A stretch of DNA of 44,457 bases from positions 1-44,457 of the forward strand of contig QHYH01000145.1 in assembly GCA_003223215.1 (NCBI GenBank), in the 5' to 3' direction. The translations under genes and the position numbers were made by a program. Positions 1 to 44,457 of this stretch are shown here, piece after piece (position 1 is the stretch's first letter; each line of letters starts with the position of its first letter). Under the pieces are notes generated by a model that was not told the origin of the DNA, ran no database searches, and saw only the letters and a program-made list of their open reading frames with translations. This stretch comes from Acidobacteriota bacterium (GTDB taxonomy: Bacteria; Acidobacteriota; Terriglobia; Acidiferrales; UBA7541).

Positions 1-1412
1 GTCAGGTTCAAAGGGATTTTTGGCGTTGCGGGCTTGACCGGCGGCACGGCGGAATCCACGATACGAATGTTGGTGGCCTTCAGGCTTGCGGAAACTCCCG
101 TCTGTTTTAGAGTTTGAAGTAATCCCTCGTACAATTGTTTGTTCGTGTCCACTTCGCGTTTGAGGATGTTGTACTGAACGGCCTTTTCGGCGATCACGTT
201 CACCAGTTTTTGCTGGTCCTCCAGCGCCTGCTTTACCAGGCCCTCGCGACGCACCGCGGCTAAATACTCGTTGGTGATCTTATCGGCGGCGCGCTGACGC
301 TCCTCTCTAAGCGCAGCTTCGATTTCATCAATCTGACTCTGAGTCTCCTTCACACGCGGGTATCCCGGATTGAACTTTGTGGATAGATCGGCCAGTTCGC
401 GCTTGAGTTCGGCCAGCCGCTCGCTCAGGTCCTGAACTAGCTTGTTATCAACGACACCGGGCAACGATCCATAATCACCTGACTGAACCAGCCGGTAAAC
501 AGCCTCCTTTTCATAGCGCTCCGCCTGCGCCTTAGTCAGTTCCTCCTGCAATTGTTGGAGCCGTTCATTGGCAACGTTCTGGCTAGTTCCTTTATCCGTT
601 TCAAGAAAGACAAGGCCATTTCGCTGCGCGTAGTCCTGCAACAGTTCTTCTGATTTTTCCAGTTTCGCCTTGACGCCAACCAACTGTTGAGACATCCAGT
701 CGGTCGCGTTTTGTGTCGCGTTCCATCGCGCTTCGAGATTTTGGTCGATGTAGTCTTCGGCCAGCGTGTTTGCAATGCGCGCGGAAAGCTCGGCATCGTT
801 GGAATCGAAGCGCACGGTCACGAGCCTGCTCCGGCTGACGGGATCGATTGTCAGGTGATCTTGGAACCGCTCGAGGACGCGCTGGTACACCTCCGGATCA
901 CGAGCGCGGCCCACAGCGTCTATCGCAAAATTGTGCTTGGGAGGCGTGAAGAACCTTGCTCGAAACTGCCACCACTTCGGCTTGTGAAATTCGGGAAGAG
1001 AGTCGAGATGAAGCTGATCGATGACCTGCCGCGCGACGCTTTCGCTGGCCAAAATACTGTACTGGGTTTTTAGATACGAATCGGAAACGGATTCCAGCTC
1101 ATAGAGATCCTTGATCGTGGGGATATCCGGATTTTCTTTCTGGATTTCCAGCAGGACCTGGGCGCTATAAACGGGCTTCTCTTTCAATGTGGCGATAAGA
1201 ACCACCGTAAACACGAGGAAAAAAACAATCAATAATGTGGCTAAGCGCTTGCGCAAGATGCGCGCATAGACGCGCAGGTCGATGGGTTCCTCGGGTTCCA
1301 GGATTTCAAAGGAATCCGACAGGTCCACCACGCGATTGTCCAGAAATCCTAATCCGGCACGTTCGCCCCGCGCACGACGCCGGTAAACCTCGACTTTATT
1401 TTGTTCGCTCAT
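1..1412 (-). CDS. Wzz/Wzc (GumC)-type polysaccharide co-polymerase, 3' end outside window
   Basis: Inner-membrane chain-length regulator for exopolysaccharide. I read about 470 codons from an ATG at 1412 to the left edge without a stop. The N-terminus is cytoplasmic, then comes a membrane segment (around residues 60-80, LLIVFFLVFTVVLIATL), the Wzz domain beginning YSAQVLLEIQ, and a long coiled-coil-rich periplasmic part. The proline-rich motif VPPVKPATPKIP, which precedes the second membrane helix in this family, sits at the window edge. Whether a C-terminal tyrosine autokinase (BY-kinase) domain follows cannot be seen. It starts 16 bp after the export-protein stop, so the two are probably co-transcribed. 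The family role is established; the substrate polymer is unknown. Confidence 0.9.
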   Translation of the reverse strand, partial: MSEQNKVEVYRRRARGERAGLGFLDNRVVDLSDSFEILEPEEPIDLRVYARILRKRLATLLIVFFLVFTVVLIATLKEKPVYSAQVLLEIQKENPDIPTIKDLYELESVSDSYLKTQYSILASESVARQVIDQLHLDSLPEFHKPKWWQFRARFFTPPKHNFAIDAVGRARDPEVYQRVLERFQDHLTIDPVSRSRLVTVRFDSNDAELSARIANTLAEDYIDQNLEARWNATQNATDWMSQQLVGVKAKLEKSEELLQDYAQRNGLVFLETDKGTSQNVANERLQQLQEELTKAQAERYEKEAVYRLVQSGDYGSLPGVVDNKLVQDLSERLAELKRELADLSTKFNPGYPRVKETQSQIDEIEAALREERQRAADKITNEYLAAVRREGLVKQALEDQQKLVNVIAEKAVQYNILKREVDTNKQLYEGLLQTLKQTGVSASLKATNIRIVDSAVPPVKPATPKIPLNL

Positions 1413-1428
1413 GCCGCCAATGCCCACA

Positions 1429-2634
1429 TCACCAGTGAAAAATCAGAAGGCCGGTCAAGGTTTGCGCCGCCACTTCCAGTCCTTTTGAGAAAGTGGTTTT
1501 TGCGGCGCTGTTGGGCACGAAAACGATATCTCTGGCTTCCAGCATCGGGTCGGGAGCTTTGCCGGCTAGAATTTTTGCCAGGTCAATCGGTGTTTGCTCG
1601 CGCTTGCCGCTTTGTTCGTCCGTGTGAATGATGCGTGCGCCTGCTTTCGATGCTGTTCGCATCAGACCTCCACCCAGCGCGATGACCTGCAGGACCGATA
1701 TTTTTTCGTTGGATTTCATCACGAAGCCACCCGGCCTCTGGACTTCTCCCACCACGTACACAATCCCTGCACGCTGAACTTTGACGATGTCTCCTGGATT
1801 TACGATTGGATTCTGATGAACATTCGAGGAGTCGAGTAGGTCCTTCAAATTCACTTGAACTATATTTTCGGAGGGAAATCCGTGCTTAGATGGGTCTGGG
1901 CCTGCCGTATTTTCTTCGCGCGCGTTGTCTTTCGCGAATGGCGCCATTTCTGCATCGCGACTCGCGTTGTTCTGCAAGCCTGCGCCACGCATGATGATGA
2001 CGGTTTCTCCGGCGTCATCCGCCAGGCCTTCCGCCAGCGAAAGAATCTCAAGCAAGGTCTTGCTGCCGCGGACCTGAAAAACTCCAGGTTTACGAACAGC
2101 CCCCAGAACGGAAACGGGATGGCTTTGCATCTCCCGCACAAACACGCTGACGTGTGGATCTTTCATGTACGTGCGTCGAAGAAGCTCCTCAAGAACAAGT
2201 TCCAGTTCGCGCGGCGTCAGCCCCGCGGCATACACGGATTCCAATAAGGGCAGCGAAATGTCGCCGGCCGACGAAACGCGGACTTCACGATTCAGCTCCT
2301 GCGCTTCAAAAACGCTGATGTCGAGAACATCGTCAAAGCCAATGCGATAGTCCTGCGGCCCCGCAGCGAGCGCTGCCGAATTCGCATCGAGTAGTTTCTG
2401 GAGGTGCTGATTCCACTCCTCGCTCGTCTGCAGTTTGTGCGGAGACTTCGTCGGGTCGTCCGCGGCGTCTTGGCGCACCAATGGTGCCCCTTGCTTATTC
2501 TGCGCGAGGAAGACCTCTGGCGCAGCTCCCAGACACTTCTGAGCGAACCAAATCTGCCCTAACGCTGCCCCCATCACTGCGCAGAAACAGAGAAGTCGAT
2601 TGCGACGGAATGACCGCTTGAAGACAGAGAGCAT
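1429..2634 (-). CDS. Polysaccharide export protein, Wza/GumB family (Poly_export + SLBB)
   Basis: Outer-membrane or periplasmic export channel component of the Wza/GumB type, 401 residues from the chosen start. The ATG at 2634 follows GGAAAGAG closely and gives an arginine-rich n-region and hydrophobic core (signal peptide, cleavage after about LGAAP). A longer reading frame extends upstream to about 2886, but those residues look non-coding. The Poly_export domain starts at DYRIGFDDVLDISVFEAQEL and is followed by two SLBB-type segments (HPVSVLGAVRKPGVF and VYVVGEVQRPGGFVM). The C-terminus ends in a hydrophobic stretch with a final tryptophan (LTGLLIFHW), as in Wza-like proteins that end in an outer-membrane helix. 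It lies directly upstream of the co-polymerase gene, the standard order in Wzx/Wzy-type EPS loci. Confidence 0.9.
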   Translation of the reverse strand: MLSVFKRSFRRNRLLCFCAVMGAALGQIWFAQKCLGAAPEVFLAQNKQGAPLVRQDAADDPTKSPHKLQTSEEWNQHLQKLLDANSAALAAGPQDYRIGFDDVLDISVFEAQELNREVRVSSAGDISLPLLESVYAAGLTPRELELVLEELLRRTYMKDPHVSVFVREMQSHPVSVLGAVRKPGVFQVRGSKTLLEILSLAEGLADDAGETVIIMRGAGLQNNASRDAEMAPFAKDNAREENTAGPDPSKHGFPSENIVQVNLKDLLDSSNVHQNPIVNPGDIVKVQRAGIVYVVGEVQRPGGFVMKSNEKISVLQVIALGGGLMRTASKAGARIIHTDEQSGKREQTPIDLAKILAGKAPDPMLEARDIVFVPNSAAKTTFSKGLEVAAQTLTGLLIFHW

Positions 2635-3058
2635 CACTCTTTCCATCTTTCGCAGACTCGCACTAGTGAGCGCGAAGGCACCAAGTTTCTGGGGACGTAC
2701 CAGCTCGGCCAACTTCTTTCTCCGAGTGCATTCAACTCCACCTGGCACCATGACTGGATGTTTTGAGCGTAGAGTTTGCCGAGGGGAGAGTCGATACAGT
2801 ACAGCCTGCAAACCGCATGCAAGTAAAGACCTGAGGTGCGGCGAAGGTTCATGCGCGCAACTGATGCTGTTGCAATGCCTTGGCAATCGAGGTGCGAGTT
2901 AGGAGTTGCTGGCTTTTCCTGCCAACGAGAATCTCTTCAAGCCGGGCCGAACCCGACGAGCCATCGTTCCAGTTGCCATTGATTCGGATCGGCTGCACGT
3001 CGATTGAGATTTCGTGGAAACTACGCAAGGCGAATTTGCACGAGTCGAGTTGCGCTTG
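2635..3058. other. 424-bp non-coding gap inside the EPS cluster
   Basis: This is the largest gap between same-direction genes of the EPS run. Open frames here (for example minus 2899-3102) have no family resemblance. On the minus strand a TTGACA hexamer at 3062-3057 is followed after 17-18 bases only by a weak -10 candidate (GCAAAT/CAAATT near 3039-3033), so a separate promoter for the export and co-polymerase genes is possible but not proven. The length would also allow a long regulatory 5' leader; I see no known riboswitch motif. Confidence 0.4.
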
Positions 3059-4201
3059 TCAATCCCTCCGCCCAACCACGGCCAATCTCTGAGCCTCATC
3101 AAGGAGCCTGCGCGTGATTATCTTCAACCTGGTCTGGCCGTAGACGAAGTCGAAGGACTTTCGGAAGAGCCAATCGGGTAGGGTTGGGGATACTTTCCAA
3201 TACAACTGGTGAGGTGGCGGTAGGGCCTGAATGCAGCTGCCGGGAACCGCCTGGTAGACGGCCTTTGAATTCTTATCCGAGCGAAAACGCGCATACGCAT
3301 ATTCCATCAGTGACGTCGCGCTTGTCGGAAGAGGAAAATCGGGCGGGAGCCCTGAACGAGGTGATGCCAGATAACGTCGCCAGGCGTTCCAAATCTCCCG
3401 TTCGTATGTGGCGATGTTTCGAAGGCGGGTCTCCGTGAATCGGGAGACTCCGGCAAGGTTGTTGCCGTGCACTCGATATTCGCTGAGCGGAGTTTCTACT
3501 GCCACAATGGAAGTCGCTAGCGGTGCGAGAACCTGAATCAGGGAATCCGAATAGATTTTGAGTCCGGCAGGCAGCGGGAAGATCGCCTCTGCGGCCAGGC
3601 GGCGCAAAGACAGACCGGAAGTCGGAGGCAACCCAAGCAAAATGTGCGGCCCCTCGGCGCTCAGGAAAGCGCCGCGCCAACCCGATGGCAAATCGTAAAG
3701 CGACGGAATCGGTCCCAGATACTTCCTGGTCTTGTCCACCAGCCGCATTCGGTTCACGGCGAAACCGGAACACGAATCGGCGGCAAACGCCTTGACCACA
3801 AGTTCGACCTTCTCAGGCAGGAAAACGTCATCCCCATCCAGCAGACAGATGATTTCTCCTGTGCTGTTGCGAAGAGCAGCATTCAGCGCGAGGGACTGGC
3901 CGCCATTCGCCTGATAGATCGGCTTAATTCGCGCGTCGAGCGAGTGATAGCACTCCAATATTCTTTGCGAGCCATCGGTCGACCCATCATCGCAAACTAC
4001 AATCTCCAAATGAGGGTAGGTCTGGCGCAGGCAGCTTTCGATCGCCTCGGGCAGAAAGGGGGCATAGTTGTAGTTCGATATCAGGATGGAAACTAAAGGG
4101 GTTTTCGGCAAAGGATCAAGGGGGACCGGTGTGAGCGGAAGGGTAACTCCAACGGGATTACGGTCATGACCTTTCTGTCGTGCGAGAACAAAGGTCGGCA
4201 T
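3059..4201 (-). CDS. Family 2 glycosyltransferase
   Basis: GT-A fold glycosyltransferase that would add one sugar of the EPS repeat unit from a nucleotide-sugar donor at the cytoplasmic membrane face. The start ATG at 4201 has AAGGAG seven bases upstream; that SD lies inside the end of the preceding methyltransferase gene. A longer frame from an ATG at 4219 would overlap that gene and has no better SD. Hallmarks: VSILISNYNYAPFLPEAI at the start of the domain, CDDGSTDGS (nucleotide binding) and LLDGDDVFLP (the metal-binding DxD). The length, about 380 residues, is normal for GT2 with a C-terminal extension. Sugar specificity cannot be read from sequence. Confidence 0.9.
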   Translation of the reverse strand: MPTFVLARQKGHDRNPVGVTLPLTPVPLDPLPKTPLVSILISNYNYAPFLPEAIESCLRQTYPHLEIVVCDDGSTDGSQRILECYHSLDARIKPIYQANGGQSLALNAALRNSTGEIICLLDGDDVFLPEKVELVVKAFAADSCSGFAVNRMRLVDKTRKYLGPIPSLYDLPSGWRGAFLSAEGPHILLGLPPTSGLSLRRLAAEAIFPLPAGLKIYSDSLIQVLAPLATSIVAVETPLSEYRVHGNNLAGVSRFTETRLRNIATYEREIWNAWRRYLASPRSGLPPDFPLPTSATSLMEYAYARFRSDKNSKAVYQAVPGSCIQALPPPHQLYWKVSPTLPDWLFRKSFDFVYGQTRLKIITRRLLDEAQRLAVVGRRD

Positions 4202-4202
4202 C

Positions 4203-5132
4203 TCAGCGCTCCTTGGCATTCATTACCAGCGTTGCGAGTTCCGTCTGTTGACCGCGCGGTCGACTAGCCGTTCTCGGGAGCGCCACGATATTGAAGTAGC
4301 CCGGCGAAAGGCGGTCTGAACACGCTGTTCCGGGCTGCTTATGAACGAAAAACTTATAGCCCAAACCCGCTAGCAGGTTCGTGGCGCCATCTGCAGCGAG
4401 ACCGAGATGGGCCGAAGCCTCGGGGTTCTTCTCGTAAATCACTATGGGATGCATGGAAGTCAAAAGATTCGTTGCGCCACGCAGTACCAACTCTTCCGCT
4501 CCCTCCGCGTCCATTTTTATGACGTCCACGCGGCCTCCACCGGCTTGGTTCAGAATATTGTCCAGGGATTCCGTGGCTACCTGCTCCCCACCACTCTCGC
4601 AACATGGGTCTTTGCCAAGGGAGTTGCGCACTGGATCGGTGCCGTAATACAGCCAAGCGGTGCCCGCCTTGTCGGAAGCAGCGAGAGGAAAAGCAAGCGC
4701 GTTCCTTAGGTTGTTCAATGCGATGTTTTTCTGTAGGCCCTCGAACGACTGCACCGTTGGCTCAAGCGCAATCACGCGACCTGATTCGCCCACCAGCTTA
4801 CTGGCCACTAGCGTGTAAATGCCGAAGTTGGCGCCCACGTCGACGAACGTGTCGCCGGGAGAGAGCAATCTTTCTAACTCGGTCAACTCGGGTTCGTAGT
4901 TTTCGCGGAACACAAAGAGGAATTTCCCGAGACCGCGCCACTCGCCCGGCAAGACCATCTTCACCTGCCATCTTCGCAGGTTCACGATAACCACATTCTG
5001 CATAAGGCATCTTGCCATCCAGGAAAACAAACGAACTATCGTGAGCAGCGGTCTCCGTTGAAACCCATATTGCGTCTTAAGAAATTGCCATTTACTTCTC
5101 AGGTGAACAAAGGGATTTTTGTGTCGATACAC
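4203..5132 (-). CDS. FkbM family SAM-dependent methyltransferase (copy 1)
   Basis: Probable sugar O-methyltransferase acting on the EPS repeat unit, 309 residues. I choose the GTG at 5132 because AAGGAG lies five bases upstream and it leaves a 20-bp gap to the preceding GT4 gene; the longer frame from 5201 overlaps that gene. The SAM-binding motif I is FVDVGANFGIYTLVASKLVG, followed by VIALEPTVQSFEGLQKNI and the FkbM signature VDVIKMDAEGAEELVLRGA. It is a close paralogue of the gene at 6442-7392: most blocks align without gaps, including the N-terminal region before the SAM domain. The methylated position is unknown. Confidence 0.88.
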   Translation of the reverse strand: MYRHKNPFVHLRSKWQFLKTQYGFQRRPLLTIVRLFSWMARCLMQNVVIVNLRRWQVKMVLPGEWRGLGKFLFVFRENYEPELTELERLLSPGDTFVDVGANFGIYTLVASKLVGESGRVIALEPTVQSFEGLQKNIALNNLRNALAFPLAASDKAGTAWLYYGTDPVRNSLGKDPCCESGGEQVATESLDNILNQAGGGRVDVIKMDAEGAEELVLRGATNLLTSMHPIVIYEKNPEASAHLGLAADGATNLLAGLGYKFFVHKQPGTACSDRLSPGYFNIVALPRTASRPRGQQTELATLVMNAKER

Positions 5133-5152
5133 GTTTGCTCCTTGCAAACACT

Positions 5153-6445
5153 TCAGTTGCTGCTTCCGGTGCCTGCGGGCAGATGTCGATCGAGAGCCCA
5201 TAGCCTTTCTGCCCGGTCAAAAGGCTCTCGCGCGCTCAGGACTTCCTCATACAACTTTGACATCCGTTCAGCCCGCCTCTCCCAGGTTTGAGTTTCCGCA
5301 AAGGCTCGACCGGCATCGCCCAGACTCCGGCGTATCTGTGGATGCAGGGCAAGCTCGCGGATGGCGCTCACAATTCCTGTCACAGTTTCGTGAGGATTCG
5401 TGACCGGAACCTTGATCCCAGCGTCTGGCGGGACAAAAGTACCAACACCTTGATGATCCAGAGTCAGAATCGGCAAGCCGTGCCCCATCGCCTCCAAGAC
5501 CTGCATGCCGTAGGAATCGCGCAAGCTGGTAAAGAGGAAAGCATCTGCACTTCTATACAGGGAAGGCATTTCGCTCCAGGGCACTGCTCCAAGGAATTCG
5601 ACCTTGTTCTCAAGATGCAGGGCTTTTGCGCACTTCTCCCACGTCTGGCGCATTTCACCGTCACCGGCGATCACCAGTCTCGCGCGGATGTCACGGGCCT
5701 CTGCAAATGCTTCGAGCGCCAAGGGCAAGGCCTTTCGAGGTAACATTCGCCCCACCCAAAGCAAGGTGAACGTATCGCCGTTCGCTTTAGAGATTTTGGT
5801 GTTTCGAATAAAATCCGCGGGGATACCGGAATCAAGCCACAGGCGGACATCCCTTGCCCCGAGAACTTTGAGCAAGTCCGCAGTTTCGTGGTTCGTGGCG
5901 AGTGCGACGCGGCTTGCTCTTGCCGTCTTCCGCAGAAACGGCGAGAACCGCACGGCACGCAGACGAACACTTCTAAGGACTTCGCGGTTCCAGGCGCGGC
6001 CGAAATAGCGTCGAAAAGACGCTGGCGCTTTCTGCGCGCCTCCCAGCGGACCCCATATGAAGGGGACAGGCAGCTTCCAGAACGGGGACGACGCGCTGAC
6101 AGAGCCCCAGCAGAGGTGGTGAACAATGTCGAAGCCGATTTCTTTGTGCAGCATGATCGCCTTCTCGTAGGCAAGCCGCAACCAAATCCAGTAATGAAAC
6201 TTGAGCCCCCTGCCGCTACCACGGGGATCCAAAGGATCAATCCAGCGAGGAATGGACACCCAGTGAAACGTCAAATGTGGGTTTGGACATTGGGCAAAGA
6301 ATCTTTCGATATTGGGTCGATCGTGAGGATGCGCCACGACCCAGACGTTATGATTGCGGGAAAGCTGCCACGCCCAGTTCCAAGTGCCGCCGGACTCAGA
6401 ACCAGAGTGCGGACTACACACGTGCCCTATCAAAAGAACCTTCAT
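5153..6445 (-). CDS. Family 4 glycosyltransferase (GT-B fold)
   Basis: Retaining glycosyltransferase of the EPS cluster, 430 residues. The start ATG at 6445 overlaps the stop of the upstream FkbM gene by 4 bp (ATGA), which indicates translational coupling; the longer frame to 6505 adds unrelated residues. The N-terminus (MKVLLIGHVCSPHSGSESGG) is the acceptor-side Rossmann domain. The donor domain starts at FTLLWVGRMLPRKALPLALE, followed by ARLVIAGDGEM and the E-x7-E-like region DSYGMQVLEAMGHGLPILT. It lies between two FkbM methyltransferase genes, suggesting glycosylation followed by methylation of the same residue. Donor sugar unknown. Confidence 0.88.
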   Translation of the reverse strand: MKVLLIGHVCSPHSGSESGGTWNWAWQLSRNHNVWVVAHPHDRPNIERFFAQCPNPHLTFHWVSIPRWIDPLDPRGSGRGLKFHYWIWLRLAYEKAIMLHKEIGFDIVHHLCWGSVSASSPFWKLPVPFIWGPLGGAQKAPASFRRYFGRAWNREVLRSVRLRAVRFSPFLRKTARASRVALATNHETADLLKVLGARDVRLWLDSGIPADFIRNTKISKANGDTFTLLWVGRMLPRKALPLALEAFAEARDIRARLVIAGDGEMRQTWEKCAKALHLENKVEFLGAVPWSEMPSLYRSADAFLFTSLRDSYGMQVLEAMGHGLPILTLDHQGVGTFVPPDAGIKVPVTNPHETVTGIVSAIRELALHPQIRRSLGDAGRAFAETQTWERRAERMSKLYEEVLSAREPFDRAERLWALDRHLPAGTGSSN

Positions 6446-7392
6446 ATCTGTTGCCCAGGAATCGCCACGACATTGCCGCCTAGGGGGGGCGACGTCGTGT
6501 TGCAAAGTGCCCCGCGCTGAACAACGAAGAATTTGTAACCAAGCGACCGCAGAAAGTCCCAGGCTCCAAATGGGGAAAGGCCGATCGGGGCAGTGCCCTC
6601 AGGAAAGATCTCAAAGATAATCAGAGGATGCATGGAAGTCACAATCCTTCTCGCCCCGCGCAGCACCAACTCTTCCGCTCCCTGCACGTCCATCTTGATC
6701 ACATCGACGCGGTTGGTCGAGGTTCGGTCCAGCACACGATCAAGCTGCTCCATCTCAATTTCTTCCGCTTCTTCCTTCCAGGAAGGGTCTTTGCCCAACG
6801 AGTTGAGGCCTGGATTGGGGCCGCGGTAGAGCCGGCATCGCCCAGTTGTCTGCCCCAGGGCAAAAGGGAATGCAAGCACATTCTTTAGACCATTCAGCGC
6901 AATATTTCGCTGCAATATGGGGAATGACTGTGCCGATGGTTCGAAGGCGATGACCCGGCCCGTGTCACCGACGATTCTGCTCGCCACGACGGTATAGATC
7001 CCAATGTTCGCTCCGGCATCGACGAAAATGCTCCCCGGAGAAAGGATTGTTTCCAAGCACGCGAGTTCAGGTTCGTAATGTTCCCGAAAGGTGAAAATCA
7101 ACTTTGCGACCCCTCGCCATTGGGCTGGCAAGAACATCTTTACATTCCACCGACACAAGAATGCGATCGCCGGGCGGCGCAAGAAGCACCTCGTCCGCCA
7201 AGCCAGCAAACGGCTGACGGTGAGCACCGGATCCCGACGGTAAGCCTCCTGAACAGTCAGGTATTTCCATTTCCCCCAAATGGTCCAAAGATTTTTCAAC
7301 GAATCCCGGACCCAAGAAAGGCCTTCTCGTTGCAAATTTCTCAAACTATCAAGACTTCTTCTGGCTTCAAGCTGTGAATCAATAGCGGGCAT
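6442..7392 (-). CDS. FkbM family SAM-dependent methyltransferase (copy 2)
   Basis: Paralogue of the methyltransferase at 4203-5132, 316 residues. The ATG at 7392 is preceded by AAGGAAGGA at good spacing. Motif I is FVDAGANIGIYTVVASRIVG, then VIAFEPSAQSFPILQRNI and VDVIKMDVQGAEELVLRGA. The N-terminal segment (KWKYLTVQEAYRRDPVLTVS) matches the other copy (KWQFLKTQYGFQRRPLLTIV), so the two probably arose by duplication rather than independent acquisition. It overlaps the next GT4 gene by 4 bp. It probably methylates a different sugar or position of the repeat unit; this is inference. Confidence 0.88.
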   Translation of the reverse strand: MPAIDSQLEARRSLDSLRNLQREGLSWVRDSLKNLWTIWGKWKYLTVQEAYRRDPVLTVSRLLAWRTRCFLRRPAIAFLCRWNVKMFLPAQWRGVAKLIFTFREHYEPELACLETILSPGSIFVDAGANIGIYTVVASRIVGDTGRVIAFEPSAQSFPILQRNIALNGLKNVLAFPFALGQTTGRCRLYRGPNPGLNSLGKDPSWKEEAEEIEMEQLDRVLDRTSTNRVDVIKMDVQGAEELVLRGARRIVTSMHPLIIFEIFPEGTAPIGLSPFGAWDFLRSLGYKFFVVQRGALCNTTSPPLGGNVVAIPGQQI

Positions 7393-7451
7393 CGCCGTCC
7401 TTCCTTAGATCGAGTCACTATTTCGAGAGCAACAGCACCGAGTTCATCGCG

Positions 7452-8684
7452 TCACACTTGATTCCTTTGCATGGACGTGGAAAGCGCAGCTGAGCGGGCT
7501 TCTTGAAATGCACTTCCGCGGATCGCCGTGTCGTAGATTCGCATGAGCGTGTCGTAGTTAAGTTCGGCGGTGTATTTGCTTAAGTATTGTGCTCGCGCGG
7601 CTCTGCCCACCATTTCCATTTCCTGCGGATAGGTCCAAGCCCATTCCGTTTTGGCCGCCAGATCATCAGGGTTGCCGGTTTCGAAGAGCAGCCCGGTCTT
7701 TCGATCTTCCACCAATTCCGGCATCGCACCGGAACAGGAGGCAATCACGGGCAATCCGCAAGCAAAGGCCTCGATGGCAACAAGTCCGAAGGTCTCCAGA
7801 TATCCTTCCGATGGCCAAATCAAAAAGCGCGCGCCTTTCATCAACTCGAGACATTTTTGTTGAGGCAAATGCGAAAACACTGTCACCGAGGGATTCTCTC
7901 TCTGAAACTCGCGGACCTCGTTTTGGAGTGGGCCGTCCCCTGCTATCGTCAAAGGAATGTGTTTTAGCCTTTGCCAGGCCTTCAGTAGAGTCCTTATGCC
8001 CTTCTCGGGAACCAGCCGGCCCAGAAAGAGCGCATAGTCGCCGGGTTCTCGCCTGATTCCGGGATCGTCGTTCAAGAAATGGGGCTTCAGGAAGATCTTT
8101 TTCGCCGGTAAACCTGCGGCGATGAATTTCTGGCATGAGAATTGAGTAAAAGCAATGTAGGCGTCTACCTGTTCGTGCCAGGTTTCTAGAAGTCGATGGA
8201 CGCTAATCATTCCGGCCACAACAGCCGTTTGAGGGCGGGAATTGTGATAGCAGCCGTGCACCACTGCTGGCCACGGGATACTTCGCCCCAGACAGTCCTC
8301 GCATACCTTGCCCTCCCGATAATGCGTTGTCGCAGGACAAACGAGGCGGTGGTTATGCAACGATTGCACCACAGCCGCTCCCTCTTCTTTGCACGTGTAG
8401 TAGGCGGCGGGGGAAATCAGGGGAAACGTATTGTGGAAGTGAACCAGCTGGGGCCTCTCTTTTCGCAAGATCGAACGCAACTCCCGCGCAGTATCCCAGG
8501 CCCAAAGCGTCCGAATCCCTGTTTTCATGTTCTTCAAGATGCCGTCGTTCGGCATTTCCATATTCTGCCGAACGTATTCCACAACCTCGTGGCCGGCCGA
8601 GCGAAGCAGCGCTCCCTCGCGGGAGAAGACGACATCTTCGCCGCCAGGAGAGCGGTAGCGGTTGTGGGCAATGAGCAGCTTCAT
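7452..8684 (-). CDS. Family 4 glycosyltransferase (GT-B fold)
   Basis: Second GT4 enzyme of the cluster, 410 residues. It starts MKLLIAHNRYRSPGGEDVVF, a common opening in this group. The middle has a cysteine-containing segment (HNHRLVCPATTHYREGKVCE, then DCLG), often seen in GT4 enzymes of capsule and EPS loci. The donor domain begins DYALFLGRLVPEKGIRTLLK, followed by PLTIAGDGPL and the motif GYLETFGLVAIEAFACGLPV. The start overlaps the stop of the Wzy-like gene by 4 bp, so it is translationally coupled to it. A 59-bp gap separates it from the following FkbM gene. Confidence 0.9.
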   Translation of the reverse strand: MKLLIAHNRYRSPGGEDVVFSREGALLRSAGHEVVEYVRQNMEMPNDGILKNMKTGIRTLWAWDTARELRSILRKERPQLVHFHNTFPLISPAAYYTCKEEGAAVVQSLHNHRLVCPATTHYREGKVCEDCLGRSIPWPAVVHGCYHNSRPQTAVVAGMISVHRLLETWHEQVDAYIAFTQFSCQKFIAAGLPAKKIFLKPHFLNDDPGIRREPGDYALFLGRLVPEKGIRTLLKAWQRLKHIPLTIAGDGPLQNEVREFQRENPSVTVFSHLPQQKCLELMKGARFLIWPSEGYLETFGLVAIEAFACGLPVIASCSGAMPELVEDRKTGLLFETGNPDDLAAKTEWAWTYPQEMEMVGRAARAQYLSKYTAELNYDTLMRIYDTAIRGSAFQEARSAALSTSMQRNQV

Positions 8685-10123
8685 AAAGCCTCAGGATGGG
8701 GCAGGGCCGTAACGCCCATCGGCAAACTCTCATGAGGTTCGGCGGGCGCAATGGCGACCCTTGCCCGTTGCTCATAAAGCCAGGGCAGAACCGCAGCGCA
8801 ATACCAGAAACCGATGGCAACGGGTCCGGAATCGATTTCCTCTCCCATAAAACCGAACAGAAAGCACGCGAGAAGGAGAGAAGAAGTTGCAAAGGAAAGC
8901 CGGTCCCTCCTCGCGTAAAGGAGGCCTGCCGCATACCTGGAGAGTGTCACGCAAAGGGTGAGCAACAGTGCAAAGCTCAACACGCCACCTCCGGCCAGAA
9001 CCTCAAGAAGCATGGAGTGAGCGGTTCCAAGGCCGGGATTGTACTCGGGGCCGTAAATTCGCGAGGCGGAGTAATAGCCCAAGCCAAGCCAGGGAGACCG
9101 GCTAAGAGTTACCGCGGCGAGATGGCCCCACAATCCTACCCGGTCGCCCAAACTCGAGACAGTTGCAGGGTCCCGGTAAAGACTTACATTGGGTAGCCGG
9201 CCGAAGGCGTACAACAACAGCAAGAATGCGCACAGAGAATAGGCGAGGCGCCGTGCTGGTTTTATATTGGGGCGTTTTAAGAGCACGAGAGCAAGGAACA
9301 CGAACGCGGTTATGTAGGCCGTCCGCAGGAGCGAGACCAAGAGCATTGCGGAAAAAGAAGCGAGTAGAGCAAGCGGGAGAACTCTCCAGATCTTGCGCAC
9401 GACGGTTAGCAAGAGGATGATTGCCAGCAGGGAAACGACGCCCGTTGAGGCGATGCGGCCGCCAAACAGCCGCGACGGATCGGGATTGAATTCCGAGTAA
9501 GTCCAAACCTCGTCGGGAACAAAGAGAGCGCAAAAGGCTATGGCGCCACACAAGAGCGCATTTCCCCAGAGCATTGTTTTGAGAGACGTCCACACTCCGA
9601 ATCGTTCGGCAAAAATCTGCGTGAACAGCAGCGACACGAGCATTTGGTAGACCTTGAAGGCGGTGAGCGCCGGTGCATCCGACCGCCAAACGGAAGCAGC
9701 CAGAGCCAGGATCATTGCCAGGCCAAGAATCTGTGGCAAGCGCAGCCGCAACAGCGGACGCCCGGCTTGAAACCGTTTGCAGAATTGCCACAGGATCCAG
9801 AGCCCAGCCAGGCCCCACACCGCCGCATGGAGAATCACGACCCAATCCAGGTCGCCGCGCAGGGAGGCTTCCGGATCGCGCATGCGGAACCTGGGTGGAC
9901 CGGACAGAATCGATAGAAAGAGCACCGCGGCAACAATGGTCGGCCGTTTGTAAAGGATCGTCAGCGGGAGGCCCGAAGATTCAGCTCCGGTTGTTAGCAA
10001 TCCCACAGAGGAGAAAGAGGGCGCATATTGTCCCGCACTGGTGGCGTCCTCGTACAAACGAACTGGAACGAGCAACCGCAAGAGGGCAAACCTTCGTTTC
10101 CGTCGTTGGAGTTGAAAGTCCAC
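8681..10123 (-). CDS. O-antigen ligase / Wzy-type polymerase membrane protein
   Basis: Polytopic inner-membrane protein of 480 residues with roughly ten or more hydrophobic helices. The start is a GTG at 10123 with GAGGTGAG just upstream. The Wzy_C signature region is visible near residue 340 (SPWLGLGYYSASRIYGPEY, then GLGTAHSMLLEVLAGGG), where the conserved His sits in the periplasmic loop. In an EPS locus without an LPS core ligase the likely role is polymerising lipid-linked repeat units in the periplasm, but Wzy and WaaL families cannot be separated safely by sequence. The first ~50 residues are not typical of the family and may be a cytoplasmic extension. Confidence 0.85.
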   Translation of the reverse strand: MDFQLQRRKRRFALLRLLVPVRLYEDATSAGQYAPSFSSVGLLTTGAESSGLPLTILYKRPTIVAAVLFLSILSGPPRFRMRDPEASLRGDLDWVVILHAAVWGLAGLWILWQFCKRFQAGRPLLRLRLPQILGLAMILALAASVWRSDAPALTAFKVYQMLVSLLFTQIFAERFGVWTSLKTMLWGNALLCGAIAFCALFVPDEVWTYSEFNPDPSRLFGGRIASTGVVSLLAIILLLTVVRKIWRVLPLALLASFSAMLLVSLLRTAYITAFVFLALVLLKRPNIKPARRLAYSLCAFLLLLYAFGRLPNVSLYRDPATVSSLGDRVGLWGHLAAVTLSRSPWLGLGYYSASRIYGPEYNPGLGTAHSMLLEVLAGGGVLSFALLLTLCVTLSRYAAGLLYARRDRLSFATSSLLLACFLFGFMGEEIDSGPVAIGFWYCAAVLPWLYEQRARVAIAPAEPHESLPMGVTALPHPEAL

Positions 10124-10148
10124 CTCACCTCTTTCGAATGCCGACTAT

Positions 10149-10919
10149 TCACCGCTTCCCGACAGCACTTCCGGAATTGTCTTCCAGGCATGTTGCAAAC
10201 GACGGGTTCGCTCGCGCGGTAACCTGCCACAGACCCGTGAGACCAGGTTTGACCTCCAGGCGAGAATGATGCTCAGGGCGATATAACGCCACGTCGTCCA
10301 ATGGATGCGGCCGCGGGCCTACCAGGCTCATGTCCCCTTTCAGGACATTCCACAGTTGAGGCAACTCGTCCAGGCTGTACTTGCGCAAAAACCTGCCGAG
10401 CCGCGTGACACGCGGATCATTGGCCATCTTGAAAAAGGGACCTCGGCGCTCACTGAGATGGAGAAGCCTCTGGCGCAGAAGGCTGGCGCCAGGAATCATC
10501 GTCCGAAACTTGTAGCAAGCCAAGGGAGCGCCTATTTTCCCCACACGCAGTGATCGATAGATGACCGGGCCTCGCGATTCGAGTTTCACTGCAACGGCGA
10601 TCACAAGCATCAACGGCCAGAGCAAAAGAATCGTGATCGAAGCGACTAGGTAATCCAAAATCCGTTTGGCAAATCTGCCCAGGGCCGAAATAGCTTCCGG
10701 TCGCAACCGGCAATTGCTTCCGGCTCCCGCGCGATCCCAGGGGGCTCGGTTCGCAAAGCGATGGGCAAGGGATTGCAAGCGCTTTGCGTCAGCCAAATCG
10801 ATAGCTAACTCAACGTCCAAGCCCTGAAATTCAGTAGGGAACGGCAGAAGGAGGGGCAGTGCCGCTGACGTTTGTCGGCGGTTGACTGGATTCGCGGAGC
10901 TTGCAGATCTTGCCATCAT
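10149..10919 (-). CDS. Bacterial sugar transferase (polyprenyl-phosphate sugar-1-P transferase), C-terminally truncated
   Basis: Initiating enzyme of EPS assembly: it transfers a sugar-1-phosphate from a nucleotide sugar to undecaprenyl phosphate. Visible motifs: membrane-associated helix RILDYLVASITILLLWPLML (residues 86-105), KFRTM, SLDELPQLWNVLKGDMSLVG with the Asp-Glu dyad at 184-185, GPRP, and VKPGLTGLWQVTARANPSF. There is no N-terminal four-helix domain as in WbaP; the first 80 residues are of unknown type. After NPSF the reading frame leaves the family pattern and stops within 15 codons. The usual ending (a D-L-x-Y-x-x-x-W-S segment, then K-T-I-P-x-V-L-x-G-x-G) is partly found out of frame: KTIPEVLSGSGE is encoded at 10183-10148. 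This points to a small deletion with frameshift. Activity is therefore uncertain. Confidence 0.85.
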   Translation of the reverse strand: MMARSASSANPVNRRQTSAALPLLLPFPTEFQGLDVELAIDLADAKRLQSLAHRFANRAPWDRAGAGSNCRLRPEAISALGRFAKRILDYLVASITILLLWPLMLVIAVAVKLESRGPVIYRSLRVGKIGAPLACYKFRTMIPGASLLRQRLLHLSERRGPFFKMANDPRVTRLGRFLRKYSLDELPQLWNVLKGDMSLVGPRPHPLDDVALYRPEHHSRLEVKPGLTGLWQVTARANPSFATCLEDNSGSAVGKR

Positions 10920-11194
10920 GAGGATTTACCCCTGCGAATTCCCACTCCAGGGAACCCCCAATTGCTTCTTGTCCGGTCGCGCTGGCGCAGGGCATCCGCC
11001 ACCTCTTGATACGGACATTCCGAAGAGAGCTTAGAGTCGCCTTGCCACTTCGTCGATAAGGTGCAGTCTGCATTTGAAATGCGGGAAAACACCCTAGAGC
11101 ATTTCTTTGGCCCCCTCGCTCAGAATTAGGGCTATTGGAAGCTTCAGCCCCGCCCTAGGGAGACAGCATCGTGCCGACCGTGGAGGAAAGATCC

Positions 11195-12001
11195 GTGGAA
11201 AACGCCAACTGGGGAGAACGTTTTTCACGCCTTCGTACGTCATGCCAATGCCGAGAACACAGGATGGCTCCTGCCATTTCTTTTGGCTTGATCTTGATGC
11301 TCACGCTCCAAGTCTCCGTGCTTACTACCTCTGCCGACTCTGCCTCTGTCTCACAAGAGCAAACGCAAAGCACGAAAAGGCAACCGTTAGGTTCCCTCAC
11401 GGCAACAGGCCAGGTGTACGTGAACGACAAGGTTGCGCCAGCGGAATCTACGGTTTTTGTTGGCGATACGATTCGCACAGGCGAGGCTAGCACCGCGATA
11501 TTCACGATGACCGGTAATGGCACATTAAAGATAGGTGCGCAATCTCAGGTTGTCATCTCCGGCGACCCACAGTTCGCCACGGAGTTGCAGAGTGGCACGG
11601 CGGTGATTGACTCCATCAGCGGACCGTCTGGTATCAAGCTTCGTGTAGGGAACTTTGCGGTGGTTCCTGCCGTCCGCTCCAGAGTGACGTCTGCGAAAAT
11701 TGAGGCACAGCCCGGCGGAACATTTCAGGTGACCTGCTTGACCGGCGACATAAGCACGCTCCCACTGCAAGGCGGTTCAGGTCAGCTTTTGGAAGCGGGG
11801 CAATCGGTCAGTAGTTCGCCGGGCCGAGGGCTGGTCGCGCAAAAGCAATCCGGTCTCAAGCTCTCAGGATCGAGCCACACTGAGGCCTTGAAGGGCCGGA
11901 CGGGCTGGACTCTCTTCGGTTTGGCGGGTGCGGGAGCTGGTGCTGCAGCATTGGCATTGACGCATGGCGGCGGAACACCGGTGAGCCCATCCACTCCGTA
12001 G
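11195..12001 (+). CDS. FecR-domain protein, putatively envelope-anchored
   Basis: FecR-like beta-rich domain protein, 268 residues. The GTG at 11195 has GGAGG about eight bases upstream; an ATG at 11264 would give a shorter signal sequence, so the start is uncertain. A hydrophobic segment (ISFGLILMLTLQVSVL) acts as signal or anchor. The FecR core runs from about GQVYVNDKVAPAESTVFVGD and TIRTGEASTAIFTMTGNGTL through LQSGTAVIDSI. A second hydrophobic, Gly/Ala-rich stretch lies near the C-terminus (TLFGLAGAGAGAAALAL). Such stand-alone FecR proteins commonly sit beside EPS genes and are not iron-signalling anti-sigma factors. It is divergent from the EPS run and convergent with the PilZ/TonB gene. 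Confidence 0.8.
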   Translation: MENANWGERFSRLRTSCQCREHRMAPAISFGLILMLTLQVSVLTTSADSASVSQEQTQSTKRQPLGSLTATGQVYVNDKVAPAESTVFVGDTIRTGEASTAIFTMTGNGTLKIGAQSQVVISGDPQFATELQSGTAVIDSISGPSGIKLRVGNFAVVPAVRSRVTSAKIEAQPGGTFQVTCLTGDISTLPLQGGSGQLLEAGQSVSSSPGRGLVAQKQSGLKLSGSSHTEALKGRTGWTLFGLAGAGAGAAALALTHGGGTPVSPSTP

Positions 12002-12075
12002 AAAACAAGCGGCTTTAGGTTTCTTGAAAGACCTGGCTTTTCACTGCTCTACTGCAGAAGAGCATCGCTCGTCTT
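12002..12075. terminator. Possible bidirectional stem-loop between convergent genes
   Basis: The 74-bp gap between the convergent FecR and PilZ/TonB genes contains GCTCT..AGAGC arms around a CTGCAG centre (near 12047-12064), with a short T-run at 12073-12076. The stem is weak (five pairs), so assignment as an intrinsic terminator is tentative. Confidence 0.25.
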
Positions 12076-14394
12076 TTACTCACCTAGTTTTTTGGAGGCC
12101 ACATTTGACAACCGAAACGAGACGGTAACGTCTTCTTCGGTTTCCATGGCTTGTCCGGCGAGAATTGTCGGTGAGAAACGCCACTGGTGAACCGCATTCA
12201 TCGCCGCCGGTACGAGCAATGACGGGCCGTTGAGCGGAGTCAGGCTCTGTACCGCACCTTCACGGCCAAAAACGACATGGAGGTTGACGGTGCCTTCTAC
12301 GCCCTGTTGTTTCGCCTCCTCGGGATAAACGGGGTCAACGCGCAGAACCAGACGACCCATCTGCAAACTTTTTCCTTGCCGAGATTTCTTGGAGTTTTCT
12401 TTCTCCGGCATTCGGATGGAAGGATAGGGATCGAAGCTGACCGCCACCACTGGCGCCCTTGCCACTGGAACTTCAGGCTGTTTTGGTGCGGGGGGCGGCG
12501 CCTCTTTCTCCTTACCGAAAATGGATGCAGCCTCGGGTTGAATTGGCGTCGCAGCCAATGAGGGTGGAGGCGTATTTAACTCCGTTTTCGGTGTTGGCAG
12601 AACTGCCGCGGCTTGGACGGGCTTATTCTCTATCCGCTTATTCTCTACAAATTTGTTCTCCGTGGTTCTATTCTCCTGGGGTCGCACAAGCGCAGGAGCA
12701 ACGCTCCGCGTTGGTTCGGGCCTCAGCTCACGAGGCGGAGTTGTTTTTCGCTCAACCCGGTCCGCACTGCGGGGCGGCGAATTCACCGCCGGCGCGTGCC
12801 GCAACCCGCCATCATTTTGATTTTGTACTCTCTGTTTCATTGCAGAATCGATGCTCCTGCCCATGTTTTCTGCAAGAGGTTTTATGGTGTCTGCTTGCGG
12901 CGTGATATTCTCGTTCTGCCGGATGGAGGGATCCGCGGTTGGCGTCTCAGGAGCGACCTGCGTCTCTTGCTTGGATTCGCTCGGGATCGTGGCCTTAGGA
13001 ACATTCTGCGCGACTAGCCCGCTATCTTTATTCAGGTAATTTCGCTGCAGTAAGGCCCAACCTAGTCCCAATAGAATTACTGCAGCGGCGACCAACGCCT
13101 TGCGGCCGGCCCAGCCTCGTGGCTCGACAGCATGTCTAGGTGGCCGCGGTGGCTTGATCTTTGCAACGCGCCTTCTTGCCGAGGCTCTTGCAAAGACTCC
13201 CTTCATTCCGGATAGGAACACCGCGGAGCGCGGTACCGCGGGGGCATGGAGGCGCTCTTCAAAAGATGCCGTGGACTCGCGTGGTACAGAAACCGGGCTC
13301 TCCAACTCCGCAAAACTCGGCACAGCGGACGGTAGATTCTGCCTGCCGCGAACCTTGCTCTCTTCTCGTTGAGACTCGTCGGCAGGGTCTCCCAGCGAAA
13401 CCCATTCCCTGATCCTTGTGCGCACATTTTCCGCAAGGCCGATAAATTCGATTCCCGCTTCTTTCCGGGAATCGCTGATCCACGCAAGGCGTCCCTTTGC
13501 CTCGATCCAATCCTCGGAATCCGGAAACCGAACGCGGATCTGGTTGAAGTGAGAATCTCGCAACGCGGCCGCAGCCGTAAGCGCCAATCCGCCCTCGCCG
13601 AGATTGAAAGCGAGTCCACCGTTGTCATCACTCAATACCGCTTGTGTGAACAGCAAAATGGGCCGCCGCGAATACGAGCGACGCTCAGGAAGTGACAAAC
13701 GCGGCCGGCCTTGGCGAGCTTCCTCCGGCGGGGGCGGCGTTCGCGTCTCCCCTCGGTCTGAAGAACCCTCCGCCCTCCGCTCTTCCGTGAATGCCGTACT
13801 TTCGAAGGCCGAGGCAACAGCTTTGCGCGCATCGACGAATGTGTGGCTCTTCATTGAAGGAGAAGGAGGCGCTTCGGCTTCCTCGGCGGCCCCAAGAAAA
13901 TCGCCGGCCTGCGCTTCTTCTTCCGCCCCCACCCTGGAGCTTGCAACATCCGCGAACGAGAACCGGGAGCCGCGTTTCTTTGGCGCTTTCGTCTCTGGCA
14001 ATTGCATCTTGGGGAGTTCCGGTTGGTCCTGCTCCAAGCTGTTTTTGTCGGTCTGAGCAGAGATCCATCTGTGGATACGGTCGCGGTGCTCCTCGCCAAG
14101 GTTGACAAATCTCACGCCTGCTTCTTTTCCAGATTTACTCTTCCATACGATCCGCCCGTTCGCCTCAATCGCTCCCTCGATTTCCGGTAGTTGGATTTGC
14201 ATCTTTGGCAGCTCATCGCCCGTCTCTCTTCCTTGTAGAACGCCTGCTGCCGTCAGAGCCAGCCCACTTTCGCTTATCCACGTGGCGATTCCTCCGTTTC
14301 CATCGTCCAGTTCTACATAAATCAGGGACGAAGCGCGTACTCGCTGGGTGGCGCGCCGTTCAGTTGCTGCGGCCGTGCTTTCCGAGCCTTTCAT
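12076..14394 (-). CDS. PilZ-PilZ-TM-TonB_C fusion protein
   Basis: Unusual 772-residue architecture. The ATG at 14394 starts just before the first PilZ-like domain (about residues 10-115; RATQR, then ISESGLALTAAGVL and EANGRIVWKSKSGKEAGVRF). A second PilZ-like domain lies at about 234-340 (RSYSRR, NLGEGGLALTAAAAL, EAKGRLAWISDSRKEAGIEF). One membrane helix follows near 428-446 (ALVAAAVILLGLGWALL), then about 230 residues rich in Pro, Asn and Glu that could span the periplasm. A TonB C-terminal domain closes the protein at about 678-768 (VDPVYPEEAKQQGVEGTVNL, AMNAVHQWRFSPTI). The c-di-GMP motif (RxxxR..D/NxSxxG) is only partly kept: the D/N is Trp in domain 1 and the Ser is Gly in domain 2. Topology suggests transmission from cytoplasm to outer envelope, perhaps for EPS control; that is inference. 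Confidence 0.85.
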   Translation of the reverse strand: MKGSESTAAATERRATQRVRASSLIYVELDDGNGGIATWISESGLALTAAGVLQGRETGDELPKMQIQLPEIEGAIEANGRIVWKSKSGKEAGVRFVNLGEEHRDRIHRWISAQTDKNSLEQDQPELPKMQLPETKAPKKRGSRFSFADVASSRVGAEEEAQAGDFLGAAEEAEAPPSPSMKSHTFVDARKAVASAFESTAFTEERRAEGSSDRGETRTPPPPEEARQGRPRLSLPERRSYSRRPILLFTQAVLSDDNGGLAFNLGEGGLALTAAAALRDSHFNQIRVRFPDSEDWIEAKGRLAWISDSRKEAGIEFIGLAENVRTRIREWVSLGDPADESQREESKVRGRQNLPSAVPSFAELESPVSVPRESTASFEERLHAPAVPRSAVFLSGMKGVFARASARRRVAKIKPPRPPRHAVEPRGWAGRKALVAAAVILLGLGWALLQRNYLNKDSGLVAQNVPKATIPSESKQETQVAPETPTADPSIRQNENITPQADTIKPLAENMGRSIDSAMKQRVQNQNDGGLRHAPAVNSPPRSADRVERKTTPPRELRPEPTRSVAPALVRPQENRTTENKFVENKRIENKPVQAAAVLPTPKTELNTPPPSLAATPIQPEAASIFGKEKEAPPPAPKQPEVPVARAPVVAVSFDPYPSIRMPEKENSKKSRQGKSLQMGRLVLRVDPVYPEEAKQQGVEGTVNLHVVFGREGAVQSLTPLNGPSLLVPAAMNAVHQWRFSPTILAGQAMETEEDVTVSFRLSNVASKKLGE

Positions 14395-14596
14395 TTTGTC
14401 GGGCCTGCCTCGCAGTTGTTGCAGGAGGGCGGTGGCAACAAACCTCAACGGATAAATTATGTTCTCGCTTTTCCGCAATCTTCAATCGGGCAAATACTTG
14501 AAGCCTTTGCGTACGCCGCGAAACGCATTGCCACACAATTCCTCTAAGTGCTTGTCTGTCAGCAGATTGCGAGGGCTGGCCCAGAGACGGATAGGC

Positions 14597-15868
14597 TTAG
14601 TCCTCCTGCGTCAGGCGCACCCCATCAATCCACACAGTTCCGGCAATCTTGTTGTCGAACTTGCCGCTCGGTGGTCGCGCGATTCGTATGAGCAACAGGC
14701 GGGTGTCCGCTGCGGTTTTGAATTCCAGTCGCTGCTCAGCCCACGCGGACGTGCCGATCACATTCTCTGTAGCGAAGGATTCTTTCCCGGCATCGTAGGG
14801 ATCGAAAACCTGGAATCTTGGCCCGCTATCCGTAGTGATTCCTGCGGCGCGCATATAACCGGAAAACCGGTATCGGGTATTAGGACGAACCAACACGTAG
14901 TGAAACAGGTGGCCATAGTCGAGGTTTTGCGTTCCGTCGAAGTCGACGCGCACGGATCGTTTGCCCTCAAACGCTTCCTCTAAATCCATGCTGACTCTCG
15001 CCCCTTCCAGGGGGACAACGCGCCAGTCCAAACCTCCGTTCAGGATGTCAGACTCGAATCCGCCGTTCGCCACCAGGTTAGGCGGCGCGTTGAGCGAAGC
15101 TACTTTTTCTGGGAATCGTTTTCCAAGGGCGGACCACGCGTCGGCCAACTGCTCTGTCTCCCGCTTGTGGATCAACGTATCGAGATAAAAAAACGTCATG
15201 CGTAAATCGAAAGGTGAGGTCAACGCGAGCAGCCGGTCCCACACCTGCTTGGCGCCGGTCATATCGCCCGTTTTGGCCTGGTAATTCAAATAGTCAAACA
15301 GGATGGGGGCTTCGGGCGGGACCGCCTCTTTCAGAATTGCGTTTTCGTCCCGCGTTGCCATTTCCGCCAAAGCAAATACGTCTTCTCGCGGCACTGTGCC
15401 GCCGATAAGGACCTTCCCGAGAGCTTGCAAGCCTTCGGAAGTCTTGCCCGTGCGCACGCAAAAATTCGCGAATTTCCAATTGATATCCGGCGAATTTGGA
15501 GAGAGCTCTATCGCCTGGGCGAAAGCGCGCATCGCCTCGTTGCGGTTTCCAGCCCAGTCGTACGCCATTCCCAGGTCCGTCCAGAAATGCGCGTTCTGAG
15601 GGCTGAAGCTCGTTGCGTGCAGATACAATTGCACCTGTTCGCCGGGGTTTTCATTGTCCGCGTAGAGGTGCCTCAGTGTTGCGAGCGCGTCGTAATATTC
15701 GGCGTTGCACGGATCCCAGCGGATTGCTTTTTGAATCGCTTGAGGCGACTTTTGCTGAAAATACCAGGCGCCCATTCCCCTTCTGAGTACTGCGTAAATG
15801 CATACAAGCATGGCCGCAACAAGGCAAATGCGAACCACGATGTTTTGCAGTGCTTTGCCCGACAACAC
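14597..15868 (-). CDS. TPR-repeat protein with C-terminal carbohydrate-binding-like domain
   Basis: Membrane-anchored protein of 423 residues. The GTG at 15868 is preceded by GAGAGGTGGA. One N-terminal hydrophobic helix (IVVRICLVAAMLVCIYAVL) is followed by tetratricopeptide repeats (for example NAHFWTDLGMAYDWAGNRNE and INWKFANFCVRTGKTSEGLQ). From about residue 264 comes a beta-sandwich-like domain (NLVANGGFESDILNGGLDW, ending GTVWIDGVRLTQE) of the type seen in CBM-like modules. Such TPR proteins often accompany O-antigen ligase genes in EPS loci and may scaffold assembly or bind the polymer. No catalytic motif is seen. It is the first minus-strand gene of the cluster. Confidence 0.75.
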   Translation of the reverse strand: MLSGKALQNIVVRICLVAAMLVCIYAVLRRGMGAWYFQQKSPQAIQKAIRWDPCNAEYYDALATLRHLYADNENPGEQVQLYLHATSFSPQNAHFWTDLGMAYDWAGNRNEAMRAFAQAIELSPNSPDINWKFANFCVRTGKTSEGLQALGKVLIGGTVPREDVFALAEMATRDENAILKEAVPPEAPILFDYLNYQAKTGDMTGAKQVWDRLLALTSPFDLRMTFFYLDTLIHKRETEQLADAWSALGKRFPEKVASLNAPPNLVANGGFESDILNGGLDWRVVPLEGARVSMDLEEAFEGKRSVRVDFDGTQNLDYGHLFHYVLVRPNTRYRFSGYMRAAGITTDSGPRFQVFDPYDAGKESFATENVIGTSAWAEQRLEFKTAADTRLLLIRIARPPSGKFDNKIAGTVWIDGVRLTQED

Positions 15869-15998
15869 TCCACCTCTCGGCCATTATGTTGAGGGCCAAG
15901 AAGTGAGCCACAATAAGGTCCATTCTCGACGAGCCGCGTTAGAAACCCCGGAAATCAGGCTGCAGTGAACACCTGAGTTTCTTTCTTGAGCAGCAAGC

Positions 15999-16026
15999 CA
16001 GCCGCCGTGGATTGGCACGGCGGCTG
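15999..16026. other. Perfect 11-bp hairpin
   Basis: CAGCCGCCGTG and CACGGCGGCTG are exact inverted arms around the six-base loop GATTGG. Neither strand has a T-run directly after it, so it is not a classical intrinsic terminator. It lies about 130 bp upstream of the TPR gene start and 80 bp from the tRNA fragment. Confidence 0.7.
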
Positions 16027-16106
16027 AATTGAATCCAAGCGCCGTGAGCGAGACGTAGGTCGGCACATTTGTGCACCGGATTCTATTCGTCAGGGACCGG
16101 TGAGGG

Positions 16107-16155
16107 ATGGTGGGCACTGTCCGATTCGAACGGGCGACCTTTCGGGTGTAAACCG
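16107..16155 (-). repeat. 3' fragment of tRNA-Val (att-like direct repeat, left copy)
   Basis: A 49-bp match, with one mismatch at 16134, to the 3' part of the intact tRNA-Val gene (22975-23023): CCA end, acceptor 3' strand, T arm and anticodon loop TTTACAC. The 5' half of the tRNA is absent. The mismatch disrupts a T-stem pair, as expected for a copy no longer under selection. Position and direct orientation match the displaced tRNA end left when an element integrates into a tRNA 3' end. Confidence 0.85.
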
Positions 16156-16579
16156 TAAGACAAGCCTTTCTAAGTCCTGGCTTTGGCGTCACTTACGGAA
16201 TTCACAGGCACGCTGGAATTGGCCAACTGGCCATCCGAGTCACTCTTCCAGAAGCCGCCCGCGTCGGAGGCGGCTGCCGTTGGCCGCCAGCACTTCGCGC
16301 ACGGTGTCTTGAAATTCGCGTCCGGCCGAGACGGCCGAGACGCGCCGCTTGACCTCCACGTGCCGCTCCTGCGCGGCGGTTGTAAGGGCCTGAAACTCCA
16401 TCGTTGGGCTGTTGATTCTAAATGGCTTGAAATCGAGTTTCTGGAGAGACCGGTGACGTTTTTGAGTCAACTAGAGTGGGGCACCCGAAGCGAGCGGATC
16501 AAAGGGGCTGGAGCCGTGTGACAAGTCTTTTTCTGCTCCGCGCGTGCAGTCCTGCATGCAGGTCCCGTGCAAATAGTGG

Positions 16580-16608
16580 TTGACAAGCAATATCCACCAC
16601 CTTAAAAA
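16580..16608 (+). promoter_or_regulatory. Sigma-70-like promoter for the GH28 gene
   Basis: TTGACA at 16580-16585, a 17-base spacer, then TAAAAA at 16603-16608. It points toward the GH28 gene, whose start is about 160 bp downstream, leaving a long 5' leader. Confidence 0.4.
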
Positions 16609-16768
16609 CCTCCCGTGGTCTGTAAATATTGGTTTGCAGCTTGTCAGACAACGGCCATTTAAAGAAGCCTGCGCGCAACACTTCTTTAGTTCTTGCGATC
16701 ATGTGCTCAGCGGGACAAAACCTTAATGACCATGAACCGTCAGGCTGCTTGAGCTTGCGGAGATGAAT

Positions 16769-18394
16769 ATGCCAAAACGACTGCTGAGGAGAATTGTACC
16801 GCTGGGTGTCACCCTATTCATGTCAGTCGGTGCTGTGGTTTCGCAGGCAAAGGCCGACATTTTTAACGTCAAGGATTACGGAGCAACGGGGAAGAAGGCG
16901 GACAACGCCAGGACCGCCATTCAAAAGGCCATCGACGCCTGCGCCAAAGCTGGCGGCGGCATCGTCTACCTGCCTCCTGGCGACTACACCAGCGGCACGA
17001 TTCACCTCCGCAGTCACGTCAGGTTCTGGATCGAGGCCGGAGCCACGTTGTTCAGCGCAGAGGAGGACGCAGCGTTCGACACCGATGGGCTGCTTTTCGG
17101 CGAAGACCTCATCAACATCAGCATTGAAGGCCGTGGAACCATTAACGGCCAGTCGGAATACGACTGGCGCATGAATATTATCGATGACGGGTACATCCGC
17201 GACAATCAGAAATCGGCTGAGGCGGCCGGAGTGCCGTTGATGCGATCCTTTCCTAAGGGAATGGGCCAGCGGAAAATCTACCCGCATATGATTAAGTTGC
17301 TACGCTGCACAGACGTGCTGATTGAAGGCGTTTCGATCATCGATTCCCCAAGTTGGACGATTTATCCCTATGCCTGCGAGCGGCTTCGTATTGACGGCAT
17401 CTACATCAGAACGGACCAGAAGCTGGGCGTGTGGGCCGACGGCATTGACCCGGACGGCTGCAAGGACGTAGTGATCGCGAACAGCGTTATTGAAACCGGT
17501 GACGACGCCATCGTGTTTTACTCCTCCGGGGCGTCAGGCTTTCCTCCGAAGGCGAGTGAGAACATCACCATCACGAATTGTCGCCTTTCATCTTCATCCA
17601 GCGCGATCAAGTTCTGCGACGGCAATTCCGTTGCGGTTCGCAACGTCACTATCAATAACGTCGTGATCACGCATTCGAATCGTGGGCTCGCCTTCATGGT
17701 GTACGACGGCGGCGTTGTGGAAAACGTCGTGATCTCGAACGTGGTGATCAACATCGACCGTTTTGACTGGTTCTGGTGGGGCAACGGTGATCCCATCTAC
17801 TTCACCGTTCAACGCCGGAGCGAAAGCCTCGGCCTTCCTGTGAAGCCGGACGAGCCGCCGGCCGGAGCAATCCGAAACGTCATCGTCCGCAACGTCATTG
17901 CGCATGGCAAAGGAGCGTGCCTGATCAACGGCCATCCCGATAGCTGGCTGGACCACGTGAGCCTCGAAAATATCAAACTCTATCTCTCAACCGATCCTTC
18001 CGCCGCTTATGACCGATCAGTGAACGCAATGCAGGTTCATTACGGTAAAAACTTGACCCTCAGGGATGTTGAGGTCATCTGGGACAAGCCTGAGCTGAAC
18101 AAATGGGGAAGTGCGCTCTACTTTGAGGATGTTCAGGGATTGAAGGTGATTGGCTTTTCCGGCAGGCCGGCGAAGCCGAATGCGGACACTCCCGCCATTG
18201 TATTGAACAAGGTTGAGGGCGCGACCATCTCCAACTCAACAGCTCAACAGGGCACACGCGTGTTTCTTGGCGTGACCGGAACCAATACGCGGGATATCCT
18301 TCTGGAGGGAAATGAATTGCACAATGCCCAACTGCCGTATCAGCTCTTCGGCGGAACCAAAGAGGGTATTGTGAAGGCAATTAACAATTTTTGA
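16769..18394 (+). CDS. Glycoside hydrolase family 28-like (pectinase-type beta-helix) protein
   Basis: Secreted right-handed beta-helix enzyme of 541 residues, probably acting on pectin-type polysaccharide or galacturonides. I choose the ATG at 16769 (GGAG six bases upstream) over the ATG at 16763, which abuts the SD. The signal peptide is PKRLLRRIVPLGVTLFMSVG with cleavage after about QAKA. The N-terminal pectate-lyase-superfamily motif is FNVKDYGATGKKADNARTAI. Catalytic-region motifs: WADGIDPDGC near residue 225 and ETGDDAIVF near 244, matching GH28 motifs I and II. The usual GHG is replaced by SSSAIKF, as in some bacterial subgroups, so exact activity is unclear. It sits in the tRNA-Val-bracketed segment with an alpha-glucuronidase-like gene. 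Confidence 0.85.
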   Translation: MPKRLLRRIVPLGVTLFMSVGAVVSQAKADIFNVKDYGATGKKADNARTAIQKAIDACAKAGGGIVYLPPGDYTSGTIHLRSHVRFWIEAGATLFSAEEDAAFDTDGLLFGEDLINISIEGRGTINGQSEYDWRMNIIDDGYIRDNQKSAEAAGVPLMRSFPKGMGQRKIYPHMIKLLRCTDVLIEGVSIIDSPSWTIYPYACERLRIDGIYIRTDQKLGVWADGIDPDGCKDVVIANSVIETGDDAIVFYSSGASGFPPKASENITITNCRLSSSSSAIKFCDGNSVAVRNVTINNVVITHSNRGLAFMVYDGGVVENVVISNVVINIDRFDWFWWGNGDPIYFTVQRRSESLGLPVKPDEPPAGAIRNVIVRNVIAHGKGACLINGHPDSWLDHVSLENIKLYLSTDPSAAYDRSVNAMQVHYGKNLTLRDVEVIWDKPELNKWGSALYFEDVQGLKVIGFSGRPAKPNADTPAIVLNKVEGATISNSTAQQGTRVFLGVTGTNTRDILLEGNELHNAQLPYQLFGGTKEGIVKAINNF

Positions 18395-18438
18395 CTTCGG
18401 TTGTGTTGTTCCGAATGGGCTTTGCTCGGAGCTAACGC

Positions 18439-19724
18439 ATGACTAATCGACGAGGATTCCTATATAGCGTGTTCGCTTCCGCGCTCGGCGGAGCGATGTC
18501 GACTAGGGCCGCGCCCGCGCCCACTCCCAGAGGCCTTCCTCCTTTCCCCGACGATAACGACCCTGAATTCTGGGATCGGATTCGAGATCAATTCTATATT
18601 CCGGGCGGCGAAGCCTTTTTCAATACTGGAACGATTGGCTCCGTACCACGACCGGTTCTGGAGAGGGTGATCGAAGACATGCGCACCCCTGGAAGCAACC
18701 GTGACGCGTTGGGATTATTCCGAAAACACGCCCAATTGGATCAGCGGCTACTCCCCGGAATTGCCCTTGCGGGACAAGCTGGGGAAGCTGGTAAACGTGG
18801 AAGGGAAAGACATCGCGCTGACACAGAATGCCACCTTCGGCTCAAATTTCGTGGCGAACGGGCTAAGCCTGAAATGAGGGGATGAAGTTATTCTTACAGA
18901 CCGCGAACATCCGGGAGCCATCTGCGCGTGGCAGGAACGGGCCAAAAAGACAGGATTGTGCTGAAGCAGGTGCTAATTCCTACTCCCGCAAATGATCCGG
19001 ATCAATTGGTAGAGTTGTTTGCTGGGACCATCACTTCGCGGACGCGCGTGCTGGCATTTCCCCATATTATTTCATCCACCGCAGTGGTCCTTCCGGCAAG
19101 ACGCCTGACGGAGCTCGCACACCAGCACGGCTGCCTCGCCCTTGTTGACGGAGCACAGGCTCTCGGACAGATTCCAGTGGGCTTGCAAGACATTGGTTGC
19201 GACGCTTATTTTGCGAGCCCGCACAAATGGCTCCTGGCGCCTCCGGGAAATGGCATGTTTTATATCCGGCGCGATCAGAGGGAGAAGTTCTGGACGACGC
19301 TGTGCAGTTTCGCATGGGACGACCAGACGGATGGAATGTACCGCTTCATGCAGTATGGCACGGGCAATCGCTCTCTCTTGACAGGCCTCGATGCCGCTCT
19401 GGACTTTCACTTCCGGATAGGCCCTGGCCGGATTTACAAGCGCATGCGCTTTCTCGCCGACCGTTTGCGAAACGGTCTTCAGCAGATTCCGCGCGCCAGA
19501 ATTGGCTCGCCCGTTCATCCGGAGCTCGCCGGCGCGACAGTGTGCCATAGGGTTGAAGGATTGCCGGCGGCAAAACTTGAATCGGAACTGTGGGCTAAGA
19601 AATGGATCAGGGTCCGCTCACAGGGAGATCAGGTTGGCGTGCGGCAGTCATGCCAGGTTTACAACAGCGAAGCGGGAGCGATGCCACGCTTGAAATCGTG
19701 CGCAGCCTTGCCCCACATGCATAA
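18439..19724 (+). pseudogene. Tat-exported class V aminotransferase (isopenicillin-N-epimerase-like), broken
   Basis: PLP enzyme gene with at least four lesions. It starts at the ATG 18439 with a twin-arginine signal (NRRGFLYSVFASALGGAMS). The frame shifts near 18700, after which WISGYSPELPLRDKLGKLV reads in another frame. An in-frame TGA stands at 18875-18877 (between LSLK and GDEVILTDREHPGA). A second shift near 18960 restores the original frame at VLKQVLIPTP. A last shift near 19680 leads to DATLEIVRSLAPHA and the probable original stop at 19722-19724. Fold features survive: ALVDGAQALGQIPV and the PLP-lysine motif YFASPHKWLLAPPGNG. Two open pieces remain (18439-18885 and 18928-19788), but neither encodes a whole enzyme. 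The start is 44 bp after the GH28 stop, so it probably once formed an operon with it. Confidence 0.88.
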
Positions 19725-19773
19725 ACCTTCGCTGCGTCGACCCTTGCTCGCGACATGCCCTGATCACTTACAC

Positions 19774-19800
19774 AGCACCCCGTTCTGAGGGGCGGGTGCT
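19774..19800. other. Inverted repeat between convergent genes
   Basis: AGCACCC and GGGTGCT form 7-bp arms in the gap between the aminotransferase pseudogene and the convergent glycosidase gene. It might end transcription, but no T-run follows on either strand. Confidence 0.3.
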
Positions 19801-19995
19801 GGGTGATGATTGGAAGATGAAAGCGACGCCCGAAGCCGGGAGCTGGGCCGGAATGCCTTCTTCACTTCTTCGTTTGGTTCTCTCAGGAAAGTTCCTGCAG
19901 TTCATATAGTGACGCGAATTTCCATCGGGACCTTGGGGGTCGGAAATTGACCCGAGCATATCATTCCCAACAAATGTCGCACCTTTTCATCGCCA

Positions 19996-22488
19996 TCAGG
20001 AGGCGCTAAGGTCCGGCGGAAAGAGCCGCTCCCACGGAACGTGCCGCAAATAGGGTTTACCGGAGTGGTAATTTACGATGTTTTGCGCCGCCTGGCAGAC
20101 CAAATCGAATCCGAGTATTGCGCGCGCATTCAAATGGTATAGAACCCCGAGATCGGACGGGTGATCCATGAACTCAGCGTACTTTCGTGTGGCCGCCTGC
20201 ACCTGCCTGCTCGATACTGAGAATCCATCCAACGCCTTGTTCAGTTCCGCGACGAATTGCTGATGCGACAGCTTGCTGCGATCCTTGAATGCCTTATCCA
20301 ATATCAAATAAGCCTTTCGCATCGTCACCAGCGCGGCGATGTAGTCGCGGTAAGATTCTGTCCGGTTGATCGTGTAGCGAAGTTCGTAGTCGCCGTGCGG
20401 GGCAACATCCGGCAAAGCCGCGCGCATTTCTTCCAGCGCTTTATTCAAGTAGCCGATCGAGCCCTGGAATCGAACAATCGTGTCAGGCAGTTCCGTGATG
20501 AATCCCTTCCAATCGGAAATCGTGGGTCCATCAAAGGCATCGGGTTGGGTGAAGAACCGGTGTCCCATGTGAACCTCCGGCAAGGATGTGCAACAATTCA
20601 TCATCGTGTACAAGTACCAGTAGCTGTTGTAGGCAACGTATTCCTGATTGTCTTCGAGCGCCATGAAGGCGCGGTACATTGCGGGTGCCGCCTTATCGCC
20701 AAACAGCCGGCTCGAATAGTCTTTGTAAAAGTCCTCGGGCCCCAATTGCGGAGCCCATCCGGCCTTGGCGAGGAAGGAGCTGTTGGTCTCTGTCCCGCGA
20801 ACCCGATCGATCTGTCCGGCGAAGCCCGATAATCCGTATTTCAGGCCATCGGTGAAAATTTTGTCGTTGACGCTATATTGCCGCACGCTGAACTGCATTC
20901 CCATCATTTCAAAGTCATCGTCCACGCGCGGCTCAATCGTTCTTTCACGCTCTCCCATGGCGCTGAATATCTGCATGGGAAGGCCCGCCGGAGTCCACAC
21001 CCCGCTGGATTCCATATCAGTAAAGGGAACGTCTTTCGGCAACAGTTTGTTGAATAACGGCAGCGCATACCCGCGTCCAACGCCCATGAGCCCGATTTTT
21101 GCATGGGGCGTCATCGCGTCCCGCTGTTTCAGCAGGTACTGGAAGAGATCCAAGTAGCCGATATTCGAATCCACTACCAAATCGGAATCCTGAGGAATGT
21201 CGATGATCCAGGGAACTCGCGCTTTCCGCAGCTCAAAAAACTCAGGACGTTTCTGCTCAAAGAAAGCCCGGTGTTTTTCGTTGTTAAGCTCTGGATACAT
21301 CTCGCCCACGTTCAAAAAATACCCCTCGGCCTCAGGGTAGGTGTCGATGAGCGCTTTCAACCGACTCACTTGAATTTCGCGATTGGTTTGGTCCAGAGGA
21401 TGGACGAACGATCCCGCCAGATTCATGAAGGGCAGACTCCCGATTTCTTCGCAGTATCGCGCCAGGTTTGGTGGCAATGCATCCAGTTCCACGGCCAGCC
21501 ACACCTTGATTCCGCGCTGGTTGGCGTGCCGGATGATTTTGTGCAACAGGTCCTCCGCGACCTGAAAAGCCTGGTCAGAGGTTTCGACATTTTGCATTTC
21601 CGGCGGCGCAAGTCTGCGAAATTTAAAGCGTTCTTTGCCAATCGAAACATCGTCGGTGGTTCGAGAGCCAAATCCACCGTAAGCCCACGTCATGAACCCG
21701 CTCTCCTTCGCGGAAACGTCGCCGAGCATCGCAGTCTCGCCCTTGTAACTGTATTTCAACCACGGTTCGTAAGAGAACCACCAGAACTGCATGTAATTGC
21801 ACTTCATCTTCGCCATTTGGTCGATCAACTTGGCGTAGTCGTCGTAGGAGAACATCGTGGCATTCTCGTAGCCTCCAGCCTGGACAAGAAACCCTCGTCT
21901 GGGCATTGCTGGTTCCATGCGCACATCGAGGAACGGAATCACCAGATGAGTGCGTGGTTCCGGGATAATGTCGCCCGTCAGACGAAACGTGACCCCAAGC
22001 CGTTCGATGAATTCATAGACGCCATAGAGCGTGGACAGGCCGTCGTTCCCGGCGATGACCACGATGGCTCGATTCCTCACCCGGCCGGATTTGATCAGAA
22101 ATCCCTCAGGCTTCAGGCTAGCGAAATTCAGTTGCAGAGCTGATGCTGTTTCCTTTGCGGTTTTGTTTACTACCGTGCCGCCCACGATCAGCATGGATTC
22201 CTGCGTGGTTGCGACTTCACCGTCCGAAACGATCTTTACCGTTGCGCCGGAGAGGATCTTCAAATATTTGGCGAGTTCGGCAGCCGCAAACTGATAAGTC
22301 TCGTTGGACCGCTCACCGAGGACAATTGAGACTTGAGCCTGCCCGGCCGAGGCGATCACTATTTGTCCGGACCTTTGCGCGGCCGCGTGCGCATGCTGAG
22401 CGGCGAGAAAATTGGCAAAGAATTGCGTCCCCGCAAAAACTGTGTGAAGGATCACACGATGAAGACTGAAAACGGCGGCATGACACAT
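19996..22488 (-). CDS. Alpha-glucuronidase-like glycoside hydrolase (GH67 N-terminal-type domain), secreted
   Basis: Large 830-residue secreted protein. The ATG at 22488 has AAGGA eight bases upstream; the hydrophobic leader ends near AQHAHAAAQ. An N-terminal GH67-type beta domain (NETYQFAAAELAKYLKILSG, then VVIAGNDGLSTLYGVYEFIE and RLGVTFRLTGD) precedes a TIM-barrel-like part (MKCNYMQFWWFSYEPWLKYS, GIKVWLAVELDALPPNLARY, EAEGYFLNVGEMYPEL) and a helical C-terminus. The GEMYPEL acid may be catalytic, but I cannot assign it. Such proteins are annotated as alpha-glucuronidase family; the real substrate could be another uronic-acid-bearing glycan. It is transcribed toward the pectinase/aminotransferase pair. 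Confidence 0.75.
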   Translation of the reverse strand: MCHAAVFSLHRVILHTVFAGTQFFANFLAAQHAHAAAQRSGQIVIASAGQAQVSIVLGERSNETYQFAAAELAKYLKILSGATVKIVSDGEVATTQESMLIVGGTVVNKTAKETASALQLNFASLKPEGFLIKSGRVRNRAIVVIAGNDGLSTLYGVYEFIERLGVTFRLTGDIIPEPRTHLVIPFLDVRMEPAMPRRGFLVQAGGYENATMFSYDDYAKLIDQMAKMKCNYMQFWWFSYEPWLKYSYKGETAMLGDVSAKESGFMTWAYGGFGSRTTDDVSIGKERFKFRRLAPPEMQNVETSDQAFQVAEDLLHKIIRHANQRGIKVWLAVELDALPPNLARYCEEIGSLPFMNLAGSFVHPLDQTNREIQVSRLKALIDTYPEAEGYFLNVGEMYPELNNEKHRAFFEQKRPEFFELRKARVPWIIDIPQDSDLVVDSNIGYLDLFQYLLKQRDAMTPHAKIGLMGVGRGYALPLFNKLLPKDVPFTDMESSGVWTPAGLPMQIFSAMGERERTIEPRVDDDFEMMGMQFSVRQYSVNDKIFTDGLKYGLSGFAGQIDRVRGTETNSSFLAKAGWAPQLGPEDFYKDYSSRLFGDKAAPAMYRAFMALEDNQEYVAYNSYWYLYTMMNCCTSLPEVHMGHRFFTQPDAFDGPTISDWKGFITELPDTIVRFQGSIGYLNKALEEMRAALPDVAPHGDYELRYTINRTESYRDYIAALVTMRKAYLILDKAFKDRSKLSHQQFVAELNKALDGFSVSSRQVQAATRKYAEFMDHPSDLGVLYHLNARAILGFDLVCQAAQNIVNYHSGKPYLRHVPWERLFPPDLSAS

Positions 22489-22613
22489 TTTCGAAATCCT
22501 TCAGCCTTGATTGCTCACAGAATGTAGGAAATTCTGGCGGCCCACATATATACCACATCTGGAATCTCCGGGCTTCATCACCTGAGATCATTTTCTTGTT
22601 TCAAAGGGGATTT

Positions 22614-22690
22614 TGGTGGACCAGGGAGGTTCGAACTCCCGGACCATGGTTGCTGCCCGATTAGCACCGCTAACCGGACATCTCTAACAA
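22614..22690 (-). other. Degenerate tRNA-like 3' fragment
   Basis: On the minus strand a perfect T arm (GGGAG TTCGAAC CTCCC) is followed by TGGTCC and ACCA. The acceptor 3' strand resembles that of tRNA-Lys but is one base short, and no matching 5' strand (GGACCA) exists within 90 bp upstream. The middle contains a long inverted repeat (CCGGTTAGC/GCTAATCGG) instead of a normal anticodon arm. I call it a decayed tRNA end, not a functional gene. Confidence 0.5.
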
Positions 22691-22716
22691 TGCCGCGCGT
22701 CAAGTCTTTTTATTGA

Positions 22717-22950
22717 TTGTTCTTTTCTTTTTCCTTCCTCTTTGCACAACTCTCCATTCACCCCTGCGAATGGTCTTGTTCGTTTTTCTTTGACGCTCTG
22801 GGCACGCGCTGCGCGAAGCAACTGATTGAGAACATCGAGTGGTGTAAACAGTGGGCTGAGAAGGTCGGCCTCGGATTCAAGCTGCCGAGCCTTCCACTCG
22901 AAATTGGCCAACCTTCGCAGTCCAAAACTCAGCCCGCGAAAGCGGCATAA
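22717..22950 (+). pseudogene. Possible gene tail next to tRNA-Val (family unknown)
   Basis: A plus-strand frame ends at 22950, 24 bp from the tRNA repeat. Its last ~50 residues look protein-like (FDALGTRCAKQLIENIEWCK, QWAEKVGLGFKLPSLPLEIG) while the upstream part is Phe/Ser-rich translation of a T-rich tract. It could be the C-terminal tail of a lost gene, perhaps an integrase given its place beside an attachment-like site, but I see no integrase motif. Confidence 0.25.
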
Positions 22951-22974
22951 TGGTCAGAAAATACTGAAGATAGC

Positions 22975-23023
22975 ATGGTGGGCACTGTCCGATTCGAACG
23001 GACGACCTTTCGGGTGTAAACCG
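22975..23023 (-). repeat. att-like direct repeat, right copy (inside tRNA-Val)
   Basis: The copy of the 49-bp repeat that forms the 3' part of the intact tRNA-Val, running from one base beyond the CCA end to the anticodon arm. With 16107-16155 it brackets about 6.8 kb. Confidence 0.85.
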
Positions 23024-23051
23024 AACGCTCTAACCGCTGAGCTAAGCGCCC
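22976..23051 (-). tRNA. tRNA-Val (anticodon UAC)
   Basis: Full cloverleaf on the minus strand: acceptor GGGCGCT/AGTGCCC (one G-U pair), D arm GCTC/GAGC, anticodon stem TTCGG/CCGAA with loop TTTACAC (anticodon TAC), T arm GTCCG TTCGAAT CGGAC, discriminator A and an encoded CCA. Length is 73 nt plus CCA. It reads GUA valine codons. A good promoter lies just upstream. Confidence 0.96.
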
Positions 23052-23061
23052 AATGAAATTC

Positions 23062-23090
23062 ATCGTACAGGAAGCATAGGGACGGGTCAA
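23062..23090 (-). promoter_or_regulatory. Promoter of tRNA-Val
   Basis: Minus-strand TTGACC (23090-23085), a 17-base spacer and TACGAT (23067-23062). Transcription would begin a few bases before the tRNA 5' end at 23051. Confidence 0.6.
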
Positions 23091-23231
23091 CGCGCGTGCG
23101 TTCTCTACTTTTTCCCCGAGGCCTTCTTTCCAGCATTTTGTCGAAAATCCCTCAGCCTGCGTTTTCTTGCACTTTGCTCCCGCAGCCAGTAAACTAACTT
23201 GCTCATAATTACCCGAGGAAATTGACTAGAG

Positions 23232-23513
23232 ATGCTGCTCGTACGCGATTTTGTGGCTCACATGGCTAGTGAGGTGGTGAAGCGCCTGGTGGAGGGCGGG
23301 CAAATTGAGGTTAAGGCCCGGGACGCGGTGACCACGCGCATCCGCCAGCGCATGCTCGAGGAGTTGACCGTCGAGGACCGGCTCAACGAGGAAGTGCGGC
23401 AGATCCTCGTCGAGCGCCAGGATGAGATGCGCAGCAACGGCGTGTCTTACCAGGAGATGTACAAAAAGGTGAAGCAACACTTGGCGAGGGACCGAAAGCT
23501 GGTTTTACGGTAA
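23232..23513 (+). CDS. DUF507 family protein (copy 1)
   Basis: Small, highly charged helical protein of 93 residues, function unknown. Features: LVRDFVAHMASEVVKRLVEG, then RIRQRMLEELTVEDRLNEEV and ILVERQDEMRSNGVSYQEMY. The second half matches the DUF507 pattern of an acidic linker, an EVR motif and a lysine-rich end. It lies divergently from tRNA-Val and 142 bp before a second member of the family, so the two probably form one unit. Confidence 0.75.
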   Translation: MLLVRDFVAHMASEVVKRLVEGGQIEVKARDAVTTRIRQRMLEELTVEDRLNEEVRQILVERQDEMRSNGVSYQEMYKKVKQHLARDRKLVLR

Positions 23514-23655
23514 GGAAGGGGAGTCGAAAACCGGTATTGGAAACCCGCGGACAAGTTTCTCTCGAATTTCGAGCTATGAGCGTCGATTTTCCGGTTTCCG
23601 TGGCAATTGGGTTGGCCACAAAGAATGGGTTAGCGGGAAAGGGAACCGTAAGAGC

Positions 23656-23964
23656 ATGATGCGACTGAGCCGTGAAAAAATTGTCAGACTCTCGCACCAA
23701 GTTACCGATGTGCTGGTGTCCAGCGACGAAGTGGAATTCATCGACGACCGCGACACCATTCGTCAGCAAATCGTACAGATCCTGACCGCCATGCTCAAGG
23801 ACGAAGAAAAAATCGAGCTGGAAGTCCGCAAGCGCATTACCTCGCAGAAGAAGGAAATCCTCGAAGGCAGCGAGGAATGGGACGTGCTGCACAAGAAGTA
23901 TTACCAGGACGAATTGCGCCGCCTCGGCATCGCTTCCGCTCCTGACGACCGCCACCGCGCCTGA
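23656..23964 (+). CDS. DUF507 family protein (copy 2)
   Basis: 102-residue DUF507 protein with the canonical pattern: MRLSREKIVRLSHQVTDVLV, DEVEFIDDRDTIRQQIVQIL, EEKIELEVRKRITSQKKEIL, EGSEEWDVLHKKYYQDELRR. The start could be 23656 or the adjacent ATG at 23659. It differs from copy 1 in retaining the full C-terminal W-D-V-L-x-x-K-Y-Y motif. No catalytic residues are evident; the family function is not established. Confidence 0.85.
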   Translation: MMRLSREKIVRLSHQVTDVLVSSDEVEFIDDRDTIRQQIVQILTAMLKDEEKIELEVRKRITSQKKEILEGSEEWDVLHKKYYQDELRRLGIASAPDDRHRA

Positions 23965-24574
23965 AGCCAGTCTTAGTCCCAAGTCTTGCGTGTTCGATGG
24001 CCATGCCTTTTTTGTCCACAGAACCCCGCGCGTGAAGCGCTTGAATTCGAGAATGATTTAGAACGAAACGCGAAGACCCAGGAAGGCCCAGTTCGACTGG
24101 CAATGTCGTTGCCATCCAAAGTAAACCGTCGAGGATATTTTCGCGAACCCTGGCTCCCCGTCAAGTCAGGGATTTTTAGGCATTTCTATGAAGGTCTTGG
24201 TTCGACGCGGGGGCGCCGAGCAGAGCGCCCCGGTCTTCACCTGCGGAGCAATTCAGGTGTTTACCGGATTGAGCCCTGCCCCGGAAGGTGCAAAGTAACC
24301 TCACAAATGCAATGCTGTGGCTAGTTATTGGGGGTGAGTTCCTTTGGAGTTCCACATCCTCGGTCACACCCCGGGAGCCCAAGGAGTTCACCCCTCCCGC
24401 CCCTGCCACGGAACTGCGTAACAGAATGCCTCGGAGATCGGCCTCGATGTCTTTTGCGAGAAGCCAGAGGGTTTCAGACCTACATCTCAGCTGTAGATGG
24501 ACGACAGGAAAGAAGATAAACGGCAAGAAGGCCCGGCCAAGCGCCAGCCGCCTGAACACTTGCTTCGCCGTGCA
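23965..24574. other. 610-bp gap without a recognised gene
   Basis: Open frames are present on both strands (for example minus 24176-24559) but none looks like a protein: low-complexity Arg/Ser/Leu content, no motif and no SD. No hairpin, tRNA or clear promoter was seen. Confidence 0.4.
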
Positions 24575-24973
24575 TCAGGGATCGCAGCAATCGTAATTGC
24601 GTTGCTCAAAAATCTTGCCATCCTTGAATTGCAGAAACGCTGCGAAGTGGGCGCGCATCTCGGCTCCCGCTGGCTTGCACTGAAGCGGCGCGGCCAGAGT
24701 GCCTGTCCAGACAATTTCCAGCGCCACGGTATCTCCGCTAGACCGTTCATTCTTGATTTCATACTTCTGACGAGTTATGGCTTTGTTACCGCGGTCGGCG
24801 GCGGCGCGTATTCCAGCCAACTCATCGCGGCTGCCGTTGGGAAAGAAGCGGCTGGAAAGATTTCCACGACCGCTTCCGGCGCAAAGAACTGAGCGATTTC
24901 GTCGCCGCGCGCCGGACTCAATGACTTCAATGTACCGCCTCGCCGCTGCCAGGTTCTCTGCGGGTCCGCCCAT
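24575..24973 (-). CDS. NTF2/SnoaL-like small protein with a compensated frameshift
   Basis: About 132 residues. The ATG at 24973 has AGGAG seven to nine bases upstream. It opens PAENLAAARRYIEVIESGA and closes with a SnoaL-like end (MRAHFAAFLQFKDGKIFEQR, then NYDCCDP). Between about 24910 and 24850 the frame encodes Arg/Ser-rich residues unlike the family, while the neighbouring frame reads DEIAQFFAPEAVVEIFP, exactly what the fold expects. A one-base loss in GCGCGGCGAC and a compensating change about 50 bases later explain this. It is either a mutated gene or an indel error. Function: cone-shaped ligand pocket or isomerase-type fold, substrate unknown. Confidence 0.65.
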   Translation of the reverse strand: MGGPAENLAAARRYIEVIESGARRRNRSVLCAGSGRGNLSSRFFPNGSRDELAGIRAAADRGNKAITRQKYEIKNERSSGDTVALEIVWTGTLAAPLQCKPAGAEMRAHFAAFLQFKDGKIFEQRNYDCCDP

Positions 24974-25080
24974 GCGCGCTTCTCCTGTCATGCCCGAAGG
25001 TCCGGCACGCGGATTTTAGCCGAGCCATCTCGGGTTCTCTAGCCTGGTGATAAAAAGGCGCGGTTTTTCCCTCGGCAGTC

Positions 25081-25986
25081 TTAGGCGGTCGCGGCGTCGG
25101 CTAGGGCCTGAACCTCTACATGAGGCCGGAACTCGCTGGGGAATTCGGACAGGAATTGATCCATGGTGATAGGCGGACGGCCGATGAGTTGCTCGAGCAA
25201 GCCGTCGACATTGCCGCCTTTGCCCTTGACGTAGTAGGCCTGGAGATCAAGGAGCGCGTCGGCTTGCCATTCGAGCATGCCCCGATCGAGCAGGGCCTTG
25301 CGCTGCACCTCGGGAGGAATATCCACGTACTGAACGTCGCGGCCGGAGTGCTTTGTGATTTTTTCGGCAAGCTCGGCGTAGGTCAGGGCTTCTGGCCCGT
25401 TCAGTTCGTACGTTTTGCCCGAGTGCTCGCCGCCAGCCAAGGCTTTTGCGGCGACGACCGCGATGTCGCGCGCATCGACAAAACTGACCCGGGCGTTGCC
25501 CATCGAGGCGTGGAAGGCGCCTTGAGAACGGATGGAAGGCGCGTAGTAGGTCAGAACGTTCTGATGGAAGCTATTAGGGCGAAGAATGGTGAAAGAAATC
25601 TTCGTGGACTTAAGCTTGTCTTCCACGCGCCGGTGCCAGCTCGGAAAGGATTTCCGATACTCGCGGGCGCCCATGGCGGAACTCAGGACGATATGGCTCA
25701 CACCAGCGTTCACGCAGGCGTCAATCATGTTCCATTCGAGCTCGATGAGCTGGGGAATCGGCGAGCAGACGATGTAAACGCTGGTGACGTTGCGGAGGGC
25801 AGGGGGCAGAGAGTCTTTTTTGCCGAAGTCGGCAATGACGGTCGAACTTCCGGCAGGGGCCTTGGCGGCCTCGGTCGCCGAGCGATACATGGCGCGGTAG
25901 TTTTCGCCGGTCTTTGCTGCCACTTTGGCTACTTCATGCAAGACAGCTTTCCCCATCATGCCGCTTGCACCAGTTACTAAAATCAT
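25081..25986 (-). CDS. NmrA-like NAD(P)-binding oxidoreductase (atypical SDR)
   Basis: 301 residues; the ATG at 25986 has AGGAGG seven bases upstream. The N-terminal dinucleotide motif MILVTGASGMMGKAVL identifies an atypical SDR of the NmrA/quinone-reductase-2-like type. Further features: STVIADFGKKDSLPPALRNV (strand-turn after the first Rossmann half), VSHIVLSSAMGAREY, and a C-terminal NmrA-style part (GPEALTYAELAEKITKHSG). There is no classical YxxxK. The role may be NAD(P)H-dependent reduction of a small molecule or redox sensing; not assignable. It stands alone between convergent and unrelated genes. Confidence 0.85.
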   Translation of the reverse strand: MILVTGASGMMGKAVLHEVAKVAAKTGENYRAMYRSATEAAKAPAGSSTVIADFGKKDSLPPALRNVTSVYIVCSPIPQLIELEWNMIDACVNAGVSHIVLSSAMGAREYRKSFPSWHRRVEDKLKSTKISFTILRPNSFHQNVLTYYAPSIRSQGAFHASMGNARVSFVDARDIAVVAAKALAGGEHSGKTYELNGPEALTYAELAEKITKHSGRDVQYVDIPPEVQRKALLDRGMLEWQADALLDLQAYYVKGKGGNVDGLLEQLIGRPPITMDQFLSEFPSEFRPHVEVQALADAATA

Positions 25987-26192
25987 ACTGTGCCTCCTGA
26001 GGAACGCACGCCGGGCGCGGGCGAGCTGGGAGAGCGGAAAATGTCGTCCCGAACTTCTTTCCAATCATATACATCCCCGGCAGGCCGGTCTAGAGGCTTT
26101 CCTGTTGGCCGTGCTCGAAAAGGCAGTGGCGCGCGGCGATTCCAGCATGGGAAGAAGGTGGGTGCACCCCGGCAGTTTTGGCTAGACGAAAA

Positions 26193-26525
26193 CTACCGGG
26201 TAATTGGCGGGACTAAAGTGTCTTGGCGGTCGTAGGGGTTCCGGCGGCCTCGCAAATAGCCGATCATCCGCAAGAGCCCGTACCAGAAGAGGATGTAAAT
26301 CAGAAGATTGCAGGTGAAGGCAACGCCGGCCCAGAATCTGGTCGAGCCTTCCATCAGAGTGCCCGGCATGTTGATGGCGGCGACAAAGCGGGTTCCCGGC
26401 GCCGTAAGCACGTGAGGGATTCTGCTCCACAGCGGACTGTACGCGAGATTGATTTTCGCTTCCCGCAGAAGGGCAGAGGTCACCACTCCCAGGACAAGGG
26501 CCCAGAGGATTTTCGTTTTGAACAT
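26193..26525 (-). CDS. Small membrane protein of unknown function
   Basis: 110 residues from an ATG at 26525 with AGGTG upstream. Two hydrophobic helices are clear: ILWALVLGVVTSALL near the N-terminus and FWAGVAFTCNLLIYILFWYG then LLRMIGYL near the middle, followed by a basic tail (RGRRNPYDRQD). A longer frame to 26636 starts with unlikely residues. No family is recognised. A frame on the same strand at 26182-26667 overlaps it and looks like a shadow. Confidence 0.55.
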   Translation of the reverse strand: MFKTKILWALVLGVVTSALLREAKINLAYSPLWSRIPHVLTAPGTRFVAAINMPGTLMEGSTRFWAGVAFTCNLLIYILFWYGLLRMIGYLRGRRNPYDRQDTLVPPITR

Positions 26526-26762
26526 GCAGGCACCTAGAATTAGGAGTTTGCACCGAGCTGGGCGGCTGATGGAGCCTTGCCAAATATAGAACAAAGGGAG
26601 CAGAAAAGAAAAGCGGCAGCCATGCAAAAAATGCAAAAGCTCTTCCGCCCTCTTCTGCGTGACTCAAATCGGAGAACCGCCTGGTGCCGGATGGCGGACG
26701 CGCCCCTCAGGGTAAGCCAAAGCGCACCCGTACAGTTCCACTATTGAGGCGCAAGCAGAAAA

Positions 26763-27893
26763 CTACGGCTGGGAGTCGGGCCGGCGCTTCAAAGTCGGCC
26801 GATCATCATCGGTCGTGCTGTTGGGATCGTTGCCGGTTGGCTGCTTCTTGGATTGCTCGGTCTTGGAGCGCAGCGTCGGCTTATCCTTGGCTTCCGTCAC
26901 CTTGCGCGAGAACATGATGTTGCGAAGGCGACCCTTCACCTGGTCGAATTCCGAAGTCGTTACGATGTATTCCTGGCGAGCCGGGAGAATGCGCGCGATT
27001 TCCTTCTGCGTGTTCGCAATGCGCTCGGGCGTGGGCGGGTGAGTGGAGAAAACCTTTGGGATAGTGCCGGGGCGACGCTTCTCGTCGGCCTGGACGCGCT
27101 CGAAGAAGGTTACGTACGAGTTAGGATCGTACCCCGCCTTGTACATGTACTGAATACCGAGGAAATCCGCTTCGCGTTCGGCGTCGCGAGAAAACTTCAG
27201 GAACGTCAGCGGTATCGCCATATTCAAGCCTTGGTACAAGGCGTATCCCGCCATGGTGTAGGGAATGAAAATCATTGCGGGAATCGAGGCCAGTTGCATC
27301 AATTCGCCCTTGGTCGCCTGGCAGGTGCCGTGCCGGGCGGTCACATGGGAAATTTCATGGGCCATCACGCCGGCCAGTTCCGATTCTTCCTGCGCGCGCA
27401 GAATCAAGCCACTGTTCACATAGAAGAAGCCGCCGGGAAGGGCGAAGGCGTTGACTTCGTCAGAATCGATAACCTTAATCGTGAAAGGAACCTTGGCGTC
27501 GGAGTTGCGCACGAGGTTCTGGCCCACGCGATTGACGTACTCGGTAACCACCGGATCGTCAATCATCTTGGAAGAGCGCTCGACTTCCTGGGCAAGTTGC
27601 TTGCCGAGGCCGATTTCCTTCTCGAGCGAAAACCAGTTCATGTGGCAGCTGACTTTGCGGTTGCCGATCGCTTCCACATCATCCTTGGAGTTCTTTGGAT
27701 TGACCGTGTCTTGCTGCGGCACGGGCTGCTCCGAGCCCAGTTGCTGTTGACTTTGGCGCTGCACCGCCGGCGGTTGCGTCTTGGCGGGATCCTGTTGACC
27801 CGAATCCTGACCTTGCGGGACCGCGAAGGCCGGAATTGCCAGGAGGGCACTGCCGAGTGCGAAGCTCAGGGTATGCCGTAGGATGACGTTCAT
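26763..27893 (-). CDS. M48 family zinc metalloprotease (periplasmic)
   Basis: 376 residues; the ATG at 27893 follows GAGGTG. A signal peptide ends near AFA-VPQG, then a Gln/Pro-rich linker. The catalytic part contains VNAFALPGGFFYVNSGLI, the zinc motif HEISH near residue 178 and the third-ligand region RDAEREADFLGIQYMYKAGY, then FSTHPPTPERIANTQ. No C-terminal TPR domain is present, so it is shorter than BepA and closer to LoiP-like or stand-alone M48 proteins. Likely role: envelope protein quality control. The C-terminus is charged and disordered. Confidence 0.9.
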   Translation of the reverse strand: MNVILRHTLSFALGSALLAIPAFAVPQGQDSGQQDPAKTQPPAVQRQSQQQLGSEQPVPQQDTVNPKNSKDDVEAIGNRKVSCHMNWFSLEKEIGLGKQLAQEVERSSKMIDDPVVTEYVNRVGQNLVRNSDAKVPFTIKVIDSDEVNAFALPGGFFYVNSGLILRAQEESELAGVMAHEISHVTARHGTCQATKGELMQLASIPAMIFIPYTMAGYALYQGLNMAIPLTFLKFSRDAEREADFLGIQYMYKAGYDPNSYVTFFERVQADEKRRPGTIPKVFSTHPPTPERIANTQKEIARILPARQEYIVTTSEFDQVKGRLRNIMFSRKVTEAKDKPTLRSKTEQSKKQPTGNDPNSTTDDDRPTLKRRPDSQP

Positions 27894-28117
27894 AAGCACC
27901 TCGCCCTACCCGGTAGTATACACCTCAACCGCTGGGCGGGCCTTGAAATCCTTCAGGGGCTTATGATGTCTCCCCGAGAAAGAAGGTTTTCCGGAGTGTT
28001 GATTGCCTGGCAGGATCGCATTTTAGCGCCTAGGACTGGGTTGTTCGAGCCTCGGCAGCGGCTCGGAGAAGCGGAACCCGGAAAGTGCTCCTTGCGAACG
28101 GGCGCCAGCTAGCGGAG

Positions 28118-28146
28118 TTGACACGCTTTTGGCTGCCCTCTACAGT
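28118..28146 (+). promoter_or_regulatory. Promoter before the 73-residue gene
   Basis: TTGACA at 28118-28123, a 17-base spacer and TACAGT at 28141-28146. The start codon is at 28167, so the leader would be about 15 bases. Confidence 0.55.
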
Positions 28147-28166
28147 CAAGACAGTCAACTTTAGAT

Positions 28167-28388
28167 ATGAGCCAGATTAAAATTCAGGTGGGCCAGCTCT
28201 GGAAGAAAGACGGCACCGGCGACATTTACCTGGTAACCCGCCTCTATTCAGAGGCTTTGCATACCATGGCCGTGCTGCGCAAGTCCGGGGCCGAGGGAGA
28301 AGCCCAGGTTCGCGTGAGGGTTGAACACGGGAGCAAAGGCCAAACCATGCGAGGGTTTTCGCCGGCGCAAGAAGAGGAATCCTACTAG
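28167..28388 (+). CDS. Small protein of unknown function (73 aa)
   Basis: Begins MSQIKIQVGQLWKKDGTGDI and ends GQTMRGFSPAQEEES. The predicted fold is beta-rich (short strands IYLVTRLYSEALHTMAVLRK, QVRVRVE), with no membrane segment and no cysteine. It has its own good promoter 20 bp upstream, supporting a real gene. No SD is obvious. No family was recognised. It is convergent with the BshB1 gene. Confidence 0.6.
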   Translation: MSQIKIQVGQLWKKDGTGDIYLVTRLYSEALHTMAVLRKSGAEGEAQVRVRVEHGSKGQTMRGFSPAQEEESY

Positions 28389-28415
28389 GTTCAGCCGGCG
28401 GTTAGGCGTCAGGCC

Positions 28416-29132
28416 TTAAAACGAGCGAACCTCAATCTTTACAACATCTTCCACTTTCATCAGCTCCTTTTGGAGAAAAGGCTCGCCGTATGACACTCCG
28501 ACCATTTGACCATAGTGCCGCGCCAGCTGGTTCATCTCCTCTTCGAGCCGGTCGATGGCCAGGTGGACTTTGCTGGGACGCTCGTTTTTCTTCGGGCGGA
28601 ATTGAGAGGCGAAGGCCAGGATGGCTTTGCGGCGCTGCTCGTATTGGTCAGAAATGTCCACGACAAAGGTCGGCCGCACATCGGCATAAGCAATGGAATA
28701 GAGGAGTTTGAATGGGCGATAGGCTTCGCCTCCGAGGGGCAGCTGCTTTAGTCCGGCGAGGAAGCACCCCTCGTAGCCAAGCGCGGAGGCATGGTAGTGG
28801 TCGGGGTGGCGGGCTTCCCAATAGGGCAGAATGACGGTTTTTGGGCGGAGCTGACGAATGACTGCGGCGAGTCGCAATTTGTATTTGCGAGAGGCGTGAA
28901 CGTCGGAGTCCGGCACGCCTAGAGTGTCGCGCCAGCTAACGCGCAGGAGCTGCGCGGCCTTTACCGCTTCCTTGGCGCGGATCTTGGGACTGCCCCGGGT
29001 GCCCATCTCGCCAGCGGTTAAGTCGAGAATGCCCGTTTTATAGCCAAGCTGGGCCATCTTCAGCAAGGTGCCGCCGCAAGTGAGTTCTACGTCGTCTGGA
29101 TGGGCGGCAATGGCGAGGAGATCGAGATTCAA
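28416..29132 (-). CDS. bshB1: Bacillithiol biosynthesis deacetylase BshB1
   Basis: PIG-L/LmbE-type zinc deacetylase, 238 residues. The start is a TTG at 29132 with CTGGAGG eight bases upstream, giving MNLDLLAIAAHPDDVELTCG; the longer frame to 29189 is unsupported. Zinc motif AHPDD near residue 9, LTAGEMGTRGSPKIR (a BshB1-typical GExGTRG), and the later zinc/catalytic region PYWEARHPDHYHAS. It would remove the acetyl group from GlcNAc-malate in bacillithiol synthesis. BshA and BshC are not in this window. BshB1 and mycothiol deacetylases are related, but GExGTRG and the HPDH region favour BshB1. Confidence 0.85.
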   Translation of the reverse strand: MNLDLLAIAAHPDDVELTCGGTLLKMAQLGYKTGILDLTAGEMGTRGSPKIRAKEAVKAAQLLRVSWRDTLGVPDSDVHASRKYKLRLAAVIRQLRPKTVILPYWEARHPDHYHASALGYEGCFLAGLKQLPLGGEAYRPFKLLYSIAYADVRPTFVVDISDQYEQRRKAILAFASQFRPKKNERPSKVHLAIDRLEEEMNQLARHYGQMVGVSYGEPFLQKELMKVEDVVKIEVRSF

Positions 29133-29261
29133 GGGATGGCCTCCAGGTCGCAAGAAGGGGGATTCTACACCGGGCGGGCAAGGGCCCAAACACCTGTGGA
29201 ATGGTGTGAATGGTGTCCAATATTTGATGCGTTAAAGGGATGACTATTGCGAAAGCCCGGC

Positions 29262-30704
29262 TCACTCAACGCGGAGGGCAACCATGGGGTCGACGTGCAT
29301 GGCGCGGCGCGCGGGAAAATAGCAGGCGATCAAGGCCACCATCGGTAGCAAGGCTGACACAACCACAAACGTCGCGGGATCGGTCGGACTCACGCCGTAA
29401 AGCAAGCTCGCCATCAGACGCGTCAGAGCCAGCGCGCCGGCGATGCCGAGCAGGACTCCGGCGATCACCAGCTGCATGCCCTGTCGCACCACGAGCCGGA
29501 GAACATCGCGCGGGCGAGCCCCCAGTGCCAAGCGTATGCCGATTTCACGGCTGCGCCGGCTAACGCCGAACGCAAGGACGCCGTAAATCCCAACGGCAGC
29601 AAGGCCGAGTGCAAGCGCCGCGAAGAGCACGAGCAGAAATAGGTTAAAGCGCTCGTTTGCGACCGAAGCGCTCAAAAGCTGGTCCATCGTCGCCACCTGA
29701 TACGTGGGGACGCCACTGTCGAGCGCGGCGATTTCTTTGCGAACCGCGGAAGCCATTTCCGATGGTCCCCGCTTTGTCCGTAGCACGAGAAACGCGTACC
29801 AGAATCCCCGAAGGGGCGTGTACATCTCCGGCTTGGCCTGGGCATTCAGTCCTGCCCCTCTTACGTCTCCAACAATGCCGATGATTTCCAGAGGACTGCG
29901 ATAATCCCGATTGAGGAGCGTTTTGCCGATTGGATCCGCTTCCGGCCAGAATTTTCTCGCCATAACCTCGTTGATAATCATGGTGCTCTGGTTCTTCTCG
30001 TCAGCGGGAGTAAATTCCCGCCCGCGCCGCAACGGAATGTGCCGCGTCTCAAAGTAGTTCGCGCTGACCCCGCGCCAGTCTGCGGCCGAGGCTTTCGCCC
30101 AATCCGCCCTCGCGCCGTCAGCGATCAGAAAAGTGCCCCAGTCCGATTCTCCACTGAGCGGCAGCGTTGACGCTGCAGCGACGGATGCTACGCCCGGGAG
30201 CGTCTGGAGCCGTTCCATAACCCGGTCGAGATAAGCACGGGTTTGTTCGGGTCTCGGATAGGTGCCTCCCGGAAGCGCAATTTTCATGGTCAGCAAATGC
30301 TCGGTCAGAAATCCCGGACTCACGCGATTCAGATACAGGAAGCTGCGGAGCATTAAGCCGGCGCCGCACAACAAGAGCAGCGCCAGGCCACTTCGGAGAC
30401 CACAAGGGCGCTTCGTAGCCGCCGGCCTCGCACACCCAGCCCGTCGCCTTGCGGGCGTCCCGAAGCGTGCCCTGGGGCTGCGGCCGCGATGCTTCGAGCG
30501 CGGAGACGGTGCCGACGAGAATGGTGGCCAGCATGGCCACCACAGCCACGAAAGCGAAAACCGGGACATTCAGGCATTCGCGCCGATGCCCAGAGCAAGG
30601 GTGAGGACGCAGACACCAGAGACCAGCGGATTGCGGAGGAGTTGGCGAAGCCCAAAGCAAAGGTCATAGAGAAAATCTTCGGACAAGCGAGCGAATCGTT
30701 TCAT
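29262..30704 (-). pseudogene. ADOP-type ABC permease (MacB_PCD/FtsX), internally deleted and frameshifted
   Basis: Remnant of a large permease of the ADOP family, normally around 800 residues; about 480 codons remain. The original start is probably the ATG at 30704, followed by FGLRQLLRNPLVSGVCVLTL and ALGIGANA, then a stop. The next homologous piece (VPVFAFVAVVAMLATILVGT, VSALEASRP) comes from the middle of the protein in another frame, so the first periplasmic domain has been deleted. Two more shifts follow, around LRSALVVSEVA and before LALLLLCGAGLMLRS. From there to 29262 the C-terminal half is open (FtsX signature SRRSREIGIRLALGARPRDV; end PARRAMHVDPMVALRVE). It cannot make a normal permease, and no ATPase gene is adjacent. 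Confidence 0.85.
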
Positions 30705-30905
30705 CGAAGCACCCCCACATACTGCTATCAAGTTTGAAATCGGCGGTCTCCACTGGTCTTGCTGACGCGAGGGGAAGGGCGAGTGTTAACAGGGAATAGG
30801 CCTGGGCCGGGAAATCGGGGAAGTCGGGTGAGCAGGTCCCTCGGGAGGAAAGCGGACAGGCCATGCTCCGGCTAAACCGCCGGTATCGTGGTATTTTCAT
30901 TGCCC

Positions 30906-31634
30906 ATGAACCTTCCTTTGCAAGGGCGGGTGGCGTTGGTGACCGGGGCCGGCAGGCGGCTGGGACGCGCCGTGGCGTTGCGCTTGGCCGAAGAAGGAGG
31001 GGACGTAGTTGTCCATTACCGGAGTTCCCAGCCGGAAGCCCAGGAGACGGTCAGGCAAATCGAAAAGCTCGGGCGGCGGGCGACGGCCGTCGGCGCTGAC
31101 CTTGGTCAGGTTTCGGAAATCAAGCGGGTGTTTGACGAAGCGGGGAAGCAGTTCGGGCGTCTCGACATTCTTGTGAACAGCGCGGCCAATTTTCTGCCCG
31201 CAAGCATGGTGTCTACGACGGAAGAAATCTGGGACTCCTCGCTCGACACGAACTTGCGCGCGCCGTTCTTTTGCGCGCAAGCGGCGGCGCCCTGGCTGAG
31301 AAGGACAGAAGGCGTGATCATCAATTTCGCGGACACAGGCGGGCTGCGTGGCTGGACCGGATTCATCCCGCACTCCATTTCAAAAGCTGGCGTGATCATG
31401 TTGACGACAGTGCTGGCGAAGGCGCTGGCGCCGGAAGTGCGGGTGAACGCCATCGCTCCGGGAACCATCACCATGGAAGGCGATCCGCCTGAGTGGGAAG
31501 CCGAGTTTAGCAAGCTGGCGCCGCTCGGCCGATCCGGCAAGCCCTCGGAGATTACCGACAGTGTTCTTTTCCTGGTGCAATCGAAATTCATTACCGGACA
31601 GGTGCTGGTAGTCGACGGCGGCCGGGCGCTTTAG
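30906..31634 (+). CDS. SDR family oxidoreductase, pteridine-reductase-like
   Basis: 242 residues; the ATG at 30906 gives MNLPLQGRVALVTGAGRRLG with the TGxxxRxG cofactor motif typical of pteridine reductases and FolM-like SDRs (NADPH). NSAANFLPASM matches the NAG region. In the active site the residue that is normally Tyr of YxxxK is His here (FIPHSISKAGVIML), while the Lys is kept. The C-terminal signature VNAIAPGTITMEGD and the end TGQVLVVDGGRAL are classical. No SD is seen. It lies divergently from the permease pseudogene and 150 bp before aceE. Substrate unknown; reduction of a pterin or 3-keto compound is possible. Confidence 0.85.
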   Translation: MNLPLQGRVALVTGAGRRLGRAVALRLAEEGGDVVVHYRSSQPEAQETVRQIEKLGRRATAVGADLGQVSEIKRVFDEAGKQFGRLDILVNSAANFLPASMVSTTEEIWDSSLDTNLRAPFFCAQAAAPWLRRTEGVIINFADTGGLRGWTGFIPHSISKAGVIMLTTVLAKALAPEVRVNAIAPGTITMEGDPPEWEAEFSKLAPLGRSGKPSEITDSVLFLVQSKFITGQVLVVDGGRAL

Positions 31635-31733
31635 AATCCCCGCGGAACTCGGCGGTACGTGGCCAATTTGTGTCGTGACCGTCACTTGGAGAAAAATTTC
31701 CCGCGCGCGGCCGTGCAGAGAAGCGCGCCGCGG

Positions 31734-31760
31734 TGTATTCTATTGAATAGACTGAATACA
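31734..31760. promoter_or_regulatory. Inverted repeat upstream of aceE (possible operator)
   Basis: TGTATTC (31734-31740) and GAATACA (31754-31760) are exact inverted arms with 13 bases between, ending 23 bp before the aceE start. Place and symmetry fit a dimeric repressor site; no known regulator motif is matched. Confidence 0.4.
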
Positions 31761-31783
31761 TTGCGAATCTGCGGGAGAAGAAC

Positions 31784-34507
31784 GTGGCATCTCCACGACC
31801 ACATTTCGAGGGATCAAATTCCGAGACGGCGAACGAGACGGCTGTTCGGCCGCAACACACGATTGACGACGTAGAGATTCAGGAGTGGCTGGAATCGCTC
31901 GATTCCGTTCTCGAATCCAGCGGCCCGGAAGTGGCTGCGGAAATTCTCGAACGGCTTCGCGCGCACGCGACGGTCAACGGCATCGACCTGCCGTTCAGCG
32001 CGAACACGCCGTACGCGAACACGCTTCCTGCGCGTCTGCAGCCGCTTTTTCCCGGCGATCAGGAACTCGAGCGACGCATCAAAAGCCTGATTCGCTGGAA
32101 CGCCTTGGCCATGGTGGTGCGCGCAAATCGCGTCGAGCACAATATCGGCGGGCATATCTCCACCTATGCATCCGCCGCGACGCTCTACGAGGTGGGCTTC
32201 AACCATTTTTTCCGCGGGCGCACCGAAGGATTCGAGGGCGATACGGTCTACTTTCAGGGCCACGCGGCGCCGGGCATCTATGCGCGTGCGTTTATCGAAG
32301 GTCGCATCAGCGCGCACCAACTGGAGAACTTCCGCCGTGAACTGAAACCCGGCGGCGGGCTTTCTTCTTATCCGCACCCGTGGCTAATGCCCGATTTCTG
32401 GGAGTTTCCAACCGTTTCGATGGGCCTAAGCCCGCTGATGGCCATCTATCAGGCGCGCTTCAATCGCTATCTCGAAGATCGCGGTCTGAAGCCGCGAACC
32501 GATGCAAAGGTTTGGGCGTTCATCGGCGACGGCGAAACGGACGAGCCGGAATCCCTTGGCGCGATCACGCTGGCATCCCGGGAAAAGCTCGATAATCTGA
32601 TCTTCGTCGTGAATTGCAACTTGCAGCGCCTGGATGGTCCCGTGCGTGGCAACGGGCAGATCATTCAGGAGTTGGAATCCGCGTTCCGCGGCGCCGGCTG
32701 GAACGTGATCAAGGTGCTTTGGGGCAGCGAATGGGATCCGATTCTGGAACGCGATACCGAAGGCTTGCTCGTCAAGCGTATGGGCGAGCTGGTCGACGGC
32801 GAGTATCAAAAGCTCGTCGTTTCCTCCGGCGCCTACGCGCGCGAGCATTTCTTTGGCAGCGACCCGCGCCTGCTTCAGCTTGTTGAGCCGCTTCCGGACG
32901 AAGCGCTGCGCCGCCTGCGCCTGGGAGGTCACGACCCGCGCAAAGTTTATGCTGCTTATAAAGCCGCCGTCGATCACCAGGGCTCGCCGACGGTCATTCT
33001 GGCACGCACCATCAAGGGCTACGGCCTGGGCGAAGCAGGCGAAGGCAAGAACGTCACGCACCAGCAGAAAAAACTCAACGAGGACGAGCTCCGCGAGTTC
33101 CGTTCGCGCTTCGGCATTCCTCTGAGCGACGAAGATTGCATCGAACTTCCGTTCTACCGACCGGCGGAGGATAGCGAGGAGATTCGGTATCTGCGCGCAC
33201 GCCGCGAAGTGCTGGGTGGCTACGTTCCGCAACGCAAACTGCGCTCCAAGCCGCTGGTTGCGGAGCACGACGAGCTCTTTAAAGAATTCCTGGAAGGGAG
33301 CGAGGGTAGGGAAGTTTCCACGACCATGGCGTTTGTGGTGATGCTCCGCAAGATGCTGAAGGATCCGGAGATTGGCAAGCTCATTGTCCCCATTGTTCCC
33401 GACGAAGCGCGTACTTTTGGCATGGAGTCGCTGTTCCGCACCGTGGGCATCTATTCGAGCGTCGGCCAGCGCTACGAGCCCGTGGACGTGAACACGCTGC
33501 TCTACTACAAGGAAGCGAAGGAGGGGCAGATTCTGGAAGAAGGCATCACCGAAGCCGGCTCCATGGCTTCGTTCATCGCCGCGGGTTCCGCGTACGCGAC
33601 GCACGGCATCAACACGATTCCGTTCTTCATTTATTACTCGATGTTTGGTTTCCAGCGCATTGCGGACTTTATCTGGGCTTCCGCGGACATGCGCACGCGG
33701 GGATTTTTGCTCGGCGGCACGGCGGGGCGAACCACGCTTGCCGGCGAAGGCCTGCAGCACCAAGATGGCAACAGCCACGTCCTCGCGCTATCCGTTCCCA
33801 ACCTTAGGGCCTACGATCCCGCGTTTGCTTATGAAATCGCGGTCATCATTCAAGACGGTATTCGCCGCATGTACAAAGACGGCGAAAGCATCTCCTACTA
33901 CTTGACGGTGATGAACGAACCGTACGCCATGCCCGCCATACCGGGCGACGTCAAGGATGGCATTCTGCGCGGGATGTACCTTTTCCGGAAGGCCGCGAAT
34001 TCCAGGGCGAAGCTGCGTGCCCAGCTGTTCGGCAGCGGCGCGATCTTGAATGAAGCGCTGCGCGCGCAGGAAATTCTCGAGACCAAATACGGCGTGGCCG
34101 CCGACGTCTGGAGCGTCACGAGCTACAAAGAACTCTACAACGACGGCATGGAGACGGAGCGGTGGAACCGCTTGCATCCGGGCGAAAATCCTCGCGTTCC
34201 GTATGTCACGCAATGCCTCGCGGATGCCCCGGGCGTGCTTGTTGCCGCTACGGATTACCTGAAAGTGTTGCCAAGCATGGTCAGCAAATGGATGCCGCGC
34301 CGGCTTGCCGCGCTCGGAACGGATGGTTTTGGCCGCAGCGATGGGCGCGCCGCGCTGCGCGATTTCTTCGGAGTCGATTCGCGGTTCATCACGCTGGGCG
34401 CGCTCTATGAGCTGTTGATCGACGGCAAGATCGAAAGGTCGGTAGTCGACAAAGCCATCAAAGAACTCGGCATCAACACCGAAAAACCCAATCCCATAAC
34501 CTGCTAA
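31784..34507 (+). CDS. aceE: Pyruvate dehydrogenase E1 component, homodimeric type
   Basis: Thiamine-diphosphate enzyme that decarboxylates pyruvate and acetylates the lipoyl group of E2. 907 residues, normal for AceE. The GTG at 31784 has GGGAG eight bases upstream. Features: RVEHNIGGHISTYASAATLY near residue 110, HPWLMPDFWEFPTVSMGL, the ThDP/Mg motif GDGETDEPES (about 247) with VNCNLQRLDGPVRGNG, KGYGLGEAGEGKNVTHQQKK, and in the pyrimidine domain PDEARTFGMESLFR and GFQRIADFIWASADMRTRGF. It is a stand-alone gene: E2 (aceF) and E3 (lpd) are not in the window. A possible operator lies just upstream. Confidence 0.97.
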   Translation: MASPRPHFEGSNSETANETAVRPQHTIDDVEIQEWLESLDSVLESSGPEVAAEILERLRAHATVNGIDLPFSANTPYANTLPARLQPLFPGDQELERRIKSLIRWNALAMVVRANRVEHNIGGHISTYASAATLYEVGFNHFFRGRTEGFEGDTVYFQGHAAPGIYARAFIEGRISAHQLENFRRELKPGGGLSSYPHPWLMPDFWEFPTVSMGLSPLMAIYQARFNRYLEDRGLKPRTDAKVWAFIGDGETDEPESLGAITLASREKLDNLIFVVNCNLQRLDGPVRGNGQIIQELESAFRGAGWNVIKVLWGSEWDPILERDTEGLLVKRMGELVDGEYQKLVVSSGAYAREHFFGSDPRLLQLVEPLPDEALRRLRLGGHDPRKVYAAYKAAVDHQGSPTVILARTIKGYGLGEAGEGKNVTHQQKKLNEDELREFRSRFGIPLSDEDCIELPFYRPAEDSEEIRYLRARREVLGGYVPQRKLRSKPLVAEHDELFKEFLEGSEGREVSTTMAFVVMLRKMLKDPEIGKLIVPIVPDEARTFGMESLFRTVGIYSSVGQRYEPVDVNTLLYYKEAKEGQILEEGITEAGSMASFIAAGSAYATHGINTIPFFIYYSMFGFQRIADFIWASADMRTRGFLLGGTAGRTTLAGEGLQHQDGNSHVLALSVPNLRAYDPAFAYEIAVIIQDGIRRMYKDGESISYYLTVMNEPYAMPAIPGDVKDGILRGMYLFRKAANSRAKLRAQLFGSGAILNEALRAQEILETKYGVAADVWSVTSYKELYNDGMETERWNRLHPGENPRVPYVTQCLADAPGVLVAATDYLKVLPSMVSKWMPRRLAALGTDGFGRSDGRAALRDFFGVDSRFITLGALYELLIDGKIERSVVDKAIKELGINTEKPNPITC

Positions 34508-34544
34508 GGTCGACCCGGCGACGGTCGAAAAGGCGGCCAGTGCA

Positions 34545-34847
34545 CTAAGGAGATGACGGGAATCCAAGGCCACCAACAGGGTTGGTAACCGCTACTTTTT
34601 CGAAGTCCGCGACGAGTGGCTTGGCTTGGGCCATGGTGTCCTTGACGGCGGGTAAAGACAGCGACGCATCGTGGCTCGTTTCGCTGTCCCAGATCTCCGT
34701 CACCCAGAGGATGTTTTCGTCCACAGCATCCCTGGCCACGATGTAGCTGCGGCATCCTGGCATATTCCTCGTACCTTCCTTTAGGACTTGGATTAACTCA
34801 TCGCGCTTGCCGGTGACAGCGGTAAGCTTTGCGATTAACCCGTACAT
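34545..34847 (-). CDS. Antibiotic biosynthesis monooxygenase (ABM) domain protein
   Basis: Small dimeric alpha/beta-barrel protein of 100 residues: MYGLIAKLTAVTGKRDELIQ, VARDAVDENILWVTEIWDSE and the end FEKVAVTNPVGGLGF are typical of ABM/YgiN-like folds (small quinol or heme-related oxygenases). The ATG at 34847 has GGGGAG eight bases upstream. However, the same frame continues upstream as a perfect twin-arginine leader (DRRTFLAWLTTAAVAVTPVL) without a start codon. The nearest ATG (34933) is one base out of frame. Losing one C in ACC(C)GCC would explain this, so the protein was probably once exported by Tat. It is 88 bp after the Nudix gene and likely in the same operon. Confidence 0.75.
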   Translation of the reverse strand: MYGLIAKLTAVTGKRDELIQVLKEGTRNMPGCRSYIVARDAVDENILWVTEIWDSETSHDASLSLPAVKDTMAQAKPLVADFEKVAVTNPVGGLGFPSSP

Positions 34848-34933
34848 TAGATGCTCCCCTTGCGGACCAGTCAGGACCGGGGTAACGGCCACTGCCGCGG
34901 TGGTCAGCCACGCTAGAAACGTTCGGCGGTCAT
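34848..34933 (-). other. Orphaned Tat signal-peptide coding segment
   Basis: Encodes RRTFLAWLTTAAVAVTPVLT in frame with the ABM gene, but the ATG at 34933 (two bases after the Nudix stop) reads MTAERF then stops, being displaced by one base. Adding one base after the second codon would give a continuous MT-RRTFLAWL leader fused to the ABM domain. Confidence 0.6.
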
Positions 34934-34935
34934 AG

Positions 34936-35358
34936 CTATGCTTGCTCCAGTATCTCGCCTGGTTTGATTTTCCCCGTCGCCAGATTGGCCGCCAGCCCCG
35001 CGTTGGCCGAGAGAAAATCGTAATCCCCGAGTTCCTTCGGCAGGGCCCAGGCAATTTTCTCAAACGTGCGAGGAATGAGCTCGCCATCCGCAATCGCCGC
35101 CGCGAAAAAGAGAATCTCCAGCTCCTCCGGTGTCTCCGCGTATTGATGCACCACGCGCTCAATGGGCGCCCATTTCTCGATCGCAGCTCCGAGTTCTTCT
35201 TCGAGCTCGCGCTTGAGGGCCTGCTCGGGCGTCTCCCCAGATTCCACTTTTCCGCCGGGGAACTCCCACTTGAGCGGAGAGGTGTCGTTGCGGCGCCGCT
35301 GTCCAATCAGCAGCCGCCGGTCACTGCGCTCAATCACCGCTGCAACGACGGTTCTCAT
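34936..35358 (-). CDS. Nudix hydrolase, MutT-like (deoxy)nucleoside triphosphate pyrophosphohydrolase
   Basis: 140 residues; the ATG at 35358 gives MRTVVAAVIERSDRRLLIGQ. The complete Nudix box (GX5EX7REUXEEXGU) is GKVESGETPEQALKRELEEE followed by LGA, after the MutT-typical PLKWEFPGG. The C-terminal part (PRTFEKIAWALPKELGDYDF, LSANAGLAANL) resembles MutT/NudG-type enzymes that clean oxidised nucleotides. A GTG at 35370 is an alternative start. Likely cytoplasmic, first gene of a short unit with the ABM gene. Confidence 0.88.
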   Translation of the reverse strand: MRTVVAAVIERSDRRLLIGQRRRNDTSPLKWEFPGGKVESGETPEQALKRELEEELGAAIEKWAPIERVVHQYAETPEELEILFFAAAIADGELIPRTFEKIAWALPKELGDYDFLSANAGLAANLATGKIKPGEILEQA

Positions 35359-35429
35359 GCCTCTCGGCACCTTAGAAACGGCCTGGCTGGGTCATCTTTG
35401 AGTCGTGCAGGCAGATTTGGTATAAGTTC

Positions 35430-36224
35430 TCACCCGCCACTGGCACTCGCCGCTCTCTTATCATTCAGAACCTTCCAAAGTTCCTTTGCACCCTTGATCA
35501 GTGGCGGCCCCGGCGTGTTCAACAATTCGTCGCTGATCACATGAACGCGACGATTTTGAATTGCAGGAACCTCCTGCCAGGCGCGAACTGCGTACGCTTT
35601 CTTGGGATCCGCGCGATCTCCCGCCGCCGCCCAGGCCAGCACGATCACGTCCGGCATGGCTTCGGCCACCAGCGTCTCATCCACACGCTCGCCTGCGGGA
35701 ACAACCATCTCTCCGCCACAGAGACGCACGAGCTCCGCCACCCAGGGCGGGGAACTGATGCGTGGATTCGGCCACGCTTCACAATAAACACGCGACCTTG
35801 GCTCTGGCTTTTTCGGCTGACTCTCGATCTCCGCAAACTCGCGCTGCAATTTTCCCGCGAGCGCCTCCGCCGCTTTCGCACGGCCAACGATTCCTCCGAG
35901 CAATCGAATGTCGGCGTACACATCCGCGAGCGTTCGCGGATTCATTGCCAGAAAATTCAGCGGCTGTTCGAGAAGTTTGCCAACGGTTTCTTGCTTGTAG
36001 GGAACCGAGCCAATCACAAGCGTTGGCTTGAGGCGCAGAATTTCGTCGAGCGACCCCATGTGCCAGCAATCGCCCAGTTTCGGCAGGGCGCCCACCGGTG
36101 CCACGTCCGCGCACCACTTGGTCACCCCTACAAGCGTTTTGTTCGCGCCAATCGCGCACAAAATCGCGGTTGCGCTCGGAGCGAGCGAAACGATCCGATG
36201 GCCGTGTTCTGCGTCTTTTTTCAT
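35430..36224 (-). CDS. Periplasmic-binding-protein-like, BtuF/cobalamin-type
   Basis: 264 residues; the ATG at 36224 follows GGGGGAG. Helical-backbone binding-protein fold (PF01497 type): IVSLAPSATAILCAIGANKT, VGVTKWCADVAP, GSLDEILRLKPTLVIGSVPY, and VIVLAWAAAGDRADPKKAYA near the C-terminus. There is no visible signal peptide: the protein starts MKKDAEHGHR directly before the domain. It may therefore work in the cytoplasm, use a non-classical start, or be a corrinoid-related protein annotated as cobalamin-binding. No BtuC/BtuD genes are nearby. It is divergent from the acetamidase gene. Confidence 0.8.
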   Translation of the reverse strand: MKKDAEHGHRIVSLAPSATAILCAIGANKTLVGVTKWCADVAPVGALPKLGDCWHMGSLDEILRLKPTLVIGSVPYKQETVGKLLEQPLNFLAMNPRTLADVYADIRLLGGIVGRAKAAEALAGKLQREFAEIESQPKKPEPRSRVYCEAWPNPRISSPPWVAELVRLCGGEMVVPAGERVDETLVAEAMPDVIVLAWAAAGDRADPKKAYAVRAWQEVPAIQNRRVHVISDELLNTPGPPLIKGAKELWKVLNDKRAASASGG

Positions 36225-36346
36225 GCTCCCCCAAAAGCATAGCAGACGCGTGGCCGCGCTGCCGACGGAGCGGGGACGGAGCGGTCGCGCATTGACTCCT
36301 CTCTCGGAGTGTGCTGGACTTCGTCTTCTCGGTTTGGAGGATTCCC

Positions 36347-37390
36347 GTGCGCCATTCTCTTGCCATGTTCTTTTTTGCATCGGCCCTGCCGCTTCCCGCT
36401 TTTGCGCAGTCTTCTGCTGCACCAGCAAAAGCCGACGCTGTCGAATACCACGCCACGATCGACAACGCGAAATACGTCTTCGGCGTTGCGCCGCCGGTCG
36501 CGCATGTCAAGGCCGGTAACATTCTGGAAGCCAATTCGCTCGATTGTTTCGGCAACGCGCTGCAGAAACCGGGCGACAGCATGTCGCTCGTGAAGGGCGA
36601 CAATCCCCTGACCGGGCCCTTTTATATTGACGGGGCGGAGCCCGGCGACACCCTGGTTATCCGCATCCTTGCTCTACAAGTCGACGGCAAGCAGGGCGTC
36701 GGCACGTTTTCTCCCGGCTTCGGCGCCGTCAACTCCACGCATTACACACCGGTGCTGGAAGCAAAGCCGCTCCCCGAGCGTATGTGGTTCTATCCCATCG
36801 ACAAGGAGAAAAACACCGCCACGTTTCAAGCGCTCGATTCGGATTTCAAAGTGAGCTTTCCCGTACATCCTTTTCTTGGCTGCATTGGCGTTGCCCCTGC
36901 GAACGGCGAAGCTCGCAGCTCCATCGTGCCCGCGGAATTTGGCGGCAACATGGACGCTCCGGAGGTTTCCGCCGGCAACACGTTGTATCTCCCTGTGAAT
37001 GTTCCGGGCGCGCTGTTCTATTTCGGTGACGGTCACGCCGCCATGGGCGATGGGGAAGTTGCGGGAAGCGCCGTGGAAGTGCCCATGCGTGCCCGCTTGC
37101 AATTCGAATTGGTAAAAGGGAAGAGCACGGGCTGGCCGCGCTTTGAAAACGAAAAGGAAATCATGGCCGCCGGCGTCTACCGCCCCGTGGATGACGCGCT
37201 GCGCATCGCCGTCACCGAGCTCATCCACTGGATCCACAGCGACTACGGTCTCTCGGAACTCGACGCTTACGAATTGCTTTCTAAAGTCGCCAAGGTTCAT
37301 CTTACCGAGATGGTGGACCCCAATTACGTGGTCATCGCATCCATTGAGAAGAAATATCTTCCACTAAAGAAAGGGTTTGCGCCGCGATAG
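36347..37390 (+). CDS. Acetamidase/formamidase family protein, secreted
   Basis: 347 residues; the GTG at 36347 has GGAGG six bases upstream and is followed by a signal peptide (HSLAMFFFASALPLPAFA). The frame could start at 36311, but there the SD abuts the codon. Family motifs: GPFYIDGAEPGDTLVIRIL, FLGCIGVAPANGE, EFGGNMDAPEVSAGNTLYLP and YFGDGHAAMGDGEVAGSAVE, the last carrying conserved acidic and His residues. The family hydrolyses short amides to ammonia and acid; many acidobacterial members are exported and of unknown substrate. Confidence 0.88.
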   Translation: MRHSLAMFFFASALPLPAFAQSSAAPAKADAVEYHATIDNAKYVFGVAPPVAHVKAGNILEANSLDCFGNALQKPGDSMSLVKGDNPLTGPFYIDGAEPGDTLVIRILALQVDGKQGVGTFSPGFGAVNSTHYTPVLEAKPLPERMWFYPIDKEKNTATFQALDSDFKVSFPVHPFLGCIGVAPANGEARSSIVPAEFGGNMDAPEVSAGNTLYLPVNVPGALFYFGDGHAAMGDGEVAGSAVEVPMRARLQFELVKGKSTGWPRFENEKEIMAAGVYRPVDDALRIAVTELIHWIHSDYGLSELDAYELLSKVAKVHLTEMVDPNYVVIASIEKKYLPLKKGFAPR

Positions 37391-37521
37391 AAGTCGTATC
37401 CTTATTTAAGATTTAGGCGCAATCGTTGCGATCAGGAGCACGGCCGCTTGCTGGGACGAAACTAGAACGCATCTCGGCAGCGATGTTTATACTGAGGGGA
37501 CTCAGGACTGAAACTCGAAAA

Positions 37522-37890
37522 ATGTTCAGCGAAGCCGTTCTCGATCACTTCCGAAACCCGCGTAACGCCGGCGAGCTCCGTGATGCCACTGCAGCCGTCG
37601 AAGTTACGAATCCGGTTTGCGGCGACGTCCTCAGGCTCTTCGCGCGTTTCGAATCCGGCCGGATCGCCGAGGCCCGGTTTTTGTGCCGCGGCTGCACTAC
37701 GTCGATTGCCTGCGCTTCGCTGCTGACCGAAGAGCTGCGCGGCCGCACGCCAGCGGAAGCCCGTGGCATCACCGCCGAATTTCTTTCCCTAGCCCTCGGT
37801 GGGCTACCGCCTGCGACCTTTCACGGCGCGCAGCTAGCCGCTGAAGCCGTCGCCGCCCTCCTGCCCCAATTGCCGTCTTCGGCGGGATAG
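37522..37890 (+). CDS. IscU/SufU/NifU-N-like iron-sulfur scaffold, third Cys missing
   Basis: 122 residues from the ATG at 37522 (MFSEAVLDHFRNPRNAGELR, the typical opening); a longer frame from 37426 looks spurious. It keeps NPVCGD (first Cys) and LCRGCTTSIACASLLTEEL (second Cys region). The C-terminal position where IscU/SufU has the third cluster-ligand Cys (pattern R-x-x-C-A-x-L) reads FHGAQLAAEAVAALL, so that Cys is Ala or Gly. It may be a specialised scaffold, a zinc-type SufU-like protein, or a sulfur-transfer partner. It lies one gene from MocA/XdhC, but on the opposite strand. Confidence 0.78.
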   Translation: MFSEAVLDHFRNPRNAGELRDATAAVEVTNPVCGDVLRLFARFESGRIAEARFLCRGCTTSIACASLLTEELRGRTPAEARGITAEFLSLALGGLPPATFHGAQLAAEAVAALLPQLPSSAG

Positions 37891-38201
37891 TGCGAATGGC
37901 GATGAGATCGACCGGAACTTTCCTTAGCATCGCCCTGGAACTTCAGGGAGCTCTGCGAATCTCCTTGGCCGAGCCGCCGCAAGAGCACGCGCAGCGTTAC
38001 GCCTTCGGCCTAGCCGACTCGCGCCGCAACTTCATCGACGCCTTCGTTGCTGGTCTTCAACGGGTGGCCCGCCCGTTCCACGCACAGGTTCTGAAAATAC
38101 GACTGAGGCGATTTGCCGGCACGGCTTCGATGCGCCGCGCGAGCGTTCTCTTGCTCGATCCGGCTTCACGAGCGGAGTCATTCTTGACTTTAGCGGACTA
38201 G
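37890..38201 (+). CDS. Hypothetical 103-residue frame after the IscU-like gene
   Basis: Starts with GTG overlapping the IscU-like stop by one base and runs to within the MocA stop (convergent, 4-bp overlap). The product is Arg/Ala/Leu-rich (SIALELQGALRISLAEPPQ, ARPFHAQVLKIRLRRFAGT), without a membrane helix, motif or SD. It could be a small real gene filling the gap or a chance frame in GC-rich DNA. Confidence 0.25.
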   Translation: MRMAMRSTGTFLSIALELQGALRISLAEPPQEHAQRYAFGLADSRRNFIDAFVAGLQRVARPFHAQVLKIRLRRFAGTASMRRASVLLLDPASRAESFLTLAD

Positions 38202-38785
38202 CCCTGCCGGTCCATGGCCCGATTCAACGTTTCCGGATCATTCAGGTTCAGCACGCAGCCCTCTTCATTCGTGGGGACTTCTTCCACCTCGTCCGCGTGT
38301 GCCCACACCACCGCCCGTGCACCGGTTTCCAGCGGCGCGCGCAAGAGTTCCGGATAGAGCGACGCTGAAAAAATCACCGGATGCCCGCGGCGCCCTTCGT
38401 AAACCGGCAGCACGATGGGCTTTTTTGACTTGTAGAATTGCGCGATTAATTCACCGACCAGCGCGGAGCTGATCAGTGGATGGTCAATCAAAAAAACCAA
38501 CACGCCGTCGGTTCCCGCGGGCAGTTTGCGCACTGCGGCCTGAATCGAGCTCAACTGTCCTTTCTCCCACTGCGCGTTGATGATCATTTCATTGGCTTTC
38601 AGTGGCACCGCTTTGGCGATCGATTCCGCGTCCGCGCCCAGCACGACGCGCCGCACGCCGATTTCGGGACGGCTGATGATCTCCAGCAAATGCTCGAGGA
38701 AGGGCCGCCCCTGGTAGGGGAGCAGCGCTTTCGGCGAGCCCATGCGGCTCGAGGCCCCGCCGGAGAGGATGACGGCGGCCAGCAT
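38198..38785 (-). CDS. MobA/MocA-like NTP transferase (molybdopterin cytidylyltransferase type)
   Basis: 195 residues. The N-terminal nucleotide-binding loop LAAVILSGGASSRMGSPKAL and the metal-binding region GVLVFLIDHPLISSALVGEL identify the family; GRRGHPVIFSASLYPEL is typical of MocA-like enzymes, which attach CMP to molybdopterin for xanthine-dehydrogenase-type enzymes. It starts 9 bp after the XdhC stop (operon), which supports MocA over MobA. No xanthine or CO dehydrogenase structural genes are in the window. One oddity is IDHP where many members have a double-Asp-like DMP. Confidence 0.87.
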   Translation of the reverse strand: MLAAVILSGGASSRMGSPKALLPYQGRPFLEHLLEIISRPEIGVRRVVLGADAESIAKAVPLKANEMIINAQWEKGQLSSIQAAVRKLPAGTDGVLVFLIDHPLISSALVGELIAQFYKSKKPIVLPVYEGRRGHPVIFSASLYPELLRAPLETGARAVVWAHADEVEEVPTNEEGCVLNLNDPETLNRAMDRQG

Positions 38786-38794
38786 GTGTACCTT

Positions 38795-39640
38795 TCAGCG
38801 CTCAGTAGCGACCTTGCCTGCGGATTCCATCGGCGCCTGTCGCTCTAGCTTCAGTTTCTTGTGCTCCGCGTTGGCCGCATTTCGGCGCACGGCAACAAGC
38901 TCGGCGGTGATGCTCACGGCAATCTCTTCCGGCGACAGCGCGCCGATGTCCAGCCCCATTGGCGCATACAGGCGTTCGAATTCTTCCGTCTTGTAGCCCT
39001 GGTTCTCCAGTGCCTTATAAACGGACAGCACTTTGCGCTTGCTGCCAATCATCCCCACGTAGCGCGCTTCGGTGCGAACCGCCCATGCCAGCACCCGCAT
39101 ATCCTCTTTATGTCCGCGCGTAACGATCACCAGGTAGCTTGCGGCGTTCGGCCGGATCTTCTCGAAGGCTTGCTGGTAGCTTGTGAAAAGTTCCTGCGCC
39201 ATCGGGAATCGCTCTTTGTTCGCAAACGCCTCGCGGTCGTCCACCACGGCAATAGCAAACCCCGCCGCGTGCGCGGCTCTCGCCACCGCCATCGAAACAT
39301 GCCCGCCGCCGAACAAATACGCCACCGGCTGCGGCAGGATGGGCTCGACAAAAACTTCCAGCGTACCCCCGCAAATCAGCCCGTTATCGTAGTTGGCCTC
39401 ATTGTTCAGGTGAAAAACCATTTTCCGCGGCGCTTCTTTCTGCATCACTTCCTTTGCGGCGGCCCAGACCTCCGCCTCCACGCAGCCTCCGCCAATGGTT
39501 CCCTCGATCGAGCCGTCTTCGCGAACGAGCATCCGCGAGCTCTCATAACTGGGAATCGAGCCGTTCGTGTGCACAATGGTAGCCAGCGCTCCACGCTGCC
39601 CCGCGCGCCTCATCTTTACGATTTCTTCGAACAAGTCCAT
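38795..39640 (-). CDS. XdhC/CoxI family molybdoenzyme maturation protein
   Basis: 281 residues, full length. The N-terminal XdhC_CoxI domain has SIPSYESSRMLVREDGSIEG, TIGGGCVEAEVW and the Cys-containing GLICGGTLEVFVEP. The C-terminal Rossmann domain starts AYLFGGGHVSMAVARAAHAA and contains VIVTRGHKEDMRVLAWAVRT and YVGMIGSKRKV. The role is to carry and protect the sulfurated molybdenum cofactor before insertion into xanthine-dehydrogenase-like enzymes. It is the first gene of the MocA pair. Confidence 0.93.
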   Translation of the reverse strand: MDLFEEIVKMRRAGQRGALATIVHTNGSIPSYESSRMLVREDGSIEGTIGGGCVEAEVWAAAKEVMQKEAPRKMVFHLNNEANYDNGLICGGTLEVFVEPILPQPVAYLFGGGHVSMAVARAAHAAGFAIAVVDDREAFANKERFPMAQELFTSYQQAFEKIRPNAASYLVIVTRGHKEDMRVLAWAVRTEARYVGMIGSKRKVLSVYKALENQGYKTEEFERLYAPMGLDIGALSPEEIAVSITAELVAVRRNAANAEHKKLKLERQAPMESAGKVATER

Positions 39641-39807
39641 CGGTTTCAGGCATTCTTCGGCGGCACAGCCGCTCTTGGCGGTGCCGCCCTGTCTCTTATT
39701 GCTTCAGCCTACGGCGCACCCTTCTTGCTGTCAATGCTCTTCGCTTTCTGGACACTACTCAGTGAGGGATGATACCGTTCAGCCTTTGCGATGGACCGAG
39801 AGGGGCC

Positions 39808-40836
39808 ATGAAAGCGATCGTGTTTCATCGGCACGGAGGGCCGGAGGTCTTGAAATATGCGGATGCGCCGGAGCCGGCGCTCCGCGCCAATGACGTCCTG
39901 GTCCGCGTCAAGGCTTGCGCACTAAATCATCTCGATCTTTGGGTACGCCGCGGCTTGCCCAACGTGCCGATTCCGCTGCCGCACATTCCTGGCAGCGACG
40001 TGGCTGGCGAAATCGCCAGAATCGGCGCAGACGTAACCGCGATCCGCGTCGGCCAGAAAGTCGTGCTTGCGCCGCTGGTGAGCTGCGGCAAATGCACAGC
40101 CTGCCTGGCCGGCCTCGACAATCACTGCCGCCAAGCCAGCAACCTTGGCTACATGATTGACGGCGGCTCGGCGGAATTCGTTCGCGCGCCCGAAGTGAAC
40201 TGCCTCGCTTATCCCGAAAATCTCAAGTGGGAAGAGGCCGCCGCGATTCCTCTCGTCTTTCAAACCGCCTGGCACATGCTCGTCACTCGTGGCGAGCTGC
40301 AAGCCGGGGAAGATGTTCTCATCCTTGGTGCAGGCAGCGGCGTGGGCAGCGCCGCCATTCAAATCGCGAAGTTCTTTGGTGCCCGCGTCATCACCACTGC
40401 TGGTTCCGAGGAAAAGCTCGCCAAAGCAGGAGAACTCGGTGCCGACCACCTCATCAATTACAAAACACAGAAAATTCGCGACGAGGTGCGCCGCATCACC
40501 GACAAACGTGGCGTGGACGTGGTGTTTGAGCACGTCGGCACGGCCAGCTGGGAAGACAGCGTCGCGAGCCTCGCGCCCGCCGGCCGTCTCGTCACCTGCG
40601 GCGCGACCACCGGCTATGACGCCAAAGTGGACTTGCGTTTTCTTTTCAGCCGCCAGCTGTCGCTGCTCGGGTCCTACATGGGCACGAAAGGCGAACTCCA
40701 CAGGGTCATGAAGCTCGTCGCTGGAGGAAAACTGAAACCGGTCGTCGATCGCGTTTTCCCGCTCGCGGAAGCTGCTGCCGCTCACGCCTATCTCGAATCG
40801 AGCTCGCAATTCGGCAAAGTCGTCCTCTCCGTCTGA
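39808..40836 (+). CDS. Zinc-binding MDR alcohol dehydrogenase / quinone-oxidoreductase-like
   Basis: 342 residues; the ATG at 39808 follows GAGAGGGG. Structure: catalytic GroES-like domain (MKAIVFHRHGGPEVLKYADA, HIPGSDVAGEIARIGADVTA) with four structural-zinc cysteines in SCGKCTACLAGLDNHC, then the nucleotide domain EDVLILGAGSGVGSAAIQIA (NADPH-type GAGSGVG). The C-terminus SSSQFGKVVLSV is typical. The frame extends upstream to 39769 without support. It is divergent from XdhC. The substrate is probably an aldehyde, alcohol or enone; it cannot be specified. Confidence 0.9.
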   Translation: MKAIVFHRHGGPEVLKYADAPEPALRANDVLVRVKACALNHLDLWVRRGLPNVPIPLPHIPGSDVAGEIARIGADVTAIRVGQKVVLAPLVSCGKCTACLAGLDNHCRQASNLGYMIDGGSAEFVRAPEVNCLAYPENLKWEEAAAIPLVFQTAWHMLVTRGELQAGEDVLILGAGSGVGSAAIQIAKFFGARVITTAGSEEKLAKAGELGADHLINYKTQKIRDEVRRITDKRGVDVVFEHVGTASWEDSVASLAPAGRLVTCGATTGYDAKVDLRFLFSRQLSLLGSYMGTKGELHRVMKLVAGGKLKPVVDRVFPLAEAAAAHAYLESSSQFGKVVLSV

Positions 40837-40868
40837 CCGCTTTGAGAAATGCACAGGATGCGCCCGAA

Positions 40869-40957
40869 GTACTATTGACAGGTTTTTTTCACTCTTATAT
40901 TTTGCGCGCCCATCCACCCGCAGTGACGGTCCCCAACGCTGCCATCTCCCGGTGCCC
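40869..40957 (+). repeat. ~90-bp promoter-like repeat unit, copy A
   Basis: Starts GTACTATTGACA, with TTGACA at 40875-40880 and TATATT 15 bases (or TATTTT 17 bases) downstream. It continues with CATCCACC, AGTGACGG and GCCATCTCCCGGTGCCC, matching copy B. The two starts are 292 bp apart. Confidence 0.6.
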
Positions 40958-41160
40958 GACAATTTGTCCCTTCCATTCTCACGGAGGACCAACTCATTAC
41001 CTTTCTGCGATCTCTGTGAACTAAGTCCGTTCCGGCGAGGGTGCCCGGCCCCACGCGGGTCTGGGTTGGATGTGCGCCCGGCTCCGGAATGGGCTTGGAT
41101 TCTCAGGGCGCCTTATGTGTCATGCCTGGGGTAAGCGTGGGGTATCTATGTACCTTTCGG

Positions 41161-41250
41161 GTACTATTGACATGGATTTTGCAATCCTATAGCTTTGTAA
41201 GTATCCACCTCGGAAGTGACAGCTACCCACCCTGCCATCTCTTGGTGCCC
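41161..41250 (+). repeat. ~90-bp promoter-like repeat unit, copy B
   Basis: Starts with the same 12 bases GTACTATTGACA, TTGACA at 41167-41172 and TATAGC 15 bases downstream, then TATCCACC, AGTGACAG and GCCATCTCTTGGTGCCC. The shared order and spacing show descent from one unit; the middle has diverged. Confidence 0.6.
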
Positions 41251-41514
41251 AGCGACAGCATCCTTCTGAAATCAGGATGACGGAGTTTGCTGGCGGAGAA
41301 GGGCGTCCTCCGTGCATCCGATGAATGGACTCCGTTGGCCTTTGCCCTGCATCTTGCCGGAGCGCGGCGATTGTTGTGCTTTCCCTAAGGTCTTAGCCCA
41401 TGCCGGCGAGGACGCCCAGCCCCTCGCCGGAACCTCTTCTCTCGATTTGGAACTCCGCCCGCAGGGTCTGCTATCCTCTCGGCGTCCCCTCTCAAAGGGC
41501 GGATACATCCGGCC

Positions 41515-42441
41515 ATGGCTAGCCTTCAAGCACATCTGGCGGTCTGGATTCTCAAGTGGCGCACCAAGCGCCGCCTCAGACATTGCCGCGACTATCGCCT
41601 CGCGAGCCAGATTCTTCGTCCTCTCCCTTACAAACCTCCGGCATCGGTGCGCATCACCAATGCGCGGCTAAACGGCCTCCCTGGCGAATGGGTCGAGTCG
41701 CCAAGTTCCGCCGAACAGGTGCTCCTCTATTTGCATGGCGGCGGCTATTTCGCCTGTTCGGCCGAGACGCATCGTCCCATCACCGCCTTTTTTGCCATGC
41801 ACGGCTTCCGTGTTTTCGCTCCGAACTATCGCCTGGCCCCCGAAAATCCCTTTCCCGCCGCCGTGGAGGATGCCGCTGCGGTTTATCGCGGGCTTCTTTC
41901 GGGAGAGCGTTCGCAGCAGGGCATTGTTGTTGCCGGCGACTCGGCGGGCGGCGCACTTGCGCTTTCGCTCATGCTCGCTCTCCGCGCCGCGGGCTCGCCC
42001 CTTCCCGCTGCCGCCGCGCTTTTCTCTCCGTGGACCGATCTTGCCGCCACCGGCGAATCGGTCCGCACGAACGCCCGGCGCTGCGCGATCTTCCACGGCC
42101 CGGCCATCGCCCCAACCGCTCGCTTGTATTTGGCCGACGCCGATCCGCGCAACCCGCTGGCATCTCCGCTGTACGCCGATCTCTCAGGTCTTCCGCCGCT
42201 GCTTATCCACGTTGGCGCAAATGAGACCCTGCGGGACGATTCCACGCGGCTCGCCGAAAAAGCGCGTGCCGCGGCGGTCGGCGTGGAGTTGAAGATCTGG
42301 CCGGTGGTTCCACACGTGTGGCAGCTTGCGCCCGACAAAATCCCGGAAGCCCGGCAATCCTTGCGGGAAAGTGCCGAATTCCTGCGCAGGCACGCTGCCG
42401 TGGTGAATTCAGGTGCGCTAGAATCGGGTCAACATGCCTGA
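41515..42441 (+). CDS. Alpha/beta hydrolase, hormone-sensitive-lipase (HSL) type esterase
   Basis: 308 residues. Oxyanion-hole motif YLHGGGYFACSAETHRP (HGGG), nucleophile elbow VVAGDSAGGALAL (GDSAGG), LFSPWTDLAATGESV, the acid region LIHVGANETLRDDSTRL, and the catalytic His in VVPHVWQLAP. The length is normal for the HSL family (carboxylesterases on short acyl esters). The last 8 bp overlap the start of the monooxygenase gene, so both are made from one message. Together they suggest oxidation of a ketone to an ester or lactone followed by hydrolysis. Confidence 0.92.
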   Translation: MASLQAHLAVWILKWRTKRRLRHCRDYRLASQILRPLPYKPPASVRITNARLNGLPGEWVESPSSAEQVLLYLHGGGYFACSAETHRPITAFFAMHGFRVFAPNYRLAPENPFPAAVEDAAAVYRGLLSGERSQQGIVVAGDSAGGALALSLMLALRAAGSPLPAAAALFSPWTDLAATGESVRTNARRCAIFHGPAIAPTARLYLADADPRNPLASPLYADLSGLPPLLIHVGANETLRDDSTRLAEKARAAAVGVELKIWPVVPHVWQLAPDKIPEARQSLRESAEFLRRHAAVVNSGALESGQHA

Positions 42442-43975
42442 GCCTTCCGGCAATTCTCACGACGCTGCGGATATTTCTGTCGATGTGCTCATCGTCGGCG
42501 CAGGCTTTTCCGGCATTTGTATGGGCATCAAGCTGCTTGAAGCCGGGGTTAAGAATTTTCTGATCATCGAAAAGAGTGAAGACCTCGGCGGCACCTGGTA
42601 CGAGAATCGCTATCCCGGCTGCGCTTGCGATGTTCCGGCACATCTTTATTCTTTTTCATTCGACCGCAATCCCAACTGGACCCGCATGTTCGCCGGCCAG
42701 CAGGAGATCTGGCAATACCTGAAATCCTGCGTCGAACGTTACGGGCTCGGGCCGTACCTACGCTTTAAAACGCGTTTTTGCGAAGCCGCTTGGGACGAGG
42801 CTGCCGGTCATTGGCGCATCGCCACGAGTCACGTCTCGCGCGACAACGGCAATTTCAGTAAAACGGTGAGAATCCGCGCTCGTGTCCTGATCTCCGGCAT
42901 GGGCGCGCTCCACGTCCCGCATTATCCGGAAATCCCCGGCATCGAGCGTTTTTGCGGCCCTTCGTTCCACTCTGCAGCATGGCCCTCGGAGGTGGACTTA
43001 GGCGCCAAGACTGTCGCGGTGATTGGCACCGGCGCGAGCGCAATTCAATTCATTCCGCATATCGCCCCGCGCGCCGGCAAACTCTACATTTTCCAGCGCA
43101 CGCCTCCGTGGATTGTGCCGCGCCTGGACTTTGGCATTCCCGAGAAATGGCGCGAGCGCTTCCGCCGCATGCCAGGCCTCACCTGGATCATTCGCAAGTT
43201 TCTTTTTTTTGCTCTCGAATGGCGCGTCCTCAGTTTTCTTGGCGATCGAGTCGTCCGCGGGCATGTGGAAAAAATCGCGCGCAATCATTTGGAAAGCAGC
43301 GTGAGCGATCCCAGGCTGCGTGCGGCGCTGACGCCGCGCTATCAGATTGGCTGCAAGCGCATCCTGCTTTCCGACGATTTTTATCCCGCGTTTCGGCGTC
43401 GCAACGTGGAGCTGGTCACCGACAGAATTGCGGAAATCCGCGAGCGCAGTGTGGTCACGCAGGACAGCGTGGAGCGCCCGGTCGACGTCTTGATCTACGG
43501 CACCGGCTTCCACGTCACCGAGCAATTCATCGGTATGAAGCTTTTTGGCCGCGGCGGCCTCGAGATCCACGATGCCTGGCGCAACGGCTTGAGCGCCTAT
43601 CTCGGCGTCAGCGTCAGCGGCTTCCCCAATTTCTTCATTCTCCTCGGCCCCAACACCGGCCTGGGCCACAATTCCGTCGTGCTCATGATCGAGGCGCAGG
43701 TCCGCTACGTGATCAAATGCCTGAGGCTCATGCGCGAACGAAACATCGGCGCCATGGAGGTTCGTGCCGAATCGCAGCAGCATTTCGCCGCCAATCTTCG
43801 CGACCACATGGCGCGCACGGTTTGGCAATCCGGCGGCTGCCGCAGCTGGTACCAAGACACGCACACCGGCGAGAACACCGCGCTGTGGCCCGGCTCCGTC
43901 ATCGATTACATGCGCAAGATGCGCTCGGTTGCTGCCTCGGAATATGTCTTGAGGCCCGCTCCGCCAACGGGTTAG
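42434..43975 (+). CDS. Flavin-dependent monooxygenase, Baeyer-Villiger type
   Basis: 513 residues; the ATG at 42434 lies inside the esterase stop region. FAD motif VLIVGAGFSGICMGIKLLEA (about residue 17), GGTWYENRYPGCACDVPAHL, the BVMO fingerprint FxGxxxHxxxW as FCGPSFHSAAWP (about 171), then the NADPH motif VIGTGASAIQFIP (about 197), and LIYGTGFHVTEQFIG near the C-terminal third. This set supports a type I Baeyer-Villiger monooxygenase. Substrate ketone unknown; coupling to the HSL esterase suggests a cyclic ketone or steroid-like path. Confidence 0.93.
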   Translation: MPEPSGNSHDAADISVDVLIVGAGFSGICMGIKLLEAGVKNFLIIEKSEDLGGTWYENRYPGCACDVPAHLYSFSFDRNPNWTRMFAGQQEIWQYLKSCVERYGLGPYLRFKTRFCEAAWDEAAGHWRIATSHVSRDNGNFSKTVRIRARVLISGMGALHVPHYPEIPGIERFCGPSFHSAAWPSEVDLGAKTVAVIGTGASAIQFIPHIAPRAGKLYIFQRTPPWIVPRLDFGIPEKWRERFRRMPGLTWIIRKFLFFALEWRVLSFLGDRVVRGHVEKIARNHLESSVSDPRLRAALTPRYQIGCKRILLSDDFYPAFRRRNVELVTDRIAEIRERSVVTQDSVERPVDVLIYGTGFHVTEQFIGMKLFGRGGLEIHDAWRNGLSAYLGVSVSGFPNFFILLGPNTGLGHNSVVLMIEAQVRYVIKCLRLMRERNIGAMEVRAESQQHFAANLRDHMARTVWQSGGCRSWYQDTHTGENTALWPGSVIDYMRKMRSVAASEYVLRPAPPTG

Positions 43976-44428
43976 GGGGCACAGACCTCCACACCAAGCC
44001 CAGGCGAACGGGCGGATGTGCGAAGAACAAATGGTATCGGTCGAACGAAGTTCGAGCGCCGTGAACCTGCGGCAAAAGCGGTGCCAGACCGAGAATGTGC
44101 GAGACACCTGGCAGACTAGCCTGACTTTCCGGGTTAACTGCAGCAAAATGCTTGTCTGCGTTCTTTCCTTGCCCGCCGATTCCTGAGCGGATCACTGAAA
44201 TCGCCAATAAAAACGGCCCTTTTGCTCATCTGCAGTCCTCTCGGGCAAGGAGTTCGATTGCCCGACAAGCGCACCGGAATGTGTATATACGAATCACCAC
44301 TTGCGCTCAAATCTTACCGCTCCGTCTCCAAATGCCAGAGAAATGCCATATTTACTGTGCTTGGAACCCCACCACAACCTATTGCGATCCGCCTTGACAA
44401 TCGCACAGGCGTATTGTATATACGAATC
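43976..44428. other. Intergenic region with a duplicated promoter
   Basis: About 450 bp between the BVMO gene and the right-edge gene. The first 270 bp show nothing recognisable. From about 44258 two related promoter units occur (below). Confidence 0.5.
44258..44296 (+). repeat. Promoter-like unit, copy 1 (upstream)
   Basis: Resembles the promoter of the right-edge gene: CCCGACAAGCGCACCGG followed by TGTATATACGAATCA (44282-44296). The last 15 bases are identical to 44415-44429, and CGCACxGG also matches. No start codon follows (ACC where the other has ATG). Confidence 0.65.
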
Positions 44429-44429
44429 A
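44394..44429 (+). promoter_or_regulatory. Promoter with palindromic -10 region (copy 2)
   Basis: TTGACA at 44394-44399, a 17-base spacer and TATATA at 44417-44422, inside the palindrome GTATATAC. The -10 ends seven bases before the ATG at 44429, so transcription would begin at or next to the start codon (leaderless mRNA). The palindrome across the -10 is a plausible autoregulator site. Confidence 0.65.
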
Positions 44430-44457
44430 TGCCAAGCCTCCAGTCCTACGCCGTGCG
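44429..44457 (+). CDS. Start of an unknown gene, cut by the right edge
   Basis: ATG followed by nine complete codons (MPSLQSYAVR) before the window ends. There is no SD; the promoter position suggests leaderless translation. Too short to assign. Small regulators or antitoxins often have such palindromic promoters, but this is only a guess. Confidence 0.4.

Follow-up and report, generated by a model that had tools for sequence, protein, structure and literature searches.

A 6.87-kb segment beside a tRNA-Val gene of an Acidobacteriota bacterium is probably a decayed genomic island that integrated into the tRNA, with a GH28 gene, an aminotransferase and a GH67N-like gene as cargo, and that later lost its integrase in an event linked to an IS110-family element. 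The integration at tRNA-Val is well shown. Within the window, the whole stretch of 44,457 nucleotides that was analysed, the segment is bounded by a direct repeat of the tRNA, has empty counterparts in relatives, and ends in an integrase stump on one side and a distal end shared with other loci on the other. Its cargo shows an affinity to f6, another family of the class (Table 1).

Table 1. Features of the tRNA-Val segment, ordered by position in the window.
Feature	Position	Strand	Support
Displaced 3' fragment of tRNA-Val, 48/49 identical, ancestral 3' flank outside	16107..16155	-	
Island distal end, signature TAAGTC.T.GCTTTGGCGTCA	16152..16240	.	15 other loci
GH28 gene (predicted pectinase-type), open, 543 aa	16763..18394	+	PF00295, 56.6 bits (cut-off 22.9)
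Class-V aminotransferase pseudogene, twin-arginine-like start (by eye)	18439..19735	+	PF00266
Putative glycoside hydrolase with GH67 N-terminal domain, open, 830 aa, start uncertain	19996..22488	-	PF03648, 41.7 bits
3' half of tRNA-Ala(TGC), nearer to f6 than to the host genus	22614..22653	-	
Remnant similar to an IS110-family element's downstream end, with an approximate left border	22679..22800	.	six other loci
C-terminal stump of a tyrosine integrase, 50 codons and stop, Cys in place of the presumed catalytic Tyr	22798..22950	+	
Repeat copy within tRNA-Val, attachment-site core from anticodon stem-loop to 3' end	22975..23023	-	
Regenerated intact tRNA-Val, anticodon TAC	22976..23051	-	ARAGORN; RF00005, 69.5 bits

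The original prediction had described a one-mismatch repeat of 49 bp made of the 3' part of tRNA-Val, with the intact gene at one end and a fragment at the other. Both were recovered. The two copies of 49 nt lie 6868 nt apart in the same orientation and agree at 48 positions, which rejects a chance repeat. Integration at the 3' end of a tRNA requires the fragment to be on the 3' side of the tRNA, and this is where it lies, sharing the orientation of the intact gene. A search of the host genome with positions 22000-24000, in which the best 7 of 58 candidates were scored, hit at least three places, namely its own position in the window, an integrase match located on another contig (G000:C128) and the fragment. 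The DNA directly outside the fragment resembles the tRNA 3' flank of G024, a relative with an empty site, and the mismatch of the repeat sits in the fragment, as G018 and G024 agree with the intact tRNA-Val. The fragment is therefore most likely the displaced original 3' end. Composition, proposed earlier as a check of the segment against its flanks, was uninformative as a mark of foreign origin, because the GC content of 1-kb windows in the segment (0.52-0.57) overlaps that of the remainder (0.52-0.63). Elsewhere in the genus, an isolated 46-nt 3' fragment of tRNA-Val is found at L021 (G017:C263, 3184-3229), with the intact gene of that genome on G017:C376.

The window flanks and the cargo were compared with 19 tRNA-Val loci of same-genus relatives. 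The left flank was present at four of them (G018, G024, G043 and G044) and unmatched at the remaining 15, and the cargo had no match at any of the 19. In G018, G024 and G043, the left flank leads to a single tRNA-Val and on to the right flank, with the segment absent. The proposed footprint of an integration into the tRNA 3' end is thus borne out by the orientation of the repeat and by three empty sites. The patterns named beforehand as contradicting it, relatives sharing the whole segment colinearly or a fragment without the segment, both failed to appear among the 19 loci. The distance between the tRNA and the point where the left-flank match ends is 128 bp in G024 and 320 bp in G043, compared to 126 and 323 bp up to the fragment in the window. 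In G018 the distance is 412 bp, compared to 272 bp, and this stretch, approximately 140 bp longer than in the window, counts against the island explanation. If the segment were instead ancestral and lost in the relatives, the tRNA fragment would be an unrelated partial duplication. Sampling is limited to the few loci that retain the left flank, which favors such a scenario, but the empty sites, the family-specific signature at one border, the integrase stump at the other, and the affinity of the cargo to f6 contradict it, and we give it almost no credence.

The tRNA-Val spot takes up DNA in other ways too, as indicated by G044, which is a further point against the island explanation. Here, approximately 7 kb of unrelated genes stand between the shared left flank and tRNA-Val (L082, G044:C217, 2180-9375), representing a different insertion, and a second tRNA-Val sequence was looked for around it and not found. 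The whole segment was also used as a query against 36 genomes of the genus, including its own, with at most the best eight candidates scored per genome. Among these candidates there was no second copy of the segment, and cargo matches consisted of 69% identity over about 620 nt of the GH28 gene in G049 and stretches below 60 nt in G022 and G046.

The original prediction was wrong in stating that the segment has no recognisable integrase. The C-terminal stump of a tyrosine integrase ends 25 bp from tRNA-Val, so that the integrase stands beside the tRNA as a remnant. Copies of its DNA (22799-22951) are found next to tRNA-Asn in both G000:C128 and G018 and next to tRNA-Pro in G014, in each case as the final part of a gene for a tyrosine integrase. 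The integrase protein of G000:C128 matches PF00589, and the stump peptide alone had no match in a Pfam search. Over 53 columns, the stump is 75% identical to the copy in G011, 66% to G014, and 58% to both G018 and G000:C128, and for two remoter integrase copies the alignment is restricted to 28 and 22 columns. The window has GTRCAKQ in place of the GTRYAKQ of the close copies, hence the tyrosine of this motif, which we take to be the catalytic one, has been lost. Nothing upstream of the stump survives, and a complete integrase with the catalytic tyrosine, as an active element would have, is absent from the segment. In a tree of 21 integrases, in which the stump occupies 10% of the columns, it groups with L073 (tRNA-Asn), L058 (tRNA-Asn) and L019 (tRNA-Pro) with a support of 100/100. 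This clade, which also holds the G000:C128 integrase, belongs to the integrases of an island family of the genus.

Two options had been offered for the segment, and the decayed island fits better than the non-autonomous cassette. A cassette might still be moved in trans by the integrases of sister islands, as both attachment sites are present and the host genome has at least seven matches to open family integrases, the one on G000:C128 being in the clade of the stump. Yet a segment with its own integrase stump descends from an element with an integrase, the displaced tRNA-Val fragment has mutated, and the whole-segment search of 36 genomes of the genus, with up to eight candidates scored in each, returned no second copy, all of which makes a mobile cassette very unlikely.

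The distal end ties the segment to other islands of the genus. Its signature, which in the window lies next to the tRNA fragment, was found at 15 other loci in eight genomes, with one letter different in L065 and only in part in L064. By eye, its neighbors are tRNA-Asn 3' sequences at 11 loci, several of them eroded to the anticodon-stem part, and tRNA-Pro 3' fragments at three, with none at L064. These loci were fetched because they match, and are therefore not a census. In G014, G011 and G013, the signature and an integrase tail share one contig, at distances of 3, 7 and 12 kb, and all three tails are truncated. Together, the integrase stump and the distal signature indicate that the segment belongs, as a dead member, to an island family using tRNA anticodon loops. 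The sister islands at tRNA-Asn and tRNA-Pro (G014:C7, G011:C468, G013:C98 and G000:C128) share with it the distal signature, the same-clade integrase tail, or both. They differ in their tRNA targets and in their cargo: the two islands checked that have both ends on a single contig contain AbiE- and HipA-type genes, not polysaccharide genes. A Pfam scan of nine stretches from sister loci revealed AbiEi, AbiEii, HipA, HTH, M78 and SSB between the ends in G011 and G013. These two sister islands, with tRNA-Asn sequence, span L058 (G011:C468, 3446-10451) and L066 (G013:C98, 155-12141). Just inside the distal end of the window, at 16278-16398, are two short stretches that recur elsewhere in the genus, one at G000:C57, G011:C365 and G049:C16, the other at G018:C146, G043:C382 and G043:C111.

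The integrases of this family have matches in 26 of 250 genomes of the class (E <= 1e-30). Read from their flanks, they lie on the 3' side of tRNA-Asn, tRNA-Pro, tRNA-Ala-CGC, tRNA-Arg-CCG and Met-like and Arg-like fragments, and on the 5' side of tRNA-Asn, tRNA-Ala-TGC and tRNA-Arg-TCT; no tRNA was seen in the flanks of L190, L192 and L207, the last of which was left out of the integrase tree. On this tree, five changes of entry side are needed, two of them forced by well-supported branches, and the side shows no stronger clustering than in shuffled data (265 of 500 shuffles were as low). Entry from the 5' side is known from the Islander collection, where the available text gives 5' fragments for 159 of 3919 islands (PMC4383910). 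At L015 (G018:C216, 6447-8045), a tRNA-Asn (7772-7846) has family integrase genes pointing in from both its 5' and 3' ends.

Two of the earlier gene assignments could be confirmed, those of the GH28 gene and the aminotransferase pseudogene. The GH28 gene, a predicted pectinase-type member of its family, matches the NCBIfam polygalacturonase and rhamnogalacturonidase models below their cut-offs. The aminotransferase is split into two broken ORFs, the second matching PF00266 and the first without a family, and three frameshifting single-base indels separate it from the open copy in G164. The third gene, earlier called alpha-glucuronidase-like, encodes a putative glycoside hydrolase. A GH67 alpha-glucuronidase consists of an N-terminal and a catalytic domain. 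In the 830-aa ORF, only the approximately 107 N-terminal residues match GH67N above the cut-off, and the GH67 catalytic domain was not matched in Pfam, which leaves it short of a full GH67 enzyme. Its alpha-galacturonidase match in NCBIfam is weak and far below the cut-off, and GH115 and GH67 chains in the PDB were reached at E-values of 0.02-0.12 only. The main ORFs of the segment carry no relaxase or conjugation genes, their Pfam matches being to GH28, aminotransferase and GH67N only.

It is well supported that f6, which belongs to the same class as the host but is a different family, is the donor family of the cargo and home to its nearest relatives. Among 249 other genomes of the class, 15 have relatives of the GH67N-like gene (E <= 1e-60), eight of them from f6, five from f9, two from f7 and none from the host family. 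The best amino acid identities are 79% (G123), 76% (G164) and 72% (G197), and 83% and 69% for two pieces in G168. GH28 relatives (E <= 1e-80) are present in 22 of the 249, with identities of 83% and 79% in the f6 genomes G168 and G164, compared to 55% in G049 of the host genus and 56% in G255 of the host family. A control gene outside the island, encoding an M48-type peptidase, shows identities of 89% in G018 and G024 and 77% in G049, compared to 51-56% across five genomes of f6. The GH28 and aminotransferase genes of G164 and G168 are colinear, in the order of the window and with 75-78% DNA identity to it, but the stretches examined there contain no tRNA or family integrase, and the GH67N-like gene is on different contigs. 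In none of the genomes examined do the three cargo genes occur in one place or within an island, which counts against their carriage by the element of the stump integrase. Third codon positions account for a share of the differences of 0.71 in the later part of the aminotransferase and 0.66 in GH28, both measured against G164, and of 0.65 in the GH67N-like gene when compared with G123; out-of-frame comparisons with G168 were set aside. The codon-position pattern of the aminotransferase is still coding-like, and its third-position share suggests that it broke late relative to the divergence.

An affinity of this kind could also arise from an assembly artefact, in which f6 DNA of the same sample was joined via tRNA-like sequence. 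The assembly of the window has 279 contigs, which counts against our explanation, and f6-like bacteria occur in the same kinds of sample (soil and bog MAGs). We nevertheless consider an artefact extremely unlikely, as the ends of the segment belong to the own island family of the host genus, and the cargo is only 72-78% identical at the DNA level to the f6 copies found.

Between the cargo and the integrase stump lies half of a second tRNA, which was identified as tRNA-Ala; tRNA-Ser was dismissed, since by eye the piece is unlike the tRNA-Ser genes of the host. Of 150 other genomes of the class, 14 contain a match to it (E <= 0.001), all from f6, and seven of the eight f6 loci examined at this match are tRNA-Ala(TGC), L139 having no tRNA. 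Identity is 36-38 of 43 columns to seven f6 genes and 27 of 34 to six genes of the host genus. The half begins at the anticodon, as do the sites of the island family, and it may be a relic of the attachment site in the donor. Against such a relic, the distal signature does not follow the tRNA-Ala half. Moreover, no match to the family integrase was found in 19 f6 loci (E <= 1e-4), be it beside tRNA-Ala or beside the cargo. A family integrase is located on the 5' side of tRNA-Ala(TGC) in G088 and on the 3' side of tRNA-Arg in G153, both from f6. Matches to the 3' half of the f6 tRNA-Ala elsewhere in the host genus (G017, G016 and G001) could weaken the reading as a donor stamp. At L188 (G000:C156, 2311-3568), a family integrase lies 5' of the host tRNA-Ala(TGC), followed slightly downstream by a degenerate 3' half resembling a tRNA, and 5'-half matches to tRNA-Ala are also present elsewhere in the genus.

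The DNA between the tRNA-Ala half and the stump resembles six other loci. A transposase stands beside three of these copies (PF02371 in L031 and L032, by eye in L072); none was seen when L069 and L081 were read, and L030 was outside the check. The remnant in the window itself has no transposase. The whole-segment match stops at 22800 in three relatives, and the integrase match begins at 22799. A second type of island end was considered for this stretch, and the transposases beside L031, L032 and L072 make an IS110 end the better explanation. Probably, an IS110-family insertion followed by a deletion destroyed the integrase gene.

Such a patchwork leaves room for a history in two steps, in which a family island with other cargo first entered tRNA-Val, and f6-type genes and the tRNA-Ala half then replaced its interior through IS110-linked or homologous recombination. 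The tRNA-Ala half and the IS110 remnant between cargo and stump fit an interior of this kind, as do the short stretches just within the distal end that recur at unrelated loci, and the f6 loci examined have the cargo genes outside any island. However, both island ends are present with the cargo filling the gap, and the stretch from 16,240 to 22,600 showed no second boundary, so we regard replacement of the interior as unlikely, though worth keeping in mind.

For the decayed island, we infer the following order of events, including the joint arrival of vehicle and cargo. A tyrosine integrase, from a family that is common in the host genus and inserts at tRNA anticodon loops, would have catalysed recombination between the chromosomal tRNA-Val(TAC) and an attP containing tRNA-Val sequence from the anticodon loop to the 3' end, regenerating the tRNA and displacing its original 3' end by 6.87 kb. 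The element of the stump integrase would have carried the cargo, bringing in the GH28, class-V aminotransferase and GH67N-like hydrolase genes, which have their closest relatives in a different family of the class. The integrase gene would afterwards have been cut to its tail, probably via the IS110-family insertion and deletion, its tyrosine codon lost and the aminotransferase frameshifted.

This structure agrees with the tDNA islands of Islander as presented in the available text, with an intact tRNA and an oriented 3' fragment, an anticodon-type crossover and a tyrosine integrase beside the tRNA (PMC4383910). It differs in that the integrase is a stump, for which reason the integrase filter described there would reject it, and in the half of a second tRNA inside. 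In Candidatus Solibacter usitatus Ellin6076, IslandPath was used to call candidate islands on the basis of composition, tRNA genes and mobile elements (PMC3174227). This genome is likewise from the Acidobacteria and has numerous integrases of phage type, candidate islands associated with tRNAs, and signs of degeneration; the available part of the report describes no attachment repeats. Among the publications matched on acidobacterial islands, on polysaccharide genes carried by integrase elements, on CAZymes with mobile elements and on tRNA integration, none was seen to name the island family of the genus, which is not proof that it is unpublished.

With the window island, a transfer of plant-cell-wall genes from one family of soil Acidobacteria to another can be tied to a physical vehicle whose ends are mapped, and the path of its decay becomes visible. 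The end signature and the integrase clade provide a handle on sister islands, including broken ones that integrase filters discard. Tentatively, the segment could be read as a travel record: a family of anticodon-loop integrases may move among families of soil Acidobacteria, switching their tRNA target (Asn, Pro, Val, Ala, Arg) and entry side, with the tRNA-Ala half of the donor family retained from where the pectin genes joined, before the landing at tRNA-Val. If the tRNA-Ala half is indeed a donor stamp, foreign tRNA halves within islands could reveal the past hosts of these islands.
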